Below are positions 1 to 64,000 of a stretch of 64,000 nucleotides of DNA, one piece after another; positions within the stretch are counted from its first letter, which is position 1; each line of letters begins with the position of its first letter. The translations under genes and the position numbers were made by a program. This DNA is from Sanguibacter antarcticus. Its GTDB lineage: Bacteria; Actinomycetota; Actinomycetes; Actinomycetales; Cellulomonadaceae. The stretch covers positions 930,001 through 994,000 of the forward strand of contig NZ_PDJG01000001.1 of assembly GCF_002564005.1 (NCBI RefSeq), read 5' to 3'. The notes under the pieces were generated by a model. It had not been told where the DNA came from, ran no database searches, and saw nothing but the letters and a program-made list of their open reading frames with translations.

Positions 1-2059
1 TCAGCTGGACGAGCTTGATCCCGAGGCTCGCCGCCCGGACAGCGCTCGCGGTGCGCTCGGTCCACGCGTCGAAGAGCCCGACGACCACAGGGTCCTCGAG
101 CGCACGACGCGCAAGGTTCATGACCGCGTCCTCGTACGCCTCGACGGGCTCGGTCCACGTCGTCCACGTCTTCGCCTCACGGACCGCCTTGAGCAGGTAC
201 GTCGTCAGGCGCTCGGCCGTGATTGGTCCGTCGAGGCCCCACGTGCCCGCGATCGTCTGCCACACGAGATACTCGGTCCGCCCGTCGAGCAACCTGCTCC
301 GCGACGGAGCCGTGTGCGCCTGGAGGGCGTCGACGAGCGCCGCCCACTCCTCGGCGAACTCGGACAAGACGCCGAGCCGGGCCCGTGTGTCTTCGTTGCG
401 CTTGGTGTCGTGGGTCGAGCCGGTCGTCTGTGCGAGTGGTGTCTGGGTCGCAAAGCGTTCTGCGAACGCGTGCCAGTCGTCGGTGCTCACCGCGAAGCGT
501 GCAGGCTCGCCACCGACCTCGCAGAGGGACGTCAGGTGCATCCAGCGGTAGAACGCCGTGTCCTCGACGCCCTTGGCCATGACGGCACCGCACACCTGCT
601 GGAAACGGATGACGAGCTCGTCGCGTCGTGTCTCGCGTCGACGACCGGCCGAACCGGTCTCCTTGCCCAGGAGCAGGTCGACGAGCATGTCGAGCGTCTC
701 CTGGCGCACGGCGTCGACGTGGGCCCGAGCGACAGCCGCAGCCGCTTCCATGGCCTGCACGGACTCCCGGCGCGTGTCCGCACCAGGGACCACGTAGGCG
801 CGGTACCGGTCGAACGCGACGAGGAGCTCGACGAAGCACTCGTTGAGCGCGCGCCAGGTGTGGTCGCGCAGACGAGGGTCGTCGCGGCAGATGGCGGCCG
901 CCAGGTCGGTCAGACGGTGGACCTCGGCGTACAGAGGGCCGTGGACGATCTCTCGCTTCGAGGTCTCCACGACCTCGGGCAGGTCGTCGCCCTCGTCGCC
1001 GGTGATCCGGTGCATGAGGCTGGCCAGCCGAGACTCGCCCGTCGGTTCGACGAACGTGGACTGGAGCCGCCACAACCCTTCGTAGCCGGTGGTCCCGACG
1101 GTCTCCCAGTCGCGCGGGACCTCCTCCTCGCCCGCGAGGATCTTCTCGACGGACACCCACGCGCCGCCCGACTTCTCTGCGAGACGGCTGAGGTACCCCG
1201 ACGGGTCGGCGAGCCCGTCCGGGTGATCGATGCGCAGCCCGTCGACGATGCCCTCGTCGAGCAGCTCGAGGATCAGTGCGTGCGTCTCGTCGAAGACCTC
1301 AGGGTCCTCGACCCGGATCGCTGCCAGGGTGCCCACGTCGAAGAACCGTCGGTAGTTGAGCTCCTCGTCACCGACCCGCCAGTGGGCGATCCGGTAGAAC
1401 TGGCGGTCGACGAGCTCCGCGAGGGGGAGCGACTCCGTCCCCTTCCGCACGGGGAACACGTGGTCGAAGTACCGCAGGACGGTCTGCTCGCCGTCGCACC
1501 CAGGGATCTCCTCGACCTCGACCGTCAGGTCGCCGGACGCGAGCACGTCGCCGATGCGACCGCCGAGCACGGGCATGAGGAGCGCACCCTCGCCGCCCGA
1601 CCAGTCGACGTCGAACCACCGCGCGAACCGTGACTCCGGCCCTTCGGAGAGTACCGACCACAGCGCGGCGTTGTGCCACGCGGGGGTCGGGACCGCCATG
1701 TGGTTGGGGACGATGTCCAGCACGAGGCCGAGGCCGGCCTCGTGCGCGACGGCGGCGAGCCGGTCGAGACCGGCCCGCCCACCGAGCACGTCGCTCACCC
1801 GCAGGTGGTCCACGACGTCGTAGCCGTGCGTAGACCCTGGCGCCGCCGCGAGGATCGGTGACAGGTACAGGTGCGTCACTCCTAGTGACGCGTAGTACCC
1901 CGTCCGCGCAGCGACGTCGTCGAACGTCAGGTCCGCACCCAGCTGCAGGCGATACGTCGAGACGGGCACCACCTTGCCCGGCGACGGAGCGCGACGGCTG
2001 GACACCCGCTCGCCCTGGGTCGTCGTCTCGGGCTGTCCAGGTGTCTGCGGGTCTGACAT
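1..2059 (-). CDS. treY: Maltooligosyl trehalose synthase (3' end outside window)
   Basis: TreY, a GH13 enzyme, isomerises the reducing-end alpha-1,4 bond of maltooligosaccharides to alpha,alpha-1,1, making the substrate from which TreZ releases trehalose. The reading frame is open for 686 codons from ATG 2059 to the window edge; TreY is usually about 750-850 residues, so the C-terminus is cut off. Seen directly: an N-terminal STYRLQL segment, then YLSPIL and PGSTHGYDVVD, and further on GLRIDHPDGLADP, which carries the GH13 nucleophile Asp in TreY. A GAAGGAGC ribosome site lies just before the ATG. The gene begins 26 bases after glgX ends, so the two are one operon; treZ would be expected beyond the window. 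Confidence 0.93.
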   Translation of the reverse strand, partial: MSDPQTPGQPETTTQGERVSSRRAPSPGKVVPVSTYRLQLGADLTFDDVAARTGYYASLGVTHLYLSPILAAAPGSTHGYDVVDHLRVSDVLGGRAGLDRLAAVAHEAGLGLVLDIVPNHMAVPTPAWHNAALWSVLSEGPESRFARWFDVDWSGGEGALLMPVLGGRIGDVLASGDLTVEVEEIPGCDGEQTVLRYFDHVFPVRKGTESLPLAELVDRQFYRIAHWRVGDEELNYRRFFDVGTLAAIRVEDPEVFDETHALILELLDEGIVDGLRIDHPDGLADPSGYLSRLAEKSGGAWVSVEKILAGEEEVPRDWETVGTTGYEGLWRLQSTFVEPTGESRLASLMHRITGDEGDDLPEVVETSKREIVHGPLYAEVHRLTDLAAAICRDDPRLRDHTWRALNECFVELLVAFDRYRAYVVPGADTRRESVQAMEAAAAVARAHVDAVRQETLDMLVDLLLGKETGSAGRRRETRRDELVIRFQQVCGAVMAKGVEDTAFYRWMHLTSLCEVGGEPARFAVSTDDWHAFAERFATQTPLAQTTGSTHDTKRNEDTRARLGVLSEFAEEWAALVDALQAHTAPSRSRLLDGRTEYLVWQTIAGTWGLDGPITAERLTTYLLKAVREAKTWTTWTEPVEAYEDAVMNLARRALEDPVVVGLFDAWTERTASAVRAASLGIKLVQL

Positions 2060-2085
2060 CGAAGCTCCTTCGGGTACGGGTGCCG

Positions 2086-4266
2086 CTACTCGCCGAGCGG
2101 CGGCCGCGTCAAGAAGACCACGCTCCGCCCCGTGACGCATATCGTGGCACCCGCCTCGACGGTCGTGGCGCTCGTCACCGGCAGATCCACAGGTGTGGTC
2201 GTCGAGATGAGCGGTGAAGCGTCCAACGGCGGGGTCGCTGTGTCGAACACTATCGTCCACTCAGCACCGAAGCTCGCGTCGGGGATCGTGAACTCCAGCT
2301 CGTCGTGGTGGGCGTTGAAGAGCATGAGGAAGCTGTCGTCGGTGATGGTCTCGCCACGTGGTCCAGGCTCGCCGATCGCCTCACCGTTGATGAACACCGC
2401 GACCGAGCGGGCGAAGCCCTCGTTCCACGCGCCGTCCTGCATGTGCTCGCCGTCGACGTTCAGCCACGCGATGTCACCCAGAGACGTGTCCGTCCAGTCG
2501 TGGTCGCCGTTGAAGAACCGACGACGGCGGAGCACGGGGTGGCGCAGCCGCAGGTGCACGAGCTGTTGGGTGAAGCGCAGCAGGTCCTGCTTCTCGCTGT
2601 CGAGGTCCCAGTCCATCCAGGCGAGCTCGTTGTCCTGGCAGTAGACGTTGTTGTTGCCCTTCTGGGTGCGTCCGATCTCGTCGCCGTGGGCGATCATCGG
2701 TACGCCCTGAGAGAGGAGGAGCGTCGCCAGGATGTTGCGCTGCTGGCGGCGGCGCAGGCTGCTGATCTCGGGGTCGTCTGTCGGCCCCTCGACGCCGCAG
2801 TTCCACGAGCTGTTGTGGCTCTCGCCGTCGTTGTTGCCCTCGCCGTTCGCATCGTTGTGCTTGTCGTTGTAGGACACGAGGTCGGTCAGGGTGAATCCGT
2901 CGTGGGCGATGACGAAGTTGATCGACGAGATGGGCTTGCGGCCCGTGTGCTCGTAGAGGTCGGAGGAACCGGAGAGCCTGCTCGCGAACTCGGCGAGCGT
3001 CGCCGACTCACCGCGCCAGAAGTCGCGCACGGTGTCGCGGTACTTGCCGTTCCACTCGCTCCACATCGACGGGAAGCCGCCGACCTGGTACCCGCCGTCG
3101 CCGAGGTCCCACGGCTCGGCGATGAGCTTGACCTGGCTCACCACAGGGTCCTGGTGGACGAGGTCGAAGAACGCGGAGAGGCGGTCCACCTCGTGGAACT
3201 GGCGCGCGAGCGTGGACGCGAGGTCGAAGCGGAACCCGTCGACGTGCATCTCGGTCACCCAGTAGCGCAACGAGTCCATGATGAGCTGGAGCACGTGCGG
3301 GTGACGCATGAGCAGCGAGTTGCCGGTACCTGTCGTGTCGAAGTAGTGCTCCTGCGCGTCGTCGACGAGACGGTAGTAGGCCGCGTTGTCGAGCCCGCGG
3401 AAGCTGATCGTCGGGCCCAGGTGGTTGCCCTCGGCCGTGTGGTTGTAGACGACGTCGAGGATGACCTCGATGTGGGCCTCGTGCAGAGCCTTGACCATCG
3501 CCTTGAACTCTTGGACCTGCTGCCCGGCAGACCCGGAGGAGGAGTAGCGGTTGTGCGGGGCGAAGAAGCCGATGGTGTTGTAGCCCCAGTAGTTCGAGAG
3601 GCCCTTCGCGACGAGGGTGGAGTCGTTGACGAACTGGTGCACGGGCATGAGCTCGACGGCCGTGATCCCGAGCTCGACCAGGTGGCTGATCACCGCCGGG
3701 TGGGCCATGCCTGCGTAGGTGCCGCGCAGCTCCTCAGGCACGTCCGGGTGCTGCTGGGTCATGCCGCGCACGTGCGCCTCGTAGATGACGCTCTCGTGGT
3801 ACTCGTGGTTCGGCGGCCGGTCGTGGCCCCAGTCGAAGAAGGGGTTGACGACGACCGACTTCATCGTGTGGGCGGCGGAGTCGTCGTCGTTGCGCTTCTC
3901 AGGTTCGCCGAACGTGTACGAGAAGAGGCTCTGGTCGCCGTCGACCTGACCGTCGATCGCCTTGGCGTACGGGTCGAGGAGAAGCTTCGAGGGGTTGCAC
4001 CGTTGACCGTTCTCGGGGCTGTACGGCCCGTGCACCCGGTAGCCGTACCGCTGGCCGTGCTGGATCGAGGGAAGGTAGGCGTGCCAGACGAAGGAGTCCA
4101 CCTCCGTCAGCTCGATCCGGGTCTCCGTCCCGTCGATCTCGAAGAGGCAGAGCTCGATGCGCTCCGCCACCTCCGAGAAGATCGCGAAGTTGGTGCCGGT
4201 GCCGTCGAAGGTCGCACCGAGGGGGTAGGGATGTCCAGGCCAGATCTGCATGCGAAAAGACTGCAC
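2086..4266 (-). CDS. glgX: Glycogen debranching enzyme GlgX/TreX
   Basis: A 726-residue isoamylase-type GH13 protein that hydrolyses alpha-1,6 branches of glycogen or limit dextrins, supplying linear maltodextrins to TreY. The N-terminus (GATFDGTGTNFAIFSE) is a CBM48-like domain. The catalytic barrel shows DVVYNHTAEGNHLGP, VDGFRFDLAS (nucleophile Asp), LIAEPWDLG (acid/base Glu) and FVIAHDGFTLTDLVSYN. Length is normal for GlgX. The GTG at 4266 is chosen because GGAGGT stands 9 bases upstream; the internal ATG at 4251 (MQIWPG) is the start many relatives use and is the alternative. It is first in a trehalose operon with treY. A role in both glycogen turnover and trehalose synthesis is likely. 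Confidence 0.93.
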   Translation of the reverse strand: MQSFRMQIWPGHPYPLGATFDGTGTNFAIFSEVAERIELCLFEIDGTETRIELTEVDSFVWHAYLPSIQHGQRYGYRVHGPYSPENGQRCNPSKLLLDPYAKAIDGQVDGDQSLFSYTFGEPEKRNDDDSAAHTMKSVVVNPFFDWGHDRPPNHEYHESVIYEAHVRGMTQQHPDVPEELRGTYAGMAHPAVISHLVELGITAVELMPVHQFVNDSTLVAKGLSNYWGYNTIGFFAPHNRYSSSGSAGQQVQEFKAMVKALHEAHIEVILDVVYNHTAEGNHLGPTISFRGLDNAAYYRLVDDAQEHYFDTTGTGNSLLMRHPHVLQLIMDSLRYWVTEMHVDGFRFDLASTLARQFHEVDRLSAFFDLVHQDPVVSQVKLIAEPWDLGDGGYQVGGFPSMWSEWNGKYRDTVRDFWRGESATLAEFASRLSGSSDLYEHTGRKPISSINFVIAHDGFTLTDLVSYNDKHNDANGEGNNDGESHNSSWNCGVEGPTDDPEISSLRRRQQRNILATLLLSQGVPMIAHGDEIGRTQKGNNNVYCQDNELAWMDWDLDSEKQDLLRFTQQLVHLRLRHPVLRRRRFFNGDHDWTDTSLGDIAWLNVDGEHMQDGAWNEGFARSVAVFINGEAIGEPGPRGETITDDSFLMLFNAHHDELEFTIPDASFGAEWTIVFDTATPPLDASPLISTTTPVDLPVTSATTVEAGATICVTGRSVVFLTRPPLGE

Positions 4267-4435
4267 TACGAATCGACCTCCGTCATGCCAAAAGGCGTTC
4301 TAGGCGCACATCGGAGGTCAGATCGTGCCCACGAGCGCCGTTTCCGGCTCTATGACCTTCACCACTGGCGGAGACGTGCACCGTCTCAGCACACTCATCT
4401 GTGGCGCAAAGCGTCGGAGTTTGGTGGGATGAAGC

Positions 4436-4666
4436 ATGGCCACGAAACGATCAGACCCGGGCAGCCCCGCACGCCGACCGAACGCGACGCCGGTCCCTGT
4501 CGAGCGTGACGCGCGGTACTACGACGAGGACAGGCCCGGTATGGGCGACGTGCTCACCGGTGGTGACGCCACCCGTGCTCCCAAGTCGTTGCGGGAGTCC
4601 GAGCGGCGCGCCAAGGACGGCGCGATCCTCGCCGGGGACGACTGGGACAACCCCGAAGAGATCTAG
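4436..4666 (+). CDS. Small conserved hypothetical protein
   Basis: A 76-residue acidic and polar protein with no membrane segment or signal peptide. It has a K/R/P-rich start, then a middle with DARYYDEDRPGMGDVL and an end ESERRAKDGAILAGDDWDNP. I do not recognise a domain. It diverges from glgX with about 170 bases between the two starts, so the promoters of both should lie in 4267-4435. The composition suggests a small soluble, partly disordered protein. The start ATG has only a weak purine stretch upstream. Function unknown. Confidence 0.6.
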   Translation: MATKRSDPGSPARRPNATPVPVERDARYYDEDRPGMGDVLTGGDATRAPKSLRESERRAKDGAILAGDDWDNPEEI

Positions 4667-4783
4667 ACCGGCGACCTGCCGACCTCCTGGGCCTCGGCGC
4701 TCAGGTCGCACACAGGGACGTCCTCGTTCATGCTGGCACGAGTCGCTCAGACAGACTCGTCCCCACGAACACTGGAGCCCCCG

Positions 4784-6169
4784 ATGCCGCTCGAGGACTG
4801 GAACCAGACGCTCACAGCAGGCCCGCTGCTCGCGATCGCCGGCGGGGCCATACTCCTGCTGCTCGTCCTCATCATCAAGCTGCGGCTGCACGCGTTCCTC
4901 GCGCTCATCCTCGTCTCCCTGCTCACCGCTTTCGCCGCCGGGGTGCCCCCCGAATCGGTCGTCGAGGTCCTCACGAGCGGGTTCGGCACGACGCTCGGCT
5001 CGGTCGCTCTGCTCGTCGGCCTCGGAGCGATGCTCGGCCGGATGGTCGAGACCTCAGGCGGAGCCAAGGTCATGGCCGACACGCTCGTGGCGAGGTTCGG
5101 CGAAGAGCGCGCACCGCTCGCCCTCGGGATCGCGTCTCTGATCTTCGGTTTCCCGATCTTCTTCGACGCAGGCCTCGTCGTCATGCTCCCCATCGTCTTC
5201 GCGGTCGCCCGCAGGCTGGGCGGCTCCGTGCTCACGTACGGGTTGCCGACGGCTGGGGCGTTCTCCGTCATGCACATCTTCGTCCCGCCCCACCCTGGGC
5301 CGGTCGCTGCGTCCGAGCTCCTCGGAGCAGACACCGGCCTCGTGATCCTCCTCGGCCTCGTCGTGGCCGTCCCCACCTGGTACGTCTCGTCGTACCTCTA
5401 CGGGACGTGGGCGGGGAAGAACTGGGTCCTGCCCGTGCCCGAGATCCTCGGCAAGCCAGACGACGAGGACTACCCGGACAACCCTCCAGGCATCGGCACC
5501 GTCGTGGCGATCCTCCTCCTGCCGCTCGTCCTCATCTTCGTCAACACGGGCCTCGACACCCTGCGCGGTGCCGGGGTGGTCGACGGCGAGGCGACCTGGT
5601 TCGCGCTAGCCCGGGCGATCGGCTCGACCCCGGTCGCGCTCCTCATCGCGACCCTCGTCGCGGCATGGGTCCTCGGTCACCGACGGGGCCGCGAGAAGAC
5701 CGTGATCGAGAAGCTCCTCGACTCAGCACTCGGACCGGTCTGCTCCGTCATCCTCATCACCGGAGCCGGCGGGATGTTCGGCGCGGTGCTGCGTGCATCA
5801 GGCATCGGTGACGCGCTCGCAGACGTGCTGGGGGACCTGGGCCTGCCGGTCATCGTCGCGGGCTTCCTCATCGCCACGATCCTGCGCATCGCCCAAGGGT
5901 CCGCGACGGTCGCTCTCATCACCGCAGCAGGCCTCATCCAGCCCGCCGTCGCGGCAGGGAGCTACAACGGGCTCGAGACAGCTGCTGTCGTCGTCGCCGT
6001 GGCCGCGGGCTCGGTCATGGCCTCGCACGTCAACGACTCGGGGTTCTGGCTCGTCGGGCGGTTCTTCGGGATGGACGTCGCCACCACCCTCAAGACGTGG
6101 ACGGTCATGGAGACCGTCATCGGGCTCATGGGCTTCGCCATCGCCTCGCTCGTCTTCGTCCTCGCCTGA
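4784..6169 (+). CDS. GntP-family gluconate/organic acid:H+ symporter
   Basis: An integral membrane permease of 461 residues with about 12-14 hydrophobic segments, the usual size for GntP. Family signatures seen are FGFPIFFDAGLVVMLPI, the PPHPGP stretch after the sixth segment, and VMASHVNDSGFW near the end. GntP members take up gluconate, related aldonates or hydroxy acids with protons; the exact substrate cannot be read from sequence. ATG 4784 is chosen because it directly precedes the conserved PLEDWNQ start and has GGAG about 7 bases upstream; an in-frame ATG at 4730 lacks a good site. No gluconate kinase or GntR regulator lies beside it, so it appears to be a single-gene unit. Confidence 0.88.
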   Translation: MPLEDWNQTLTAGPLLAIAGGAILLLLVLIIKLRLHAFLALILVSLLTAFAAGVPPESVVEVLTSGFGTTLGSVALLVGLGAMLGRMVETSGGAKVMADTLVARFGEERAPLALGIASLIFGFPIFFDAGLVVMLPIVFAVARRLGGSVLTYGLPTAGAFSVMHIFVPPHPGPVAASELLGADTGLVILLGLVVAVPTWYVSSYLYGTWAGKNWVLPVPEILGKPDDEDYPDNPPGIGTVVAILLLPLVLIFVNTGLDTLRGAGVVDGEATWFALARAIGSTPVALLIATLVAAWVLGHRRGREKTVIEKLLDSALGPVCSVILITGAGGMFGAVLRASGIGDALADVLGDLGLPVIVAGFLIATILRIAQGSATVALITAAGLIQPAVAAGSYNGLETAAVVVAVAAGSVMASHVNDSGFWLVGRFFGMDVATTLKTWTVMETVIGLMGFAIASLVFVLA

Positions 6170-6289
6170 TCTCGTCGTCTGGTCTCGTCTTCACCCCGTC
6201 CGACCTGTCATGGACGACGCGTTCCTGCGGATAGGTCTGGTAAGACGGCACGCCCTTCGTGTCGTGCACCACGGTGAAGCGAGGACATC

Positions 6290-6430
6290 ATGAGCACCCT
6301 GTCGACATGGAGCGCAGACCACGTCGTCCAGCCCGTCAACCCAGGGCTCCCGTACCTGCTGCTCTGGCTCGCGCTGCACCCGCACGCCGCGGCGCACGTC
6401 GTCCGCAGCCGGACCGTCCGACCTCACTAG
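6290..6430 (+). CDS. Possible 46-residue small protein
   Basis: A short frame encoding about 46 residues with a hydrophobic centre (LPYLLLWLALHPHAAAHVV). It follows GntP by 120 bases and has GCGAGGA five bases before the ATG. The hydrophobic stretch could be a single membrane segment. No homologue is recognised, and the frame is short enough to be accidental in GC-rich DNA. Confidence 0.3.
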   Translation: MSTLSTWSADHVVQPVNPGLPYLLLWLALHPHAAAHVVRSRTVRPH

Positions 6431-6484
6431 TCAAGCCCCAGCAGGACCTCACCCAAGCCGGACGGCCACGACCGCGACCGACGG

Positions 6485-7417
6485 TCAGCCGTCGATCTCC
6501 TCAGAGCCGCCGGCCGGTGCGTCGCCGTGCGTCGCATCCTCAGGCCCGGTCCGCACGACGAGGACGGTCCGCTCCGCCTTGCGCAGCACCTCGCTGCTCA
6601 CCGAGCCCATGAGGATGCCGCGGAAGGCACCGAGCCCACGCGATCCCACGACGATGAGCTGAGCATCACGCCCCGCCGCGATGAGCGCCCGGGCCGGGTC
6701 GTCGAGACGCACGTCCACAGTCACATCGAGACCAGGGTGATCCCCGGCGAGCGTCCGAGCGACCTCGGCCATGCCGTCGGTCGATGCGCGCTCGTCCGAC
6801 GCCCCGCGGTCGCCGACCGACGCCTGCTCACCGTCCGCACGGCGGCCCGACTTCTTGGGACGCGCGTGCACGACGACGAGCGGCGCACCACGCAGCGACG
6901 CCTCGGCCGCAGCGAGCCGAGCAGCGAGCAAGGACGACGGCGACCCGTCGACACCGACCACCACAGGGGCAGGGGAGTCGGACGGTGCCCGGACGTCACG
7001 GACCACAGCGACAGGGGAGAGCGCATGCGCAGCGATGTGCGCGCCCGTCGATCCCAGACGACGCCGGCCGCTCCGGCCGCGCGCACCGATCACAAGGAGC
7101 GCCGCCCCACGACTGATGTCCCGCAGGACCGGGACCTCCGAGCCGTGGAGCAGCCTCGTGGACACCTCGACGTCCGGCCAGCGCTCGCGGACGCGCGGGA
7201 GAGTCTTCTCGAGGTAGGCGCGCGACTCGGCCTCGAACATCTCGTCCTCGAGGAGGGGATACCACCCGATCCGGTTGATGTCCCGCGTCCCAGGACACGC
7301 TCGGACGAGGATCGCGTCCGTGCCGCGCAGGACGGCCTCCGCCATGCCCCACTCGAGCGTCTGTGCGCTGTGCGGTGAACCGTCGAGTGCGATGACTACA
7401 GAACCGTGCTCTGTCAT
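6485..7417 (-). CDS. Tandem-domain universal stress protein
   Basis: A 310-residue cytoplasmic protein made of two Usp (PF00582) domains, roughly residues 5-140 and 150-295. The first begins VVIALDGSPHSAQTLEWG and ends with VIGARGRSGRRRLGSTGAHI. The second begins VVVGVDGSPSS and ends VVGSRGLGAFRGILMGSVS. Both have the G-2X-G-9X-G(S/T) ATP-binding pattern. A linker rich in R, D and E near residues 195-220 separates parts of the second domain. Actinobacterial paired-Usp proteins of this size are typically induced in hypoxia or stationary phase; that is family knowledge, not visible here. It stands alone, convergent with the upstream permease region. Confidence 0.9.
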   Translation of the reverse strand: MTEHGSVVIALDGSPHSAQTLEWGMAEAVLRGTDAILVRACPGTRDINRIGWYPLLEDEMFEAESRAYLEKTLPRVRERWPDVEVSTRLLHGSEVPVLRDISRGAALLVIGARGRSGRRRLGSTGAHIAAHALSPVAVVRDVRAPSDSPAPVVVGVDGSPSSLLAARLAAAEASLRGAPLVVVHARPKKSGRRADGEQASVGDRGASDERASTDGMAEVARTLAGDHPGLDVTVDVRLDDPARALIAAGRDAQLIVVGSRGLGAFRGILMGSVSSEVLRKAERTVLVVRTGPEDATHGDAPAGGSEEIDG

Positions 7418-7520
7418 GAGGACCTCCGGAGCGGGTCGGACGCTGCCGTGCGTGCTGTCCTCTTCACCCTAGTCCCGATCGGGCATCCTTCGCAGAACGT
7501 CACAGACGGCCTGCGCGGGA

Positions 7521-9269
7521 CTACACGGCCGCGAGGGCGGGCGCAGCAGAGTCGGTGCGGACAGCAGCGTCGGGACGCACCGCAGCGAGAGTGAGCCAGC
7601 CTCCCGACAGGTTCCGGGCATCGAGCCCGGCCGCGACGAGCACCCGGGTCGCGATGTGGGACCGGACCCCGCTCGCGCAGTGCACGCTGATGCCGCGCCC
7701 CGCCGCAGCGAGCCGGACCTCGTCCACACGCTCGCGCAGCTCGGTGTGCGGGATGTTCAGCGCACCCTCGAGGTGCCCCTGCTCGAACTCGTCCACCGAG
7801 CGCACGTCCAGCACGAGCGTCTCTTCCCCCACGGTGTCGAGCTCTGAGGCGTGCCACTGCGGCATCGTCCCGTCGAGCACGTTCTGTGCGACGAACCCGA
7901 GCATGTTCACCGGGTCCTTCGCCGAACCATACGGCGGCGCGTACGCCAGCTCGAGCTCAGCCAGGTCGTCTGCGGTCATCCCCGCGCGCAACGCCGTCGC
8001 CAGCACGTCGATCCGCTTGTCGACGCCCTCGCGCCCCACGCCCTGCGCCCCGAGAAGACGACCGTCCGGCGCGAACGACGCGACGAGGTGCACCTGCTCC
8101 GCCCCAGGGAAGTACCCGGCATGGTGCCCCGGGTGGATACGGACCACCTCGTGCTCGATCCCTGCCCGGGCGAGCGACGCCTGGCTCGCACCCGTCACCG
8201 CAGCAGTGAGCCCGAACACGCGCACGATCGCCGTGCCCAGGACCGGTGCCTGCGGGGTCGTGCGCCGACCCAGCATCGAGTCCGCTGCACGGCGACCTTG
8301 ACGGTTCGCCGGGCCTGCCAGCGGCACAGGGCCCACCGCACCGGTGACAGCCACGAGGACCTCGACCGCGTCACCGACCGCCCAGACGTGCGGGTCGGAC
8401 GTGCGCTGGTCGGAGTCGACCCGGATGGCGCCGCTGGGGCCGAGATCGAGACCTGCGTCGCGGGCCAGATCGCTCGCCGGACGCACACCGACGTTCACCA
8501 CGACGACGTCGGCAGCCAGCACCGTGCCGTCGGCCAGCGTGACCGTTGCCGACCCGTCGTCGCCCGCGCCCGTGACGCTCGTCGCGGAGACCCCGAGGTG
8601 CAGCCCGACACCGTGCGCTCGCAGCTCGTCCGCGAGGAGCGGGGCCAGCTCGGCGTCGAGCGGCGGCAGGACGTGGTCGGCGAGCTCGACGAGGTCGACA
8701 CGGAGGCCACGAGCGACGAGCGCCTCGACGGCTTCGAGCCCGATGAACCCGGCGCCGACGACGACGGCGCGTGGCTGCCTGTCGGAGGCTGCGCGTGCGA
8801 GGAGGTGGTCGACGCGGGCGTTGACGGCGTCGAGGTCAGGGATCGTGCGCAGCGAGTGGACGGCGGGGTGGTCCAGCCCGTCGATAGGGGGCTGGACCGC
8901 GACCGCGCCGGTGGACAGGAGCAGCGCGTCGTAGGAGAGGTCGTATGTGTCGCTGCCTGCTGAGACAGAGACGGTCTGTGCGGCGCGGTCGATCGAGGTC
9001 ACGCGGCTCCCGGTGCGGACGTCGAGGGCGAGCGTGGCTGCCAGCGAACCGGTGGTGTGCAGCACGAGGGACTCCCGCTGCTCGATCTCTCCGGAGAGGT
9101 GGTAGGGCAGGCCGCAGTTGGCGAAGGAGACGTAGTCCGACTGCTCTAGCACCGTGATCTCGGCGGTCTCGTCCATGCGGCGGGCGCGGGCTGCTGCGCT
9201 CATGCCACCGGCGACACCTCCGACGATGACGATGCGAGGTGGGCGGCCTGTCTCGTGTGATGAAGTCAT
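7521..9269 (-). CDS. CoA-disulfide/persulfide-reductase-like flavoprotein with rhodanese domain
   Basis: A 582-residue fusion. Residues 12-450 are a class-II pyridine nucleotide-disulfide oxidoreductase: FAD motif IVIVGGVAGGMSAA, the single active cysteine C52 in FANCGLPYHLSG, NAD motif VVVGAGFIGLEAVE, and VWAVGDAVEV. Residues about 475-565 are a rhodanese domain with LDVRSVDEFEQGHLEGA and a catalytic loop Cys in HCASGVRS. CoADR-Rhd enzymes reduce CoA disulfide or CoA persulfide with NAD(P)H and handle sulfane sulfur. The gene follows the metal ATPase by 92 bases on the same strand, with an 18-bp palindrome between them, and has an A/V-rich tail. Role in persulfide or redox stress is inferred. 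Confidence 0.88.
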   Translation of the reverse strand: MTSSHETGRPPRIVIVGGVAGGMSAAARARRMDETAEITVLEQSDYVSFANCGLPYHLSGEIEQRESLVLHTTGSLAATLALDVRTGSRVTSIDRAAQTVSVSAGSDTYDLSYDALLLSTGAVAVQPPIDGLDHPAVHSLRTIPDLDAVNARVDHLLARAASDRQPRAVVVGAGFIGLEAVEALVARGLRVDLVELADHVLPPLDAELAPLLADELRAHGVGLHLGVSATSVTGAGDDGSATVTLADGTVLAADVVVVNVGVRPASDLARDAGLDLGPSGAIRVDSDQRTSDPHVWAVGDAVEVLVAVTGAVGPVPLAGPANRQGRRAADSMLGRRTTPQAPVLGTAIVRVFGLTAAVTGASQASLARAGIEHEVVRIHPGHHAGYFPGAEQVHLVASFAPDGRLLGAQGVGREGVDKRIDVLATALRAGMTADDLAELELAYAPPYGSAKDPVNMLGFVAQNVLDGTMPQWHASELDTVGEETLVLDVRSVDEFEQGHLEGALNIPHTELRERVDEVRLAAAGRGISVHCASGVRSHIATRVLVAAGLDARNLSGGWLTLAAVRPDAAVRTDSAAPALAAV

Positions 9270-9277
9270 GGTCTGAG

Positions 9278-9295
9278 AATACCCCCCGGGGTATT
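9278..9295. promoter_or_regulatory. Palindromic operator resembling CsoR/CstR-family sites
   Basis: AATACCCCCCGGGGTATT has perfect 8-bp arms (AATACCCC/GGGGTATT) around two bases. It ends 8 bases before the flavoprotein ATG, so a bound protein would also cover its ribosome site. A/T-flanked G-tract/C-tract palindromes are typical of CsoR, CstR and RcnR repressor operators; CstR controls persulfide-detoxifying genes. No such regulator is encoded in the window. Confidence 0.5.
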
Positions 9296-9361
9296 GGGCC
9301 TATCGGGTCGGTCGCGTGGCGTTGGTCACACCAGGGCGTCGTCGACCGGCGAGGACCCCGG

Positions 9362-11242
9362 TCACGAGGGCACAGGTGCCTGCTCGAGCGACGGCGCGAC
9401 GCGCACCCGCTGAGACCGTGACCCGGTCGCCCGCAGCGCCCAGAGGATGGAGAGCACGTCCACGCCCTCCTGGCACCAGGCACCCACCACCGCCGGCAGC
9501 ACGCCGGACGCAGCGACGAGCATGAGCGCCACGCTCAGGCCGATGCCCACCCAGATGCTCTGGAGCGCGACGTTCACGGTCTCCCGACCGATCGTCAGCG
9601 TCGTGGCGACCAGGGAGACGTCGTCGCGCAGGATGACCACGTCCGCCGACTCGCTCGCCGCCGTGGACCCACGTGCCCCCATCGCGATCCCGACGTCAGC
9701 AGCAGCGAGCACGGGGGCGTCGTTGACGCCGTCGCCCACCATGACGACGGGCCGCTCGACGAGACCGACGACCGCCTCCACCTTCTGCGCCGGCAGGCAG
9801 TCGGCTCGGACGTCGTCGATGCCGAGCTCTGCGGCGACGTGCTCCGCGGTCGGGCGGGCGTCGCCCGTGAGCATGACGATGTGGCGGATGCCGTGGGACC
9901 GCAGGTCGTCGACGGTCGTGCGCGCGTCAGCCCGGACCTCGTCACGCAAGACGAGCGCGCCTGCGTACGTCCCCCCGGCAGCCACGTACACCGCGAGCTC
10001 GCCGGGCTCGAGAGCCGTGGGCGGCACGTCCTGGCCGGCCGCGGCAGCGACGAAAGCGCGCTTGCCGACGACGACCGTGCGCCCCTCGACCTGAGCGGTC
10101 ACGCCGTTGGCTGTCGACTCTTCTGCCGATCCCGAGCCCGCCACGGTGAGACCGCGCGCGGTAGCACCGCCGAGGACCGCCTGCGCGAGGACGTGCGAGG
10201 AGAACTGCTCGGCGGACGCCGCGAGGCGCAGGACCTCGTCGCTCGAGAGACGACCCGCCGAGCGGACCTCCGTGAGCTCGGGCCGTCCGCTGGTGAGAGT
10301 CCCCGTCTTGTCGAACGCGACAGCCCGTGCACCGTGGAGCTTCTCCAGGGTCTCGCTGCTCTTGATGATCGCTCCTGCGTGCGCAGAGCGGCTCATGCCC
10401 GCCATGAAGGCGACCGGTGCGGCGATGATCAGCGGGCACGGTGTCGCCACGACCAGGACCTCGGCGAAGCGCACCGCGTCGCCCGAGACCCACCACGCAG
10501 CGCCCGCGACGAGAAAGGCGACCGCCGTGAACGGGACCGCGAACCGGTCCGCGAGACGCACCATCGGGGACCTGCTCGCGGCTGCGCCCTCGACGAGCGC
10601 GATGATCTGCTGGTACTGGCTGTCCCGTGCTGCACGGGTCACCTCGAGCGTGACTGCGGACGCTCCGTTGACGCCCCCGGAGAGCACCTCGTCGCCGGCG
10701 ACGCGCTCTGCGGGGAGGCTCTCTCCGGTGAGCGAGGACTCGTCGAGCTCTGCGACGGCGGTGAGCAGCGTGCCGTCGACGGGGACGACCTCGCCGGCGC
10801 GCACGAGGACGCGGTCCAGCGGCCGGATCTCGTCGACCGGGACGTCCTCGGTCGTCCCGTCGGGGAGCAACCGGTGACCCACGCGAGGCGCGTTGCTCAG
10901 CAGCGCGGTGAGGTCGTGCTCGGCGCGGTGCGCCGCGTAGTCTTCGAGCGCCTCGCCGCCGGTGAGCATGAGCACGACGATCACCGCGGCCCACACCTCG
11001 CCGACCGCCACGGCGGCCACGATCGCTGTCACTGCGAGGACGTCGACACCGACGTTCCCGCGGAGAAGATCGCGCACCATCGACCACGCCGACCGGGCCG
11101 CGGCCACCGCAGCGAAGCCGCCGAGCAGCCACGGGGCGGACCACGACCACGCAGAGGCGGTCAGCACCCCTGCGAGGGCGGCGACGAGCACCGTCGTCAG
11201 GACCATCGGGTACCTGCGCGCGGTGCTCAGGAAGGCGTCCAT
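9362..11242 (-). CDS. P1B-type heavy-metal ATPase
   Basis: A 626-residue membrane pump that couples ATP hydrolysis to export of a transition metal. Seen: actuator TGES at 172-175, membrane motif TPC (267-269, in VVATPCPLIIAAP), phosphorylation site DKTGTLT with D311, and hinge MVGDGVNDAPVL. It has no N-terminal metal-binding domain. The TPC replaces the CPC of copper/zinc pumps and the SPC of cobalt-type pumps, so the metal cannot be named. The usual SEHPL nucleotide-domain motif reads SSHVLA, keeping the His but not the Pro. It is transcribed toward the persulfide-reductase-like gene and may share its message. Confidence 0.88.
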   Translation of the reverse strand: MDAFLSTARRYPMVLTTVLVAALAGVLTASAWSWSAPWLLGGFAAVAAARSAWSMVRDLLRGNVGVDVLAVTAIVAAVAVGEVWAAVIVVLMLTGGEALEDYAAHRAEHDLTALLSNAPRVGHRLLPDGTTEDVPVDEIRPLDRVLVRAGEVVPVDGTLLTAVAELDESSLTGESLPAERVAGDEVLSGGVNGASAVTLEVTRAARDSQYQQIIALVEGAAASRSPMVRLADRFAVPFTAVAFLVAGAAWWVSGDAVRFAEVLVVATPCPLIIAAPVAFMAGMSRSAHAGAIIKSSETLEKLHGARAVAFDKTGTLTSGRPELTEVRSAGRLSSDEVLRLAASAEQFSSHVLAQAVLGGATARGLTVAGSGSAEESTANGVTAQVEGRTVVVGKRAFVAAAAGQDVPPTALEPGELAVYVAAGGTYAGALVLRDEVRADARTTVDDLRSHGIRHIVMLTGDARPTAEHVAAELGIDDVRADCLPAQKVEAVVGLVERPVVMVGDGVNDAPVLAAADVGIAMGARGSTAASESADVVILRDDVSLVATTLTIGRETVNVALQSIWVGIGLSVALMLVAASGVLPAVVGAWCQEGVDVLSILWALRATGSRSQRVRVAPSLEQAPVPS

Positions 11243-11348
11243 GATCCTGGTCTACTCCCGGGACACGATGGTCCGCCAGCAAGGTGAGGCTGTCCGATCC
11301 GTGCGTCTCGGTGGTATCGATGCTCGGCACCGCCGCACAGCAGACTTC

Positions 11349-11369
11349 GAGAATTCTCTGAGAATCGCA
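11349..11369 (+). promoter_or_regulatory. Putative response-regulator box, module 1
   Basis: GAGAATTCTCTGAGAATCGCA starts 36 bases before the ATG of the first oxidoreductase and contains the 10-bp palindrome GAGAATTCTC. A sequence matching at about 15 of 21 positions sits exactly 36 bases before the ATG of the second oxidoreductase, and the CTCTGA core also occurs upstream of the response-regulator gene. Conserved position suggests a promoter or operator element. Confidence 0.4.
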
Positions 11370-11384
11370 CGGCACCCTAGGTCC

Positions 11385-12791
11385 ATGACACTCGTCACGG
11401 AACGCCACCAGGAACAGAGCCCGGTCCCCCGAGCCGTGCCGCCTGCCCCTCGAGCGGTGCGGTCGAAGCATCGACAGCGGTCTTACGGTCGCGCTGCGGT
11501 GCACGCGCTCATCATCGGTGGAGCTGTCGCTGTGCTCGTCTTCTGGTGGGCAGGTACTCCCAGCAGCATCGGCGCGACCCCTGGTGGGACGTTGACGAGC
11601 GTCGGTGAGCTCGCAGGCCTGCTGGCGTCGTACCTCGTGTGCTTGCAGCTGCTGCTCATCGGACGGGTGCCGTGGTTCGAGCGCGCCGTCGGGATGGACC
11701 GGCTCGTCGGGTGGCACCGTTCGCTCGGCACCACGGTCGTGCTCCTCGTGGTCACCCACGTGGTGCTCATGATCGTCGGGGGAGCGATGCTCGACCAGCT
11801 CGCGCTGTGGCCGGAGGTCCTCTCGATCCTCGCGACGCAGCCTGACATGGTCACGGCCCTGGTCGGGACGGCGATCTTCCTCGTCGTCGGCATGTCGAGC
11901 GCGCGGCTCGCGCGAGAGCACCTGTCGTACGAGATCTGGTTCGTGCTCCACCTCTCCGTGTACGTCGGGATCTTCCTCACCTTCGGGCACCAGATCGCGG
12001 CCGGGTCACACTTCGTCGGTTCGACGCTCGCCCGGGCGGTCTGGATCGCCCTCTACGTGGCGACGGCGTCGGCACTCGTCACGTGGCGGGTGGTCGTGCC
12101 GTTGCTCGCACACCGGCAGATGATGCTGCGGGTGGAGCACGTGGTCCCGGAAGGTGCGGGGATGGTGAGCGTATGGCTGCGCGGTGCCGGGCTCGAGCGC
12201 CTCTCGGCGCAGGGCGGCCAGTTCGTCCTCGTCCGGTTTCTCACGCCGGGGCACCTGTGGACTGCGCACCCCTACTCGCTCTCGACGGTTCCGACCTCGG
12301 ACCTGCTGCGACTGACGGTCGCTGCGCTCGGCGACCACTCGTCCGCGACCGCACGCATCAAGCCGGGCACACGGGTTCTCGTCGAAGGGCCGTTCGGCAG
12401 GTTCACCGCCGAACGGTCGACGTCCTCCGGCGCGCTCCTTGTCGCTGGCGGAGCCGGGATCGGACCGATCCGGTCGCTGGCCGAGGACCTCCTGCGCCAG
12501 GGGCGCGACGTCGTCGTCGTGCACCGTGCCCACAGCTCTGACGGACTGGCCCTGGGCCGCGAGCTCGTCGGTGTCGCGGGCCTGCGCTACCTCCCGCTCC
12601 CCGGGCGGCGTGCCGATCTTGGGTACGACCCCCTCGCGCCCCGGAGCCTCGTGCGTCTCGTCCCCGACGTCGCTGAACGTGACGTCTTCGTCTGTGGCCC
12701 CGAGGGTCTCGTCGCGGCTGTCGTCAGCTCGGCGCGGACCCTGGGCGTCCCCCGCAGTGCCGTCCACCACGAGGAGCTGAGCCTGTCATGA
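11385..12791 (+). CDS. Ferric-reductase-like transmembrane NAD(P)H/FAD oxidoreductase, copy 1
   Basis: A 468-residue membrane flavoprotein. A short basic N-terminus (residues 1-35) precedes a ferric-reductase-like domain of about six helices (40-235) with heme-type histidines in GWHRSLGTTVVLLVVTHV and WFVLHLSVYVG. Then come an FAD-binding domain (HPYSLSTVP) and a NAD(P)-binding domain (GALLVAGGAGIGPIRSL, DVFVCGPEGL). It should move electrons from cytoplasmic NAD(P)H through FAD and heme across the membrane. ATG 11385 is chosen because the paralogue starts with the same MTLVTE. The next gene overlaps by ATGA and encodes the probable acceptor, an FMN-binding protein. Confidence 0.87.
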   Translation: MTLVTERHQEQSPVPRAVPPAPRAVRSKHRQRSYGRAAVHALIIGGAVAVLVFWWAGTPSSIGATPGGTLTSVGELAGLLASYLVCLQLLLIGRVPWFERAVGMDRLVGWHRSLGTTVVLLVVTHVVLMIVGGAMLDQLALWPEVLSILATQPDMVTALVGTAIFLVVGMSSARLAREHLSYEIWFVLHLSVYVGIFLTFGHQIAAGSHFVGSTLARAVWIALYVATASALVTWRVVVPLLAHRQMMLRVEHVVPEGAGMVSVWLRGAGLERLSAQGGQFVLVRFLTPGHLWTAHPYSLSTVPTSDLLRLTVAALGDHSSATARIKPGTRVLVEGPFGRFTAERSTSSGALLVAGGAGIGPIRSLAEDLLRQGRDVVVVHRAHSSDGLALGRELVGVAGLRYLPLPGRRADLGYDPLAPRSLVRLVPDVAERDVFVCGPEGLVAAVVSSARTLGVPRSAVHHEELSLS

Positions 12792-13321
12792 GCACACCAC
12801 GCTGGCGCGGGACACTCATCTACACCGGAACGATCGCGACGATCGGGACGGTCGCCGTGGCCCGGTTCGGCCCCCTGGCCACGACCGAGGTCGCTGCGCC
12901 GCCGGTCGTCTCCCAGGAGTCTTCCGTAGCGGCGACGACGCCCGCTCCGTCGACAGACGCGGCAGAACCTGCCGACCCGGCAGCCCCGTCCGCAGACCCG
13001 AGCCCGTCGGAGACCGCTGCGCCGTCCGCCGGGTCCACCACGTCGAGCACGGTCACCGTCGCGGGCTCGGTCGCCCAGACGCGGTACGGTCCTGTCCAGG
13101 TGTCCGTGACGTTCGACGGAGCCCAGATCGTCGACGTCCAGGAGCTCCAGTCGCCCAGCACGCACCGAGAGAGCGCGGAGATCTCCGCCCGCTCGATGCC
13201 CGTGCTGGCCCAAGAGGTGCTCGATGCGCAGTCGGCAGCGATCGACACCGTCTCGGGTGCGACCTACACGTCCGAGGCGTACCGCGAGTCCGTCCAGTCG
13301 GCGATCGACCAGGTGGGCTGA
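12788..13321 (+). CDS. Membrane-anchored FMN-binding (flavinylated) protein, copy 1
   Basis: A 177-residue extracytoplasmic protein: one N-terminal membrane segment (about 10-28), a low-complexity Pro/Ala/Ser/Thr linker (about 35-92), and an FMN-binding domain (about 93-177). The flavinylation motif reads DTVSGATYTSEAY; by analogy with NqrC and RnfG the acceptor should be T161. ApbE-type enzymes attach FMN to this Thr through a phosphoester bond. The ATG overlaps the oxidoreductase stop (ATGA), and the ApbE gene follows almost directly, so all three are co-translated. The anchor plus flexible linker would let the flavin domain swing between the membrane reductase and an external acceptor (inference). 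Confidence 0.87.
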   Translation: MSTPRWRGTLIYTGTIATIGTVAVARFGPLATTEVAAPPVVSQESSVAATTPAPSTDAAEPADPAAPSADPSPSETAAPSAGSTTSSTVTVAGSVAQTRYGPVQVSVTFDGAQIVDVQELQSPSTHRESAEISARSMPVLAQEVLDAQSAAIDTVSGATYTSEAYRESVQSAIDQVG

Positions 13322-13322
13322 G

Positions 13323-14072
13323 GTGCGTCGGACGGAGGAGGTCATGGGGATCCCGATGTCGATCGACGTGCGGGGGGCCCCTGGACCGCGCGCTGCAGGC
13401 GCCGCGGTGGAGGCGGCTCTTGCTGTTCTGCGGTCGGCTGACGAGCGTTTCAGTCCGTTCCGCGCTGAGAGCGAGGTGCGGCGGTATGCGCGTCCGGGGG
13501 CGTCTGCGTCGGTCGATCTAGCGGAGATCCTGGCGATCGGGGAGCGAGCGAGGGCTGCGAGCGGGGGTGCGTTCAGCGTGTGGGCTCCGGATGGTTCGTT
13601 GGATACGAACGGGGTGGTCAAGGGCTGGGCGGCGCAGCGTGCGGCCGACGTGTTGAGCGCGCACGGGGTGACGAGCTTCTGCCTCAACGCTGGCGGTGAC
13701 GTCGTCACCCGTGGCGAGCCAGAGCCGGGGCGGCCGTGGCGCACGGGTGTGCGAGACCCGTGGGATCCGCGGCGGATGCTCGCGGTCGTCGAGCAGCGTG
13801 ACGGGGCGGTCGCGACGTCGGGCACTTACGAGCGGGGTGCGCACGTGTGGGACGGCCGGACGGGGGAGAGGTCGCTGGCTCTCGTGGCTGCGACGGTCGT
13901 CGCCGGCGATCTCACCACGGCGGACGTCCTGGCGACGTGCGTCCTCGTCCTCGGCCCGCAGTCCCTCGGGTGGGCGGTCGAGCAGGGGGCGCGTCAGGCG
14001 TTCGCCGTCCTGCCCGACGGACGGATCGTCACCGCTGCCGGGCCCGACCCGACACAGGCAGACGCAGCGTGA
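13323..14072 (+). CDS. apbE: FAD:protein FMN transferase (ApbE family), copy 1
   Basis: A 249-residue ApbE-family enzyme that transfers FMN from FAD to the Thr of FMN-binding domain proteins. Seen: MGIPMSIDVR near the start, SLDTNGVVKGWAAQRAADVL (flavin pocket), LNAGGDVV, VATSGTYERG and TTADVLATCVLVLG with the Mg-binding Asp. GTG 13323 is preferred because relatives begin with an RR-E--MG pattern; ATG 13344, with GGAGGAGGTC upstream, is a real alternative. No signal peptide or lipobox is evident, unlike many ApbE proteins. Its last 44 bases overlap the convergent histidine kinase gene. Confidence 0.88.
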   Translation: MRRTEEVMGIPMSIDVRGAPGPRAAGAAVEAALAVLRSADERFSPFRAESEVRRYARPGASASVDLAEILAIGERARAASGGAFSVWAPDGSLDTNGVVKGWAAQRAADVLSAHGVTSFCLNAGGDVVTRGEPEPGRPWRTGVRDPWDPRRMLAVVEQRDGAVATSGTYERGAHVWDGRTGERSLALVAATVVAGDLTTADVLATCVLVLGPQSLGWAVEQGARQAFAVLPDGRIVTAAGPDPTQADAA

Positions 14073-15285
14073 CCGCAGCGCCCGCACGACCGTCCGGCCG
14101 GGGGCCCGCGGTGACCGAGCCACCGTGCTGCGCCGCGACCTCGGCGACGAGCGCCAGCCCCAGACCGTAGTGCCGTCGGTCGTCCTCGCCGACCCTCAGC
14201 GCCCTCCGGGACGCGAAGCGCTCGAAGAGGTCGCCACCGTCACCGAGGATCCCGGGCCCGTCGTCCTCGACCCGGACGACGACTGCCTCGCCGTCGCCGT
14301 CACGCGTGACCACGACGCGCACCTGGTGCACCGCATGATCGATCGCGTTGTCGACCAGCGCGGTCACGGCACGTCGCACCGACACGGACGAGACCGCAGC
14401 CACCACCGATGTCTCGCCGGCCCGGACAAGCTCCACCTCCCGCCCCTGAGCAGTCGCGCGCGCTGCGGCGACCGTAGAGTCCGCGATGACCACGACGTCC
14501 GACGGAGCGAGGTCGACCGACCGTGCGTCGGCCGCGAGCAGCATGTCTTCGAGGATGGACGTCAGTGCGCGGGTGTCCTCGAGCAGGGCATCGACGTCGT
14601 CGAGGATCCGCGACCCCTCGGCCACGGCGGGATCAGCGCGCGCATGGCGCCGAAGAAGCTGCGCCCGCGTCGAGAGCAGCGTCAAGGGGGTGCGCAGCTC
14701 GTGGCTCGCGTCCGCCACGAACCGCCGCTGGAGGGCCAGCGCCTCGACGGTCGGACGCACCGCTCGACCAGCGAGCCACGAACCACCGAGACCAGCCAGG
14801 ACGACTCCTAGGCCGCCCGCGACCGCCAGCGCCGCCACGAGCCGTCCGATCTCCGCGTGGCTCTCGCGCGGGTCGAGGATCGCCTGGACCGTGCGGTTGC
14901 GTGACCGTGCGGTGAAGACCGTCAGCTCGTCGTCACCGAGCGTCGCCTGCGTCCATCGCGCCTTCCCGGTCTGGGCGACGTCGGTCATGACCGACACGTC
15001 GGGAAGCCCGTCAGGCATGTCTGGCGACGTCTCGAGCCCGTGCGGTCCGTCGATCGCGACCCACATCCCGGTCGGTGCGTCGTGGATGTCGTCGACCGAC
15101 CGTGCCGCGCTCTCCAGCGCCCGCTCACCCACCTCTGCCTGCCCGTGAGCGACCACGAGCACCACCGTCACCCCGACAGCCACCAAGCACACGAGCACGA
15201 GAGCTGCAGCCTGCAGTCCCAGAAGCCGCGCGGTCCGCCGCAACCGGTAGTCCTCGGCCGACGTCAAGCGAGCCCGCCGTCTCAC
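14029..15285 (-). CDS. Two-component sensor histidine kinase
   Basis: A 418-residue membrane kinase. Two hydrophobic segments (about 22-46 and 146-172) bracket an extracytoplasmic sensor of about 100 residues with no recognised fold. HisKA follows with FVADASHELRTPLTLL (phospho-acceptor H195), then the ATPase domain with ALVDNAIDHA (N box), VEDDGPGI (G1) and YGLGLALV (G2). Its start overlaps the end of the regulator gene by ATGA. It lies between the two flavin-transfer modules on the opposite strand and overlaps apbE copy 1 tail to tail, so control of those modules is likely (inference). The signal sensed is unknown; an extracytoplasmic redox or metal cue would fit. Confidence 0.9.
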   Translation of the reverse strand: MRRRARLTSAEDYRLRRTARLLGLQAAALVLVCLVAVGVTVVLVVAHGQAEVGERALESAARSVDDIHDAPTGMWVAIDGPHGLETSPDMPDGLPDVSVMTDVAQTGKARWTQATLGDDELTVFTARSRNRTVQAILDPRESHAEIGRLVAALAVAGGLGVVLAGLGGSWLAGRAVRPTVEALALQRRFVADASHELRTPLTLLSTRAQLLRRHARADPAVAEGSRILDDVDALLEDTRALTSILEDMLLAADARSVDLAPSDVVVIADSTVAAARATAQGREVELVRAGETSVVAAVSSVSVRRAVTALVDNAIDHAVHQVRVVVTRDGDGEAVVVRVEDDGPGILGDGGDLFERFASRRALRVGEDDRRHYGLGLALVAEVAAQHGGSVTAGPRPDGRAGAAVTLRLPVSGRARQR

Positions 15286-15962
15286 TCGTTCCCCAGCCGG
15301 TACCCGAGCCCACGAACCGTCGCCACGATGCCACGGCCGAGCTTGCGTCGCAGGTAGTACACGTACGTGTCGACCGCGCCTTCGTCGTCAGACCCGTCGA
15401 AGACCCGGTCGAGAATGTCACCGCGCGAGAACACCTGGCGCGGACGGCGAGCGAGCAGGCTCAAGAGAGAGCACTCCCGCTCTGAGAGATTCACCACCGA
15501 TCCGTCCGCGGAGGTCACCCGCCGTCCGACGACGTCGAGCACACGGGAACCGACACGCACGACCTCGTCCTCAGGACCCGCCCCTGCGGCGCCACGGCGC
15601 CGCAGCGCACGCAACCGGGCGGCAAGCTCGTCGACGTCGAACGGTTTGGACATGTAGTCCTCAGCACCGGCATCCAGACCTGCGACCCGGTCTGCCGGGT
15701 TGCCCAGCGCAGACAAGATCAGCGCTGGCGTGAGCACACCACGACCGCGCAACCGTCCCAGCAGGTCGAGCCCCTCGATCACGGGCAGCCCACGGTCGAG
15801 AACGAGAACCTCGTACGCCCTCGTCAGCCCCAGGTGCAGACCGCGCTGACCGTCATTGGCGACGTCGACCGTGTACCCCTCGTCGGCGAGGACCTCCTCC
15901 AGCATCGTGCACAGCTGGCTGTCGTCCTCGACCAGGAGCACCCGCGCACCCTCTGAGCTCAT
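15282..15962 (-). CDS. OmpR-family response regulator
   Basis: A 226-residue regulator: receiver domain (about 6-118) with acidic pocket VEDD, phospho-acceptor D56 in VLVLDRGLPVIEG and KPF Lys, then a winged-helix DNA-binding domain (about 128-223) ending YVYYLRRKLG and VRGLGYRLG. The second ATG of an ATG-ATG pair (15962) is chosen because GGAGG lies 5 bases before it; in-frame starts up to 16028 would add a basic tail without a better site. It is co-transcribed with the kinase (ATGA overlap) and diverges from module 2. A CTCTGA box upstream, shared with both modules, hints that it controls itself and them. Confidence 0.9.
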   Translation of the reverse strand: MSSEGARVLLVEDDSQLCTMLEEVLADEGYTVDVANDGQRGLHLGLTRAYEVLVLDRGLPVIEGLDLLGRLRGRGVLTPALILSALGNPADRVAGLDAGAEDYMSKPFDVDELAARLRALRRRGAAGAGPEDEVVRVGSRVLDVVGRRVTSADGSVVNLSERECSLLSLLARRPRQVFSRGDILDRVFDGSDDEGAVDTYVYYLRRKLGRGIVATVRGLGYRLGNE

Positions 15963-16029
15963 CATCGCCTCCGCGCCCATCGTAGGACGTAGGCCGCGAT
16001 CCCCACGTGCCGGTGAGACCCACGTCACT

Positions 16030-16038
16030 TCAGAGAAA
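16030..16038 (-). promoter_or_regulatory. CTCTGA box upstream of the response regulator
   Basis: On the minus strand this reads TTTCTCTGA, about 68 bases before the regulator start, in the 182-base divergent region shared with module 2. The CTCTGA core is common to the promoter regions of both flavin modules. Function is inferred from the shared core only. Confidence 0.3.
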
Positions 16039-16108
16039 GAGAAGGATAAGAAATCGTTATGAATCCGGGCTGGGTCCGCGCGAGCGGTAGTCTAAGGTCC
16101 CGAAAGAT

Positions 16109-16129
16109 GAGAAAACTCTGATTTTCGCC
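16109..16129 (+). promoter_or_regulatory. Putative response-regulator box, module 2
   Basis: GAGAAAACTCTGATTTTCGCC begins 36 bases before ATG 16145, the same distance as the related box in module 1. It keeps GAGAA, CTCTGA and TCGC but loses the central palindrome. Confidence 0.4.
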
Positions 16130-16144
16130 ATGCATCCTGGTGCC

Positions 16145-18184
16145 ATGACCCTAGTCACGGAACATCACCAGGATCGTCAACAGGATCAGAGGTCGGCTCC
16201 CCGAGTCGTGCGGGCCACCCACCGAGCCACCCCCGTGCCGGCCGCCCGTCGGGCCGAGACCGTGCCGGACACCCGTCGTGCCGAGCCGACCGAGGCTCCG
16301 CGTCGGGTTGAGCCCACCAGGTCTACCCGTCGTGCCGAGCCCACGGAGGCTCCGCGTCGGGTTGAGCCCACCAGGTCTACCCGTCGTGCCGAGCCGACCG
16401 AGGCTCCGCGTCGGGTTGAGCCCACCAGGTCTACCCGTCGTGCCGAGCCGACCGAGGCTCCGCGTCGGGTTGAGCCCACCAGGTCTACCCGTCGTGCCGA
16501 GCCGACCGAGGCTCCGCGTCGGGTTGAGCCCACCAGGTCTACCCGTCGTGCCGAGCCCACGGAGGCTCCGCGTCGGGTTGAGCCTGCTCGGACTTCTCGT
16601 CTGGCTGAGCCGGTGGAGGCTCCGCGTCGGGTTGAGCCTGCTCGGACTTCTCGTCTGGCTGAGCCGGTGGAGGCTCCGCGTCGGGTTGAGCCTGCTCGGA
16701 CTTCTCGTCTGGCTGAGCCGGTGGAGGCTCCGCGTCGGGTTGAGCCTGCTCGGACTTCTCGTCTGGCTGAGCCGGTGGAGGCTCCGCGTCAGGTCGAGCC
16801 CGCTCGGACTACTCGTCTGGCTGAGCCGGCGCCGACCACCCGTCGAGCGGAGCGGTCGACGCGTCGACAGCGTTCCCAGGGTCGTGCGGTGGTGCACACG
16901 CTCCTCTTCGGTGGGGCGGTCGCCGTGCTCGCCTTCTGGTGGGTCGGCACACCCATCAGCCTCGGGGCGACCCCCGGTGTGGTGCTGATGTGCTTCGGTG
17001 AGCTCGCAGGCCTGCTGGGGTCGTACTTCGTGTGCTTGCAGCTGCTGCTCATCGGACGGGTGCCGTGGTTCGAGCGTGCCGTCGGGATGGACCGCCTGGT
17101 CGGGTGGCACCGTTCGCTCGGGACCGCGGTCGTGCTCCTCGTCGTGACCCATGTGCTGCTCATGATCGTCGGGGGAGCGATGATCGACCGCCTCACGCTG
17201 TGGTCAGAGGTGCTCATGACCCTCGCGACGATCCCCGACATGGTCTCGGCCCTCGTCGGGACGGCGATCTTCCTCGTCGTCGGGACGTCGAGCGCGCGGC
17301 TGGCGCGAAAGCACCTGTCCTACGAGGTCTGGTTCATGCTCCACCTCTCCATCTACGTCGGGATCTTCCTCACCTTTGCGCACCAGATCACTGCTGGCAC
17401 CCACTTCGTCGGCTCGCTTCTCGCCCAGGTCGTCTGGATCGCCCTCTACGTGGGCACGGCATCGTCGCTGCTCATGTGGCGGGTGGTGCTCCCTCTGGTC
17501 AGGCACCAGCAGACGACGTTCCGGGTGGAGCAGGTGGTCCCGGAAGGTGCGGGGATGGTGAGCGTGTGGATGCGGGGTGCCGGGCTCGAGCGTCTCTCGG
17601 CGCAGGGGGGCCAGTTCGTCCTCGTCCGGTTCCTCACCCGCGGCCACCGGTGGACCTCTCACCCCTACTCGCTCTCGACGGTCCCGACCTCCAACATGCT
17701 GCGGGTGACCATTGCTGCTCTCGGCGACCACTCGTCCGCGACCGCACACATCAAGCCGGGCACACGGGTTCTCGTCGAAGGTCCCTTCGGCAGGTTTACC
17801 GCCGAACGGTCGACGTCCTCCGGCGCGCTGCTCATCGCGGGCGGAGCCGGTATCGGACCGATCCGGTCGATCTCTGAGGACCTTTTGCGCCGGGGTCAAG
17901 ACGTCGTCGTGCTGCACCGCTCGCAGACCGCAGACGGTCTGGCGCTGAGCAGCGAGCTCATGGACGTCGAGAACCTGCGCTACGAGCCTCTGCCTGGGCG
18001 GCGCGCCGAGCTCGGGTACGACCCGCTCGCGCCCCACAGCATCTTGAGCCTCGTCCCCGACGTCGCGGAACGTGATGTCTTCGTCTGTGCGTCGGAGAGC
18101 CTCATGGAGGCTGTGGTGATCTCGCTGCGGAGCCTCGGCGTCCCCCGCAACGCCATCCATTACGAAGAGCTGAGCATGTCATGA
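16145..18184 (+). CDS. Ferric-reductase-like transmembrane NAD(P)H/FAD oxidoreductase, copy 2, with repeat-expanded N-terminus
   Basis: A 679-residue paralogue of the copy-1 oxidoreductase, about 210 residues longer because of an N-terminal insertion. Residues 43-222 are ten 18-residue repeats (TRRAEPTEAPRRVEPTRS, later SRLAEPVEAPRRVEPART), rich in Arg, Glu and Pro and probably disordered. The rest is closely similar to copy 1: a six-helix domain with GWHRSLGTAVVLLVVTHV, HPYSLSTVP for FAD, and LLIAGGAGIGPIRSI for NAD(P). One visible loss is in the last NAD(P) motif, where copy 1 VCGPEGL reads VCASESL, removing the CG-P signature typical of ferredoxin-reductase-like domains. The FMN-binding gene overlaps by ATGA. 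Confidence 0.86.
   Translation: MTLVTEHHQDRQQDQRSAPRVVRATHRATPVPAARRAETVPDTRRAEPTEAPRRVEPTRSTRRAEPTEAPRRVEPTRSTRRAEPTEAPRRVEPTRSTRRAEPTEAPRRVEPTRSTRRAEPTEAPRRVEPTRSTRRAEPTEAPRRVEPARTSRLAEPVEAPRRVEPARTSRLAEPVEAPRRVEPARTSRLAEPVEAPRRVEPARTSRLAEPVEAPRQVEPARTTRLAEPAPTTRRAERSTRRQRSQGRAVVHTLLFGGAVAVLAFWWVGTPISLGATPGVVLMCFGELAGLLGSYFVCLQLLLIGRVPWFERAVGMDRLVGWHRSLGTAVVLLVVTHVLLMIVGGAMIDRLTLWSEVLMTLATIPDMVSALVGTAIFLVVGTSSARLARKHLSYEVWFMLHLSIYVGIFLTFAHQITAGTHFVGSLLAQVVWIALYVGTASSLLMWRVVLPLVRHQQTTFRVEQVVPEGAGMVSVWMRGAGLERLSAQGGQFVLVRFLTRGHRWTSHPYSLSTVPTSNMLRVTIAALGDHSSATAHIKPGTRVLVEGPFGRFTAERSTSSGALLIAGGAGIGPIRSISEDLLRRGQDVVVLHRSQTADGLALSSELMDVENLRYEPLPGRRAELGYDPLAPHSILSLVPDVAERDVFVCASESLMEAVVISLRSLGVPRNAIHYEELSMS
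16271..16810 (+). repeat. Ten 54-bp tandem coding repeats
   Basis: Ten consecutive units of exactly 54 bp, plus a decayed eleventh to about 16864. Units 1-5 are one type (ACCCGTCGTGCCGAGCC...), unit 6 is a hybrid, and units 7-10 a second type (TCTCGTCTGGCTGAGCC...). Units within a type are nearly identical, pointing to recent expansion. The period is a multiple of three, so the frame is kept, and the opposite strand also stays open as a by-product. Confidence 0.97.
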
Positions 18185-18678
18185 GCGGATCGAGCTGGCG
18201 GGGAACGCTCATCTTCACCGGGTCGATCGCGGCGCTCGGGGCTCTGGTCGTCGCCCGCTTCGGCCTCGTGGAAGAGTCTGAGGAGGCTGCGCCGACAAGC
18301 ATGTCCGAGGACACGTCCTCGGCCGTGTCGGCGTCGACAGACTCGTCGACGGAGGCGAACCCGTCGGAGGTCAGCGCACCGGCCGACGGAGCGGCCACGT
18401 CGGGCGCGGTCACGGTCGCCGGATCGCTCGTCCAGACGCGGTACGGCCCTGTCCAGGTGTCCGTGACGTTCGACGGAGCCCAGATCGTCGATGTCCAAGA
18501 GCTCCAGTCGCCGTACGCGCGCGTGCCGAGCGCACAGACCTCTGAACGCGTCATGCCCATGCTGGCCCAAGAGGTGATCGATGCGCAGTCGGCGGAGATC
18601 GACGCGGTCTCGGGCGCGTCCTACACGTCCAAGGCGTACTGCGAGTCCGTCCAGGCGGCTATCGACCAGATGAGCTGA
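18181..18678 (+). CDS. Membrane-anchored FMN-binding (flavinylated) protein, copy 2
   Basis: A 165-residue paralogue of the copy-1 FMN-binding protein. It has one N-terminal membrane segment (about 8-28), a Ser/Thr/Glu-rich linker (about 32-78) and an FMN-binding domain. The flavinylation motif is DAVSGASYTSKAY, making T149 the predicted FMN acceptor. The stretch VQTRYGPVQVSVTFDGAQIV is almost unchanged from copy 1, while the linker differs in sequence and is shorter. The start overlaps the oxidoreductase stop (ATGA), and apbE copy 2 follows one base after its stop. Confidence 0.86.
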   Translation: MSGSSWRGTLIFTGSIAALGALVVARFGLVEESEEAAPTSMSEDTSSAVSASTDSSTEANPSEVSAPADGAATSGAVTVAGSLVQTRYGPVQVSVTFDGAQIVDVQELQSPYARVPSAQTSERVMPMLAQEVIDAQSAEIDAVSGASYTSKAYCESVQAAIDQMS

Positions 18679-18679
18679 G

Positions 18680-19426
18680 GTGCGCCGGACGGAAGAAGTC
18701 ATGGGTATCCCCATGTCGATCGACGTGCGTGCAGGGCGTGCTGGCTGCGAGGCAGAAGGAGAAGCAGCGGCAGCAGCTGCGGTGGAGGCGGCTTTTGCTG
18801 TTCTGCGGTCGGCCGACATTCGCTTCAGCCCGTTCCGCGTCGACAGCGAGCTGTGTCGGTTTGCGCGGTCTGAGACGGTTGCGTCGGCTGACCTGGTCGA
18901 GATTCTTGCGATCGGGGAGCGGGCGAGGGTTGCGAGCGGGGGCGCTTTCAGCGTCCGGGCTCCGGATGGTTCGCTCGACACGAACGGGGTCGTCAAGGGG
19001 TGGGCGGCGCAGCGTGCAGCTGAGACGTTGCGGGAGCACGGGGTGACGAGCTTCTGCCTCAATGCGGGTGGCGACGTCGTGACCGGGGGTGAGCCAGAGC
19101 CGGGGCGTGGGTGGCGCACGGGTGTGCGTGATCCGTGGGATCCGCGGCGGATGCTCGCGGTCGTCGAGCAGCGTGACGGGGCGGTCGCGACGTCGGGCAC
19201 CTACGAGCGGGGTGCGCACGTGTGGGACGGCCGGACGGGGGAGAGGTCGTTGCCGCTCGTGGCTGCGACGGTCGTCGCCGGCGATCTCACCACGGCGGAC
19301 GTCCTGGCGACGTGCGTCCTCGTCCTCGGTCCGCAGTCCCTCGGGTGGGCGGTCGAGCAGGGGGCGCGTCAGGCGTTCGCCGTCCTGCCCGACGGGCGGA
19401 TCGTCACCGCGGCCGAGGGCCAGTAG
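18680..19426 (+). CDS. apbE: FAD:protein FMN transferase (ApbE family), copy 2
   Basis: A 248-residue ApbE paralogue with the same motifs as copy 1: MGIPMSIDVR, SLDTNGVVKGWAAQRAAE, LNAGGDVV, VATSGTYERG and TTADVLATCVLVLG. GTG 18680 starts one base after the FMN-binding gene; ATG 18701 is the alternative. The C-terminal 80 or so residues differ from copy 1 at about one position before the very end, and the DNA there is nearly identical, whereas the N-terminal half is clearly diverged and has an Ala-rich insertion (EAEGEAAAAAA). That patchwork suggests gene conversion. It should flavinylate T149 of the preceding protein. Confidence 0.88.
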   Translation: MRRTEEVMGIPMSIDVRAGRAGCEAEGEAAAAAAVEAAFAVLRSADIRFSPFRVDSELCRFARSETVASADLVEILAIGERARVASGGAFSVRAPDGSLDTNGVVKGWAAQRAAETLREHGVTSFCLNAGGDVVTGGEPEPGRGWRTGVRDPWDPRRMLAVVEQRDGAVATSGTYERGAHVWDGRTGERSLPLVAATVVAGDLTTADVLATCVLVLGPQSLGWAVEQGARQAFAVLPDGRIVTAAEGQ

Positions 19427-19518
19427 GCACCGAGCCGCGAGTCGTCCTCGACCAGGTGGATGCACGCGCCTCGCTCCCGTCGTACCGTGGGCAGTCCCCA
19501 CCTCTCATCGGAGACGCC

Positions 19519-20370
19519 ATGCCCACCGAACACGTTCTCCCAGCGACCGGTCCGGCAAAGGTCCGTACCCGGCCGGTGCGCATCGGCGTCCAGATCGCCC
19601 CGCAGCACGCTTCTTACGAGACGATCCGCGAGACGGCAGCGGCTCTGGAAGATCTTGGCGTCGACGTCCTGTTCAACTGGGACCACTTCTTCCCTCTGAG
19701 CGGTGCACCCGACGGGCTCCACTTCGAGTCCTGGACCATGCTTGCCGCACTCGCGGAGCAGACCGCTCGCGTCGAGCTCGGTGCGCTGGTCAACTGCAAC
19801 AGCTACCGCAACGCCAACCTCCAGGCAGACATGGCCCGCACCATCGACCACATCAGCGCCAAGGGCGGCACCGGTCGTTTCATCTTCGGGACCGGATCCG
19901 GGTGGTTCGAGCGCGACTACGACGAGTACGGGTACGAGTTCGGCACCGTGGGCAGCCGGCTCGACGCGCTTGCCGTGGACATGCCGGTCATCGAAGACCG
20001 GTGGACACACCTCAACCCGGCACCTACGCGCAAGATTCCGGTCCTCATCGGCGGAGGAGGGGAGAAGAAGACGCTCCGGATCGTCGCGCAGCATGCCGAC
20101 ATCTGGCACAGCTTCAGCGACGCGGCCACGCTCGAGCGCAAGCTCGGGATCCTCGCCGAGCACGCGCGCACGGTAGGCCGCGACGTCGCGGAGATCGAGG
20201 TCTCCACCGAGATCGGCAGCCGCAGCGTCGCCGAGGTCGAGGAGCACCACGCGCTGGGGGCGACGCTCTTCACCATCGGGATCACCGGTCCGGACTACGA
20301 CGTCTCGCACGTCGCCGACTGGTTGGCCTGGCGCGACGAGCGGAACGCGCAGGGGCCCCTGGCGTGGTGA
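19519..20370 (+). CDS. LLM-class F420-dependent oxidoreductase
   Basis: A 283-residue luciferase-like monooxygenase-fold protein. Family features seen: IGVQIAPQHASYETIRETA, VDVLFNWDHFFPLSG, a central FIFGTGSGWFERDYDEYG and IPVLIGGGGEKKTLRIVAQHAD. Actinobacterial members of this group are usually F420-dependent reductases or dehydrogenases; the substrate is not readable. ATG 19519 is used because the conserved barrel begins about 20 residues later; upstream sequence in frame is the apbE region read in another frame. The next gene overlaps by GTGA, so the pair is co-translated. Confidence 0.87.
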   Translation: MPTEHVLPATGPAKVRTRPVRIGVQIAPQHASYETIRETAAALEDLGVDVLFNWDHFFPLSGAPDGLHFESWTMLAALAEQTARVELGALVNCNSYRNANLQADMARTIDHISAKGGTGRFIFGTGSGWFERDYDEYGYEFGTVGSRLDALAVDMPVIEDRWTHLNPAPTRKIPVLIGGGGEKKTLRIVAQHADIWHSFSDAATLERKLGILAEHARTVGRDVAEIEVSTEIGSRSVAEVEEHHALGATLFTIGITGPDYDVSHVADWLAWRDERNAQGPLAW

Positions 20371-21050
20371 CTCCTGCCGGCGGTCCGACGACGGTCCGTG
20401 ACGTGACAGCCGAGCTGGCTGCGCTCGAGGACCCGAAGGTCCGGGCGGTCAACACTCGCCACGGAGACGACCACGGGGTCAACCTCGCCCAGCTGCGCGC
20501 GGTCGCCAAGCGACTCAGAGCGCAGCCCGAGCTCGCTGGCGAGCTGTGGGAGACAGGCGACACCGCAGCCCGGCTCGTCGCGCTGCTCGTCTGTCGCCCC
20601 ACGACGTTCAGCGCGATCGAGCTCGACGGCATGTTCCGCGAGGCCCGCGTCCCCAAGGTCCACGCCTGGCTCCTCAGCTACGTCGTCAAGAAGAGCGCGC
20701 ACGTCGAGGAGCTCCGCACCACATGGTTCGACGACCACGACCCCTTCGTCGCGGCGGCCGGGTGGGCGCTGACGAGCGACCGCGTGGTCCGAGCACCGGA
20801 CGGGCTCGACCTGTCCGCTCTCCTCGATCTCGTCGAGGACCAGATGAACGATGCTCCCGAACGTCTGCAGTGGGCCATGAACGAGTGCCTCGCCACCATC
20901 GGCATCCACCACCCCGGGCACCGTGCGCGGGCGATGAGCATCGGCCAGCGTCTCGGCGTCCTGAAGGACTACCCCACCCCGCGCGGCTGCACGTCCCCGT
21001 ACGCCCCGATCTGGATCACCGAGATGGTCCGCCGCCAGACGAGCCGGTAG
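20367..21050 (+). CDS. DNA alkylation repair protein (AlkD-like)
   Basis: A 227-residue all-helical protein of the DNA alkylation repair (PF08713) HEAT-like type. The segment GVNLAQLRAVAKRLRAQPELAGELWETGD and the later MNECLATIGIHHPGHRARA and LGVLKDYPTPRGCTSPYAP are typical of the actinobacterial branch. AlkD proteins are glycosylases that remove N-alkylated purines; whether this branch keeps that activity is not known to me. The GTG start lies within the end of the LLM gene (GTGA overlap). A convergent MFS gene follows after about 40 bases. Confidence 0.8.
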   Translation: MTPAGGPTTVRDVTAELAALEDPKVRAVNTRHGDDHGVNLAQLRAVAKRLRAQPELAGELWETGDTAARLVALLVCRPTTFSAIELDGMFREARVPKVHAWLLSYVVKKSAHVEELRTTWFDDHDPFVAAAGWALTSDRVVRAPDGLDLSALLDLVEDQMNDAPERLQWAMNECLATIGIHHPGHRARAMSIGQRLGVLKDYPTPRGCTSPYAPIWITEMVRRQTSR

Positions 21051-21092
21051 GCGCGCTGTGCGGGAAGACGCGTCCTGCTCGACGCGCTCCGC

Positions 21093-22322
21093 CTATGTAC
21101 CGACGCGGGTGTCGGTGACATAAGTGATCGTCCGCCGGTGCGTGAGACCGATGCTGACGGCCGCCACAGCGGCACCGAGCCCACCGACGACGATGGCCGC
21201 GGGAGCCCCCACGACCGCGGCGAGCAGACCGCCGCGCATGTTCCCGATCTCCGGACCTGCGACGCCGACAGCATGGTCGACTGCCGAGACCCGGCCACGC
21301 ATCTCGTCGGGCGTCACGAGCTGGACCAACCCACCGCGAGCGACGACGCCTACGGTGTCCGCCGCCCCCGCGCAGACGAGGAGACCCAGTGCCACGACCA
21401 ACGACGTGGACAGGCCACATCCCGCGAGGGCGCACCCCCAGACGACGGCGCACACGAGCTGCACCAGTCCCGGGCGACGCATCCGTGTCACCACGCCAGA
21501 CACGAGGCCCGCAGCGATGCCACCCAGGGCGATCGCCGAGAGAAACAGACCGAGGGTGCGTGGGTCGCCGTCGAAGCGCACAGCGTTGAGCATCGGAAAG
21601 ATCGCCACCGGCATCGAGAGCGTCGTCGTCGCCAGATCGGTGAGCAACGCGCCACGCAGGACCGGCTGGCGCCAGGGAAACGACCACCCGCCGCGGCGAA
21701 GCCCCGGGCCGGAGGTCCTCTCGGGTGGCAGACGCGGGAGACGAGACGCCGCGACGAACGCCACCGTCAGCATGATGACCTGAGTGGCGTACGCCGCAGG
21801 CAAGGACGCTGCGACTACCAGGCCGCCGACCGCGGGCCCGATGAGCATCGACGCCTGAAAGGCGATGTTCTGCAGCGCGAGACCAGCCAGCACCTCGTCG
21901 CGGGGGAGCAGCCGGACCGGGAGGGTGCGCCGAGCAGGTGCGCCGAGCGCCCCGGCGCCGGCGCTCGCCGAGAGCAGCGCGAGGACCGGCCACGGCGACG
22001 TGCTGCTCGACGCCGCCTGGGCTGCGAGCCCCAGGGCAGCGACGGCCTGCGCCAGAGTGCTCAGCTGCACGATCGTGCGGCGGTCGTACCGGTCCGCGAG
22101 GCTGCCGCCGACGAGAGCGAGGCCGAGGGTGGGCACGCCTTGAGCCAGACCGATGGCGCCGGTCCACACCGGGCTCTCGGTGAGGTCCCAGATCTGTGAC
22201 AGCGCGGCGAGCGCCGCGATCTGCCCCGCCAGGCTCGTCACGAGCGACGTGGCCCAGATCTCGCGGAAGGCCTGCGAGGTCCGCAGGGGACGGACGTCGG
22301 TGAGGTGTCCGCGCAGGCTCAC
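21093..22322 (-). CDS. MFS exporter (EntS-like)
   Basis: A 409-residue major facilitator with about 12 hydrophobic segments. The conserved loop after helix 2 reads GGSLADRYDRRTIVQLS, and the second half has a GRVSAVDHAVGVAGPEIGN segment seen in EntS/MFS_3 exporters. The substrate is unknown; related pumps export siderophores or drugs. GTG 22322 overlaps the MarR stop as GTGA, which fixes the start; a longer frame to 22463 is only an out-of-frame shadow of marR. It is the second gene of a marR-MFS operon, a common arrangement for a repressor and the pump it controls. Confidence 0.87.
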   Translation of the reverse strand: MSLRGHLTDVRPLRTSQAFREIWATSLVTSLAGQIAALAALSQIWDLTESPVWTGAIGLAQGVPTLGLALVGGSLADRYDRRTIVQLSTLAQAVAALGLAAQAASSSTSPWPVLALLSASAGAGALGAPARRTLPVRLLPRDEVLAGLALQNIAFQASMLIGPAVGGLVVAASLPAAYATQVIMLTVAFVAASRLPRLPPERTSGPGLRRGGWSFPWRQPVLRGALLTDLATTTLSMPVAIFPMLNAVRFDGDPRTLGLFLSAIALGGIAAGLVSGVVTRMRRPGLVQLVCAVVWGCALAGCGLSTSLVVALGLLVCAGAADTVGVVARGGLVQLVTPDEMRGRVSAVDHAVGVAGPEIGNMRGGLLAAVVGAPAAIVVGGLGAAVAAVSIGLTHRRTITYVTDTRVGT

Positions 22323-22801
22323 GGCTGGCGTCGTATCGCGTCGTCGAGCCTCTCGGCCATGGTGCGGTGATCGAACCTGCGGGTCAGGCCCTCGGTCAGA
22401 TGTGTCACGGCGCCGTCGAGCTCGTCGTCGAGACGCGCCACGACGGCGTCGGTCGCTCGCCACTCGGCCTCGAGGAGCGGGACGAGGGCCGTGGCGCGTT
22501 CCGTGAGCGCCACCACCTGGGTCCGTGCGTCAGGCCCGGGCTCCGCTGCGACGAGGTCGGCCTTCTTCATGGCGGTCACAGTCTGGCTCGTTGCGGAGTG
22601 CGTCGCTGCGAGCGAGCGAGCGAGGTCGGAGATCGTCATCGGCCCGTCGTGCGCCAGCCGGACGAGGGGGCGCACGAAGCGGGGCCGGATGCCGTCGGCT
22701 CCGTGGCGTGCGTAGAGCGCCTCGATCTGGGAGTTCATCTCGGTGAGGTGGGCGAAGAGAGCGTCCCACCGTCCTGGGGTGCGTGTCGGGTCGTCTGTCA
22801 C
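22319..22801 (-). CDS. MarR-family transcriptional regulator
   Basis: A 160-residue winged-helix regulator. The DNA-binding core reads LVRLAHDGPMTISDLARSLAATHSATSQTVTAMKKADLVAAEPGPDARTQ (shown across residues about 47-96), followed by the wing and a C-terminal dimer helix. It starts with GTG. A TAACAG/CTGTTA inverted repeat lies 10 bases before the start, the usual place for MarR autoregulation. The MFS exporter overlaps its stop codon. The ligand is likely a substrate of that exporter (inference). Confidence 0.87.
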   Translation of the reverse strand: MTDDPTRTPGRWDALFAHLTEMNSQIEALYARHGADGIRPRFVRPLVRLAHDGPMTISDLARSLAATHSATSQTVTAMKKADLVAAEPGPDARTQVVALTERATALVPLLEAEWRATDAVVARLDDELDGAVTHLTEGLTRRFDHRTMAERLDDAIRRQP

Positions 22802-22811
22802 GGCACGACTG

Positions 22812-22825
22812 TAACAGTGCTGTTA
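22812..22825. promoter_or_regulatory. Putative MarR operator
   Basis: TAACAGTGCTGTTA has perfect 6-bp arms around two bases, in an A/T-rich patch unlike the surrounding DNA, 10 bases upstream of the marR start. Confidence 0.55.
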
Positions 22826-22886
22826 TATCGAGTCCGCTGTGGCGTGTCCGCTCCGCTCCGCACCGGAGCGGCTGCGGGTGAGGGGC

Positions 22887-23906
22887 CTACGGGGCGGGCG
22901 GCGTGGTCGTCGACTCGCGCACGATGAGGTGGGTCGTGAGCTCGAGCCGCTGTGTGGCGAGCGGGGTGCCTTCGGCGAGCTGCAGGAGGACCTGGAGCGC
23001 GGTCGAGCCGATCTCGGCGAACGGTTGCCTCACGGTGGTCAGTCTCGGCGATGCGGAGGCGGCCTGGAGCGAGTCGTCGAATCCGACGACCGACAGCTCG
23101 TGGGGGATGGGGATGCCCCGCTTTCGGGCTGCCTCGAACACGCCGAGCGCTTCGAGGTCGTTCGCCGCGAAGATCGCGGTGGGCGGCTGGGGCAGGTCGA
23201 AGAGTCGTTCTGCCGCCCGCTCGCCGTCCTGGAACCGGAAGGCTCCGTGCTCTTCGTACTCGTCGACGGGCGTGATGTCGGCCTCGCGGATGGCGGCGTG
23301 GTAGCCGGCCAGCCGGGCGTGCGAGCACTCGCTCGCCGTGCCCTGGATGATCGCGATCCGGGTGTGCCCGAGGTCGATCAGGTGCTTGGTGGCGAGGTAC
23401 CCGCCCGTGAAGTTGTTGACACCGACGGACGGCAGCGCGTCCGCTGGGGAGTTGATCGGGTCGATGACGACGATCGGCACTCCTGCTCGGGAGAACTGCT
23501 CGCGCTGGTCCTCGGGGAGCTGTGAGGTGACCAGGATGATGCCTGAGTGCTGGGTGTCGGTGACGCGGGCCACCCACGTGGCTCCGTCGATCTCCCGTGG
23601 GGTGATCTTCACGATGACATCGACGTCCAACGGCTCGGCCGCCTTGAGCACCCCGCGCATCGTCGCGAGGTTGTTGGTCGACTCCATGGAGTCGAAGCAC
23701 AGCTCGATGACGCGCGGGAGGTCGCGGGGAGCCGTTCCGCGAGGCGAGTAGCCGTGCTCGTCGAGCAGGGCGAGGATCCGGGCGCGAGTCTTGGGGGCGA
23801 CGTCGGTGCGACCTTTGACCACCTTGGAGACGGTCGGCACGGACACTCCCGCTGCGCGTGCGACGTCGCTGAGCGTCGCTCGTCTCGTGCTCTGTGCTGC
23901 TGGCAT
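22887..23906 (-). CDS. LacI-family regulator of the xylo-oligosaccharide locus
   Basis: A 339-residue repressor. The N-terminal helix-turn-helix is RATLSDVARAAGVSVPTVSK with a hinge helix, followed by a periplasmic-binding-like sugar domain (about 65-335) with GYLATKHLIDLGHTRIAII and VVGFDDSLQAASASPRLTTV. ATG 23906 is chosen because GGGGAG lies upstream and the HTH starts 9 residues later. It diverges from the ABC importer, and a TTGCGCAA palindrome lies between the two. Its effector is probably a xylo-oligosaccharide or xylose-type sugar, judged only from the enzymes it neighbours. Confidence 0.9.
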   Translation of the reverse strand: MPAAQSTRRATLSDVARAAGVSVPTVSKVVKGRTDVAPKTRARILALLDEHGYSPRGTAPRDLPRVIELCFDSMESTNNLATMRGVLKAAEPLDVDVIVKITPREIDGATWVARVTDTQHSGIILVTSQLPEDQREQFSRAGVPIVVIDPINSPADALPSVGVNNFTGGYLATKHLIDLGHTRIAIIQGTASECSHARLAGYHAAIREADITPVDEYEEHGAFRFQDGERAAERLFDLPQPPTAIFAANDLEALGVFEAARKRGIPIPHELSVVGFDDSLQAASASPRLTTVRQPFAEIGSTALQVLLQLAEGTPLATQRLELTTHLIVRESTTTPPAP

Positions 23907-24062
23907 CCGTGCTCCCCTGGACGTGATCGGTGCGGTACTTCTCGGTCGAGTTCTCGGTCGCCCGTCGTTGCTCGATGCCTGGTGGTCGAGCGGGAACGTG
24001 TCTCCCGATGTGGTGGCACTCCTTGACGAGGTGCTTTCAGCCATCGTACAGTAAGCGAAAAC

Positions 24063-24070
24063 TTGCGCAA
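24063..24070. promoter_or_regulatory. Candidate LacI-type operator
   Basis: TTGCGCAA with a central CG, inside AACTTGCGCAATGTT, has the symmetry of LacI-family operators. It is in the divergent lacI/ABC intergenic space, 80 bases before the lipoprotein ATG. A TATATT at 24091-24096 flanked by TCGC and GCGA may be the -10 of the importer operon, so binding at the palindrome could block it. Confidence 0.45.
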
Positions 24071-24150
24071 TGTTGAACCGATTATCTCGCTATATTGCGA
24101 ATGATCGGCGGCGATGGGCGGGTCCCACAAGGATGTGAGGAGAAGCGAGC

Positions 24151-25473
24151 ATGGACAAGAACGTGATCCGGACGATGAGCGCCGGTGTGGCCGTCGGAGC
24201 GATGCTGCTGGTGGCGGGGTGCAGCTCGTCTGACAGCTCGGACGAGGCTGCCACGAGCCCCGACACGACGACCGTGTGGACGACAGCCGGGACGGACGAC
24301 GTGCTCGAGGCGTCCGCGACACGGTGGAACGCCGACCACCCTGACGGTCAGATCGACGTCCAGATCTTCGAGAACGACCCGTACAAGACGAAGCTGCGCA
24401 CCGCCATCAGTGCAGGCCAGGGCCCGACAGTCTTCTCCGGCTGGGGCGGTGGCGGTCTGAAGACCTACGTAGACGCCGGCGAGGTCACCTCGCTGCAGAG
24501 CGCGTTCGACGCCGCGCCCGACCTGCTGGACCGGATCTTCCCGTCGGTCCTCGCTGGCGGCACCGTCGACGGCGAGATCTACGGCACGCCCTACAACGGT
24601 GTGCAGCCTGTCGTCATCTACTACAACAAGGACGTGTTCGAGCAGGCAGGCGTGGAGGTCCCCGCCACGTGGGACGACCTGCTCACCGCGGTCGGCGAGC
24701 TCAACGACGCCGGTGTCGCCCCCTTCTCCGTCGGTGGCGCGAGCAAGTGGCCCTACCTGATGTGGATCGCCTACCTGACCGACCGGATCGGCGGACCAGA
24801 GGTCTTCCAGAGCATCGTCGACGGTGAGGAAGACGCCTGGCTCGACCCCGCCGTCATCGAGGCGAACACCATGATCCAAGAGCTCGTGACAGCGGGCGGC
24901 TTCGTCGACGGGTTCTCCTCCGTCGACGCCAACCAGGGCGCCGCCGAGGCGCTCGTCTACACCGGCAAGGCCGCGATGCAGCTGCAGGGCGCGTGGGCCT
25001 ACTCCGGGACCTACCTCACCGCGGCACCAGACTTCGTGGAGAGCGGCAGCCTCGGCTGGACGACGTTCCCCACCGTCGAGGGCGGCGCCGGCGACCCGGC
25101 CAACGTGACCGGCAACCTGTCGAGCTACTTCTCGATCTCCGAAGGAGCCTCGGAGGCGGGCACGGCGAACGCCACGGACTGGCTGCTCAACGGAGTGTTC
25201 GACGACACGTACGTCGACGAGCTCATGGCGACAGGCGCAGTTCCCCCGATCTCCGGCTTCGACGACAAGATCGCCGCGTCGTCGGCTCCCGAGTGGAACG
25301 CGTTCGTCTACACGACAGCCCAGGCCGCCGGCAGCTTCCAGCTGTCGTGGGACCAGGCGCTCGACGCGAACCAGGCAGAAGCGCTCCTGACCAACCTGGA
25401 GAAGGTCTTCCTCTTCCAGAGCACCCCCCAGGAGTTCTCTGACGCCATGAACACGGTGGCGCAGGAGGGATGA
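24151..25473 (+). CDS. ABC sugar transporter substrate-binding lipoprotein
   Basis: A 440-residue family-1 extracellular solute-binding protein. The signal peptide ends in the lipobox LLVAGC, so C24 is the lipidated residue, followed by a Ser/Asp/Glu linker. The mature domain has VWTTAGTDDVLEASATRWN and GKAAMQLQGAWAYSGTYL, typical of oligosaccharide binders. GAGGAG lies before the ATG. It heads an operon with two permeases (ATGA overlap with the first). The ATPase subunit is not encoded here; actinobacterial importers of this class often share an MsiK/UgpC-type ATPase (family knowledge). Confidence 0.93.
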   Translation: MDKNVIRTMSAGVAVGAMLLVAGCSSSDSSDEAATSPDTTTVWTTAGTDDVLEASATRWNADHPDGQIDVQIFENDPYKTKLRTAISAGQGPTVFSGWGGGGLKTYVDAGEVTSLQSAFDAAPDLLDRIFPSVLAGGTVDGEIYGTPYNGVQPVVIYYNKDVFEQAGVEVPATWDDLLTAVGELNDAGVAPFSVGGASKWPYLMWIAYLTDRIGGPEVFQSIVDGEEDAWLDPAVIEANTMIQELVTAGGFVDGFSSVDANQGAAEALVYTGKAAMQLQGAWAYSGTYLTAAPDFVESGSLGWTTFPTVEGGAGDPANVTGNLSSYFSISEGASEAGTANATDWLLNGVFDDTYVDELMATGAVPPISGFDDKIAASSAPEWNAFVYTTAQAAGSFQLSWDQALDANQAEALLTNLEKVFLFQSTPQEFSDAMNTVAQEG

Positions 25474-26375
25474 CCACGACCCGCACCCGAGGGGCCGGAG
25501 CGACCAGCTTCGGCCCCTCGGCCCTCCTGGGAATTCCCGCGATGGCGTTCTTCGCGGTCTTCGCGATCCTGCCGCTCGGCGTAGCCCTCTACCTGAGCTT
25601 CACGCAGTGGAGCGGGCTCGGCTCTCCTGAGTGGGTAGGCCTGGAGAACTGGCGCACCCTGCTCACCGACAGCTCCACGGCGCACTCGCTCATGCTCACG
25701 ATCCAGCTCATGGTCCTGACGTGGCTCGTCCAGACACCGATCTCGCTCCTGCTCGGCGTCTTCCTGGCCGGACGCCAGCGGTACCGCGAGATCCTCGCAG
25801 TCGTCTACTTCGTGCCGCTGCTCTTGTCCTCAGCGTCCATCGCGATCGCCTACCGGAACCTGCTCGACCCGAACTTCGGCGTCTTCTCCGGCGGCGGCCT
25901 CGGGTGGCTGAACCAGAACTGGCTCGGCGACCCCTCCCTGACCTTCTACGTCGTCGCGTTCATCATCGCGTGGCAGTTCGTTCCCTTCCACACGCTGCTC
26001 TACCAGGGCGGCGCACGACAGATCCCGCAGACCCTGTACGAGGCCGCGGCGATCGACGGAGCAGGCCGTGCACGTCAGTTCCGCAGCATCACGCTGCCGC
26101 AGCTGCGCTACACGATCGTGACGTCCTCGACGCTCATCCTCGTCGGAGCGCTCACCTACTTCGACGTCATCTTCATCCTCACCCAAGGCGGACCCGGCGA
26201 TGCCACACGAATACTGCCGCTCGACATGTACCTGACCGGATTCGTCGCCAACAAGATGGGTCTCGCCAGCGCCATCGCGGTCGTCCTCGTCGTCCTCGGC
26301 ATGGTGCTCTCGCTCACCATCTCCAAGGCCTCGGGATTCTCCAAGATGGAAAGCCAGCTGGACGGGGAGGCGTGA
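25470..26375 (+). CDS. ABC sugar transporter permease (MalF type)
   Basis: A 301-residue inner-membrane permease with six predicted helices and the EAA loop YEAAAIDGAGRARQFRSITLP, which docks the ATPase. It begins with a short polar tail and a first helix around residues 20-42. ATGA overlap with the binding protein and one base of space before the second permease show co-translation. Together with that permease it forms the heterodimeric channel for the imported oligosaccharide. Confidence 0.93.
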   Translation: MTTTRTRGAGATSFGPSALLGIPAMAFFAVFAILPLGVALYLSFTQWSGLGSPEWVGLENWRTLLTDSSTAHSLMLTIQLMVLTWLVQTPISLLLGVFLAGRQRYREILAVVYFVPLLLSSASIAIAYRNLLDPNFGVFSGGGLGWLNQNWLGDPSLTFYVVAFIIAWQFVPFHTLLYQGGARQIPQTLYEAAAIDGAGRARQFRSITLPQLRYTIVTSSTLILVGALTYFDVIFILTQGGPGDATRILPLDMYLTGFVANKMGLASAIAVVLVVLGMVLSLTISKASGFSKMESQLDGEA

Positions 26376-26376
26376 C

Positions 26377-27255
26377 ATGACCGCACACACAGCTCACGGA
26401 CACGGACCGGCGAAGATCATCCGGTCCCGGCCCACCACCGCAGCACGACCGAACGTCCTCGGCGGGGCCGCAGCCTTCGTCTGGCTGCTGATCGTCTCGG
26501 TGCCGCTCTACTGGATCCTCATCACGAGCCTGCGCACCCAGCAAGGCTTCTTCGGCGAGAGCCCGCTGGCCTTCCCGACAGACCCGACGCTCGACAACTA
26601 CCGCACGGTCCTGGCGAACGACTTCGGACGCTACCTGTCCAACTCGTTCATCGTGACCATCTCCGCCGTCGTCCTCGTCGTCGCGTCCGGCTACCTGTGC
26701 GCGTACACCGTCGCGCGCTCGCCCAACAAGAAGACCCGGACGATGTTCAACGTCATGCTCCTCGGCCTGGCGATCCCGCTGCAGGCGACGATCATCCCCA
26801 TCTACCTGATGATCGTCAAAGCCGGCCTCTACGACAACCTGCTCGCGATCATCCTGCCGTCGGTCGCGTTCGCTCTGCCGATCACCGTCCTCATCCTCGT
26901 GAACTTCCTGCGGGACATCCCCGTCCAGCTCTACGAGGCGATGCGCATCGACGGGGCCTCCGAGTGGGAGGTGATGGTCAAGCTCGCCATCCCGCTCTCC
27001 AGACCAGCGATCGTCACCGTCGCCATCTACAGCGGGCTCAACATCTGGAACGGCTTCCTCTTTCCCCTCGTCCTCACCCAGAGCCCAGAGACACGTGTCC
27101 TGCCGCTCGCCCTTACGTCCTACCAAGGGATGTTCACCATCAACGTCCCCGCGATCATCGCCGCGGTGGTCCTCTCGAGCCTGCCGGTCATCGCCCTCTA
27201 CATCCTGGGCCGCCGCCAGCTGCTCGCAGGGATGACAGCAGGCTTCGGCAAATAG
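26377..27255 (+). CDS. ABC sugar transporter permease (MalG type)
   Basis: A 292-residue permease with six predicted helices and the EAA loop YEAMRIDGASEWEVMVKLAIP. The N-terminal 28 residues are cytoplasmic and His/Arg-rich, and the C-terminus ends QLLAGMTAGFGK, common in MalG-type subunits. It pairs with the preceding permease. The GH3 gene starts 75 bases later without an obvious terminator in between, so import and hydrolysis genes probably share transcripts. Confidence 0.93.
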   Translation: MTAHTAHGHGPAKIIRSRPTTAARPNVLGGAAAFVWLLIVSVPLYWILITSLRTQQGFFGESPLAFPTDPTLDNYRTVLANDFGRYLSNSFIVTISAVVLVVASGYLCAYTVARSPNKKTRTMFNVMLLGLAIPLQATIIPIYLMIVKAGLYDNLLAIILPSVAFALPITVLILVNFLRDIPVQLYEAMRIDGASEWEVMVKLAIPLSRPAIVTVAIYSGLNIWNGFLFPLVLTQSPETRVLPLALTSYQGMFTINVPAIIAAVVLSSLPVIALYILGRRQLLAGMTAGFGK

Positions 27256-27330
27256 TCGCCCGCCGGCTCGTGCACCCTGGCGTGCCCCTCGACAACGCTC
27301 ACCACTGCCTCTACCCCCGATTGGACCGTC

Positions 27331-30300
27331 ATGACCACGGCATTCGACCACGCCGTCCTCGCCGTACGCGCTGGACGTGACGACCACGAGGCAGCCACCG
27401 AGCTCCTCGAGCAGCTCACCGCACACGAGAAGCTCGCACTCCTCGACGGAGACAAAGAGTTCTGGCGCGGGATGCTCGACTTCTACGTCGACGGCTACAA
27501 CACCGAACCCCTCGTCGCCGGGCAGATCGACCGGCTCGGCATCCCCGGCATCCGCTTCGCCGACGGACCCCGCGGCTGCGTCGTCGGCCACGGCACCACC
27601 TTCCCCGTCGCCATGGCCCGAGGCGCGAGCTGGGACCCAGAGCTCGAGCTCCGCATCGGGCGCGCCATCGGCGCCGAAGCACGCTCACAAGGAGCCAACT
27701 TCTTCGCCGGCGTCTGCATCAACCTCCTGCGCCACCCCGCCTGGGGCCGCGCCCAAGAGACCTACGGCGAAGACTCCGTCCTGCTCGGCGCCATGGGCGA
27801 AGCCCTCGCACGAGGCGCCCAAGAGAACGTCATGGCATGCGTCAAGCACTTCGCCCTCAACTCCATGGAGAACGCACGCTTCACCGTCGACGTGAACGTC
27901 GCCGACGACGCCCTGCGCGAGATCTACCTCCCGCACTTCCGCCAGGTCGTCGAGTCCGGCGTCGCCGCGGTCATGAGCTCGTACAACGCGGTGAACGGCG
28001 TCATCGCCGGCGACAACCACGAGCTCCTCACCGGGATCCTCCGCCAGGAGTGGGGCTTCGAAGGCCTCGTCGTCTCCGACTTCGTCTACGGCCTGCGCGA
28101 TCCCGTCGGCTCCGTCGCCGCAGGGCTCGACATCGAGATGCCGTTCCGCCAGCAGCGCGCCAGCACGCTCGAGGACGCGCTCGCGGACGGACGGCTCGCG
28201 CTCGCGGACGTGCACCGGGCCGGGACGCGGATCCTGCGGATGCAGCTCCGGTTCGCCGCCGCGGTCACGAGCCCGGTACCTGACGTGTCGGTCATGGCGA
28301 GCCCGGAGCATCGTGCCCTCGCCCGGTATGCCGCCGGGCGGTCCGCGGTCCTGGTGCACAACGCGACCGTCGACGGTCGCCCGTTCTTGCCGCGCTCTGT
28401 GGCGGAGCTCGGTGACGTCGCGGTGCTGGGTGCCCTGTCCACGATGGACAACACCGGCGACCGAGGATCGTCCAGCGTCCGGTCCCCGCACGTGGTGAGC
28501 GTCGCCGAAGGGATGGTGGCGGCGCTCGGGGCGGGTGCAGTGACGATCGACGACGGCAGCGACCTCGACCGTGCACGACGCACCGCCCGCGCGGCTCAGA
28601 CGGTCGTCGTCGTGGTCGGGTACACGGCAGCCGACGAGGGCGAGTACATCGACGACGACAACCCCGACCTGGTCTCCACGGTGTTCCCTGACGGGGGAGA
28701 CCCGGCCCTGGTCCGGGAGCTCGCGCTGGCGCAGGAAGGCAACGCAGGAGAGTTCGGCTCCGGCAGCGGCGGTGACCGCCGTTCCCTCCGGCTCGCGCCC
28801 GAGCAGGAGGAGCTCGTCCGCACGGCGTGCGCGGCGAACCCGCGCACCGTCGTGGTGATCGTGGCAGGCAGCGCCGTCGTCGTCGAACCGTGGCACGACC
28901 TGCCCGCGGCGATCGTGTACGGGTGGTACTCCGGCATGGAGGGCGGGCACGCGCTGGCCGACATCCTGCTCGGTGTGGTGGAGCCGGCCGGTCGGTTGCC
29001 GTTCGTCGTCCCGCAGAGCGAGTCCCAGCTGCCCGGGTTCGACCCGGACGCCGTGGCTGTGGAGTACGACCACTGGTACGGGTACCGCCTCATGGACCGC
29101 GACGGGACCACGCCGCGCTACCCGTTCGGCTACGGCCTCGGGTACGGGCAGTACTCGATCGTCGCCGCGACCGTCGAGTCCGTGACGCCGGACCTGCGGG
29201 TCGAGGTGACCGTCGAGAACGCGGGCGGCCGGGACGGTTCCCATGTCGTGCAGGTCTACGGCGGGCCCCGGGAGACGGACCCGACCAGACCTCGTCGTCA
29301 GCTCCTCGGGTTCGGGAGGGTCGACGTGCCGGCGCACGGCCGCGCGACCGTCTCGGTGCCCGTGAGCCTGAGCCCGACCATGCGCTGGGACATCGACGCG
29401 CGAGCCTGGATGTCCGTCGAGAGCGAGATCACGCTCGAGGTCGGGTCGCACCACGGCGACCCGCACGCGGTCCGGCTCACGGTGGGTGCCCCGGGAGCCG
29501 CGTCCACCGCCGCGGACCACGACGCCGCGGATACCGGCACCGTTCCAGGCCTCCGCCCCTGGCACGACGCTTCCCTGCCTGTCGACGAGCGCGTCGAGGC
29601 GCTCCTGGCGGCCATGACCGTGGAAGAGAAGGTCGCCCAGCTCGGCAGCCACTGGGTCTTCGACCACCAGTGGGGCGAGGAGAACAGCGCGGAGACGAGC
29701 GAGCACCACGTCGCCCCGGTGACGGCGATGACAGAGGCCGACGGCGGCCACAGCCTCGAGGCAGCGAGCCGCAACGGGCTGGGCCAGCTCACCCGCGTCT
29801 ACGGCAGCTACCCGATCACACCGGCCGAGGGGGCAGCCGAGCTGGTGCGGCGCCAGCACGTCGTGGTCGACGGCTCACGGCTGGGCATCCCGGCGGTGGT
29901 GCACGAGGAGTGCCTCACCGGCTTCACCGCCTACGGCGCGACCGTCTACCCGACGTCTCTGGCGTGGGGGGCGACCTTCGACCCGGACCTGGTGCGCGAG
30001 ATGGCGGCCGCCATCGGCGCGGACATGACCGCGCTCGGCGTCAACCAGGCCCTGGCACCCGTGCTGGACGTCGTGCGCGACTACCGGTGGGGGCGGGTCG
30101 AGGAGTGCATCAGCGAGGACCCCTACCTGGTCTCCATGGTCGGGACCGCCTACGTCCGGGGCTTGCAGTCGTCGGGGCTCGTGGCCACGCTCAAGCACTT
30201 CGCCGGGTACTCGGCCTCCCGAGGAGCCCGCAACCACGGACCGGTGTCGATGGGACGTCGCGAGCTCGTCGACGTGATCCTGCCGTCCTTCGAGGCAGCG

Positions 30301-31941
30301 ATCGTGCTCGGCGGGGCCCGTTCGGTGATGAACAGCTACACCGACGTCGACGGGGTCCCGTGCGTAGCCAGCTCGTGGCTGCTCACGGACGTGCTGCGCG
30401 AGCAGTGGGGCTTCACCGGGACGGTGGTCGCGGACTACGGCGCGATCCCGATGCTCGAGACAGCGCACCAGACGGCGGCCACCCCCGCTGAGGCCGGCGC
30501 TCAGGCGCTCGCTGCGGGCCTGGACGTCGAGCTGCCCGACACGGCGTGCTTCGGTGACCTCCTGGTCGACCGTGTCACGCGCGGGCTGACGCCGGAGCAC
30601 CTCGTCGACCGGGCGGTGCGCCGCGTCGTGCGCCAGAAGATCGAGCTCGGTCTGCTCGACGAGGGCTGGACGCCGGAAGCGGCCGTGGCTACCGCGGGGC
30701 AGGTCGACCTGGACTCGGCAGCCAACCGGGACGTCGCACGCCGGGTGGCCGAGGAGTCGGTCGTCCTGCTCGATGCAGGGACGGCCCTGCCGCTGCTCGG
30801 CGACGGCCGGACGCCTCCGCGTCGAGTCGCGGTGGTCGGACCGTGCGCGGACGAGGCGAGCACGCTGCTCGGCTGCTATGCCTTCCCCAACCATGTGCTG
30901 CCCCGCTATCCCGAGCTTGCGCTGGGCATCGACGTGCCCACACCTCTCGCGGCGCTGCGCGCCGAGCTCGACGGCGCCGAGGTCGTGCACGCACAGGGGT
31001 GCCAGGTCATGGGCGAGGACCGTAGCGCCATCGCCGACGCGGTGGCCGCAGCACAGGACGCGGACGTGTGCATCGCACTCGTGGGGGACCGGGCCGGCAT
31101 GTTCGGCAAGGGATCCTCGGGCGAGGGGTGCGACGCGAGCGACCTGCGGCTGCCGGGCGTCCAGGCGGAGCTCGTCGAGGCACTGCTGCGCACGGGGACA
31201 CCGGTGGTGGTCGTGGTCGTCTCGGGCCGCCCGTACGCGCTCGGTGACGTGCACGGGAGGGCTGCGGGCCTGGTGCAGGCCTTTATGCCAGGAGCCGAAG
31301 GGGCAGCGGCCGTCGCCGGGGTCATGACCGGTCGGATCAACCCGAGCGGGCATCTCCCGGTCCAGATTCCGCGCACCCCGGCACAGGTCGCGTCGTACCT
31401 CCAGCCGCCGCTGGGCGGCGGCGGCGAGGGGAGCTGGGTCTCGACGATCGACGCGAGCCCGCTGTTCCCGTTCGGCTACGGCTCGTCGTACACGAGGTTC
31501 GTGCTGGACGACCATCGCGTCAGCGCCACGCAGATGGCCACCGACGGCGAGGTGTCGGTGACCGTCCGTGTCACCAACACCGGTGGACGCTCCGGAGCCG
31601 AGGTCGTCCAGCTGTACCTGCGGGACCCGGTCGCACAGGTGGTGCGGCCGTTGCTCCAGCTCGTCGGGTTCGCGCGGGTCGTGCTCGAGCCTGGGGCCGC
31701 TGCGGACGTGACCTTCCGGCTGCACGCCGACCGGACGTCGTACCCGACAGTCGACCTCCAGCGCATCGTCGAGGCCGGTGACATCGAGCTGTCCGTCGGT
31801 ACGTCGTCGGGCGACCTGCCCTGGCGGACCACGGTGCGTCTGACGGGACCGACCCGCGTCGTGGGACCCGACCGCCAGCTCGAGACACCAGTCGTGATCA
31901 CCCCGGTCGACGACGCGACACGGCAGAGGCGGCCACGATGA
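27331..31941 (+). CDS. Double-module GH3 beta-glycosidase (two complete GH3 units in one chain)
   Basis: A 1536-residue protein, about twice the normal GH3 length. Module 1 (about 20-735) has GIRFADGPRG, VKHFALNSMEN and LVVSDFVYG with nucleophile D250, a beta-sandwich part (GGDRRSLRLAPEQ) and a fibronectin-III-like end (PFGYGLGYGQYS). Module 2 (about 745-1515) has IPAVVHEECLTGF, TLKHFAGYS, GTVVADYG with nucleophile D1035, KGSSGEGCD with probable acid/base E1265, and a second FnIII-like end (PFGYGSSYTRF). Module 1 has Ser where module 2 has that Glu, so it must use another acid/base or be altered in activity. No signal peptide, so it is cytoplasmic. Beta-xylosidase or beta-glucosidase activity is likely. 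Confidence 0.9.
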   Translation: MTTAFDHAVLAVRAGRDDHEAATELLEQLTAHEKLALLDGDKEFWRGMLDFYVDGYNTEPLVAGQIDRLGIPGIRFADGPRGCVVGHGTTFPVAMARGASWDPELELRIGRAIGAEARSQGANFFAGVCINLLRHPAWGRAQETYGEDSVLLGAMGEALARGAQENVMACVKHFALNSMENARFTVDVNVADDALREIYLPHFRQVVESGVAAVMSSYNAVNGVIAGDNHELLTGILRQEWGFEGLVVSDFVYGLRDPVGSVAAGLDIEMPFRQQRASTLEDALADGRLALADVHRAGTRILRMQLRFAAAVTSPVPDVSVMASPEHRALARYAAGRSAVLVHNATVDGRPFLPRSVAELGDVAVLGALSTMDNTGDRGSSSVRSPHVVSVAEGMVAALGAGAVTIDDGSDLDRARRTARAAQTVVVVVGYTAADEGEYIDDDNPDLVSTVFPDGGDPALVRELALAQEGNAGEFGSGSGGDRRSLRLAPEQEELVRTACAANPRTVVVIVAGSAVVVEPWHDLPAAIVYGWYSGMEGGHALADILLGVVEPAGRLPFVVPQSESQLPGFDPDAVAVEYDHWYGYRLMDRDGTTPRYPFGYGLGYGQYSIVAATVESVTPDLRVEVTVENAGGRDGSHVVQVYGGPRETDPTRPRRQLLGFGRVDVPAHGRATVSVPVSLSPTMRWDIDARAWMSVESEITLEVGSHHGDPHAVRLTVGAPGAASTAADHDAADTGTVPGLRPWHDASLPVDERVEALLAAMTVEEKVAQLGSHWVFDHQWGEENSAETSEHHVAPVTAMTEADGGHSLEAASRNGLGQLTRVYGSYPITPAEGAAELVRRQHVVVDGSRLGIPAVVHEECLTGFTAYGATVYPTSLAWGATFDPDLVREMAAAIGADMTALGVNQALAPVLDVVRDYRWGRVEECISEDPYLVSMVGTAYVRGLQSSGLVATLKHFAGYSASRGARNHGPVSMGRRELVDVILPSFEAAIVLGGARSVMNSYTDVDGVPCVASSWLLTDVLREQWGFTGTVVADYGAIPMLETAHQTAATPAEAGAQALAAGLDVELPDTACFGDLLVDRVTRGLTPEHLVDRAVRRVVRQKIELGLLDEGWTPEAAVATAGQVDLDSAANRDVARRVAEESVVLLDAGTALPLLGDGRTPPRRVAVVGPCADEASTLLGCYAFPNHVLPRYPELALGIDVPTPLAALRAELDGAEVVHAQGCQVMGEDRSAIADAVAAAQDADVCIALVGDRAGMFGKGSSGEGCDASDLRLPGVQAELVEALLRTGTPVVVVVVSGRPYALGDVHGRAAGLVQAFMPGAEGAAAVAGVMTGRINPSGHLPVQIPRTPAQVASYLQPPLGGGGEGSWVSTIDASPLFPFGYGSSYTRFVLDDHRVSATQMATDGEVSVTVRVTNTGGRSGAEVVQLYLRDPVAQVVRPLLQLVGFARVVLEPGAAADVTFRLHADRTSYPTVDLQRIVEAGDIELSVGTSSGDLPWRTTVRLTGPTRVVGPDRQLETPVVITPVDDATRQRRPR

Positions 31942-32945
31942 TGAGGTTCGGGATCCTGGGCGCAGCGGGCATCGCACCAGCGGCGCTCCTCAGGCCCGCC
32001 AGGCGGCGCTCCGACGTCGACGTCGTGGCCGTCGCGTCCCGGCGACCCCAGGCTGCTCACGAGCTCGCTGCTCGTCACGGGATCGCTGTCGTGCACGCCG
32101 ACTATGACGCGCTGCTCGCCGACCCGCTCGTCGACGCCGTCTACATCGCGCTCCCGCCGTCGGAGCACGCACGCTGGTCGATCCGCGCGCTCGAGGCGGG
32201 AAAGCACGTGCTTTGCGAGAAGCCGGCGGCCACCAGCGCGACCGAGGCGACAGCGATGGTCGAGGCTGCCGTGCGCAGCGGCCGCCGGCTGATCGAAGCG
32301 TTCCACGACCGCTACCACCCCGCTACGACGCTCATGGTCGACATGGTCGCCTCGGGCAGGCTCGGGACGATCACACAGATCGACGGCGCCCTCGTCGCAC
32401 CGATTCCCTTCGACGCGCACTCGATCCGCCACGACCCGACGCTCGGGGGAGGCGCTCTCATGGACCTGGGGTGCTACCCCGTGCACTGGCTGAGGTCGCT
32501 CACCGGCGCCGAGCCGACGGTCCTCACAGCCAGCGCCACCCTCAACCCGCTCGGCGCCGACGAGACCATCGACGCGACCCTGGCCTTCCCGAGCGGTGCG
32601 ACCGGGCGGGTCTCCGCCAGCATGACGGTCGACACGTTCGCCGGGAGGCTGGTCGTCACGGGGGAGCGCGGCACCGCGACCCTGACGAACCCGCTGCACC
32701 CCCACCTCGGGCACAGCGTGCACATCACGTCCGTGACGGGTGCAGACCACGCGTTCACCGTCGCAGGGGACGAGACCTACGACTACCAGCTCGAGGCGTT
32801 CGTCACCGCGGTGCGCGACGACGCACCCAGCCTGACCGAGGGCGACGACATCGTCGCGAACATGCGAGCCATCGACGCGATCTATGCCACGGCAGGCATC
32901 GGCGACCGCGGCCCGCACACCCACACGAAGGGTCCAGACTCATGA
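31938..32945 (+). CDS. Gfo/Idh/MocA-family oxidoreductase (possible sugar dehydrogenase)
   Basis: A 335-residue NAD(P)-dependent enzyme. The Rossmann motif FGILGAAGIAPAAL opens the protein, with CEKPAA (catalytic-type Lys) near 95 and GGALMDLGCYPVHWLR in the C-terminal domain, the pattern of the dihydrodiol/D-xylose dehydrogenase branch. In this locus a xylose or oligosaccharide dehydrogenase is a reasonable guess but unproven. The start overlaps the GH3 stop (ATGATG; either Met could be used), and its stop overlaps the GH120 start (ATGA). Confidence 0.85.
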   Translation: MMRFGILGAAGIAPAALLRPARRRSDVDVVAVASRRPQAAHELAARHGIAVVHADYDALLADPLVDAVYIALPPSEHARWSIRALEAGKHVLCEKPAATSATEATAMVEAAVRSGRRLIEAFHDRYHPATTLMVDMVASGRLGTITQIDGALVAPIPFDAHSIRHDPTLGGGALMDLGCYPVHWLRSLTGAEPTVLTASATLNPLGADETIDATLAFPSGATGRVSASMTVDTFAGRLVVTGERGTATLTNPLHPHLGHSVHITSVTGADHAFTVAGDETYDYQLEAFVTAVRDDAPSLTEGDDIVANMRAIDAIYATAGIGDRGPHTHTKGPDS

Positions 32946-34912
32946 ACGAGATCCACGTCGCGACCAGCGGCTCCGACACCTCCCGAGGTTCACAGACCGA
33001 CCCCTTCCGCACCATCGACCACGCAGCCCAGGTCGCCCGACCCGGCGACACCGTCACCGTCCACGCGGGCGTGTACCGGGAGTGGGTGGTGCCCCGACGT
33101 GGAGGCCTCTCCGACCAGCGCCGGATCACCTACCAGGCTGCCGCAGGAGAGCACGTCACCATCAAGGGATCAGAACGGATCACCGGATGGACCCGTGCAG
33201 GGGCGACGGTCTGGTCGGTGCGCCTGCCGAACACGATGTTCGGGGACTGGAACCCCTACGCCCTCGAGATCGACGGCGACTGGATGGTCCACCCCACCCC
33301 GGACGCCCTGAAGAAGCACCTGGGTGACGTCTACCTCGACGGGAAGAGCTTCTACGAGGTGAGCGAGCTCGACCAGCTCTCGAACCCGCCGGTGCGCACA
33401 CGCGCGACCGACGACTGGACCGGCGCCCAGGACGTCGTGCGCGACCCCGAGCAGACCCGGTACGTCTGGCACGCACAGGTCGGCGAGGACGAGACCACGA
33501 TCTGGGCCACCTTCCACGACGCGGACCCCAACGTCGAGCTCGTCGAGATCAACGTCCGCCGGTCCGTCTTCTACCCGACCGAGCACCACCTGGACTACAT
33601 CACCGTCCGAGGGTTCGAGCTGGCCCACGCCGCGTGCCCCTGGGCGCCTCCGACAGCCGACCAGCCGGGCCTCGTCGGTCCAGGGTGGGCCAAGGGCTGG
33701 ATCATCGAAGACAACGTCATCCACGACGCCAAGTGCTCGGCAGTCTCCCTGGGCAAGGAAGCCTCCACAGGCCACAACCTCGCCACCGAGCGCGGAGACA
33801 AGCCCGGCTACCAGTACCAGCTGGAGACAGTGTTCTCCGCCCGTCAGATCGGCTGGGACGCTGAGCACATCGGCTCCCACACGGTGCGCCGCAACACCAT
33901 CTTCGACTGCGGCCAGAACGGGATCGTCGGGCACCTCGGCGCCGTCTTCTCGACCATCGAGGACAACCACATCTACAACATCGCGACCAAGCGCGAGTTC
34001 TACGGCTATGAGATCGCCGGCATCAAGCTGCACGCAGCCATCGACGTCACCATCCGGCACAACCGCATCCACGACTGCACCCTCGGCACGTGGCTCGACT
34101 GGCAGACCCAAGGCACCCGCATCGCACGCAACCTCTTCTACGCCAACAGCCGTGACCTGTTCATCGAGGTCAGCCACGGCCCCTACCTCGTCGACCACAA
34201 CATCTTCGGATCTCGGGCGTCGCTCGAGATCTTCAGCCAGGGCGGCGCGTTCGTCAACAACCTCGTCTGCGGCACCGTGTCCCTCGAACCGGTGGTCGAC
34301 CGCCCCACCCCGTACCACGTCCCCCACAGCACAGAGGTCGCCGGCTACGCAGCCGTCCTCGGCGGGGACGACCACCACATCGGCAACATCTTCCTCGCCG
34401 ACGACGCCGACCAGGCCTACGGCCCGACCCGACGCCCCGGCCAGGTCGCCACCTACGGCACCGCAGGCTACGACGGTCACCCCGCCTCGATCGCCGAGTA
34501 CGTCGCACGCACAGGCGACCCGACACTCGGCGACCACGAACGCTTCGCCACCGTGAGACAACCCGTCTACGTCCGTGCAAACACCTACGCCCCCGGCGCG
34601 ACCCCCTACGACGGCGAAGACGACGCACTCGTCCTGACGTCGACCACCCACGTGACCCTCGTCGACGAAGGCGACCACGTCGTCCTCGACGCCCGGCTGC
34701 CCGAGAAGTTCGACTCGCTCCGCGTCCCCCTCGTCACCGGCCACGACCTCGAACGGGTGCGGTTCGTCGACGCAGACTTCGAGGAGCGCGACGGGACACC
34801 TGTACGCGCTGACACGGACCTCCTGGGCACGGTCAAGGTCCACGGCCAGGACTACGCCACAGGACCGATCGGAGCGCTCGCAGCGGGTGCCTCCCGGACG
34901 CGCGTCTGGTGA
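32942..34912 (+). CDS. GH120 beta-xylosidase
   Basis: A 656-residue right-handed beta-helix enzyme that closely follows the GH120 XylC of Thermoanaerobacterium saccharolyticum as I remember it: HVATSGSD near the start, VYREWVVPRRGGLSDQRRIT, PWAPPTADQPGLVGP, NTIFDCGQNGIVGHLG and FYGYEIAGIKLHAAIDV. The published catalytic pair of XylC (Asp nucleophile, Glu acid/base, 23 residues apart) corresponds to D386 in TWLDWQTQGTR and E409 in DLFIEVSHGPYL, also 23 apart. It should release xylose from xylo-oligosaccharides by a retaining mechanism. No signal peptide, so it acts inside the cell on imported sugars. Last gene of the operon, overlapping the dehydrogenase gene. Confidence 0.92.
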   Translation: MNEIHVATSGSDTSRGSQTDPFRTIDHAAQVARPGDTVTVHAGVYREWVVPRRGGLSDQRRITYQAAAGEHVTIKGSERITGWTRAGATVWSVRLPNTMFGDWNPYALEIDGDWMVHPTPDALKKHLGDVYLDGKSFYEVSELDQLSNPPVRTRATDDWTGAQDVVRDPEQTRYVWHAQVGEDETTIWATFHDADPNVELVEINVRRSVFYPTEHHLDYITVRGFELAHAACPWAPPTADQPGLVGPGWAKGWIIEDNVIHDAKCSAVSLGKEASTGHNLATERGDKPGYQYQLETVFSARQIGWDAEHIGSHTVRRNTIFDCGQNGIVGHLGAVFSTIEDNHIYNIATKREFYGYEIAGIKLHAAIDVTIRHNRIHDCTLGTWLDWQTQGTRIARNLFYANSRDLFIEVSHGPYLVDHNIFGSRASLEIFSQGGAFVNNLVCGTVSLEPVVDRPTPYHVPHSTEVAGYAAVLGGDDHHIGNIFLADDADQAYGPTRRPGQVATYGTAGYDGHPASIAEYVARTGDPTLGDHERFATVRQPVYVRANTYAPGATPYDGEDDALVLTSTTHVTLVDEGDHVVLDARLPEKFDSLRVPLVTGHDLERVRFVDADFEERDGTPVRADTDLLGTVKVHGQDYATGPIGALAAGASRTRVW

Positions 34913-34946
34913 GCGGAGCGGGGGAGCGTCTCTCGTCCTGTGCAGG

Positions 34947-36536
34947 TCAGACGGTGTAGATCGCGACCACGCGGCTGAGGTCGTCGCTCAGGCCAGCCAG
35001 ACCGTCCGACGCCGCACGGGTGTCCTTCGCGGACTGCGAGACACCGTGGGCCGACTGCGCGACGGAGGCGATCCGGTCGGCGATCTCGGTACTGCCCTTG
35101 GCTGCCTCGGAGACGGAGCGTGCCATCTCGTTCGTCACGGCCGTCTGCTCTTCGACGGCTGCGGCGATGACGCCCTGGTAGTCGTCGATGGACCGGACGA
35201 TCTCGGCGATCTCAGCGATCGCGACCATGGCGTCGCTCGTGTCGGAACGGATCGATGCGACACGACCGGCGATGTCCTCCGTCGCGCGTGCTGTCTCTTG
35301 TGCCAGCTCCTTGACCTCTCCGGCGACGACGGCGAATCCCTTGCCGGCCTCGCCCGCGCGGGCTGCCTCGATGGTCGCGTTGAGCGCGAGGAGGTTCGTC
35401 TGCTCGGCGATCGAGGTGATCGCCTTGACGACGGCGCCGATCTCGTCGCTCGACACCCCGAGCCTGGCGACCTGGGTGCTGGTGGCCTCAGCGACCGAGA
35501 CCGCCCGGCCAGCGATCCGTGCGGCCTCGGACGCGTTCTGGGCGATCTCGCGGATCGAGGCACCCATCTCCTCAGCCCCGGCCGCAGCCGACTGGATGCT
35601 CAAGGAGACCTGCTGGGCCGAGGCCGAGGCATTCTCTGCCTGCGTGGAGGAGTTCCCTGAGAACGTCTCGATCGACCGGGAGGACTCGGTGAGCCCGGTC
35701 GAGGCGGTAGCGAGCGCGGCGGAGCTCCGAGTGATCGTCTCCACAGCGCCGTGGGTCGACGCGATCAAGGCATTGAACGACTCAGCGAGGGAACCGACCT
35801 CGTCACGACGCACGACGGTCACGCGCTTGGTCAGGTCCCCACCGATCACCTCGATCTGCGACTTCAGCAGGCGGACAGGCGAGAGCACCGCCTTGTTGAA
35901 GGCGAGCATGATCGCGGCGATCACAGCGACCGACACGACGAGCGCGGCGACCGCGACGTTGCGCAGCAGGGTGTTGGTGCGGTCGAGGTCAGCCAGGACG
36001 GTGGCGCTGCGCTCGTCGACAGCAGCCTGCACGGCGTCGATCTGCGCGCCGATCGCATCAGACTCCTCGACGTTCTCGACCGTCTCCATGTGCGCGGCCC
36101 CCTCGAGGTCGCCTGCCTGCAGCAGGTCGTACCCCTGGTCGAAGAGGGTGTCGTACGCGTCGACCGCGACGAGAAGATCCGCGATGACCGGCTCCAGGTC
36201 CGTGCCCGCCACGAGGTCGGTGACCGCGACCGCTTCGCTCGTGAGCGCGTCGGACCACTCGACAGCCTGGGCGTACGTGATCTCCGAGAGCGCCTTGCCC
36301 TCGGCCCCGCCCGTGCTCGCCGTGAGGATATACATGTTGTTCGCGCCGTCGTACGCGTAGAAGTCCGCACGCATGTGCGACGCGGCGGTCTGCAGCACGG
36401 ACGTATCGTCCCGGAAGTCCTGGAGCGCGGTGGACGCGTGGTTCGCGGCGACGACGACGTACGCGTCGGCACCACCGACGACCACGAGGAGTCCGGTGAA
36501 GACGATTCGGCTCAGGCGGGTGAGGCTCCAGGACAC
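34947..36536 (-). CDS. Methyl-accepting chemotaxis protein
   Basis: A 529-residue chemoreceptor: helix 1 (about 8-30), an extracytoplasmic helical-bundle sensor (about 35-215), helix 2 (about 217-240), a HAMP domain ([21 protein letters not shown]) and a long signalling coiled coil. The hairpin tip carries the CheA/CheW-binding [20 protein letters not shown] followed by [22 protein letters not shown] 36536 is chosen for AGAAGGAG 8-9 bases upstream; ATG 36557 is possible. It is convergent with the GH120 gene, and no other chemotaxis gene is nearby, so its link to the sugar locus is only positional. Confidence 0.92.
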
Positions 36537-36862
36537 GGGGTCTGCTCCTTCTTGCATGCTCGATGGGTGCGTGGACGAACGTCCCCCGGCGTCCGGGCCT
36601 GACGAACAGAACCGGCAGGGCGCACGTGCAGATCCACGCCGGTACGTGTCAGACGTCCTACCAATCGGCAGCCTCGGCAGGAGGTGAAGGGGTCGCGCGG
36701 ATGAATCCGGCACCGTCACCGGCCCGGTGTCGATCTCATGACATCTCACCTGCGCCGGGGCTGCCGTGGGACCATGGTGCACTCGCCTGGCCAGGGGGCT
36801 CGTCGTCGCCACGCGAGCGAACGCACCGGTGCACGGTGCACCACCGACCCGACGGAGAGACC
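36537..36862. other. 326-base divergent intergenic region
   Basis: Separates the chemoreceptor from the 2TM protein gene on the other strand. It must hold both promoters. I looked for a c-di-GMP riboswitch, common before chemoreceptors in some bacteria, and did not find its conserved core. No coding frame here has convincing features. Confidence 0.5.
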
Positions 36863-37150
36863 ATGACCGACTCGTTCAAGCCGCCCTACGACGACGAGCG
36901 CCGCGAGGCGCTCAAGCGCATCCGCGCGCGGCGCGCCCTCGCCACGCAGGCCGTCACCTACCTCGTCGTCAACGCGTTCCTCGTCCTCGTCTGGTGGATC
37001 ACCGGCCCCGGCGGATACTTCTGGCCGATCTGGGTGATCGGCGGATGGGGCATCGGGCTCGTCCTCAGCGCCTGGAAGGTCCTCGGCAGCCGACCCATCA
37101 CCGAGGAAGACATCGAGCGCGAGCTCCGGCGCGGACGCCCCACCAGCTGA
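36863..37150 (+). CDS. 2TM-domain membrane protein
   Basis: A 95-residue protein with the actinobacterial 2TM (PF13239) layout: a charged start ([17 protein letters not shown]), two hydrophobic segments separated by a short Gly-rich turn ([18 protein letters not shown]), and a C-terminal [19 protein letters not shown] 36863 has GGAGAG before it. Such domains are found alone or fused to histidine kinases; the function of stand-alone copies is unknown. Confidence 0.75.
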
Positions 37151-37236
37151 CCGCGTCCGGCCTTCCTCTCCGAACGCCCGCTCACCACCACCAGCGCCTC
37201 TACCCACACCACCCACCCGCCCCGTAACGTCACACC

Positions 37237-37560
37237 ATGTGCCGCAACATCACCACCCTTCGCGGGCTCGAACCACCCGCAACGCCAGACGAGATCCACG
37301 CCGCCGCGACCCAGTACGTCCGCAAGGTCACCGGCGTCACCAAGACCACTGACACCACCCGCAACGCCTCCGACACCGCAGTCGCCGCCATCACCGCCGC
37401 GACCGCACAGGCGCTCGCAGACCTGCCCGACCGCCGGAACCCGCCGTCCACCGTGCCTCCGCTGCGCCGCGACGACGTCGCCGCCCGTGTTGCAGCGCGC
37501 CAGGCCGCTCGCGAGGAGCACGAGCGCCTCCACGAGCAGGGCGTGCCGCACGACCACTGA
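37237..37560 (+). CDS. DUF2277 family protein
   Basis: A 107-residue protein starting MCRNITTLRGLEPPATPDEI and continuing AATQYVRKVTGVTK, which is the diagnostic N-terminus of DUF2277. The C-terminal third is Arg/Ala/Glu-rich and likely helical. Members are small, widespread in actinobacteria and uncharacterised. It stands alone, 86 bases after the 2TM gene. Confidence 0.8.
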   Translation: MCRNITTLRGLEPPATPDEIHAAATQYVRKVTGVTKTTDTTRNASDTAVAAITAATAQALADLPDRRNPPSTVPPLRRDDVAARVAARQAAREEHERLHEQGVPHDH

Positions 37561-37704
37561 CCTGTCTCCTCGACAGTCCTCTCACTCAGGACGCACGTCT
37601 GACTCATGCTCGCTTCACAGGAAGGTCAAAGGCAGCCGCGTTGTGATGGTCATGTCACCGCAGCACGGCACGGACGGTGCGTAGAGACCTAGAGGAGCCC
37701 GATC

Positions 37705-39276
37705 ATGAAGAGCAAGAGAACCATCCCCGCGATCGTCAGCACGGTCTTCATCGGAGGGCTTCTCTTGTCCGGATGCTCCTCCACCGTCGAGACCACCAGC
37801 ACGGCCAGCGCAGCGAGCGAGAGCAGCATCGTGAGCACCACGGCATCACCTGCCGAGCTCACGACCGGGGAGGTTGCCACCGAGGTGCTCGCCGCCAACG
37901 AGAACTCGACGACGGTCAACGACGACGAGTGGACGATGGACGGCGCGGTGACCGTCACGCTCGACGGCGCAGCGGCCTCGGCCGACGGTGACGGTGTGGT
38001 CGTCGACGGCACCACCGTCACGATCACGGCAGCCGGCACCTACGTCCTGACCGGCCAGTACGACGGTCAGGTGGTCGTCGACACAGTCGACGAAGGCGTC
38101 GTGGCCCTGGTGCTCGACGGCGTGGACGTCTCCAGCTCGACGAGCGCCGCGATCGCCGTGCTCAGCGCCGAGGACGTCGTCGTCTCGCTCACCGGCAGCA
38201 GCACCCTGGCGTCCACCGGCGACGACGACGAGGCCAACGCCGCATTCTTCAGCGACGCCGACCTCACCATCACCGGCGACGGATCGCTCACGGTCACCAG
38301 CACGATGAACGACGGCATCACCAGCCTCGACGACCTCATGGTGCTCTCCGGCGACCTCACCGTCACCGCGGGCGACGACGGCCTGCGCGGCAAAGACTCC
38401 TTGACGATCGAGGGCGGCACCGTCTCGGTCGACGCAGGAGGAGACGCCTTGAAGTCGGACAACGACGAGGACGAGACCCGCGGCTACGTCTCCATCTCTG
38501 GCGGCACGATCGACCTCGTCGCCGGGGACGACGGCGTCCAGGCACAGACGGACCTCGTCATCACGGGCGGCGAGACCACCCTCGCCGCTACCGACGACGG
38601 CCTGAAAGCCGAAGCCCACCTGGTCGTCGCAGGCGGCGCGACCACCGTCCAGAGCTCCTATGAAGGCGTCGAGGCGTACTACATCACCATCGAGGGCGGC
38701 ACCCTCGCCGTCATCGCGAGCGACGACGGCCTCAACGCCACCAGCGGGACCAGCACCACCACGGACATCGGTGGCGTCGTCGAAGCCGACGACGGCGCAC
38801 TCATCGCCATCACCGGCGGCGAGAGCACCATCAACGCAGAGGGCGACGGGATCGACTCGAACGGATCGATCCTCGTCACCGGTGGCACCACCACGGTGTT
38901 CGGCTCGCCCGAGGACCGCGAAGGCGCGCTCGACACCAACGGCTCGCTCGTCGTCAACAGCGGAACGCTCCTCGCCGTCGGAACCACCGGCATGGCGACG
39001 TCACCGGACGCGGAGTCCGAGCAGGGCTGGCTGAGCGCATCGCTCGACCAGACCTACGGCGCGGGGGAGAGCGTGCAGGTGCTCGACGAGAGCGACACGG
39101 TCGTCGCCGAGTTCACGTCGGTCAAGTCCTTCCAGTCGGTCGTCCTCTCGGCGGCTGAGATCGTCGACGGTTCCACCTACACGGTCACGGTCGGCGGCCA
39201 GTCTGCAGGCACCGCCACCGCGGGCGTCGCAGCAGCAGGAAGCCAGGAAGCCGGTGGAGGACCAGGGCGCCGGTGA
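37705..39276 (+). CDS. Secreted Cthe_2159-like carbohydrate-binding lipoprotein
   Basis: A 523-residue exported protein. The signal peptide ends in the lipobox LLLSGC (C24 lipidated) and is followed by a Ser/Thr linker. Residues about 75-450 are repetitive beta-helix strands with many acidic GDDG turns (TAGDDGLRGKDS, AGDDGVQAQTD, ASDDGLNATSG), typical of the Cthe_2159/DUF4353 family, whose founding member binds cellulose and polygalacturonate with Ca ions. The C-terminus is Gly/Ala-rich. A very strong hairpin terminator follows. Surface polysaccharide binding is likely; enzymatic activity cannot be inferred. Confidence 0.83.
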   Translation: MKSKRTIPAIVSTVFIGGLLLSGCSSTVETTSTASAASESSIVSTTASPAELTTGEVATEVLAANENSTTVNDDEWTMDGAVTVTLDGAAASADGDGVVVDGTTVTITAAGTYVLTGQYDGQVVVDTVDEGVVALVLDGVDVSSSTSAAIAVLSAEDVVVSLTGSSTLASTGDDDEANAAFFSDADLTITGDGSLTVTSTMNDGITSLDDLMVLSGDLTVTAGDDGLRGKDSLTIEGGTVSVDAGGDALKSDNDEDETRGYVSISGGTIDLVAGDDGVQAQTDLVITGGETTLAATDDGLKAEAHLVVAGGATTVQSSYEGVEAYYITIEGGTLAVIASDDGLNATSGTSTTTDIGGVVEADDGALIAITGGESTINAEGDGIDSNGSILVTGGTTTVFGSPEDREGALDTNGSLVVNSGTLLAVGTTGMATSPDAESEQGWLSASLDQTYGAGESVQVLDESDTVVAEFTSVKSFQSVVLSAAEIVDGSTYTVTVGGQSAGTATAGVAAAGSQEAGGGPGRR

Positions 39277-39286
39277 CACACCCACC

Positions 39287-39333
39287 ACGACGAAGCCCCA
39301 GGACAGAGACCATCTGTCCTGGGGCTTCGTCGT
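39287..39333. terminator. 21-bp perfect hairpin terminator
   Basis: Left arm 39287-39307 and right arm 39313-39333 are exact complements over 21 bp, with a 5-base loop (GACCA). It begins 11 bases after the stop of the lipoprotein gene. There is no T-run on either side, as often in actinobacteria. It also insulates the downstream reductase gene. Confidence 0.9.
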
Positions 39334-39411
39334 GACTGCCGCCGGCTCGTTCCCGTTGCCACTACCGCCGTGCCGCTGCATCCTTGGGATCTCGATCAAG
39401 CGGAGGACTCC

Positions 39412-39978
39412 ATGGGCAACCTGATCTATGCGGCCAACGTCTCGCTCGACGGCTTTCTCGAAGACGAGACCGGTGCGTTCGACTGGTCTGTGCCCGACGA
39501 TGAGGTGCACGCGTTCTGGAACGAGCACGAGCGGCGCATCGGCACGTCGCTCTACGGGCGGCGCTTGTACGAGACGATGCGTGTCTGGGAGAGCGACGAG
39601 TGGTTGACCGACGAGCCTGCGGTCGTCCGCGAGTACGCCCAGATCTGGCGTGACGCCGACAAGGTCGTCTACTCCTCGTCCTTGGCCGACGTCTCGACCG
39701 CGCGTACGAGGATCGAACGGCACTTCGATCCTGCTGCGGTGCGGCGGCTCAAGGAGACATCCGGCTCAGACCTGAGCATCGGAGGCGCGGGGATCGCAGC
39801 CGAGGCTTTCCGGCACGGTCTGGTCGACGAGTGTGTGCTGCTGCTGTGCCCGGTCCTCGTGGGCGGTGGCAAGCCGGGGCTGCCCCGGGGCGTCCGGGTC
39901 GACCTCGAGCTCCTCGACCACCGACGGTTCGCCAACGGCGTCGTCTACCTCCGCCACGCGGTGCACGCACCCGACTGA
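39412..39978 (+). CDS. RibD C-terminal-like (dihydrofolate reductase family) protein
   Basis: A 188-residue protein of the RibD_C/dihydrofolate-reductase-like family. It starts MGNLIYAANVSLDGFLEDE, has SLYGRRLYETMRVWE in the middle, and DLSIGGAGIAAEAFRHGLVDE with LLCPVLVGGGKPGLP toward the end, all classic for the family. GGAGGACTCC precedes the ATG. Members bind NADPH; stand-alone copies are mostly of unknown substrate. The SNF2 helicase gene converges on it. Confidence 0.88.
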   Translation: MGNLIYAANVSLDGFLEDETGAFDWSVPDDEVHAFWNEHERRIGTSLYGRRLYETMRVWESDEWLTDEPAVVREYAQIWRDADKVVYSSSLADVSTARTRIERHFDPAAVRRLKETSGSDLSIGGAGIAAEAFRHGLVDECVLLLCPVLVGGGKPGLPRGVRVDLELLDHRRFANGVVYLRHAVHAPD

Positions 39979-40011
39979 CGCCTGCGGATCCTCGAGCGCG
40001 TGAAGGACGGC

Positions 40012-42177
40012 TCAGTCGAGCTCGCTCGCGACGAGCGCATCGGTGAGCAGCCCGACCAGGGCGTCGAGCTGCACGGTCGTGGACGAGAGGACGTCCTCGT
40101 CGCCCGCCCCGTCGAGCGCGCGAGCGGCCAGCCCGGACTTGCTGTCGATGAGCTCGGCGATCCTCGAGTCGATCGTCTGCGCCGCGATGATCCGCCATGC
40201 GGTGACGGGATCAGCCTGGCCGATCCGGTGGATCCGGTCGATGGCCTGGGTCTGCTCGGCGTAGGTCCAGGACAGCTCGGCCAGCACGAGGTTCGAGGCC
40301 ACCTGGAGGTTGAGACCGACGCCTGCGGCCGTCAGGGAGCACACGACGATCGACACGTCCGGGTCGTCGGTGAACGCCGCGACGTTCTTCTCACGCACCT
40401 TGGGTGTCTGGTCTCCGCGGATCGAGGCGTAGCGGATACCGCGGTCGGCGAAGAGCTGCTCGGCCTGGTCCATGACGTCGACGTGCTTCGCGAAGAACAC
40501 CACCTTGCCGACGTTGCGGGCGAGCTGTGCGGCGTAGTCGGCTGCTAGCCCGGCTTTCGCCTGGCCGATCCGACGGACCATCGTGAAGACGTTCTCGCCT
40601 CCGGCCTTCGAGCTCGAGTCTTTGAGCTCTGCCGACGCGACCCGGTGGACGAGCTCGTGGTCGATCGCGTGAGGGTCGCCGCTGACGGTGCGCATCTCGA
40701 GGGCGGTCCGGTAGCGCTGGACCAGCCGGTCGACGAGGGCCGACTCGGCGGCGCGGACCGACCGGCCTGCCGCACCATCGAGCTCGACGACGAGGTCCGC
40801 GAGCCGACGGGCCGGGATGTCGGCGACCACGTCGACCTTGCGACGACGCACGATTCCCATGTCGATGACGCTGGCCCGCGCGGCGGCCGAGAAGCCCGGG
40901 TCGGCCGGGGTGAGCCCTGTGTCCTCGAGAGCAGCCTGCAGCGCGCCGAGCGGCACGGTGTCGTCGATCCAGCCGAGGAACTGCCAGATCGCTCGAAAGT
41001 CCTCGATGTCGTTGATGAGCGGGGTGCCGGTGAGCGCCATGAGCAGCGGCCCGGCGATGCGGGTGCGGATCTTCTCCGAGAGCGCCAGGACGTGCTGGGA
41101 CCGCTGGGAGGTCCTGTTCTTGATGAAGTGCGCCTCGTCGACGATCATGCCGCGGAAGCCCAGCTCGCCGAGCCACCCGATGTGCCGGTCGAGGAGCTCG
41201 TAGTTGACGATGACGACGTCGGCGAAGCCGTCCATCCGGTCACCGTCACCGTGCACCACGGTGGACCGCCGCGACGGCGTCCAGAGGGCCACCTCGTGAG
41301 CCCAGTTCGTCTTGACCACGTTGGGTACGACGACCAGCAGCGGATAGGCGTCGGCCACCTGGGCGGCGAGCAGCGCCTGGGCGGTCTTGCCGAGGCCAGG
41401 TTCGTCGGCGAGCAGGAAGGTGCGATGGCCGCGCGCTGTCGCCGTGACGACGCGGGCCTGGTGGGGCATGAGCTCCCGGCCGCGGGGGATGGACACCGGG
41501 CGAGGGGCAGGCAGCGCCATGCAGGCGGGTGCGCCGGTGGCGGCCCGCTCGAAGGATCGGAAGAGCGGTTCGAGCAGCTCCCAGCCACCCAGCCGAGCCG
41601 CACGCGGCGCAGACCGTTGTGCCGCGGCCGCGAAGTCCGGAGCGAGGAAAGGGTTCGCCATCTGGCGCGAACGCACCGACTGTGGCACCACCGAGGTCGA
41701 GGTGCTGGGCGCTGTCGCGGTCGGAGCCACGGGCGCGGACGCCTCCGGCGGTTCCATCCCGGCAGCGCGCATCACCGACGCCTTGAAGGCGCGCGCCGCG
41801 TCCGAGACCCGGGCGTCGTCGGCGAGCAGCTCGAGGAGCGAGGTGTCCCGGGCAGCGGTCTTCGCGAGCATCGTCGCGACGCCGTCGAGACGCTTGAGCT
41901 CCTCGCTGCGGCGAGCCACCGTCAGGCTGTCGTCGGCCATCACCCGGGCACGTTCTTCGCGCACGAGCAGCGCGACGACCTGGAACTTCGTGCGTACGGC
42001 CCCGCTCGTCGGAGGCCGCTTGACGGCGACGTCGACCTCGCGGGCGACGTCGGCGAGCACCGCGATGATCCCTTGCGCGGTGCGTCGCGGGGCACGTCGG
42101 CGCTGGGCTCCCGCGGTGCTCTGCCCGCCTTGGGTGCGCGGTGTGCCACCGGACCGTCCTTGGCCTCGTCGAGCCAC
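40012..42177 (-). CDS. SNF2-family DEAD/DEAH helicase-like ATPase
   Basis: A 721-residue superfamily-2 ATPase. An N-terminal basic and helical region (1-225) of no known domain precedes the helicase core. Motif I is LADEPGLGKTAQALL, motif II VDEAHFIKN, motif III LTGTPLIND. The C-terminal lobe has IRYASIRGDQTPKVREKN and motif VI QAIDRIHRIGQ, which marks the SNF2 group. Such bacterial proteins remodel nucleoprotein or RNA polymerase complexes (RapA, HepA) or act in defence; no neighbours point either way here. GTG 42177 is preceded by GGAGGAGAA. Confidence 0.9.
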   Translation of the reverse strand: MARRGQGRSGGTPRTQGGQSTAGAQRRRAPRRTAQGIIAVLADVAREVDVAVKRPPTSGAVRTKFQVVALLVREERARVMADDSLTVARRSEELKRLDGVATMLAKTAARDTSLLELLADDARVSDAARAFKASVMRAAGMEPPEASAPVAPTATAPSTSTSVVPQSVRSRQMANPFLAPDFAAAAQRSAPRAARLGGWELLEPLFRSFERAATGAPACMALPAPRPVSIPRGRELMPHQARVVTATARGHRTFLLADEPGLGKTAQALLAAQVADAYPLLVVVPNVVKTNWAHEVALWTPSRRSTVVHGDGDRMDGFADVVIVNYELLDRHIGWLGELGFRGMIVDEAHFIKNRTSQRSQHVLALSEKIRTRIAGPLLMALTGTPLINDIEDFRAIWQFLGWIDDTVPLGALQAALEDTGLTPADPGFSAAARASVIDMGIVRRRKVDVVADIPARRLADLVVELDGAAGRSVRAAESALVDRLVQRYRTALEMRTVSGDPHAIDHELVHRVASAELKDSSSKAGGENVFTMVRRIGQAKAGLAADYAAQLARNVGKVVFFAKHVDVMDQAEQLFADRGIRYASIRGDQTPKVREKNVAAFTDDPDVSIVVCSLTAAGVGLNLQVASNLVLAELSWTYAEQTQAIDRIHRIGQADPVTAWRIIAAQTIDSRIAELIDSKSGLAARALDGAGDEDVLSSTTVQLDALVGLLTDALVASELD

Positions 42178-42822
42178 TTCTCCTCCTTCTCAGCACCCGC
42201 ACGCCGGCTGCGATGCGGTGTGAACATGCCACGTTCGGCTCGGGACCGGTCGGTCGACGAACCCTAGCCCGCGTCCCCGGGGCCATGGGCGAGACGACCG
42301 GGCCCTGACGCGGCGTCCTCGGCGGTGCTGGATCCCCAGCGTGCGGCGATGGCGGGCCGGCGGCGTGAGAGGCGCTTTCGACCCGCGATGACTTGGTGTG
42401 CCGCGGACAGCGTCAGGGCAGGTCGAGGAACGCCTTCCAGATGACCGAGCCTAGCGGGTCATGGCCATGGTCGATGCGGTCGTGCCGGCGAAACCGCTCG
42501 CTCACGCCGAGCGTCGACCGTGGTGCCGTCACCTGCATGGCCGCCGGTGCCACCACCGTGCCCTGAGGTGAGCTCTGGAGAGGTGCCGGTACGCACGCCG
42601 CCTGGAAGGACCTGGTCCGCCAGGGGCCGCACTCCTCGAGAACGACGGGATCGTCACCGCCGCTTACGTCGAGGCGATCTTCGCGATCGACGAGGTGCGT
42701 CCTCACACCGAGCAGGACCCGCGTCTGGAGTGCTTGGCAGAGATCGACGAGGCGCGCGACAGCGGACGGGTCCATGGATACGATCAACAAGAGCGTGCCG
42801 ATCGTGGAGAGAAGGGGACCTG
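42178..42822. other. 645-base region without a confident gene
   Basis: Lies between the divergent SNF2 and lipoprotein genes. One plus-strand frame from about 42640 to 42823 (GIVTAAYVEAIFAIDEV, then DPRLECLAEIDEARDSG) has coding-like character but no start codon, so it may be a decayed 3' fragment. It ends at the TGA that overlaps the lipoprotein start. Nothing else is supported. Confidence 0.35.
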
Positions 42823-43149
42823 ATGATGTCGCGAACATGGTGGGCGAGCACCGGGCTCGTGGGCACAGGGTTCGTCTTGACGCTCTCGGGGTGCGCCGAC
42901 GCCGGTGCCCTGAACATCGTGAACGACAGCGACAGCCAGGTGGTCGTCCAGACCGGGGACCAGGATGCGACGGTCCCTGCGTGGGGCGGCGTGTCGATCC
43001 TCGACTACGGCTGTACGCCCGGTGACGTCACGGTCGAGCTCGCCTCCGGCCAGCAGACCGTGCTGTCGGGGCCCGTGTGCCCCGACCAGCAGATCGTCGT
43101 CCGTGGCGACATCGCCACGCTGGAGCCCGCGGCGTCACCCGACGCCTAG
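42823..43149 (+). CDS. Small putative lipoprotein
   Basis: A 108-residue exported protein: basic start (MMSRTWW), hydrophobic stretch and lipobox LTLSGC with C24. The mature part is short and beta-rich, with two cysteines (YGCTP and PVCPD) that could form a disulfide. ATG 42823 or 42826 could be used; a purine stretch GAGAAGGGG precedes both. No family recognised. Its stop overlaps the end of the convergent alpha/beta hydrolase gene by four bases. Confidence 0.6.
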   Translation: MMSRTWWASTGLVGTGFVLTLSGCADAGALNIVNDSDSQVVVQTGDQDATVPAWGGVSILDYGCTPGDVTVELASGQQTVLSGPVCPDQQIVVRGDIATLEPAASPDA

Positions 43150-43886
43150 CTGGTGACCGACTCCAGCACCTCGGTGAGTTCCGCCGGGCGGCTCACCATC
43201 GGCCAGTGCCACGTCGGCAGCTCGACGTAGGTCCAGTCGCCATCGAGCATGTGGGCGAAGGCCGGTGCGTGTGGTGCCATCTGGTGCAGCTGATCGAGGC
43301 TGAAGCTGCACAGCACACCGGTCCGGGGCAGGTGCTGCCAGGCGCCGGTGAGCGAGACCGGCTGCGTAGCGGTCCGCCAGGGCTGCGGTTGCGAGCCCTC
43401 GTCCAGCGCGGTGAGGGCGACGGCGTCGACCTCGGGAACCTCGGCGGCGAGCATGGCCCATGGGGGCGGGGGAAGCATCCAGCCCTCGCCCCGCGTCATG
43501 ACGACGGCCTCGTTCGCTGCGCGAGCGTCCGGTCCCTCGAAGTCTGCCTGTGCCATGTCGTCCGGCAGGGGCCCTGTGTCGACGTAGACGAGGCGCGCCA
43601 CGCGCTCAGGGACGCGGTCTGCCGCACCGGTCGTCACGAGGGCGCCGTAGCTGTGGCCGACGAGCACGACGTCGTGCAGGTCCTGCTGCTCGAGCAGGCG
43701 GACGACGTCGTCGATGTGGGTGGACAGGTCGGTCTCGGGTGAGGCGAGGTGGGCGCGCTCGCCCATGCCGGCGAGGTCGACGGCGTGGACGACATGGCCG
43801 TGCTGGCTGAGCAGCTCTTCGACGTGGTGCCAGACCCGGGAGCCGAGCCAGAAGCCGGGGACGAGGACGTAGGTGGTGGTGTTCAT
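43146..43886 (-). CDS. Alpha/beta hydrolase (esterase-like)
   Basis: A 246-residue single-domain hydrolase. TTYVLVPGFWLGSRVWHHV holds the oxyanion region, VVLVGHSYGALV the nucleophile elbow (S79), and a histidine in LPTWHWPMVSRP near the C-terminus completes the triad. This matches the actinobacterial esterase/lipase-like group (salicylate-esterase type fold). Substrate unknown. ATG 43886 is chosen because the fold begins at once. It diverges from a WYL-domain regulator, with GCGG/CCGC inverted half-sites at 43909-43923 in the space between, so the regulator probably controls it. Confidence 0.88.
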   Translation of the reverse strand: MNTTTYVLVPGFWLGSRVWHHVEELLSQHGHVVHAVDLAGMGERAHLASPETDLSTHIDDVVRLLEQQDLHDVVLVGHSYGALVTTGAADRVPERVARLVYVDTGPLPDDMAQADFEGPDARAANEAVVMTRGEGWMLPPPPWAMLAAEVPEVDAVALTALDEGSQPQPWRTATQPVSLTGAWQHLPRTGVLCSFSLDQLHQMAPHAPAFAHMLDGDWTYVELPTWHWPMVSRPAELTEVLESVTS

Positions 43887-43975
43887 GGTGACAACGCTAG
43901 GTTTGATTGCGGACAGATACCGCCCGGTAGAGAGAGGTCCTTCATCATGAGTTCTGAGAAGTGTCGAGGACGCCT

Positions 43976-44977
43976 GTGACCCGCCCGACTGCTCGTGTGC
44001 TGGCCATGCTGGAGCTGCTGCAGGCTGGCGGGCAGCGGACGGTCGGCGATCTCGCTGCCCGGCTCGGCGTCGACGAGCGCACGGTCCGGCGCTACGCCGT
44101 CCACCTTGCAGACCTCGGCATCCCCGTCCAGGCACAGCGCGGCCGCTACGGCGGCTACAGGCTCGCCCGTGGCTACAAGCTGCCGCCGCTGATGATGACG
44201 GAGGACGAGGCAGTCGCTGTCGTCATGGGCCTCAGTGCGGCGGAACGCGTAGGGCTTGCGACGACTGACAACACGGCGTCCGTGAGCGCGCTGGCGAAGG
44301 TATCGCGTGTGCTGCCGCGGGCCCTGGCCGAGCGGCTCGACAGCCTGCTGTCGAGTGCGGAGCTCACGACCCCGGTGAGTGCAGCCGCCCCGGTCGGCGC
44401 CAGCACGCTGCTCGGTCTCGCATCGGCTGCGCAAGCACGGCGCACCGTCGTGATCACGTACACCGCCTGGGACGGGCGGGAGTCTCAGCGCACGCTCGAT
44501 GTCTACGGTCTGGTCTTCCACTCCGGCCGGTGGTACGCCACCGGGAACGACCACGGTCGCGATGACGTGCGGACCTTCCGCATGGACCGCATCGCGTCGG
44601 TCACGCAGGGCGACGGCTCGTTCGTCGTGCCTGCCGACTTCGACGCAGGGACGCAGGTCGTGTCGGGGATCGCCGCTGTGCGATGGTCGCACAGGGTCTC
44701 TGTCGTGCTGCGGACCACCGTTGCTGACGCGAGCGAGCGGCTGCCCCGGAGCGCGGGACGCCTGAGCGAGCACGCCGACGGGGTCCTCTTCGAAGCCCGC
44801 GCCGAGCGCCTCGACGGCATGGCCCGCATGCTGGCTGGTCTTGGCTGGGACTTCGAGGTGATCACCCCGGGCGCCCTGCGCGACGAGGTCCTTGCCTTGT
44901 CCGACCGTCTCCGGGCGAGCGCGGTGCGCGAGACTACGACGGGTAGAGGCCAGTCGGATGGCGCTGAGCCGACTTAG
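43976..44977 (+). CDS. WYL-domain (YafY-type) transcriptional regulator
   Basis: A protein of about 333 residues with an N-terminal HTH_11 domain (MLELLQAGGQRTVGDLAARLGVDERTVRR split across residues about 10-40) and a WYL domain (about 130-225) where the signature reads SGRWYATGND. WYL domains bind small ligands or nucleic acids and tune repressors. GTG 43976 has AGGA six bases upstream; the in-frame GTG 43961 would add five residues. It diverges from the alpha/beta hydrolase gene, its likely target. Confidence 0.85.
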   Translation: MTRPTARVLAMLELLQAGGQRTVGDLAARLGVDERTVRRYAVHLADLGIPVQAQRGRYGGYRLARGYKLPPLMMTEDEAVAVVMGLSAAERVGLATTDNTASVSALAKVSRVLPRALAERLDSLLSSAELTTPVSAAAPVGASTLLGLASAAQARRTVVITYTAWDGRESQRTLDVYGLVFHSGRWYATGNDHGRDDVRTFRMDRIASVTQGDGSFVVPADFDAGTQVVSGIAAVRWSHRVSVVLRTTVADASERLPRSAGRLSEHADGVLFEARAERLDGMARMLAGLGWDFEVITPGALRDEVLALSDRLRASAVRETTTGRGQSDGAEPT

Positions 44978-45080
44978 GAAACGTCAGACCTGAGCGTCGT
45001 CGTCGGGCTGGTGGATCTGCGCCTTGGCCGGTACATCGAGCGGCGCGCTCGTCAGGGAGACGAGGGCACCGCTCGATACG

Positions 45081-46103
45081 TCACCTGGCAGCTTCTTCGG
45101 GCCCGTAGAGGGAGACCTGGAGGCTTCCGCCGACGTTCAGATAGACACGCGTGCAGGCTGCGTCCTGGTCGACGACGTTCGTGGTCGGCCAGTGGTGCAG
45201 AGCTCCGATCTCCTCGTCGACGACCGCGCGGGCCGCGTCGATGCCTAGGCACTGGTCGGTGATCCGCGCACGGAGCGCGTCCCGGATCTCGAACACGACC
45301 TCGTCGATATCCGTTCCCCGGGAGTCCTCACGGTCCCGGCGAGCCTCGGGAACCACCACGAGAGCTGGCGTCGCCACCTCGTCGCCGATGCGGTGCTCCG
45401 CCGGGACCTGCACCTCCGCACACTTCTCGGCCGACCTGTCCGCTGCGCGCGGCACCACGTCGACCTGCCAGTCCGTCAGACCCAGCCGGTCGAGCTCGGC
45501 CCGGGCAGCGAGGACAGTCTCGTCTGTGCCGAGACACCGGGCGCCCAGACCGTCGACGAGGTCGAAGATGCTGAGCGTCAGCTCGAACACAGGGCCGGCC
45601 TCGGGGTCTGGCACGAGCAGGGTCGCGTCTGCCGGCACCTGCGCGCGCGGAGCGACGTACACGCTCGGGCTGTGCCACCGAAAGGCGACAGGGTCGTCGA
45701 CGGGCGGTCGTTCGCTCAGCTCCTGGTACTGCTGGCAGTCGGCGACCGGGTCGCTGGTCAGCGCCGGTCCGCCGGTGGCGATGCCTTCCTCGTCCCAGGA
45801 CACCTCGTTCGGGTTCGCCCACTCGCTCAGGCACGTGATGCCGTCCGCGCCGCCGCTCTGCGCATACCAGCCGTTGTGTACGGCCGCGTAGGCGATGCCA
45901 CAACCGAGGAGCGTGACGGTGAGCCCTGCGGTGATCCCTGTCCGTCGGCCGAGGCGACGACGACCAGTTTGGGCGGGCGACTTGGTGGTCAAGACGATCC
46001 CCTCTCGGAGCGCCGCGCCTGAGGCGGTGTCCAGGCGCGCGAGATCTGCTGTCGTCACCGGGTTGAGTGCTGCGAGCTGCCGTATCAGGTCCTGGTCGCG
46101 CAT
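45081..46103 (-). CDS. Single-pass membrane protein paired with an ECF sigma factor
   Basis: A 340-residue protein: a cytoplasmic N-terminus of about 54 residues (LIRQLAALNPVTTADLARLD), one membrane helix (about 55-76) and a large extracytoplasmic part with several cysteines and no family I know. GGAGGAGATCTG precedes the ATG, which shares a base with the sigma-factor stop (TGATG), so the two are co-translated. Position and topology suggest an anti-sigma factor or sigma-regulated surface protein; the short N-terminus lacks the HxxxCxxC zinc motif of ZAS anti-sigmas. Confidence 0.7.
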   Translation of the reverse strand: MRDQDLIRQLAALNPVTTADLARLDTASGAALREGIVLTTKSPAQTGRRRLGRRTGITAGLTVTLLGCGIAYAAVHNGWYAQSGGADGITCLSEWANPNEVSWDEEGIATGGPALTSDPVADCQQYQELSERPPVDDPVAFRWHSPSVYVAPRAQVPADATLLVPDPEAGPVFELTLSIFDLVDGLGARCLGTDETVLAARAELDRLGLTDWQVDVVPRAADRSAEKCAEVQVPAEHRIGDEVATPALVVVPEARRDREDSRGTDIDEVVFEIRDALRARITDQCLGIDAARAVVDEEIGALHHWPTTNVVDQDAACTRVYLNVGGSLQVSLYGPEEAAR

Positions 46104-46699
46104 CAGATCTCCTCCGCTTCGGTCAGGCCGGCGGCCCGTCTGTTCGTCACATGTCCGGGACTTGCTGACCGTTTCAGCGCTTCTTGTGCGGGTGCACGGT
46201 TCGTGTCGTCGACCTCCGCCATGAGGTGCACGAGGCGACGTCGTGCCCGATGCAGGCGGACGCGAACGGTGGCGCGGGGCACGCGCAGCACCAGTGCGAT
46301 CTCGTCGCGTGCGAGCCCCTCCCATGCGAGGAGTCGCAGCAGCTCCCGGTCGTCCTCGCTCAGCAGGGCCATGGCTGCTCCGAGCGTCGACGGTTCCACG
46401 ATCGCTCGCGGAGGGTCGGTCGTCAGGGTCTCGCGCAGGCGGACAGCCAGCGTCGAGCGACGTCGTTCGCTCCGGTAATAGTTGGCGAGCACGTTGCGAG
46501 CGACGCCGAAGAGCCACGGGCGGGCATCGGCCCCGCCCGGAACGTCGTCCAAGCGCCGCCACGCCACGAGGAACGCTTCAGCGACGACGTCAGCTGCGTC
46601 CTCGGGATGGCTCACGCGCCTGACGGCGTATCCGAGCAGCGCCGGGTAGTTTGCGTCGAAGAGCGTGGCGAAGCGCTCCTCCGGGGTCGGTCCGCTCAC
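46103..46699 (-). CDS. ECF-type RNA polymerase sigma factor
   Basis: A sigma-70 family protein of about 198 residues. Region 2 reads LLGYAVRRVSHPEDAADVVAEAFLVAWRR with ARPWLFGVARNVLANYYR (residues about 20-75), and region 4 LLAWEGLARDEIALVLRVPRATVRVRLHRARRRL near 130-165. GTG 46699 (SGPTPEERF) is chosen because relatives start there and GGAGC lies upstream; in-frame starts to 46813 are possible. A 15-bp interrupted palindrome is about 47 bases upstream. The downstream membrane gene is its likely partner. Some of the tail after region 4 (about 25 residues) is unusual. Confidence 0.87.
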   Translation of the reverse strand: MSGPTPEERFATLFDANYPALLGYAVRRVSHPEDAADVVAEAFLVAWRRLDDVPGGADARPWLFGVARNVLANYYRSERRRSTLAVRLRETLTTDPPRAIVEPSTLGAAMALLSEDDRELLRLLAWEGLARDEIALVLRVPRATVRVRLHRARRRLVHLMAEVDDTNRAPAQEALKRSASPGHVTNRRAAGLTEAEEI

Positions 46700-46745
46700 G
46701 CTGGAGCTCCGATGTCTGAGGTGTTCATACCCCAACATGTCCGTC

Positions 46746-46760
46746 AACGCTCTGAGCGTT
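46746..46760. promoter_or_regulatory. Interrupted palindrome upstream of the sigma factor
   Basis: AACGCTCTGAGCGTT has perfect 7-bp arms around one base. It lies upstream of the GTG 46699 start and inside the coding sequence only if the longer start at 46813 is used. A binding site for a dimeric regulator is plausible. Confidence 0.35.
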
Positions 46761-46852
46761 ACAGGACGCGCACCGACTGCCGGAGGGGTCAAGGCCTCAC
46801 CTTCTTGCGTCACGACATAGCGCTCAGGTCAGCTCCCCATGAAAGCCCGAGG

Positions 46853-47575
46853 CTAGGGTGTTCGGGCGTCGACGGGCCGAAGCAGCGTCACCACACCCAG
46901 GGCACCGTCCGGGATGTCGCGGGCGGCCGCCGCGATGGCCTCGGTGACGTAGGTGACCGCGAGGTACCCGTCGTACTCGGCGTCGTACGCAAACCCTCCA
47001 CCTGCCATGAAGACGACCTCCTGGTGATCGCCGATGTTCATCAGCTTCTCGATGTGGTGAAAGACCTCGGGTGGCCATGGGCTGGCGGTCAGGAGGAGCG
47101 AGTCTCCGTACACCGGCCGCAGGGCTCTTTCCGCGCGGTCCAGGTCGTGAGTGACCACGTGGGCGAAGTCGTACTCGTCGACGGCCCGGCTCACGACCAT
47201 GCCGGCGTCCCACAGTGGAGCCCACGCCCGCTCGATCAGGTCATGGTCGAGGGTGGCGGTTCGAGGACGACGGGGTCGGTCGACGCGAGGCCCCCTCCAG
47301 GAGGGAGCGGCCCTCGCGACCGGGGGCATCGGTCCGAACGTGTCGACGTCCAGGGCTGAGCCCGACCATCGACCCGACACCGCACAGTGCTGGCCGAGGA
47401 GCTCGCCGTCGACGTGGAGAAGGCGGGCGACGTCCCGGACCGCCAGATAGACCTCTGGCGGGGGAGGCCCGCCGGTGGCGCGGTCCTCGTACTTCAGTCC
47501 AAGTCCGTCGACAAGGCGGACGACCGAACCGAATCCCTCGGCACGGTCGCCCGCCCTGAGCGGTGTCAACTTCAT
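46853..47575 (-). CDS. Hypothetical protein
   Basis: A 240-residue soluble protein with no signal peptide or membrane helix. It begins MKLTPLRAGDRAEGFGSVVR and has a distinctive middle (VTHDLDRAERALRPVYGDSL) and an end HIEKLMNIGDHQEVVFMAGG then YLAVTYVTEAIAAAAR. The alternation of predicted strands and helices suggests a compact alpha/beta fold. I do not recognise a family. It is next to the first IS1380 element, whose left end lies 38 bases upstream of its start and may have displaced its promoter. Confidence 0.6.
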   Translation of the reverse strand: MKLTPLRAGDRAEGFGSVVRLVDGLGLKYEDRATGGPPPPEVYLAVRDVARLLHVDGELLGQHCAVSGRWSGSALDVDTFGPMPPVARAAPSWRGPRVDRPRRPRTATLDHDLIERAWAPLWDAGMVVSRAVDEYDFAHVVTHDLDRAERALRPVYGDSLLLTASPWPPEVFHHIEKLMNIGDHQEVVFMAGGGFAYDAEYDGYLAVTYVTEAIAAAARDIPDGALGVVTLLRPVDARTP

Positions 47576-47612
47576 AGACTGGTACTCCTTGATCCGTGGA
47601 TGATCGCCCTAG

Positions 47613-49298
47613 CCTCGGGCTTTCATGGCGGGGTGGGTCTCAGTAGGTGTCATGACGCAAGAAAGTGCTCCTGACCTGGAAGAATACGGTTTGTTGAGGA
47701 CCGATTCTGACTAGTTCGAGGAGCACCTTCAAGGTGAAGACTACCGTCGCGTATCCCCGTCTGAACATCGTCACGTCGGCGACGTCCGCGGTTGGTCAGG
47801 CTGGTGGGGTGCTGTTGACCGAGACGGTCCGGGCGACGGGTCTGGATCGGGCGTTGTCGACGGGCTTGGCGCGGTGGCGTAAGCCGACGGCGTTCCACGA
47901 CCCGGGCAAGGTGATCGTGGACCTGGCGGTCGCCCTGGCGTTGGGTGGGGACGCGTTGGCGGACGTCGCGGTGCTGCGCGCCGAGCCCGGTGTCTATGGC
48001 GCGGTCGCCTCGGATCCGACGGTTTCGCGCACGATCGCGGCGTTGGCCGCTGATGCCCCGGCAGCGTTGGCGGCGATCAACACCGCCCGAGCTGCGGCCC
48101 GTTCGGCGGCCTGGCGCCTGGCTGGTGAGCGCGCCCCCGACGCGGGCGCCAGCGCGGTGGACCCTCTGGTCATCGACCTCGACGCGACGCTGGTCACGGC
48201 GCATTCGGAGAAGGAGAACGCGGCGCCGACGTTCAAGCGCGGGTTCGGGTTCCATCCCCTGTGCGCGTTCGTCGACCACGGCGGCGCCGGGACCGGGGAA
48301 CCGCTGGCGATCATGCTGCGGCCGGGCAATGCCGGGTCGAACACCGCCGCCGATCACATCGCGGTTCTCCGAGATGCTCTGGCTCAGCTCCCTGGTCATG
48401 GCGGGCGGACGCGGGGCAGTAAGAAGATCCTGGTCCGCACCGACGGCGCAGGCGGAACCAAAACCCTCATCGAATGGCTCACGACCCACCGCCTGGGCTA
48501 CTCGGTCGGGTTCACGCTGCCTGGCAACACCCCCGACCTGCTGGCCCGCATCCCCGAGACCGTCTGGGCCCCGGCCCTGGACGCTCACGACGAGGTCCGT
48601 GACGGCGCCTGGATCGCTGAGCTCACCGACCTGATGGACCTGACCGCCTGGCCGGCAGGCATGCGCGTCATCGTTCGCAAGGAACGACCCCACCCCGGGG
48701 CCCAGCTGCGCTTCGAGGACGTTGACGGGATGCGCATCACCGCGTTCGTGACGAACACGCCCGCCGGTCAGCTCGCTGACCTCGAGCTGCGCCACCGCCG
48801 CCGCGCCAGATGTGAAGACCGCATCCGCATCGCCAAGGACACCGGTCTGCGCAACCTCCCCCTCAAGGCCTTCGCCCAGAATCAGATCTGGTGCGCGATC
48901 GTCGCCCTCGCCAATGACCTCCTGGCCTGGATGGGCATGCTCGCCCTCACCGACCACCAGGCCCGCCGCTGGGAACCCAAACGCCTGCGCCTACGCCTGT
49001 TCACCATCCCCGCCGTCATCGCCCGCACCGGCCGGCGCACCTGGCTCCGCCTCTCCAACCGAGCGCCCTGGGCAGCGCTGGCCGCTCAAGCAGTCCAAGC
49101 CCTGCGAGCCCGACCCGCACCCGGCTGAGCGCCAGCACACCCTTGACTCAACGACCCCCGCGCGACCACCCGGACCTGGAACCGGCGCCCAACCCGACGA
49201 CACGGGACCATCTGTCATACCCACAAGGCAGAATCACACCCGAGCAGGCGCCCTGACGCCCAAACGACCCACCTCATGAGCCCGATGAAAGATCGAGG
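47613..49298 (+). mobile_element. IS1380-family insertion sequence, copy A
   Basis: 1686 bp with one transposase gene. The left end CCTCGGGCTTTCATGG and the reverse complement of the right end (CCTCGATCTTTCATCG) form imperfect inverted repeats. CTAG lies immediately outside both ends (47609-47612 and 49299-49302), fitting the 4-bp target duplication of the family. Its right CTAG is also the left CTAG of copy B, so the two stand nose to tail. Confidence 0.9.
47734..49128 (+). CDS. IS1380-family transposase, copy A
   Basis: A 464-residue DDE transposase. Seen: LVIDLDATLVTAHSEKENA (first catalytic Asp), SKKILVRTDGAGGTKTLIEW (second Asp) and a C-terminal half ending in CEDRIRIAKDTGLRNLPLKAF (probable catalytic Glu), typical of the family. 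The reading frame is intact. It differs from copy B at scattered residues, mostly in the N-terminal half; from the RKERPHPGAQL segment onward the two are almost identical. Presumed active for lack of visible damage. Confidence 0.92.
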   Translation: MKTTVAYPRLNIVTSATSAVGQAGGVLLTETVRATGLDRALSTGLARWRKPTAFHDPGKVIVDLAVALALGGDALADVAVLRAEPGVYGAVASDPTVSRTIAALAADAPAALAAINTARAAARSAAWRLAGERAPDAGASAVDPLVIDLDATLVTAHSEKENAAPTFKRGFGFHPLCAFVDHGGAGTGEPLAIMLRPGNAGSNTAADHIAVLRDALAQLPGHGGRTRGSKKILVRTDGAGGTKTLIEWLTTHRLGYSVGFTLPGNTPDLLARIPETVWAPALDAHDEVRDGAWIAELTDLMDLTAWPAGMRVIVRKERPHPGAQLRFEDVDGMRITAFVTNTPAGQLADLELRHRRRARCEDRIRIAKDTGLRNLPLKAFAQNQIWCAIVALANDLLAWMGMLALTDHQARRWEPKRLRLRLFTIPAVIARTGRRTWLRLSNRAPWAALAAQAVQALRARPAPG

Positions 49299-49302
49299 CT
49301 AG

Positions 49303-50987
49303 CCTCGGGCTTTCATGGCGGGGTGGGTCTCAGCAGGTGTCGTGAGACAAGAAAGTGCTCCTGAACTGGGAGAATGTGGATTGTCTAGATACACATTGAG
49401 CCAGTTCAAAGGAGCACCTTCAAGGTGAAGAGTACCGGTTACCCCCGCTTGCGTGTGAGTTCGTCCGCGACGGCTGCGGTCGGTCAGGCTGGTGGGGTGC
49501 TGCTCACCGAGACGGTCCGGGCCACGGGCCTGGACCGGACGCTCTCGACGGGCTTGGCGCGGTGGCGTAAGGCGACGGCGGTTCATGACCCGGGCAAGGT
49601 CGTTGCTGACTTGGCGATCGCTCTCGCGTTGGGCGGTGATGCCCTCGCGGACGTCGCGGTCCTGCGCGGCGAGTCGGGTCTCTACGGCTCGGTCGCATCC
49701 GACCCGACGGTCTCGCGCACGATCGCAGCGCTGGCCGCTGACGCTCCGGCGGCGTTACGCGCGATCGACACCGCTCGAGCGGCAGCGCGGGCGAGGGCGT
49801 GGCATCTGGCCGGTGGGCACGCCCCCGACCACGACGCCAGCGTGGGGAACCCCCTGGTGATCGACCTGGACGCGACACTGGTCACGGCGCACTCGGAGAA
49901 GGAGAACGCGGCGCCGACGTTCAAGCGCGGGTTCGGGTTCCATCCCCTTGCCGCGTTCGTTGATCACGGGGCAGCCGGGACCGGGGAACCGTTGGCGATC
50001 ATGCTGCGCAAAGGCAACGCCGGGTCGAACACCGCCGCCGACCACATCACGGTCGTCAGGGACGCTCTCGCCCAGCTCCCTGGCCATCACGGTCGGACCC
50101 GGGGCAGCAAGAAGATCCTCATCCGCACCGACGGGGCTGGGGGAACCAAGGCCCTGCTCGAGTGGCTCACGCCCCAGCGACTGGCCTACTCGGTCGGGTT
50201 CACGCTGCCCGAGAACACCCCCGACCTGCTCGCCCGCATCCCCGAGCGTGTCTGGGCTCCGGCCCTGGACGCTCATGACCAGGTCCGTGACGGCGCTTGG
50301 GTCGCTGAGCTCACCGACCTGATGGACCTGACCGCCTGGCCGGCAGGCATGCGCGTCATCGTTCGCAAGGAACGACCCCACCCCGGCGCTCAGCTGCGTT
50401 TCGAGGACGTTGACGGGATGCGCATCACCGCGTTCGTGACGAACACGCCCGCCGGTCAGCTCGCTGACCTCGAGCTGCGTCACCGTCGCCGCGCCAGGTG
50501 TGAAGACCGCATCCGCATCGCCAAGGACACCGGTCTGCGCAACCTCCCCCTCAAGGCGTTCGCTCAGAATCAGATCTGGTGCGCCATCGTCGCCCTCGCC
50601 GGTGACCTGCTGGCCTGGATGGGCATGCTCGCCCTCACCGACCACCAGGCCCGGCGCTGGGAACCCAAACGACTGCGACTGCGCCTGTTCACCATCCCCG
50701 CGGTCATCGCCCGCACCGGGCGGCGCACCTGGCTGCGCCTGAACCAACGCGCACCCTGGGCCAGCCTCACAGCGCAAGCGATCACGACACTGAGAGCCCG
50801 CGCCGCACCCACCTGAGCACCAGAACACCCCTACCCCAACGAGCCCCTGAACGACCACCCGGCCCCTGGAACCGGCGCCACCCCCACGACACGGGGAACT
50901 TTGTCGCACCCGCAGAGCACAATCACACCCGAGCAGGCGCACCGACGCCCAAGCGACCCACCTCAAGAGCCCGATGAAAGATCGAGG
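49303..50987 (+). mobile_element. IS1380-family insertion sequence, copy B
   Basis: 1685 bp, same end sequences as copy A, flanked by CTAG at 49299-49302 and 50988-50991. The DNA after the right CTAG (CCTCGCGCTTCCC) looks faintly like another IS left end but diverges at once. Confidence 0.9.
49425..50816 (+). CDS. IS1380-family transposase, copy B
   Basis: A 463-residue transposase with the same DDE motifs as copy A (LVIDLDATLVTAHSEKENA, RTDGAGGTKALLEW, CEDRIRIAKD). The frame is intact. Differences from copy A (for example YGSVASD against YGAVASD, and KATAVHDPGKVVADLAIAL) show that these are separate lineages and not a fresh tandem duplication. It reads toward the VOC gene. Confidence 0.92.
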   Translation: MKSTGYPRLRVSSSATAAVGQAGGVLLTETVRATGLDRTLSTGLARWRKATAVHDPGKVVADLAIALALGGDALADVAVLRGESGLYGSVASDPTVSRTIAALAADAPAALRAIDTARAAARARAWHLAGGHAPDHDASVGNPLVIDLDATLVTAHSEKENAAPTFKRGFGFHPLAAFVDHGAAGTGEPLAIMLRKGNAGSNTAADHITVVRDALAQLPGHHGRTRGSKKILIRTDGAGGTKALLEWLTPQRLAYSVGFTLPENTPDLLARIPERVWAPALDAHDQVRDGAWVAELTDLMDLTAWPAGMRVIVRKERPHPGAQLRFEDVDGMRITAFVTNTPAGQLADLELRHRRRARCEDRIRIAKDTGLRNLPLKAFAQNQIWCAIVALAGDLLAWMGMLALTDHQARRWEPKRLRLRLFTIPAVIARTGRRTWLRLNQRAPWASLTAQAITTLRARAAPT

Positions 50988-51078
50988 CTAGCCTCGCGCT
51001 TCCCGGTTCGACAGGGGAGCGGTCGTGCGGAGTACATATGATAAGTCGGGAATCCAAGCCGACGAGGGAGAAAAACAC

Positions 51079-51462
51079 ATGGGTTACGACGTAGGCGAAG
51101 CATTCCAGGGGCTGCACCATGTGCAGCTGGCGATTCCGGAGGGTGCCGAGGACAAGTGCCGGGAATTCTGGGACCGTATCCTCGGCTTCGACGAAATCGA
51201 GAAGCCTCTGGTACTCGCGGCGCGCGGCGGGTGCTGGTTCCGAGGCGGTGGGCTCGAGATACACCTTGGTGTGGAAAAGGACTTCCGTCCAGCCGAGAAG
51301 GCACACCCGGGCATCCTCATCAGTGGGCTCAATACGGTCGCTGATCGGCTGACCAGCCGCGGTATCGAGGTCACCTGGGACGATAGCTTTCCGGGGATGC
51401 GCCGTTTCTACGCCCTCGACCTGCTCGGGAACCGGCTCGAGTTTCTGGAGCCCGAGGCGTGA
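51079..51462 (+). CDS. VOC/glyoxalase-family protein
   Basis: A 127-residue vicinal oxygen chelate protein. LHHVQLAIPEGAEDKCREFW opens the first beta-alpha-beta unit and FYALDLLGNRLEFLEPE closes the second, with a His and a Glu in the usual metal-ligand places. It could be a dioxygenase, glyoxalase or antibiotic-binding protein; nothing decides. ATG 51079 has GAGGGAG about 9 bases upstream. Slightly lower GC than the chromosome to the left. It is the first cargo gene after the IS1380 pair. Confidence 0.8.
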   Translation: MGYDVGEAFQGLHHVQLAIPEGAEDKCREFWDRILGFDEIEKPLVLAARGGCWFRGGGLEIHLGVEKDFRPAEKAHPGILISGLNTVADRLTSRGIEVTWDDSFPGMRRFYALDLLGNRLEFLEPEA

Positions 51463-51581
51463 CGTCTGCGGTCTCCAGATGGGGCGCGGTCTGGCACGGC
51501 GACCCGAGGCCCTGAGCGGCTCTGGGCGATCGCGGCGGACGCGGGCCGCCTGAGTCTGGGAACGAGGATGGGCTCCTGCCG

Positions 51582-51785
51582 AAGGAGCAGAGTGCGGGGA
51601 AGTCGATCACGAGGCGGTACTCCGATCAGGAGAAGGCAACGGCGGTCTGCATGGTCCGCTCGCTGCGGGTGGAGCTGGGGACCGAGCACGGCACGGTCCA
51701 TAGGGTCGCGACCCAGCTGGGCTACGAGGTCGAGCCAGTGCAGCTGTGGGTCAAGCAGGACGACATCGACGAGGGCGTCGTGACG
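51582..51785 (+). pseudogene. IS3-family orfA remnant
   Basis: Encodes ITRRYSDQEKATAVCMVRS and then ELGTEHGTVHRVATQLGYEV and WVKQDDIDEGVV, the helix-turn-helix part of an IS3-family OrfA. The leucine-zipper part and orfB are gone: after the VV the frame runs on into unrelated sequence. Homology is clear but the gene is dead. Confidence 0.75.
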
Positions 51786-52048
51786 AGCGGCGGGGCCTCG
51801 ACGTGGCGTGTGGATCCGGGTTCGATTCTGGCGGCTGGTGGACAGGTCGATCACCTCCCTGAAGCCACCCTCGTTGTTGCGTTGTTGGGGTGTCCTGACT
51901 CGGCCGGTGACCGTGCCACCGTGCTTTCAGGTCTGGCCGCGGTCAGCGCGCCACGGTCCGTGTCTGGTGCGACGTCAGTGCCGGCATCGGTCACAGCCCA
52001 GGTCGGTGCGAACGGCAGGAACACCCCCCTCTTCGCGACCGGTCACAG

Positions 52049-52339
52049 CGATCGGCCACCAGTGACGGGGGAGCGGCCACCGATGACGGGGGAGCAGTCA
52101 TCAGTGGCGCGCAGTCGTTGGTTCCGACGATTGAGCTGGCCGTTGAGCTTGTGCGTGCTAACCCGTCGGTGTCTGGTGCGTGGTTGGCTGAAGAGCTCAC
52201 GCGCCGTGGCCGGCCAGTCAGCCAACGCTCCGGCCAGCGCTGGCGAGCTCGCGCCACTGACGTCCTGGCTGGGACTGGCACCGGCCAGGTGGCGCCCGGG
52301 GCCGGACACGTTCGTCACCGTGAGCCTCGGCTGGTCTGA
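52049..52339 (+). pseudogene. C-terminal fragment of an integrative-element protein
   Basis: The frame reads ATSDGGAATDDGGAVISG then VPTIELAVELVRANPSVSGA and EELTRRGRPVSQRSGQRWRAR. The last part is a helix-turn-helix-like tail of the kind found at the C-terminus of proteins of actinobacterial integrative elements. No start codon precedes it in frame, so it looks like a truncated remnant. Confidence 0.4.
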
Positions 52340-52480
52340 ACACCACACGTAGAACGACGACCTACGCGACGTCGCGCCTACCGCCTGCCGTATCAATCGC
52401 AGCGACTCGACTCCGTCTCCTAGCTGCTCATCGCCCCCAGGCGCACGGAGACAGGGCGCACAACCCGCACGACCACCAAC

Positions 52481-52513
52481 GGCGGTGAGCCCGGCATCAG
52501 CGGGCTCACCGCC
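52481..52513. terminator. Hairpin, probable terminator
   Basis: GGCGGTGAGCCCG and CGGGCTCACCGCC are perfect 13-bp arms around a 7-base loop (GCATCAG). No T-run. It may end transcription from the preceding remnant. Confidence 0.6.
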
Positions 52514-52640
52514 GCTGCGCGCCGGTCGAGCAAACAGCCGACCGCTGGGGCGGCCGTCTGCCACACGCAGGGGGTCGTTCCTGACGCTCTCATCGTTGTC
52601 GACCGGGAGCTACGTGCAAGCGGCTGCGCCGCCAGCGCAG

Positions 52641-52696
52641 GAGAGGTTTTCACCACGCGGTCGCTGCGCTCCCTTGTTTCGCGGCGAAAACCTCTC
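52641..52696. repeat. Inverted repeat with 34-base loop
   Basis: GAGAGGTTTTC (52641-52651) and GAAAACCTCTC (52686-52696) are perfect 11-bp arms; the loop contains TTTCGCGGCGA. The A/T-rich arms stand out in this GC-rich region. Possible element end, origin-like structure or RNA hairpin. Confidence 0.6.
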
Positions 52697-52811
52697 TTCC
52701 GCTGCCCTTCGGGTGTGCGCTCCACCCCCGGTCGACAGGTGCTCCGCTATCAGGATCGATCCCGTAGAGCGATCGACCGAGAGCCGCCGATATCGGCACC
52801 GGAGGAGCATC

Positions 52812-53078
52812 ATGAAGACCGCGACGACCACGAGCCTGTTCGAGGAGCCCGATCTGTTCGACCTGCTCGTAGCCGACGACGAGCCCGACGCGATCCACTG
52901 CATCTTGCCGAACATGGCCATCGCGTGCGGCCGCGACCTACTCGAGTTGACCCGCTCCCAACGCATCACCCGCCGCCGCCTGACCACCCTCACCACGACC
53001 GAGACCACCTGCCCCCAATGCCTCGCCCTCGGCGACCTGCGCGCCATGCAGAACCGCCAGGCACCCGAAGTGAACTGA
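52812..53078 (+). CDS. Small Cys-containing hypothetical protein
   Basis: An 88-residue protein. After an acidic start (LFEEPDLFDLLVADDEPDA) it has HCILPNMAIACG and later TTCPQCLALG, so one His and four Cys could bind a metal such as zinc. GGAGGAGCATC precedes the ATG, an excellent site. Proteins of this size and pattern occur in actinobacterial mobile elements, but I cannot name a family. A strong hairpin follows the stop. Confidence 0.65.
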   Translation: MKTATTTSLFEEPDLFDLLVADDEPDAIHCILPNMAIACGRDLLELTRSQRITRRRLTTLTTTETTCPQCLALGDLRAMQNRQAPEVN

Positions 53079-53086
53079 CCCATCGC

Positions 53087-53122
53087 AGTGTGGAAGTGGC
53101 GGAAATCCGTCACTTCCACACT
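53087..53122. terminator. Strong hairpin after the small Cys protein
   Basis: AGTGTGGAAGTG (53087-53098) pairs perfectly with CACTTCCACACT (53111-53122), and the loop itself folds further (CGGA/TCCG). Probable terminator separating the small gene from the toxin-antitoxin unit. Confidence 0.7.
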
Positions 53123-53125
53123 ATC

Positions 53126-53157
53126 TGGGGTACATAAATAGACAAATTTGGGGTACA
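53126..53157 (+). promoter_or_regulatory. Direct repeat TGGGGTACA upstream of the toxin-antitoxin operon
   Basis: TGGGGTACA occurs at 53126-53134 and 53149-53157, 23 bases apart. The second copy overlaps TACACT (53154-53159), a good actinobacterial -10. The repeats are just before the toxin start and could be operators for autoregulation. Confidence 0.4.
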
Positions 53158-53176
53158 CTAATGCTCTGAGGGTGAC

Positions 53177-53428
53177 GTGGGCGGACAGCACGGGGTGGAC
53201 CGCGAGGACGCTTTGCACGCGATGCTCAACTACGACGCCCGGTTCCCGGGGTTCGACGTCCCGCGCGCGGGTTGCACCACGCGGCCCGACCTGTGGATCG
53301 GACCCCAGCGCCGACGCGGTGCACCGTTGCTGGAAGTGATGACCGAGACCACCGGATCGGGAATCATCGTCTTCCACGTCATGATTGCTCGGCCGAAGTT
53401 CTTGGCCCTGCTCGAAGAAGGAGAGTGA
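53177..53428 (+). CDS. Putative type II toxin
   Basis: An 83-residue protein starting with GTG: GVDREDALHAMLNYDARFPG, then TRPDLWIGPQRRRGAPLLEV and IIVFHVMIARPKFLALLEEG. The layout resembles small actinobacterial toxin-module proteins encoded before a ribbon-helix-helix antitoxin. The only in-frame start is GTG 53177, because TAA at 53159-53161 closes the frame upstream; GAGGG lies before it. The partner gene starts 5 bases after its stop and uses GAAGGAG inside this gene as its ribosome site. Activity is not known. Confidence 0.6.
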   Translation: MGGQHGVDREDALHAMLNYDARFPGFDVPRAGCTTRPDLWIGPQRRRGAPLLEVMTETTGSGIIVFHVMIARPKFLALLEEGE

Positions 53429-53433
53429 CCCTC

Positions 53434-53799
53434 ATGAGCACCAACCCCGAAACCGACTACGACGCCCTCGCGGCGTGGGCGCAGTCCGACGAGCCCACGA
53501 TCCAGCCCGGCACGAAGATGATCCGCGGCACCGCCGCCGACCACGACGCCTTGCGCGCGATGCTCGAAGCCGGAGCGGAGACCGAGGAGGAGAAGGCGCT
53601 GCTGGCCCGTGCCCGGCGCGGTCGCCCCTCGCTGGACCCCACCGCCACCCCTGGCACCACCTCGCCCATGTGGCGGGTGCGCGCGCCCGGCCCGCTCGAC
53701 GCACGCGCACGAGCGCGCGCCGAGGCCGAAGAGCGTGACCTCTCGGCCCTCGTGCGTCAGGCCGTGGAGGAGTACCTCACCAACCACGCAGCGAGCTGA
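53434..53799 (+). CDS. Putative antitoxin with C-terminal ribbon-helix-helix
   Basis: A 121-residue protein. The N-terminal half (TDYDALAAWAQSDEPTIQPG) is acidic. The GRPSLDPTATPGTTSP segment leads into a short ribbon-helix-helix-like unit (ERDLSALVRQAVEEYL). This matches antitoxins of the kind that follow the preceding toxin type: DNA-binding at one end, toxin-neutralising at the other. An Arg/Ala run (DARARARAEAEE) in the middle is low complexity. Confidence 0.65.
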   Translation: MSTNPETDYDALAAWAQSDEPTIQPGTKMIRGTAADHDALRAMLEAGAETEEEKALLARARRGRPSLDPTATPGTTSPMWRVRAPGPLDARARARAEAEERDLSALVRQAVEEYLTNHAAS

Positions 53800-53841
53800 T
53801 GGGAGGGGAGATCCCCTCGCGTGCCCCCATCGGCGCCCTCG

Positions 53842-54205
53842 CCGGCGGGGAGCGGGTGCCGCCACACACCTCACCGTCCAGGTCCTGCGCCACGCGCTCG
53901 CCCCGACGAGCGCGCGCTCGAGTGCTTATGACGTCGACCAGGTTGACGTCGAGGTGACCCAGCAGGAGCTCGAGGACGTCGAGCACGAGCTCGCGCTCGC
54001 TCCGCCCGCAGCGCACGCAACGCCGACCAGGTCGCAGCCGGTGACTGTGCAGATCACCACGGCGTCCAGCGCGCGCACGCGCACGCGCACCGAGGTCGAT
54101 CACCGTGCACTCGCGCGCTGGATCCTCGAGAGCGAACACCAAGGACTCACCACCACCGGCGGCGTTATCGAACGCCAGCACGGATGCTCCAAAGCCACCG
54201 ACTGA
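53842..54205 (+). pseudogene. Possible decayed integrative-element gene
   Basis: A frame with good GC3 and real-looking composition: HLTVQVLRHALAPTSARSS, DVDQVDVEVTQQELEDVEH and VDHRALARWILESEHQGLTT, ending VIERQHGCSKATD. There is no start codon in frame after the antitoxin stop, so it is probably a truncated or frameshifted gene. The end resembles helix-turn-helix tails of integrative-element proteins. Confidence 0.35.
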
Positions 54206-54364
54206 CGCTGGAAGGCCGGCGCAGCGACGTACCTCGACGACGAATGCGCCCTGCCCTATGCGTTCAGACGGTCCCGGTTGTCCAACGCAGCTGTCTCGTA
54301 CCGCGTTCGGTGGAGGGTCTGTTCGGCTCCATCCGTGAACGGTCGTGGCGGACAGTGGACGCTG

Positions 54365-54391
54365 TGTCGCTAACGTCACGACACAGAACAC
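54365..54391 (+). mobile_element. Solo end of an IS481-family element
   Basis: The bases up to 54391, followed by CTAG (54392-54395), match the terminal inverted repeat of the IS481 element at 54832 at nearly every position. In the plus frame it still encodes NVTTQNT followed by TAG, the transposase C-terminus. Only this terminus remains. Confidence 0.7.
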
Positions 54392-54435
54392 CTAGCTGCT
54401 CAAGTCGCCGCCGCGGGACCCAGTAGGTTGCGGGT

Positions 54436-54831
54436 GTGAGCAACCACGGCGTCTTCCGGTCGACTTCGAGTTCCAGTGGCGAGCCCGCGCGATCTGTTCT
54501 CGAGCTCTTCCGAAGCCTGCTGATCGCCTTGGGCTGCCTTGTCGTTCTCGTGGTCTACTCCACCTGGTGGACCTATTCGCGGATACTTGGCGACCTTGAC
54601 ACGCGTGGTGTTTCAAGCCGCGGCGCTTATGTCAGAATCAGCGAGACCGTCAATACCGTCACCGTCGTTGCGATGGTCCTGGTGGTCCTGCTACCTCTCA
54701 TCGCGTGGTTCTTGCGCCGGTCATCGTGGTGGATCCCGGTGGCCATCACCGCGCTGGCGATGGTGACCACCGGGATCCTCAACCGCGACGAAGTGGCTCT
54801 CATCCACTCCCTCGTCCCCGTCGGAGGCTAG
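54436..54831 (+). CDS. Membrane protein of unknown function
   Basis: A 131-residue protein with three likely membrane segments (about 24-45, 73-92 and 97-113) separated by a short polar part (RGAYVRISETVN). No family recognised. It starts with a probable GTG-type site just after a solo IS481 end and ends against the CTAG of the intact IS481 element, its stop being TAG of that CTAG. So its natural C-terminus may be cut off. Confidence 0.45.
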   Translation: MSNHGVFRSTSSSSGEPARSVLELFRSLLIALGCLVVLVVYSTWWTYSRILGDLDTRGVSSRGAYVRISETVNTVTVVAMVLVVLLPLIAWFLRRSSWWIPVAITALAMVTTGILNRDEVALIHSLVPVGG

Positions 54832-55835
54832 GTGTTCTGTGTCATGACGTTGGTGACACGTGCTGGCATGCGTGAGGCTGGGGGTCGGTCACCGATTGCA
54901 GTATGGGGTCGATGGTAGTTGTAGTGGATGTTCCAGACGGTGATCGCGTTGGCCCGCTGTGTCTCTGAGGTCCATTCGGTGGCGTAGAGGAGCTCTTCGG
55001 CGAGCGTGCGGTTGTAACGTTCGACCTTGCCGTTGTGCTTGGGCGTGTGGGGGCGGATGCGCTGGTGGCGGGCGGCGGTGCCCGCGATGGTGCGGTGGAA
55101 GTGGCGGGCGCGGTAGTTCGACCCGTTGTCGGTCACGACGCGGGTGAACCGGGTGATTCCGTGGGCGGTGAAGAACGCCCTCGCGCGGGCCCAGAAGGCG
55201 ATCGTGGTTGCGGCGGTCTCGTTGGGCAGGGCTTCGGTGTAGGCGAGGCGGGAGTAGCCGTCGATGGCTGAGTGCAGGTAGATGGAGCCGGCCCGGGAGC
55301 CCTTGGTCTTGGCCCGTTCGACTGCTTTGGCTTGGTCGGAGCCGCGCCCGTGGGTGCGCCAGCCGCCGCCGTCAGGGATGCGCCCGACCTTCTTCACGTC
55401 CAGGTGGACCATATGCCCGGGATACCGGGCCACGATCTTCCTGACGACTCGGTTCGTCGCACCGGACGGGTCGATGTCGCGGCGGCGGGAGATCCCCAAC
55501 CGGCGCAGCCACCGCGAGACCGTGACCGGGGAGATCTGGTGACCCTCGCGGACCAGTTCGAGGTGGATCTGACGGGCGGTCCACTTGTGGGTCCGGCGCA
55601 GGTCCTCGATCCGCTCCACCACCTCTTGCGCGGTGCGGGTCGGCTGAGACCGCGGTGCGCTGAAGACGTCGACCAAGGCCAGCTCGCCGTGCTCGGCGTA
55701 GCGGCGCACCCACTTCGTCACCGTCGCACGAGCAACCCCAGCCTCGGCCGCGACGTGAGCAATCGGACGAGATTGGCAGCGCTGGACAACGCGCAGTCTT
55801 CCGGCTGGGGTCAACGGGGCGTTAGCGTGTGTCAT
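54828..55835 (-). CDS. IS481-family transposase
   Basis: A 335-residue transposase. An N-terminal helix-turn-helix (RPIAHVAAEAGVARATVTKW) and a second HTH (HQISPVTVSRWLRRLGIS) precede the rve integrase core with the DDE residues in LHSAIDGYSRLAY, VVTDNGSNYR and HNGKVERYNRTLAEEL. ATG 55835 follows GAGAAGGACC; upstream in-frame codons to 55886 are less likely. The TAG stop is not in the element but in the CTAG target flank. Frame intact. Confidence 0.92.
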   Translation of the reverse strand: MTHANAPLTPAGRLRVVQRCQSRPIAHVAAEAGVARATVTKWVRRYAEHGELALVDVFSAPRSQPTRTAQEVVERIEDLRRTHKWTARQIHLELVREGHQISPVTVSRWLRRLGISRRRDIDPSGATNRVVRKIVARYPGHMVHLDVKKVGRIPDGGGWRTHGRGSDQAKAVERAKTKGSRAGSIYLHSAIDGYSRLAYTEALPNETAATTIAFWARARAFFTAHGITRFTRVVTDNGSNYRARHFHRTIAGTAARHQRIRPHTPKHNGKVERYNRTLAEELLYATEWTSETQRANAITVWNIHYNYHRPHTAIGDRPPASRMPARVTNVMTQNT

Positions 55836-55953
55836 GAGGGGTAGGTCCTTCTCGCAGGCGGATGTAGAGGTACTTCCATCCTGCACTCGGGGACCTACCC
55901 CTTCCTCACGCCCACACTCCCCGGCGTGTCAACAACGTCATGACCTACAACGC
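54832..55953 (-). mobile_element. IS481-family insertion sequence
   Basis: 1122 bp. The inverted repeats share GTCATGACGTTG and GACACG (left GTGTTCTGTGTCATGACG; right, reversed, GCGTTGTAGGTCATGACG). CTAG flanks both ends (54828-54831 and 55954-55957), matching the known IS481 preference for NCTAGN. On the right it interrupts an integrative-element gene. Confidence 0.9.
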
Positions 55954-56196
55954 CTAGACCAGAGCAGGCTCCGTCGGGGACGAGACCGCAACATCGATCA
56001 TCTCGGGCTTCTCACCAGGTAGGAGCACCGCCACCGAGCACGCCCAAACCGGCACCCCCTGACCGTCACGCTTCTGACCGCCACCCACGAACTGGCCGGA
56101 GCCAGGCGGCTGCTCGACCTTCGTGCCCTTGGGCATGACGCGAAGACCGACGGTCAGGCCGAAGACCTCCGGGTTGGTGTTCACCGGGATACGCAC
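55954..56196 (-). pseudogene. Integrative-element small protein truncated by IS481
   Basis: Starts GTG, RIPVNTNPEVFGLTVGLRVM, then VPVWACSVAVLL. This N-terminus is that of a small protein conserved next to the FtsK-like transfer gene in actinobacterial integrative conjugative elements. The frame now ends at TAG of the CTAG insertion site, so the C-terminus is lost. It starts one base after the preceding helix-turn-helix gene. Confidence 0.6.
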
Positions 56197-56197
56197 G

Positions 56198-56590
56198 TCA
56201 GGCCTCCTTCGTCTCAGTGGGGGCCGTAGCCGCGAACGCCTCGATGCGCGCGAGGTTCACCCGCAGCCACGTCCGACGCACCTTGCCCTCGGGCGGGCGC
56301 ATCTCCGTGTCGATGAACTTCTTGTCCTCAAGGGCGTTGAGCGCATCCGCGATGGTCGACGCGTTCACGCCGCACTGACGTGCCAGTTGCGCACCGCTGA
56401 CCACCTCAAGCACGTCGCGGTGCTCGGCCGTGTAGGCGGCCCGTTCGATCGTCAGCAGGATCAGCAGAATCTTCTGCGCCGGAGTCAGATCGCTGCGCGG
56501 CAGGACACCCTCCGTCAGGCCGCGCATGTACCGGACCAGCCGAGCGTCCACCGCCTCCGGGCTGCTGTCCTGATCGTAGATATTGCTCAT
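56198..56590 (-). CDS. Winged-helix DNA-binding protein (integrative-element type)
   Basis: A 130-residue protein. TPAQKILLILLTIERAAYTA and VVSGAQLARQCGVNASTIAD form a winged-helix-like DNA-binding unit, followed by ALEDKKFIDTEMRPPEGKV. GAAGGAGCGAAC precedes the ATG. With the next gene downstream it resembles the regulatory or replication cassette of an actinobacterial integrative element, but I cannot name it. Confidence 0.6.
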   Translation of the reverse strand: MSNIYDQDSSPEAVDARLVRYMRGLTEGVLPRSDLTPAQKILLILLTIERAAYTAEHRDVLEVVSGAQLARQCGVNASTIADALNALEDKKFIDTEMRPPEGKVRRTWLRVNLARIEAFAATAPTETKEA

Positions 56591-56718
56591 GTTCGCTCCT
56601 TCGTCCGCCTCGTGCGGCCCATCCGCACATGACGAGCATACCGTAGCTCCGTATTTTCCACATGGGCAAGCCGCCGTTTCATCCGTACGGAGGATGCGGC
56701 GAGCCGCTGGGCTGTCCG

Positions 56719-57204
56719 TCACGTCCAGCGGTACTCCCGCCAGACCGTGCCCGCGTCGTCCTCGCTGATCCCGCTGACGATCAGCCGACGTAGCGCGAAC
56801 GCCGAGGCGATCCAGTTGCGCCGGTCAGCCTCCGCGAGGTCGTTCCATGCCTCATCGGCACCGGCCTGCGTCATGTAGGGCTGGCCCGTCGCGCCGATGC
56901 ACCAGGCGACCAACGTGTCAGCCGGCAGGGCGTAGGCCCGGACGTCGTTGCACGGCAGGTCGTCCGTCCAGATGACCTGCGAGCGGCCCAGGTAGAACGT
57001 CTCCAACACGTCCTTGACCGATGCCGTCGCCGTCACGATGCCGTCCTCATCCGTCACTGGAGCCGGGAGCCCGCCGTCAGCGCCGAGCGTGCCGGGCGCA
57101 TCCGCCCGCACCGCACTCAGCACAAACCCACCGCCGACACCGAGTGTCACCACCAGGAGCACCGCGACCATGACGGCGTACACACGCACCGCGGTACCGG
57201 CCAT
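56719..57204 (-). CDS. Membrane-anchored integrative-element protein
   Basis: A 161-residue protein with one N-terminal membrane helix (about 8-30) and an extracytoplasmic domain containing two Cys (DLPCNDVRAYA, VAWCIGATGQP). Single-pass proteins of this size with an N-terminal anchor occur in transfer regions of actinobacterial elements (TraM/TcpC-like role possible but not shown). ATG 57204 follows GGGAG. The upstream DNA carries four GAGCCC repeats. Confidence 0.55.
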   Translation of the reverse strand: MAGTAVRVYAVMVAVLLVVTLGVGGGFVLSAVRADAPGTLGADGGLPAPVTDEDGIVTATASVKDVLETFYLGRSQVIWTDDLPCNDVRAYALPADTLVAWCIGATGQPYMTQAGADEAWNDLAEADRRNWIASAFALRRLIVSGISEDDAGTVWREYRWT

Positions 57205-57218
57205 CGCCCACTCCCACC

Positions 57219-57242
57219 GAGCCCGAGCCCGAGCCCGAGCCC
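57219..57242. repeat. Four GAGCCC hexamer repeats
   Basis: Four exact tandem copies just upstream of the membrane-anchored gene start (on the minus strand, GGGCTC). Confidence 0.85.
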
Positions 57243-57399
57243 GGGCCTCGAACCCAGGGCTCCGGAAAGGTCGGTGTGTAGGGCTGTGGCCTGGAGTTTT
57301 GTGGTGGTATGACCGGCGTGGGGTGTGGGGCGGATGGGGCCCGTGGGCTGAGATGGAAGTTCTGACGCTCACCCTCTCGCGCAAGGACCCCATCCGCTC

Positions 57400-58028
57400 G
57401 TGTCATCTTCCCAGATCACCCCTGCCTCCGGTCGTCATCTCGACCATGACCTGCTCGCCGTGTTGGGCCAGGTCCCTGATCCTCGTGACCGGCGCGGGAT
57501 GCGTTACCCGTTGGCTGGCCTCTTGGCGGTCGCGGTCTGCGCGGTCCTGGCTGGTGCCCGGTCGTTCACTGCGATCGGGGAATGGGCCCTGGACCTGAAC
57601 GTGGAGCAGCTGGACCGCCTCGGGCTGGAGCGTGCTCCGGTGGAGTCCACGATGCGCAAGCTGTTCGCCCGCCTGGACGCTGACGTACTGGACCGTCACC
57701 TCGCGGTGCTCACCTGGTGCAGGACCGCTCAGGTCGGGGGCCGTCGGGTGATCGCGATCGACGGCAAGACGGTGCGCGGGGCGAGGACCGCCGGCGCCAC
57801 AGCACCGCATCTGATTGCCGCCCTGGATCACACCACCGGCGTCGTTCTGGGGCAGAACGCCGTGCCTGTGAAGTCGAACGAGATCCCCGCCGTCCGGGAC
57901 CTCCTGGCCGGTTTCGATCCCTCTGACCTGCACGGATGCGTCATCACTGTTGATGCGATGCATACGCTGGACGAGACCGCGAAGACGATCGTGGCGGCGG
58001 GCGCGGACTACGTCTTCACCGTCAAAGG
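57400..58028 (+). pseudogene. ISAs1-family transposase, 3' part lost
   Basis: The first 210 or so residues of an ISAs1-family transposase: LLAVLGQVPDPRDRRGMRYP, VGGRRVIAIDGKTVRGART (first Asp) and VITVDAMHTLDETAKTIVAA, ending ADYVFTVKG. It is cut at the left end of the ISL3 element. The rest does not resume after that element, so sequence was also deleted. Confidence 0.85.
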
Positions 58029-59492
58029 GGCTCTTCAGAGTTGCGGTGGGAGGAGCGTGACGCGCCGGTGCGCCGCGGGTCCGTGGTGAGATAGGTCGAG
58101 GCCCTCAGGATCAGTAGTGACTAAGCCACTGCTCCACGAGGACCTCGATTATGACCAGGCCTACTGCGCTCTGCTGTGCCACGCCTGATTCGTACTGTTC
58201 GCGCATCGACACCCTCGTGGACCTGGATGGCGTCCATGTGATCGCCGTGGCCCGTTCGGGCGGCCAGGTGACGTTGACGATCGAGACACCTCGTGAGCGG
58301 CAAGGGTGTCGGCGGTGCGGGGTGGTGGCGCTCAGTCACGGGCGTCGAACCCGCTTGCTGCGGGACGTCCCGTGCTCGGGGTCGGCGGTGGTGCTGGCCT
58401 GGCGGCAGCGGACCTGGGCGTGCCCGGACGATGCCTGTCCGGCGGGGACGTTCACCGAGGAGCTCCCGTCGTTGGCGAGCCGGCGGGCAGTGCTCACGAC
58501 GCGGGCGGTGTGGTGGGCGATCGGCCAGCTGCGCCGTGAGCACGCGACCATCGAGGGCCTGTCCCGTCAGCTCGGCGTCACCTGGAACACGCTGTGGCGG
58601 GTGGTTGAACCCCGAGTGGCCGAGCTGGCGCGTGATGAGTCCCGCTTCGACGGCGTCGCCACCCTCGGGGTCGATGAGCATGTGTGGCACCACACCCCGC
58701 ACCGCGCTGCGTTGAAGGGCCCCACGATGCTGACGGGCATGGTGGATCTGACTCGTGACCAGGGCGGACGCACCCGAGCCCGACTCCTGGACCTCGTCCC
58801 CGGGCGCACCGGGAAGGTGTTCGGAGACTGGCTCACCGGCCGCGGTGAGGTGTTCTGCACCGGGGTGAAGATCGCCACCCTGGACCCGTTCCGCGGCTAC
58901 GCCAACGCCATCGACACCCACCTCGCCGAAGCCGTCCCGGCCCTTGATGCGTTCCACGTCGTCAAGCTCGCAGGGCAGGCGTTGGACGACGTCCGCCGCC
59001 GAGTTCAGCAAGCCACGCTGGGCCGCCGTGGTCATGCCAAGGACCCGCTCTACCGGATCCGCGGGTATCCTGCACCGCGGGCTCGAGCACCTCACCCCGC
59101 GCCAAGGCGAACGCCTCGACCAGTGCCTCGCCGACGGCGACCCCGACAACGAAGTACAGGTCGCCTGGCAGTGCTATCAGCAACTGCGGGCGGCCTACCA
59201 AGCCAAGGACACTGCCGAGGGCAAGGCGTCGGCGGAGAAGATCTTGGATGCGTTCTCCACCTGCCCGATCCCCGAGATCGCCCGCCTTGGAAGGACGCTG
59301 CGACGCTGGAAGAAGGAGTTCCTGGGCTACTTCACGACCAACCGTGCCAACAACGGCGGCACGGAGGCGATCAACGGAATCATCGAGCTGCACCGGCGCA
59401 TCGCCCGCGGCTACCGCAACCGCGACCACTACCGACTACGCATGCTCCTGGTCGCTGGCGGACTGCTCCTCCCACCACAACTCTGAAGAGCC
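58029..59492 (+). mobile_element. ISL3-family insertion sequence
   Basis: 1464 bp with perfect 15-base terminal inverted repeats, GGCTCTTCAGAGTTG at the left and its complement at the right. The 8 bases flanking the two ends (GTCAAAGG and GTGTTGAT) do not match, so there is no target duplication; one flank has been lost. Confidence 0.9.
58151..59486 (+). pseudogene. ISL3-family transposase with frameshift
   Basis: The first frame (58151 to about 59064) encodes LTIETPRERQGCRRCGVVAL, VTWNTLWRVVEPRVAELA and TLGVDEHVWHHTPHRAALKG, and runs to PLYRIRG. The sequence then continues in another frame (LEHLTPRQGERLDQCL, FTTNRANNGGTEAINGIIEL) to TGA 59486. A single extra base near 59064-59067 explains it. 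Family members are one continuous protein, so this copy is probably inactive, unless the base is a sequencing error. Confidence 0.88.
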
Positions 59493-59567
59493 GTGTTGAT
59501 CGTGGCGATCAGACTGTCGTGGATGCGCCCTCTGGTGGTGAAGTGGTTGCCGCGTGGCGTGCGACAC

Positions 59568-60035
59568 CTACATCTCCTGCCAGCCGGCGAATGCCCTCAT
59601 CATGTTCTGACTGATCTGTTGTGATGACCCGTTCTTCACCAGCCGGGCCTCGACGGCGGAAACTAGAGCGACATTCTCGGGCTTGCCAGGCTTGGGGCTT
59701 AGCGTGCGCGCGTCGGCGTCTTTCTGAGCTGCGTGCGGACGAAAGGGGCCCACACCTCTTCCGCAGTTACGTCGCAGCTCACGCGAGATCGTGCTCGGCG
59801 CGCGAACGAGCTCGCGCGCGATCTGCCTCACGCCTGCGCCGACCAGACGCAGATCTGCGATCGTCAGGCGATCATCCTGACTGAGATACCGCCCGGAAGT
59901 CAGCGCCTTGACGGCGGGCACCTGACCGCTGGCTGCTCTGATCCATCGGTAACCCTGACGCCTGCGCTGACACTGGATGGCACGCGCCGACTCTACTCGG
60001 TGACCCTTCGACCGGATCTGCTCGACGGACCCATG
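59568..60035 (-). pseudogene. IS30-family transposase remnant
   Basis: On the minus strand: WIRAASGQVPAVKALTSG, then YLSQDDRLTIADLRLVGAGV and APSTISRELRRN, the N-terminal helix-turn-helix of IS30 transposases, and RPHAAQKDADARTLSPKPGK. Upstream the frame is broken by a stop and a shift (VTE then SVSAGV in another frame). The DDE core is absent, and the remnant stops near the ISL3 right end. Confidence 0.8.
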
Positions 60036-60100
60036 TTTTCGTATTGCGGCCTCAGCCAGAAACCGCTGGTGATGGCGCCCTCAAAAGGTGTAACGAGTAG

Positions 60101-60574
60101 CTATAACTCCGGGTCGCGTGCATCCCAGCCCGGGACGTTGACCTGGATTGCGTCGGCGCCAACGAAACGGGCCAACGTGTCCTCGAGCCCAGCGACAGCG
60201 TCAGTGCCGGCCTGCTCTTCCCATTGCTCGCGGAGTTTGTCAAAGATGGCCTCACCCTCGCGAAGCATAGCCATTCCGCGCTCTGTGACGCTCAACCGAA
60301 TGCGACGCTTGTCCGTTGGATCGGGGTTCCGAACAATATAGCCCCGATCCTCCAACAGACTGATCGTATTGGCGGCGGCCTGCTTCGTGACTGACATCGC
60401 TCGCCCCAGCTCGGAGGCGCTATCTGCGCCGGACAAGATGGAATGCAGCGCAAAGTCATGCACCGGCCGGACGTCGTCGTATCCGAGCTTCGAGAGTTCG
60501 ACTGAGCCCTGGTCCGCCATCTTTCGGAAGCCAGCGAGGAGCAACAGCGCGAGGTCGGCACCTGAGCGAGACAT
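60101..60574 (-). CDS. MarR-family transcriptional regulator
   Basis: A 157-residue regulator. The DNA-binding part is ALHSILSGADSASELGRAMS, VTKQAAANTISLLEDRGYI and RNPDPTDKRRIRLSVTERGM (helix-turn-helix, recognition helix and wing, residues about 42-100). A long C-terminal helix (AMLREGEAIFDKLREQWEEQ) serves dimerisation. It lies among IS remnants, and the hydrolase gene is the nearest metabolic gene, divergent after a decayed transposase. It may be the repressor acting at the operators before that gene. Confidence 0.85.
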   Translation of the reverse strand: MSRSGADLALLLLAGFRKMADQGSVELSKLGYDDVRPVHDFALHSILSGADSASELGRAMSVTKQAAANTISLLEDRGYIVRNPDPTDKRRIRLSVTERGMAMLREGEAIFDKLREQWEEQAGTDAVAGLEDTLARFVGADAIQVNVPGWDARDPEL

Positions 60575-60591
60575 GGAACCAGTTTAGGCGC

Positions 60592-61230
60592 TCATCCGAT
60601 CTGGGTGTGTAGCAGTGGTCTGAAGCCTCCGGCCTCTAGGAGCGGGCGGGCGATGTTGTTGGTGTGGTTGCGGAAGCCGAGGGTAGAGCTGCGTAGGTGT
60701 TCGAGGCGTCCGTTGACGGCCTCCGTCGGGTCGGTGCTCGTGCCGGGCAGGTCGCAGTGGGCCAGAACGTCCTCGGCCCGCTTCTGCAACGTCCGCCCGA
60801 GGGTGACGAGCCCGCTGAGCGCGGTCATGTGTGTTCGTCCTTAGGTTCGGTCCCGGTGGCGGTAGGCAAGGGATCGTGCGCTGGTCGATGCCCCAGGTCG
60901 CCTCGACCTCGACGTGCTCGTCGCCGCCGAGTACCCGCGCGCCGTCGAACCGGGCGTCGCCGTCGATCAGCAGCCGGCCGACTTCGGTCAGGACGGCGTC
61001 GTTCGCGGTGTCCCTCGCGACCGCCAATGCTTCGGCGACCCGCGCGATCTCAGATGCTCCCCCACGAGCCCGACCAGCGCCCAGCGCACCGCCGCCCGCG
61101 AGAGCTTCGCCCGGTCAGGCTCGAGGCGTTGACCGACAACGACGAGGCCGAGCTCGTCCAGGCGGCAGAACGTGGTCGGATCAGGACTGTGGAAGCTGGC
61201 GTCGGTCACGTCGAGGCTTTCTGGATGGGA
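60592..61230 (-). pseudogene. Degraded ISL3-family transposase (second type)
   Basis: Three pieces of one ISL3-type transposase survive in different minus frames: an N-terminal piece (TTFCRLDELGLVVVGQRLEP, about 61110-61215), a middle piece (RFDGARVLGGDEHVEVEATWG, about 60900-60960) and a C-terminal piece (VTLGRTLQKRAEDVLAHCDL and NGRLEHLRSSTLGFRNHTNN, to 60592). Internal deletions and frame changes make it dead. It is not the same subgroup as the ISL3 element at 58029. Confidence 0.75.
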
Positions 61231-61333
61231 GTCGCAGGCCCCCTCATCAGGGGACCTCGGCCCACGTCCCGACCAGATCAGACCACCAGCGCTACCCCTC
61301 AGATCGGAGGACCTGTCGGCCACCAGACTTGAC

Positions 61334-61377
61334 GTAGACAGGTTCCTTGTCTACCTTCGAACGACAAGCTACTTGTC
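61334..61377. promoter_or_regulatory. Two adjacent operator-like inverted repeats
   Basis: GTAGACA-7-TGTCTAC (61334-61354) and GACAAG-CTA-CTTGTC (61363-61377) stand side by side, sharing the (A)GACA...TGTC(T) core, and end 17 bases before the hydrolase ATG. This layout is typical of TetR- or MarR-type operators. Confidence 0.6.
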
Positions 61378-61394
61378 TATTGGAGTTCAGACTT

Positions 61395-62285
61395 ATGACC
61401 ATCACCAGTCCCGCCGGCGCAACCATCCCCGAGGTCACCCACCACGTCGTCGATCTGAACGGCGCCCCCATTCACTACGTCTCAGCAGGTGGCACAGGTT
61501 CCCCGATCGTGCTGGTGCACGGATGGCCAGAGACCTGGTGGGCTTTCCACAAGCTCATTCCGCTCCTCGCCCAGACGCACCGCGTTTACGCTCTCGATCT
61601 GCGGGGATTTGGAGACTCTGGAAACGACGACGTTGGGTGGGAAGAGCAAGTCGCTGCCGACGACCTGCACTATCTCGTCGAGCATCTGGACGTTGGCCCC
61701 GTTCACGTCCTTGTCCAGGACATAAGCGGAGGGGTCGGATTTCGCTTCGCCGCGACCTACACTGAAGATCTATTGAGCTTCACTGCGATCGAATCAACCC
61801 TGGCGGGATTCGGCCTGGAAATGCTCGCGGACGTCAACAGTTTCGGATCCTGGCACGTCGGCTTCCTCGGGGCTCCGGGCATCCCCTCGCTTCTGCTCGC
61901 CGGGCGCGAACGCACGCTGATCGCCGAATGGGCCTATCCGATGATGAACGGCACGGAGGGTGCCGTCAGTGAGGCCGACCTCGAAGAGTTCATCCGCTCA
62001 TACTCCCGCGCGGGTGCATGGCGAGGCACCGAGAGTCTGTACCGGGCGATCTTCTCCGACAACGGTGCCACCAAGGCATTGGCAGAAGCGCATTCGATCG
62101 AGGTGCCGGTGCTCACGGTCGACGGCGTGAACAATCCCTTCACCGCGAACTCATTTCAGCAGGTGAGCTCAGGTGAGTTCACGTCGGTACACATCCAGGG
62201 AGTCGGGCATCTAGTTGCTCAGGAAGCTCCCGAGCAACTCGCCGCCGCTGTCCTCGAGTTCGTGTCGGGCATCGACCGGGACTAA
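61395..62285 (+). CDS. Epoxide-hydrolase-like alpha/beta hydrolase
   Basis: A 296-residue hydrolase. VLVHGWPETWWAFHKL carries the HGxP oxyanion motif of epoxide hydrolases, and the nucleophile position holds Asp (D109 in VLVQDISGGVGF), the mark of epoxide hydrolases and haloalkane dehalogenases rather than Ser esterases. A C-terminal His lies in GVGHLVAQEAPEQLA. ATG 61395 has GGAG 9 bases upstream; the frame extends to 61347 but that part covers an operator. Tandem inverted repeats just upstream suggest ligand-controlled expression. Substrate unknown. Confidence 0.85.
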   Translation: MTITSPAGATIPEVTHHVVDLNGAPIHYVSAGGTGSPIVLVHGWPETWWAFHKLIPLLAQTHRVYALDLRGFGDSGNDDVGWEEQVAADDLHYLVEHLDVGPVHVLVQDISGGVGFRFAATYTEDLLSFTAIESTLAGFGLEMLADVNSFGSWHVGFLGAPGIPSLLLAGRERTLIAEWAYPMMNGTEGAVSEADLEEFIRSYSRAGAWRGTESLYRAIFSDNGATKALAEAHSIEVPVLTVDGVNNPFTANSFQQVSSGEFTSVHIQGVGHLVAQEAPEQLAAAVLEFVSGIDRD

Positions 62286-62286
62286 C

Positions 62287-62306
62287 TGTTGTGGGTCATG
62301 ACGTTG
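62287..62306. mobile_element. Solo IS481-like terminal sequence
   Basis: TGTTGTGGGTCATGACGTTG matches the IS481 inverted-repeat core (GTCATGACGTTG) seen at 54832. No transposase sequence follows, so this is a scar or chance match. Confidence 0.4.
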
Positions 62307-62453
62307 GCAACTTCACGATCGTTGTCTGTGAACGACAGTTATCGGGGCAGGTCAGCTCCGACGTGATGCGGTGATCATGGTGGGCTACTTCGCGGCCATG
62401 CCGATGAGCGAGCGTGGCGGTTCGGCGACGCCTGGTCGCTAGACTCGTCAGTC

Positions 62454-63239
62454 ATGAGCAATAGTGACGATCTGCAGTTTGCGTTCGACGTGTCGGACCA
62501 AGCTGCTGAGCTCGCGTTGGAGTACTTCGAGGCCGGTGTCGCGGTGATGTTGAAGGATGACGGCTCTCAGGTCACCGAGGCTGACCGGGCGGTTGAGCGA
62601 CTGCTTCGCGAGAGGCTGTCGAAGCACCGGCCGAGCGATGCACTCCTCGGCGAGGAACTGGGGCGGCTGGGGGAGTCCGATCGGATCTGGATCATCGACC
62701 CCATCGACGGCACGGCCTTCTTCAGTCGGCATGACCCGAACTGGCGGGTCCACCTCGCACTTGAGGTTGGCGGGCGAACCGAGCTCGCGGTCGTGACCGC
62801 TCCCGCGCTGCAGCGCTGCTGGTGGGCCACCCGCGGCGGGGGTGCGTTCGAGTCTCCCTGGCCACGGCACCAGGCTCGGGCAACGCGCCTGGACGTCAGT
62901 GGGACGTCGACGTTGGAGGGGGCTCGCCTTGAGGCTCTAGACGATGCGTCTCGAGCGCGGCTCCCTCCGGGTGCGGTCCGCTCGCCGGCGAGCCCGCTGC
63001 CGCTCGTCGAGCTCGTTCGTGGCGAGATCGACGCCTTCCTGGTGGAGCGTTATCACCTCTGGGATCACGCTCCGTGGATCCTGCTCGTCGAGGAAGCGGG
63101 TGGTCAGTTCACCGACCGGACCGGAGGGCGTGCAGGCGATCAAGGGGGTGGGCTGTATTCCAACGCAAACCTGCACAGTCAGCTGCTCGCAGCGCTGCGG
63201 TATCCGAAACGCAACGGACCCTCCCCAGGGCTCACCTGA
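62454..63239 (+). CDS. Inositol-monophosphatase-family phosphatase
   Basis: A 261-residue Mg-dependent phosphatase. GEELG supplies the first metal-binding Glu, WIIDPIDGTAFF the DPIDGT metal and catalytic motif, and the C-terminal YHLWDHAPWILLVEEAGG the WDxA motif with the last metal-binding Asp. Members hydrolyse inositol phosphate, histidinol phosphate (HisN type) or 3'-phosphoadenosine phosphate; which one is not clear. It has no his operon context. It is a lone gene in the island, possibly chromosomal sequence resuming. Confidence 0.87.
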   Translation: MSNSDDLQFAFDVSDQAAELALEYFEAGVAVMLKDDGSQVTEADRAVERLLRERLSKHRPSDALLGEELGRLGESDRIWIIDPIDGTAFFSRHDPNWRVHLALEVGGRTELAVVTAPALQRCWWATRGGGAFESPWPRHQARATRLDVSGTSTLEGARLEALDDASRARLPPGAVRSPASPLPLVELVRGEIDAFLVERYHLWDHAPWILLVEEAGGQFTDRTGGRAGDQGGGLYSNANLHSQLLAALRYPKRNGPSPGLT

Positions 63240-63558
63240 CAAGACCCTGAGACCAACCACTACCGTCACGACCCCGCCTCGACTCCTATCGAAGCGTCAG
63301 TTCCGAGCCTCCACCAAACCGACTGCACGCTGGATTGGGATGAGCCCAGAAAATCTTCCGTCGCCCGAGCGCTGGCCAAAGACGACTTGCCTCCACGTCA
63401 GACGCGACTGAAGGGCCCCACAACACCTAGTGATGCGGCCTCGCACTTGATACCGTCGCAATGTAAAGCCGGCTTGCTGCAATGATGCGGGTCATGCCGG
63501 AATCGCGAAGAGGGTAGACGTTGGAGTTTGTAAGAATGAGCGATGGTGCAGTGCGGGT
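63240..63558. other. 319-base intergenic region
   Basis: No frame with convincing coding features, no clear repeat or hairpin. GC is lower than in the chromosome to the left. Confidence 0.4.
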
Positions 63559-63828
63559 GTGGGTGCACTCGTCGCAGTGTTGATGGCGTTCGGCCTTGGG
63601 CTGATCGCGCCGACGTCGACGATTGCGACTGCTGGAGCCGGAGGGGAATCGGCGTCTGGTGGCGAGGCCGCGACGTCCATCGAAACGGTCATGGCGAAGG
63701 TGGCAGACAGCACCCTCGACGTACGAGCGTCACTGTCTCCTCTTGATGAGTCACATGCAACCGTTCTTGACATCAGTTCCGACACGGGAGCCTTTATTTC
63801 CGGGACTGGGCCTGTCATGCAGGTATGA
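63559..63828 (+). CDS. Possible exported small protein
   Basis: An 89-residue frame with a hydrophobic start (LVAVLMAFGLGLIAPTSTIA), signal-peptide-like, and an acidic or polar rest ending DTGAFISGTGPVMQV. The best start is GTG 63559, with no good ribosome site. The sequence after its TGA continues in the same frame up to the next gene, so a nonsense change in a longer gene is possible. Low confidence. Confidence 0.35.
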   Translation: MGALVAVLMAFGLGLIAPTSTIATAGAGGESASGGEAATSIETVMAKVADSTLDVRASLSPLDESHATVLDISSDTGAFISGTGPVMQV

Positions 63829-63891
63829 TATCGAACTGACCTAGGACATGCAGAAGGCTGTGAAGGAGTCGAATCGTATGGCGGTTCAGAT

Positions 63892-64000
63892 ATGACAAAC
63901 GATGAGCGTCCGCAGTACCTGCCATTCTTGACGGTCTTTGCGGGGATGGTGTTGTCGGCGTGTGCACTGATGCTCATGGTCCCCGTGCTGTTCCGCTCGC
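63892..64000 (+). CDS. Membrane protein, 5' end only
   Basis: Starts MTNDERPQYLPFLTV and continues FAGMVLSACALMLMVPVLF, a membrane helix, up to the window edge. The ATG overlaps the stop of a five-codon mini-frame (ATG 63878) that has GAAGGAG upstream, so translation may be coupled. Identity unknown. Confidence 0.45.
   Translation, partial: MTNDERPQYLPFLTVFAGMVLSACALMLMVPVLFRS

Follow-up and report, generated by a model that had tools for sequence, protein, structure and literature searches.

Duplication of an MsrQ-like flavinylation operon around its two-component system in Sanguibacter antarcticus, with probable loss or change of function in one copy

Introduction

Sanguibacter antarcticus carries two sets of genes for an oxidoreductase, an FMN-binding protein and the flavin transferase ApbE, arranged around one histidine kinase and one response regulator. 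Does a single signal control two modules with distinct acceptors or redox ranges, as proposed in a sequence-only reading of the window (the whole stretch of 64,000 nucleotides analysed here), or is one of them the working system and the other a diverging duplicate? We consider it likely that an actinobacterial MsrQ-like operon was duplicated around its own two-component system, copy 1 being the working and regulated one and copy 2 losing or changing its function.

Gene Content of the Locus

Open reading frames and Pfam matches give the order fre1-fmn1-apbE1 (forward strand), kinase-regulator (reverse strand), fre2-fmn2-apbE2 (forward strand), i.e., two operons (11385-14072 and 16145-19426) with the kinase-regulator pair between them, which bears out the arrangement of two complete copies read earlier. 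Gene fre1 (11385..12791, +) encodes a ferric-reductase-like membrane domain and a FAD/NAD(P)H dehydrogenase domain with intact conserved motifs; fmn1 (12788..13321, +) encodes an FMN-binding protein that begins with a hydrophobic segment, and apbE1 (13323..14072, +) a flavin transferase. Their counterparts are fre2 (16145..18184, +), fmn2 (18181..18678, +) and apbE2 (18680..19426, +). The start of fre2 is homologous to that of fre1; a start at 16130 is conceivable, although it would overlap the −10-like region. Pfam matches in copies 1 and 2 are 1e-17 and 2.2e-15 for Ferric_reduct, 2.8e-11 and 4.7e-9 for FMN_bind, and 2.3e-38 and 1.2e-37 for ApbE. The two modules contain the only genes of these three families found in the 3.52 Mb genome at E 0.001. 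Both flavinylation motifs noticed earlier are present, SGATYT in fmn1 and SGASYT in fmn2, and predict covalent FMN attachment.

The sensor histidine kinase gene (14029..15285, −), which shares 44 bp with apbE1 at its 3′ end, encodes HisKA and HATPase_c domains. The response regulator (longest frame 15282..16028, −; start probably near 15965, judged from the frames of relatives) combines a receiver (Response_reg) with a winged-helix domain (Trans_reg_C), and the pair is of the OmpR type according to Pfam. Judged by its sequence, a segment of ~100 aa between two hydrophobic stretches of the kinase is likely the sensor. The locus neighbours encode a Pyr_redox-rhodanese protein, a P-type ATPase, a luciferase-like protein, a DNA alkylation repair protein and an MFS protein; the genes around the two modules point to no acceptor.

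Divergence of the Two Copies

In an alignment of fre with 39 relatives, residues H111, H125, H189 and H202 of fre1 are conserved at ≥95% and kept in fre2, fitting two putative haem-binding sites; the FAD/NAD motifs are also conserved. In each copy, the match to PF01794 spans positions 1-120 of the 121 in the model, FAD_binding_8 scores above its cut-off, and related reductase models give sub-threshold hits; PF00175 scores 21.6 in fre1 against a cut-off of 22 and is not listed for fre2. The copies part at the nicotinamide site, where fre1 has the CG(S/P) loop of NADPH-oxidase type as CGP, whereas fre2 lacks it and reads CAS. The G and P are kept in 39/39 relatives (the cysteine is replaced in one, L013), and they are the only positions conserved at ≥95% that fre2 does not keep. 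Of the NAD(P)H-to-haem motifs previously reported for both copies, not all are thus present in copy 2. The N-terminus of fre2 also contains a minisatellite (16267..16828, +; 54-bp unit, 10.4 copies with 95% matches by TRF), which reads as ten in-frame 18-aa units rich in Arg, Pro and Glu; nothing resembling this repeat occurs in the N-termini of 17 related loci.

The two copies are sisters in the tree (100/99), with fre branches of 0.036 and 0.26. They are 77.6% identical over 468 aa in fre, 63.6% over 165 aa in fmn and 87.3% over 237 aa in ApbE. Unique amino-acid changes in copy 1 versus copy 2 number 8 vs 43 in fre, 6 vs 30 in fmn and 6 vs 4 in apbE, i.e., fre and fmn of copy 2 have accumulated about five times as many as those of copy 1.

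The upstream regions differ as well. Directly 5′ of the start of module 1 lies a predicted response-regulator operator, GAGAAT-TCTCT-GAGAAT (11349..11365, +), whose two half-sites are 11 bp apart; the pattern GAGAAT-N5-GAGAAT is conserved before fre in relatives, and this copy is its sole match in the window at ≤3 mismatches. The corresponding position ahead of module 2 has a decayed copy, GAGAAA-ACTCT-GATTTT (16109..16125, +), which scores 9.2 against 39.2 for module 1 on a matrix drawn from the sites of seven relatives. This remnant nevertheless ranks second of 127,932 window positions, and the site of one relative (L016) scores just −1.8, below the remnant, once left out of the matrix; weak or altered co-regulation of module 2 is therefore possible.

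Copy 2 might be a duplicate in decay, largely or wholly inactive in electron transfer, in which gene conversion keeps only apbE similar, and we give this explanation somewhat less than an even chance. Its fast protein change, the CAS substitution, the weak operator and the minisatellite all fit decay, as does the final third of apbE2, which is nearly identical to that of apbE1 in a gene-conversion-like pattern. However, the ~3.3 kb of copy 2 contain no frameshift or stop, and dN/dS between the copies stays below 1 (fre 0.36, fmn 0.66, apbE 0.24); together with the open frame of fre2, these ratios argue that copy 2 is no plain pseudogene. Two fre stretches are also low in synonymous divergence (pS 0.12 and 0.15), so apbE is not the sole similar part of the two modules.

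It is unlikely, in our view, that both modules work, each specialised for its own acceptor or redox range and both controlled by a single signal, with copy 2 neofunctionalised and its repeat tract newly used for docking or control in the cytosol. The flavinylation motif in both copies and the nearly complete set of conserved positions in the uninterrupted fre2 agree with such twin function. Protein change is asymmetric while synonymous change in fre is less so (8 vs 12, Fisher p 0.054), which would also fit positive selection. Against it stand the operator decay and the lost nicotinamide-site glycine. The diverged linkers, formerly taken as a clue to two acceptors, differ as well when single-copy orthologues (S. 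gelidistatuariae, S. inulinus) are compared, and thus say little about acceptors. Given the decayed operator, the lost glycine and the faster change of fre and fmn, redundancy with divergence or decay fits better than twin function, and the proposal of two acceptors or redox ranges is not upheld. Most probably, copy 1 is the system in use and under regulation, and copy 2 is undergoing decay or neofunctionalisation.

Predicted Operator and Two-Component System in Related Genomes

Kinase orthologues were found in 9/20 family genomes tested, in all nine convergent with and adjoining the module, and also in loci L005, L006, L009 and L011. The kinase-regulator pair and the predicted operator are conserved in Sanguibacter, Cellulomonas and further genera; Cellulomonas uda, for instance, has one module together with the pair. 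The ancestor appears to have had a single operon with the pair convergent to it. The exact operator has 13 matches across 221 family genomes, against 1 for a reversed-pattern control; nine lie directly before fre (one of them, in G064, on the opposite strand) and four have no adjoining fre.

The operator score is 9-12 in 8/8 kinase-bearing genomes and ≥10 in 2/11 genomes without the kinase, a comparison partly biased by the fact that 7 of the 19 genomes were picked for an exact operator match. Among the 12 unpicked genomes, scores are 12, 10 and 9 with the kinase and 10, 7, 6, 7, 6, 7, 9, 7 and 8 without it. Genome G119, which has the kinase, was left out of the count as its contig ends short of the operator position. 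The operator is present without a kinase orthologue in G050, G070 and L012, and L019 has the kinase with an operator score of just 7. Overall, the predicted operator tends to accompany the kinase in relatives. This tendency and the conserved neighbourhood support the earlier view that flavin-based electron transfer across the membrane is paired here with a dedicated two-component system.

A −10-like hexamer, CACCCT (11373..11378, +), was identified in aligned upstream regions 6 bases before the ATG of fre1; the A and T of this hexamer do not vary among the sites of the seven relatives included, and its placement suggests that the module 1 mRNA is leaderless. No consensus sigma-70 promoter was found within 11000-19700. 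OmpR-family regulators typically bind paired half-sites 11 bp apart. That the upstream element is a promoter or the site of another regulator, and not the target of the neighbouring response regulator, seems improbable: the element sits close to the start codon at an almost constant spacing and is retained in some genomes without the kinase, in agreement with this reading, but the OmpR-type spacing, the tendency to accompany the kinase and the single strong copy in the S. antarcticus genome, unlike a general promoter, speak against it.

We also considered a wider regulon as a guide to the acceptor. Besides the module 1 operator, the S. antarcticus genome (G000) has a single further site at ≤2 mismatches, a 2-mismatch one at G000:C1:2789234, and no clear redox gene was noticed among the ORFs listed around it; the idea was set aside.

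Proposed Electron Transfer and FMN Attachment

In the mechanism we propose, the module 1 oxidoreductase would accept hydride from NAD(P)H at the FAD of its cytosolic domain, and electrons would cross the membrane via two haems to FMN, which ApbE would have linked to the SGATYT motif of the anchored FMN-binding protein; the flavinylated protein would then reduce an extracytoplasmic acceptor. The kinase would sense a signal, and the regulator would turn the operon on by binding the two GAGAAT half-sites, presumably at the −35 position ahead of the apparently leaderless start. Module 2 would stem from a local duplication and would since have lost the CGP glycine and most of its operator and acquired the N-terminal repeat tract; its fre and fmn would change fast while its ApbE remains close to that of copy 1, the module as a whole losing or altering its function. 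Of these elements, the genes, motifs, operator conservation, duplication and unequal rates are seen in the sequences themselves; the route of the electrons, the role of the operator and the fate of copy 2 are inferred from them. The conserved kinase-regulator pair and predicted operator offer a direct route to the inducing condition and thence to the acceptor.

Where covalent FMN is added is a separate question, raised by ApbE proteins without a signal peptide whose targets look exported. Comparison of N-termini revealed no signal peptide in either ApbE, the only two detected in the genome, yet each FMN-binding protein starts with a hydrophobic stretch, behind which comes a long linker devoid of Lys and Arg. 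Tat export of the FMN-binding proteins was considered and rejected, as neither window copy has a twin-arginine motif; a loose RR pattern was flagged in 12/80 rows of related loci. We tentatively raise the possibility, itself doubtful, that in such actinobacterial systems a cytosolic ApbE lacking a signal peptide loads the FMN domain inside the cell, ahead of its export and anchoring outside, whereas in most bacteria loading is described as extracytosolic. With two signal-less ApbEs and two FMN_bind proteins with a hydrophobic segment as its only such proteins, this genome allows a clean test.

Distribution and Comparison with Known Systems

FMN_bind occurs in 90/221 family genomes. By listed positions across the 221, two FMN_bind matches ≤10 kb apart on one contig occur only in S. 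antarcticus and G159, the latter having one fre and two fmn genes. A search for the twin arrangement thus returned S. antarcticus alone among the 90 FMN_bind-bearing genomes, although fragmented assemblies could conceal further cases, and twin modules as a conserved family design (1/90) were rejected. Multi-module FMN_bind loci exist in another genus of the order (L109-L111 and L113-L116), where two fre genes adjoin two or three fmn genes, and L114 and L115 have two complete modules, as here. However, tblastn at E 0.001 detected no relative of the S. antarcticus kinase or regulator in those stretches.

The entries matched by fre1 in the PDB include SpNOX (8qt6 and others). SpNOX-type NADPH oxidases, as presented in PMC11564096 and PMC11031084, share with fre a ferric-reductase-type haem domain and a ferredoxin-reductase-type FAD/NAD(P)H domain. 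Unlike these oxidases, fre is linked to an FMN-binding protein and ApbE, and copy 2 lacks the CG(S/P) glycine.

The locus matches the MsrQ-like flavinylation systems described in the main text of Meheust et al. 2021 (PMC8238504), so its kind is already known, in agreement with the earlier remark that ApbE flavinylation with ferric-reductase-like domains is an established theme. According to that text, such systems occur mainly in Actinobacteria and are recognised by a PF01794 gene in a flavinylation-associated cluster, ≤5 genes from FMN_bind or ApbE, and by at least one flavinylation component that carries a signal peptide or lipid site; they feature six transmembrane helices, two haem-binding sites (four histidines) and often a C-terminal NAD(P)-binding domain. 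Both modules have a PF01794 gene in such a cluster. Some of the described clusters are linked to the iron transporter VIT1, and iron assimilation was proposed for the VIT1-adjacent ones, whereas the S. antarcticus locus is not next to VIT1. The genome's two VIT1 genes lie >1.7 Mb away. The terms "histidine kinase" and "response regulator" are absent from the main text of the same article (PMC8238504); the S. antarcticus locus, in contrast to the systems described there, combines two modules with a two-component system and a conserved predicted operator.

Gene Content and Distribution of the Locus

According to the sequence-only reading, a histidine kinase and a response regulator lie between two operons that each encode a ferric-reductase-like oxidoreductase (fre), an FMN-binding protein (fmn) and the flavin transferase ApbE; this was borne out. 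Module 1 (11385–14072, +) and module 2 (16145–19426, +) lie on either side of the kinase (14029–15285) and an OmpR-type regulator (15282–16028), both on the opposite strand. Profile searches (E 0.001) of the whole genome (3.52 Mb, one contig) detected two FMN_bind, two ApbE and two Ferric_reduct matches, all inside this locus. Module 1 is adjoined by a pyridine nucleotide-disulphide oxidoreductase with a rhodanese domain and an E1-E2 ATPase (7521–11242, −). Elsewhere in the window, 49329–49422 (−) matches the actinobacterial sRNA family Ms_IGR-7 (RF02469) at 46.3 bits against a cut-off of 45.

The nearest named relatives at the locus, Sanguibacter gelidistatuariae (L005) and S. inulinus (L006), carry a single module with a convergent kinase–regulator pair, as do loci L009 and L011 (tblastn). 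By the same search, regulator and kinase lie downstream of the module on its own strand in L016 and L019; the L016 kinase frame contains one stop. Of 16 named genomes, 8 encode a full-length kinase orthologue (44–72% identity). Among 20 family genomes searched at E 1e-35, 9 have one, in every case convergent and adjoining the module. FMN_bind is present in 90 of 221 family genomes; the suggested search for the twin arrangement in related genomes found two complete modules at most 10 kb apart in S. antarcticus only, and fragmented assemblies may conceal more. In Cellulomonas sp. URHE0023 two modules lie dispersed in the genome. The kinase–regulator pair and operator accompany one of them (L011); neither was found beside the other module (L042). 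Among nine loci picked by eye from the matches listed, seven, from another genus of the order (L109–L111, L113–L116), carry two fre genes next to two or three fmn genes; two complete modules are present in L114 and L115. No relatives of the present kinase or regulator were found in the multi-module loci of that genus (tblastn, E 0.001).

Predicted Operator

A predicted operator, GAGAAT-TCTCT-GAGAAT (11349–11365), is located upstream of fre1, followed by a −10-like CACCCT, six bases and the ATG; a similar arrangement precedes fre in many relatives. It is the sole match in the window at ≤3 mismatches (0.13 expected), with one further match at ≤2 mismatches in the whole genome. The exact pattern GAGAANNCTCNGAGAA has 13 matches in 221 family genomes vs 1 for the reversed control. 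Nine of them lie about 1.7 kb ahead of an FMN_bind domain, directly before fre (G000, the genome described here, G001, G051, G069, G070, G103, G116, G125 and, on the opposite strand, G064); those in G100, G129, G136 and G208 do not precede fre. OmpR-type regulators bind half-sites of this kind, and the GAGAAT element is a putative operator of the response regulator.

Operator scores were 9–12 in 8/8 kinase-bearing genomes vs 6–11 in 11 genomes without the kinase (association p = 0.0006, limited by relatedness of the genomes and partial ascertainment). In the first set, kinase-bearing loci scored 12 (L005), 10 (L006, L011, L016), 11 (L009), 9 (L010, L051) and 7 (L019), and kinase-less loci 10 (L012), 9 (L007, L015), 8 (L018), 7 (L008, L014, L017) and 6 (L013); L042 scored 7. 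The two sets overlap (L009 = G103, L007 = G064, L014 = G085, L018 = G037).

A matrix built from seven relatives' sites scored 39.2 at the module 1 site vs 9.2 at its module 2 counterpart (16109–16125), the second best among 127,932 window positions; leave-one-out scores of the seven sites ran from 44.2 down to −1.8 (L016). Such a score and rank point to a recognisable yet decayed remnant of the predicted operator.

Divergence of the Two Copies

The two copies are sisters, with S. gelidistatuariae outside (support 100/99). Their dS is 0.34–0.38 in fre, fmn and apbE; fre dS to S. gelidistatuariae and S. inulinus is 0.70–0.90. Branch lengths for copy 1 vs copy 2 are 0.036 vs 0.26 in fre and 0.085 vs 0.091 in apbE. 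Unique changes, counted at sites where both relatives agree, number 8 vs 43 of 333 in fre (p 1e-6), 6 vs 30 of 134 in fmn (p 7e-5) and 6 vs 4 of 175 in apbE; synonymous changes in fre number 8 vs 12 (Fisher p 0.054). The last third of apbE1/apbE2 has a pS of ~0.09, about a quarter of the 0.31–0.42 in the first two thirds, a pattern resembling that left after gene conversion. Two stretches of fre1/fre2 fall to 0.12 and 0.15, others reaching 0.52.

The coding start of fre2 contains a 54-bp minisatellite (16267–16828) of ten in-frame 18-residue units of two types; whole units preserve the frame because 54 is divisible by 3. The first 262 residues include 60 Arg, and nothing similar to the repeat tract appears in the N-termini shown for 17 related loci. 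Fre2 also has CAS at a site where GP is kept in 39/39 relatives. The nicotinamide pocket of SpNOX is lined by the CG(S/P) loop, and the C370A substitution increases KM (PMC11564096), so glycine loss should impair or change how fre2 uses NAD(P)H; the third-place serine is also known in the SpNOX loop. Copy 1 is most likely the one doing the work.

ApbE Location

Both ApbE proteins (apbE1, 13323–14072; apbE2, 18680–19426) start directly at the domain with no signal peptide seen, as do most of 74 frames from 105 related loci, a set in which some genomes are present twice and five frames (L017, L025, L032, L034, L087) are unresolved. Local hydropathy reaches 1.74 in the L085 and L114 proteins. The FMN proteins of the window have a single N-terminal hydrophobic segment and, after it, a Ser/Pro/Ala-rich linker that lacks Lys and Arg; most related ones look similar, and the FMN-binding partners look anchored outside. 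According to a review, most ApbEs are seemingly secreted, with cytosolic exceptions (PMC12052999). A seemingly signal-less ApbE acting on an exported-looking FMN domain is a puzzle.

Comparison with Known Flavinylation Systems

Meheust et al. 2021 (PMC8238504) describe "MsrQ-like" flavinylation systems as broadly conserved in Actinobacteria and as frequently including an NAD-binding domain; the locus matches this type. Given these published systems and FMN_bind matches in 161 of 396 genomes sampled from the order, the module itself is ordinary. The main text of that paper contains neither "histidine kinase" nor "response regulator", and its single "two-component" match is a reference title; our literature search found no paper tying MsrQ-like flavinylation to a two-component system, which does not prove absence. 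The locus holds an electron-export module of a known kind together with what is predicted to be its own dedicated regulatory circuit; the module has been duplicated in one lineage, and the second copy is diverging.
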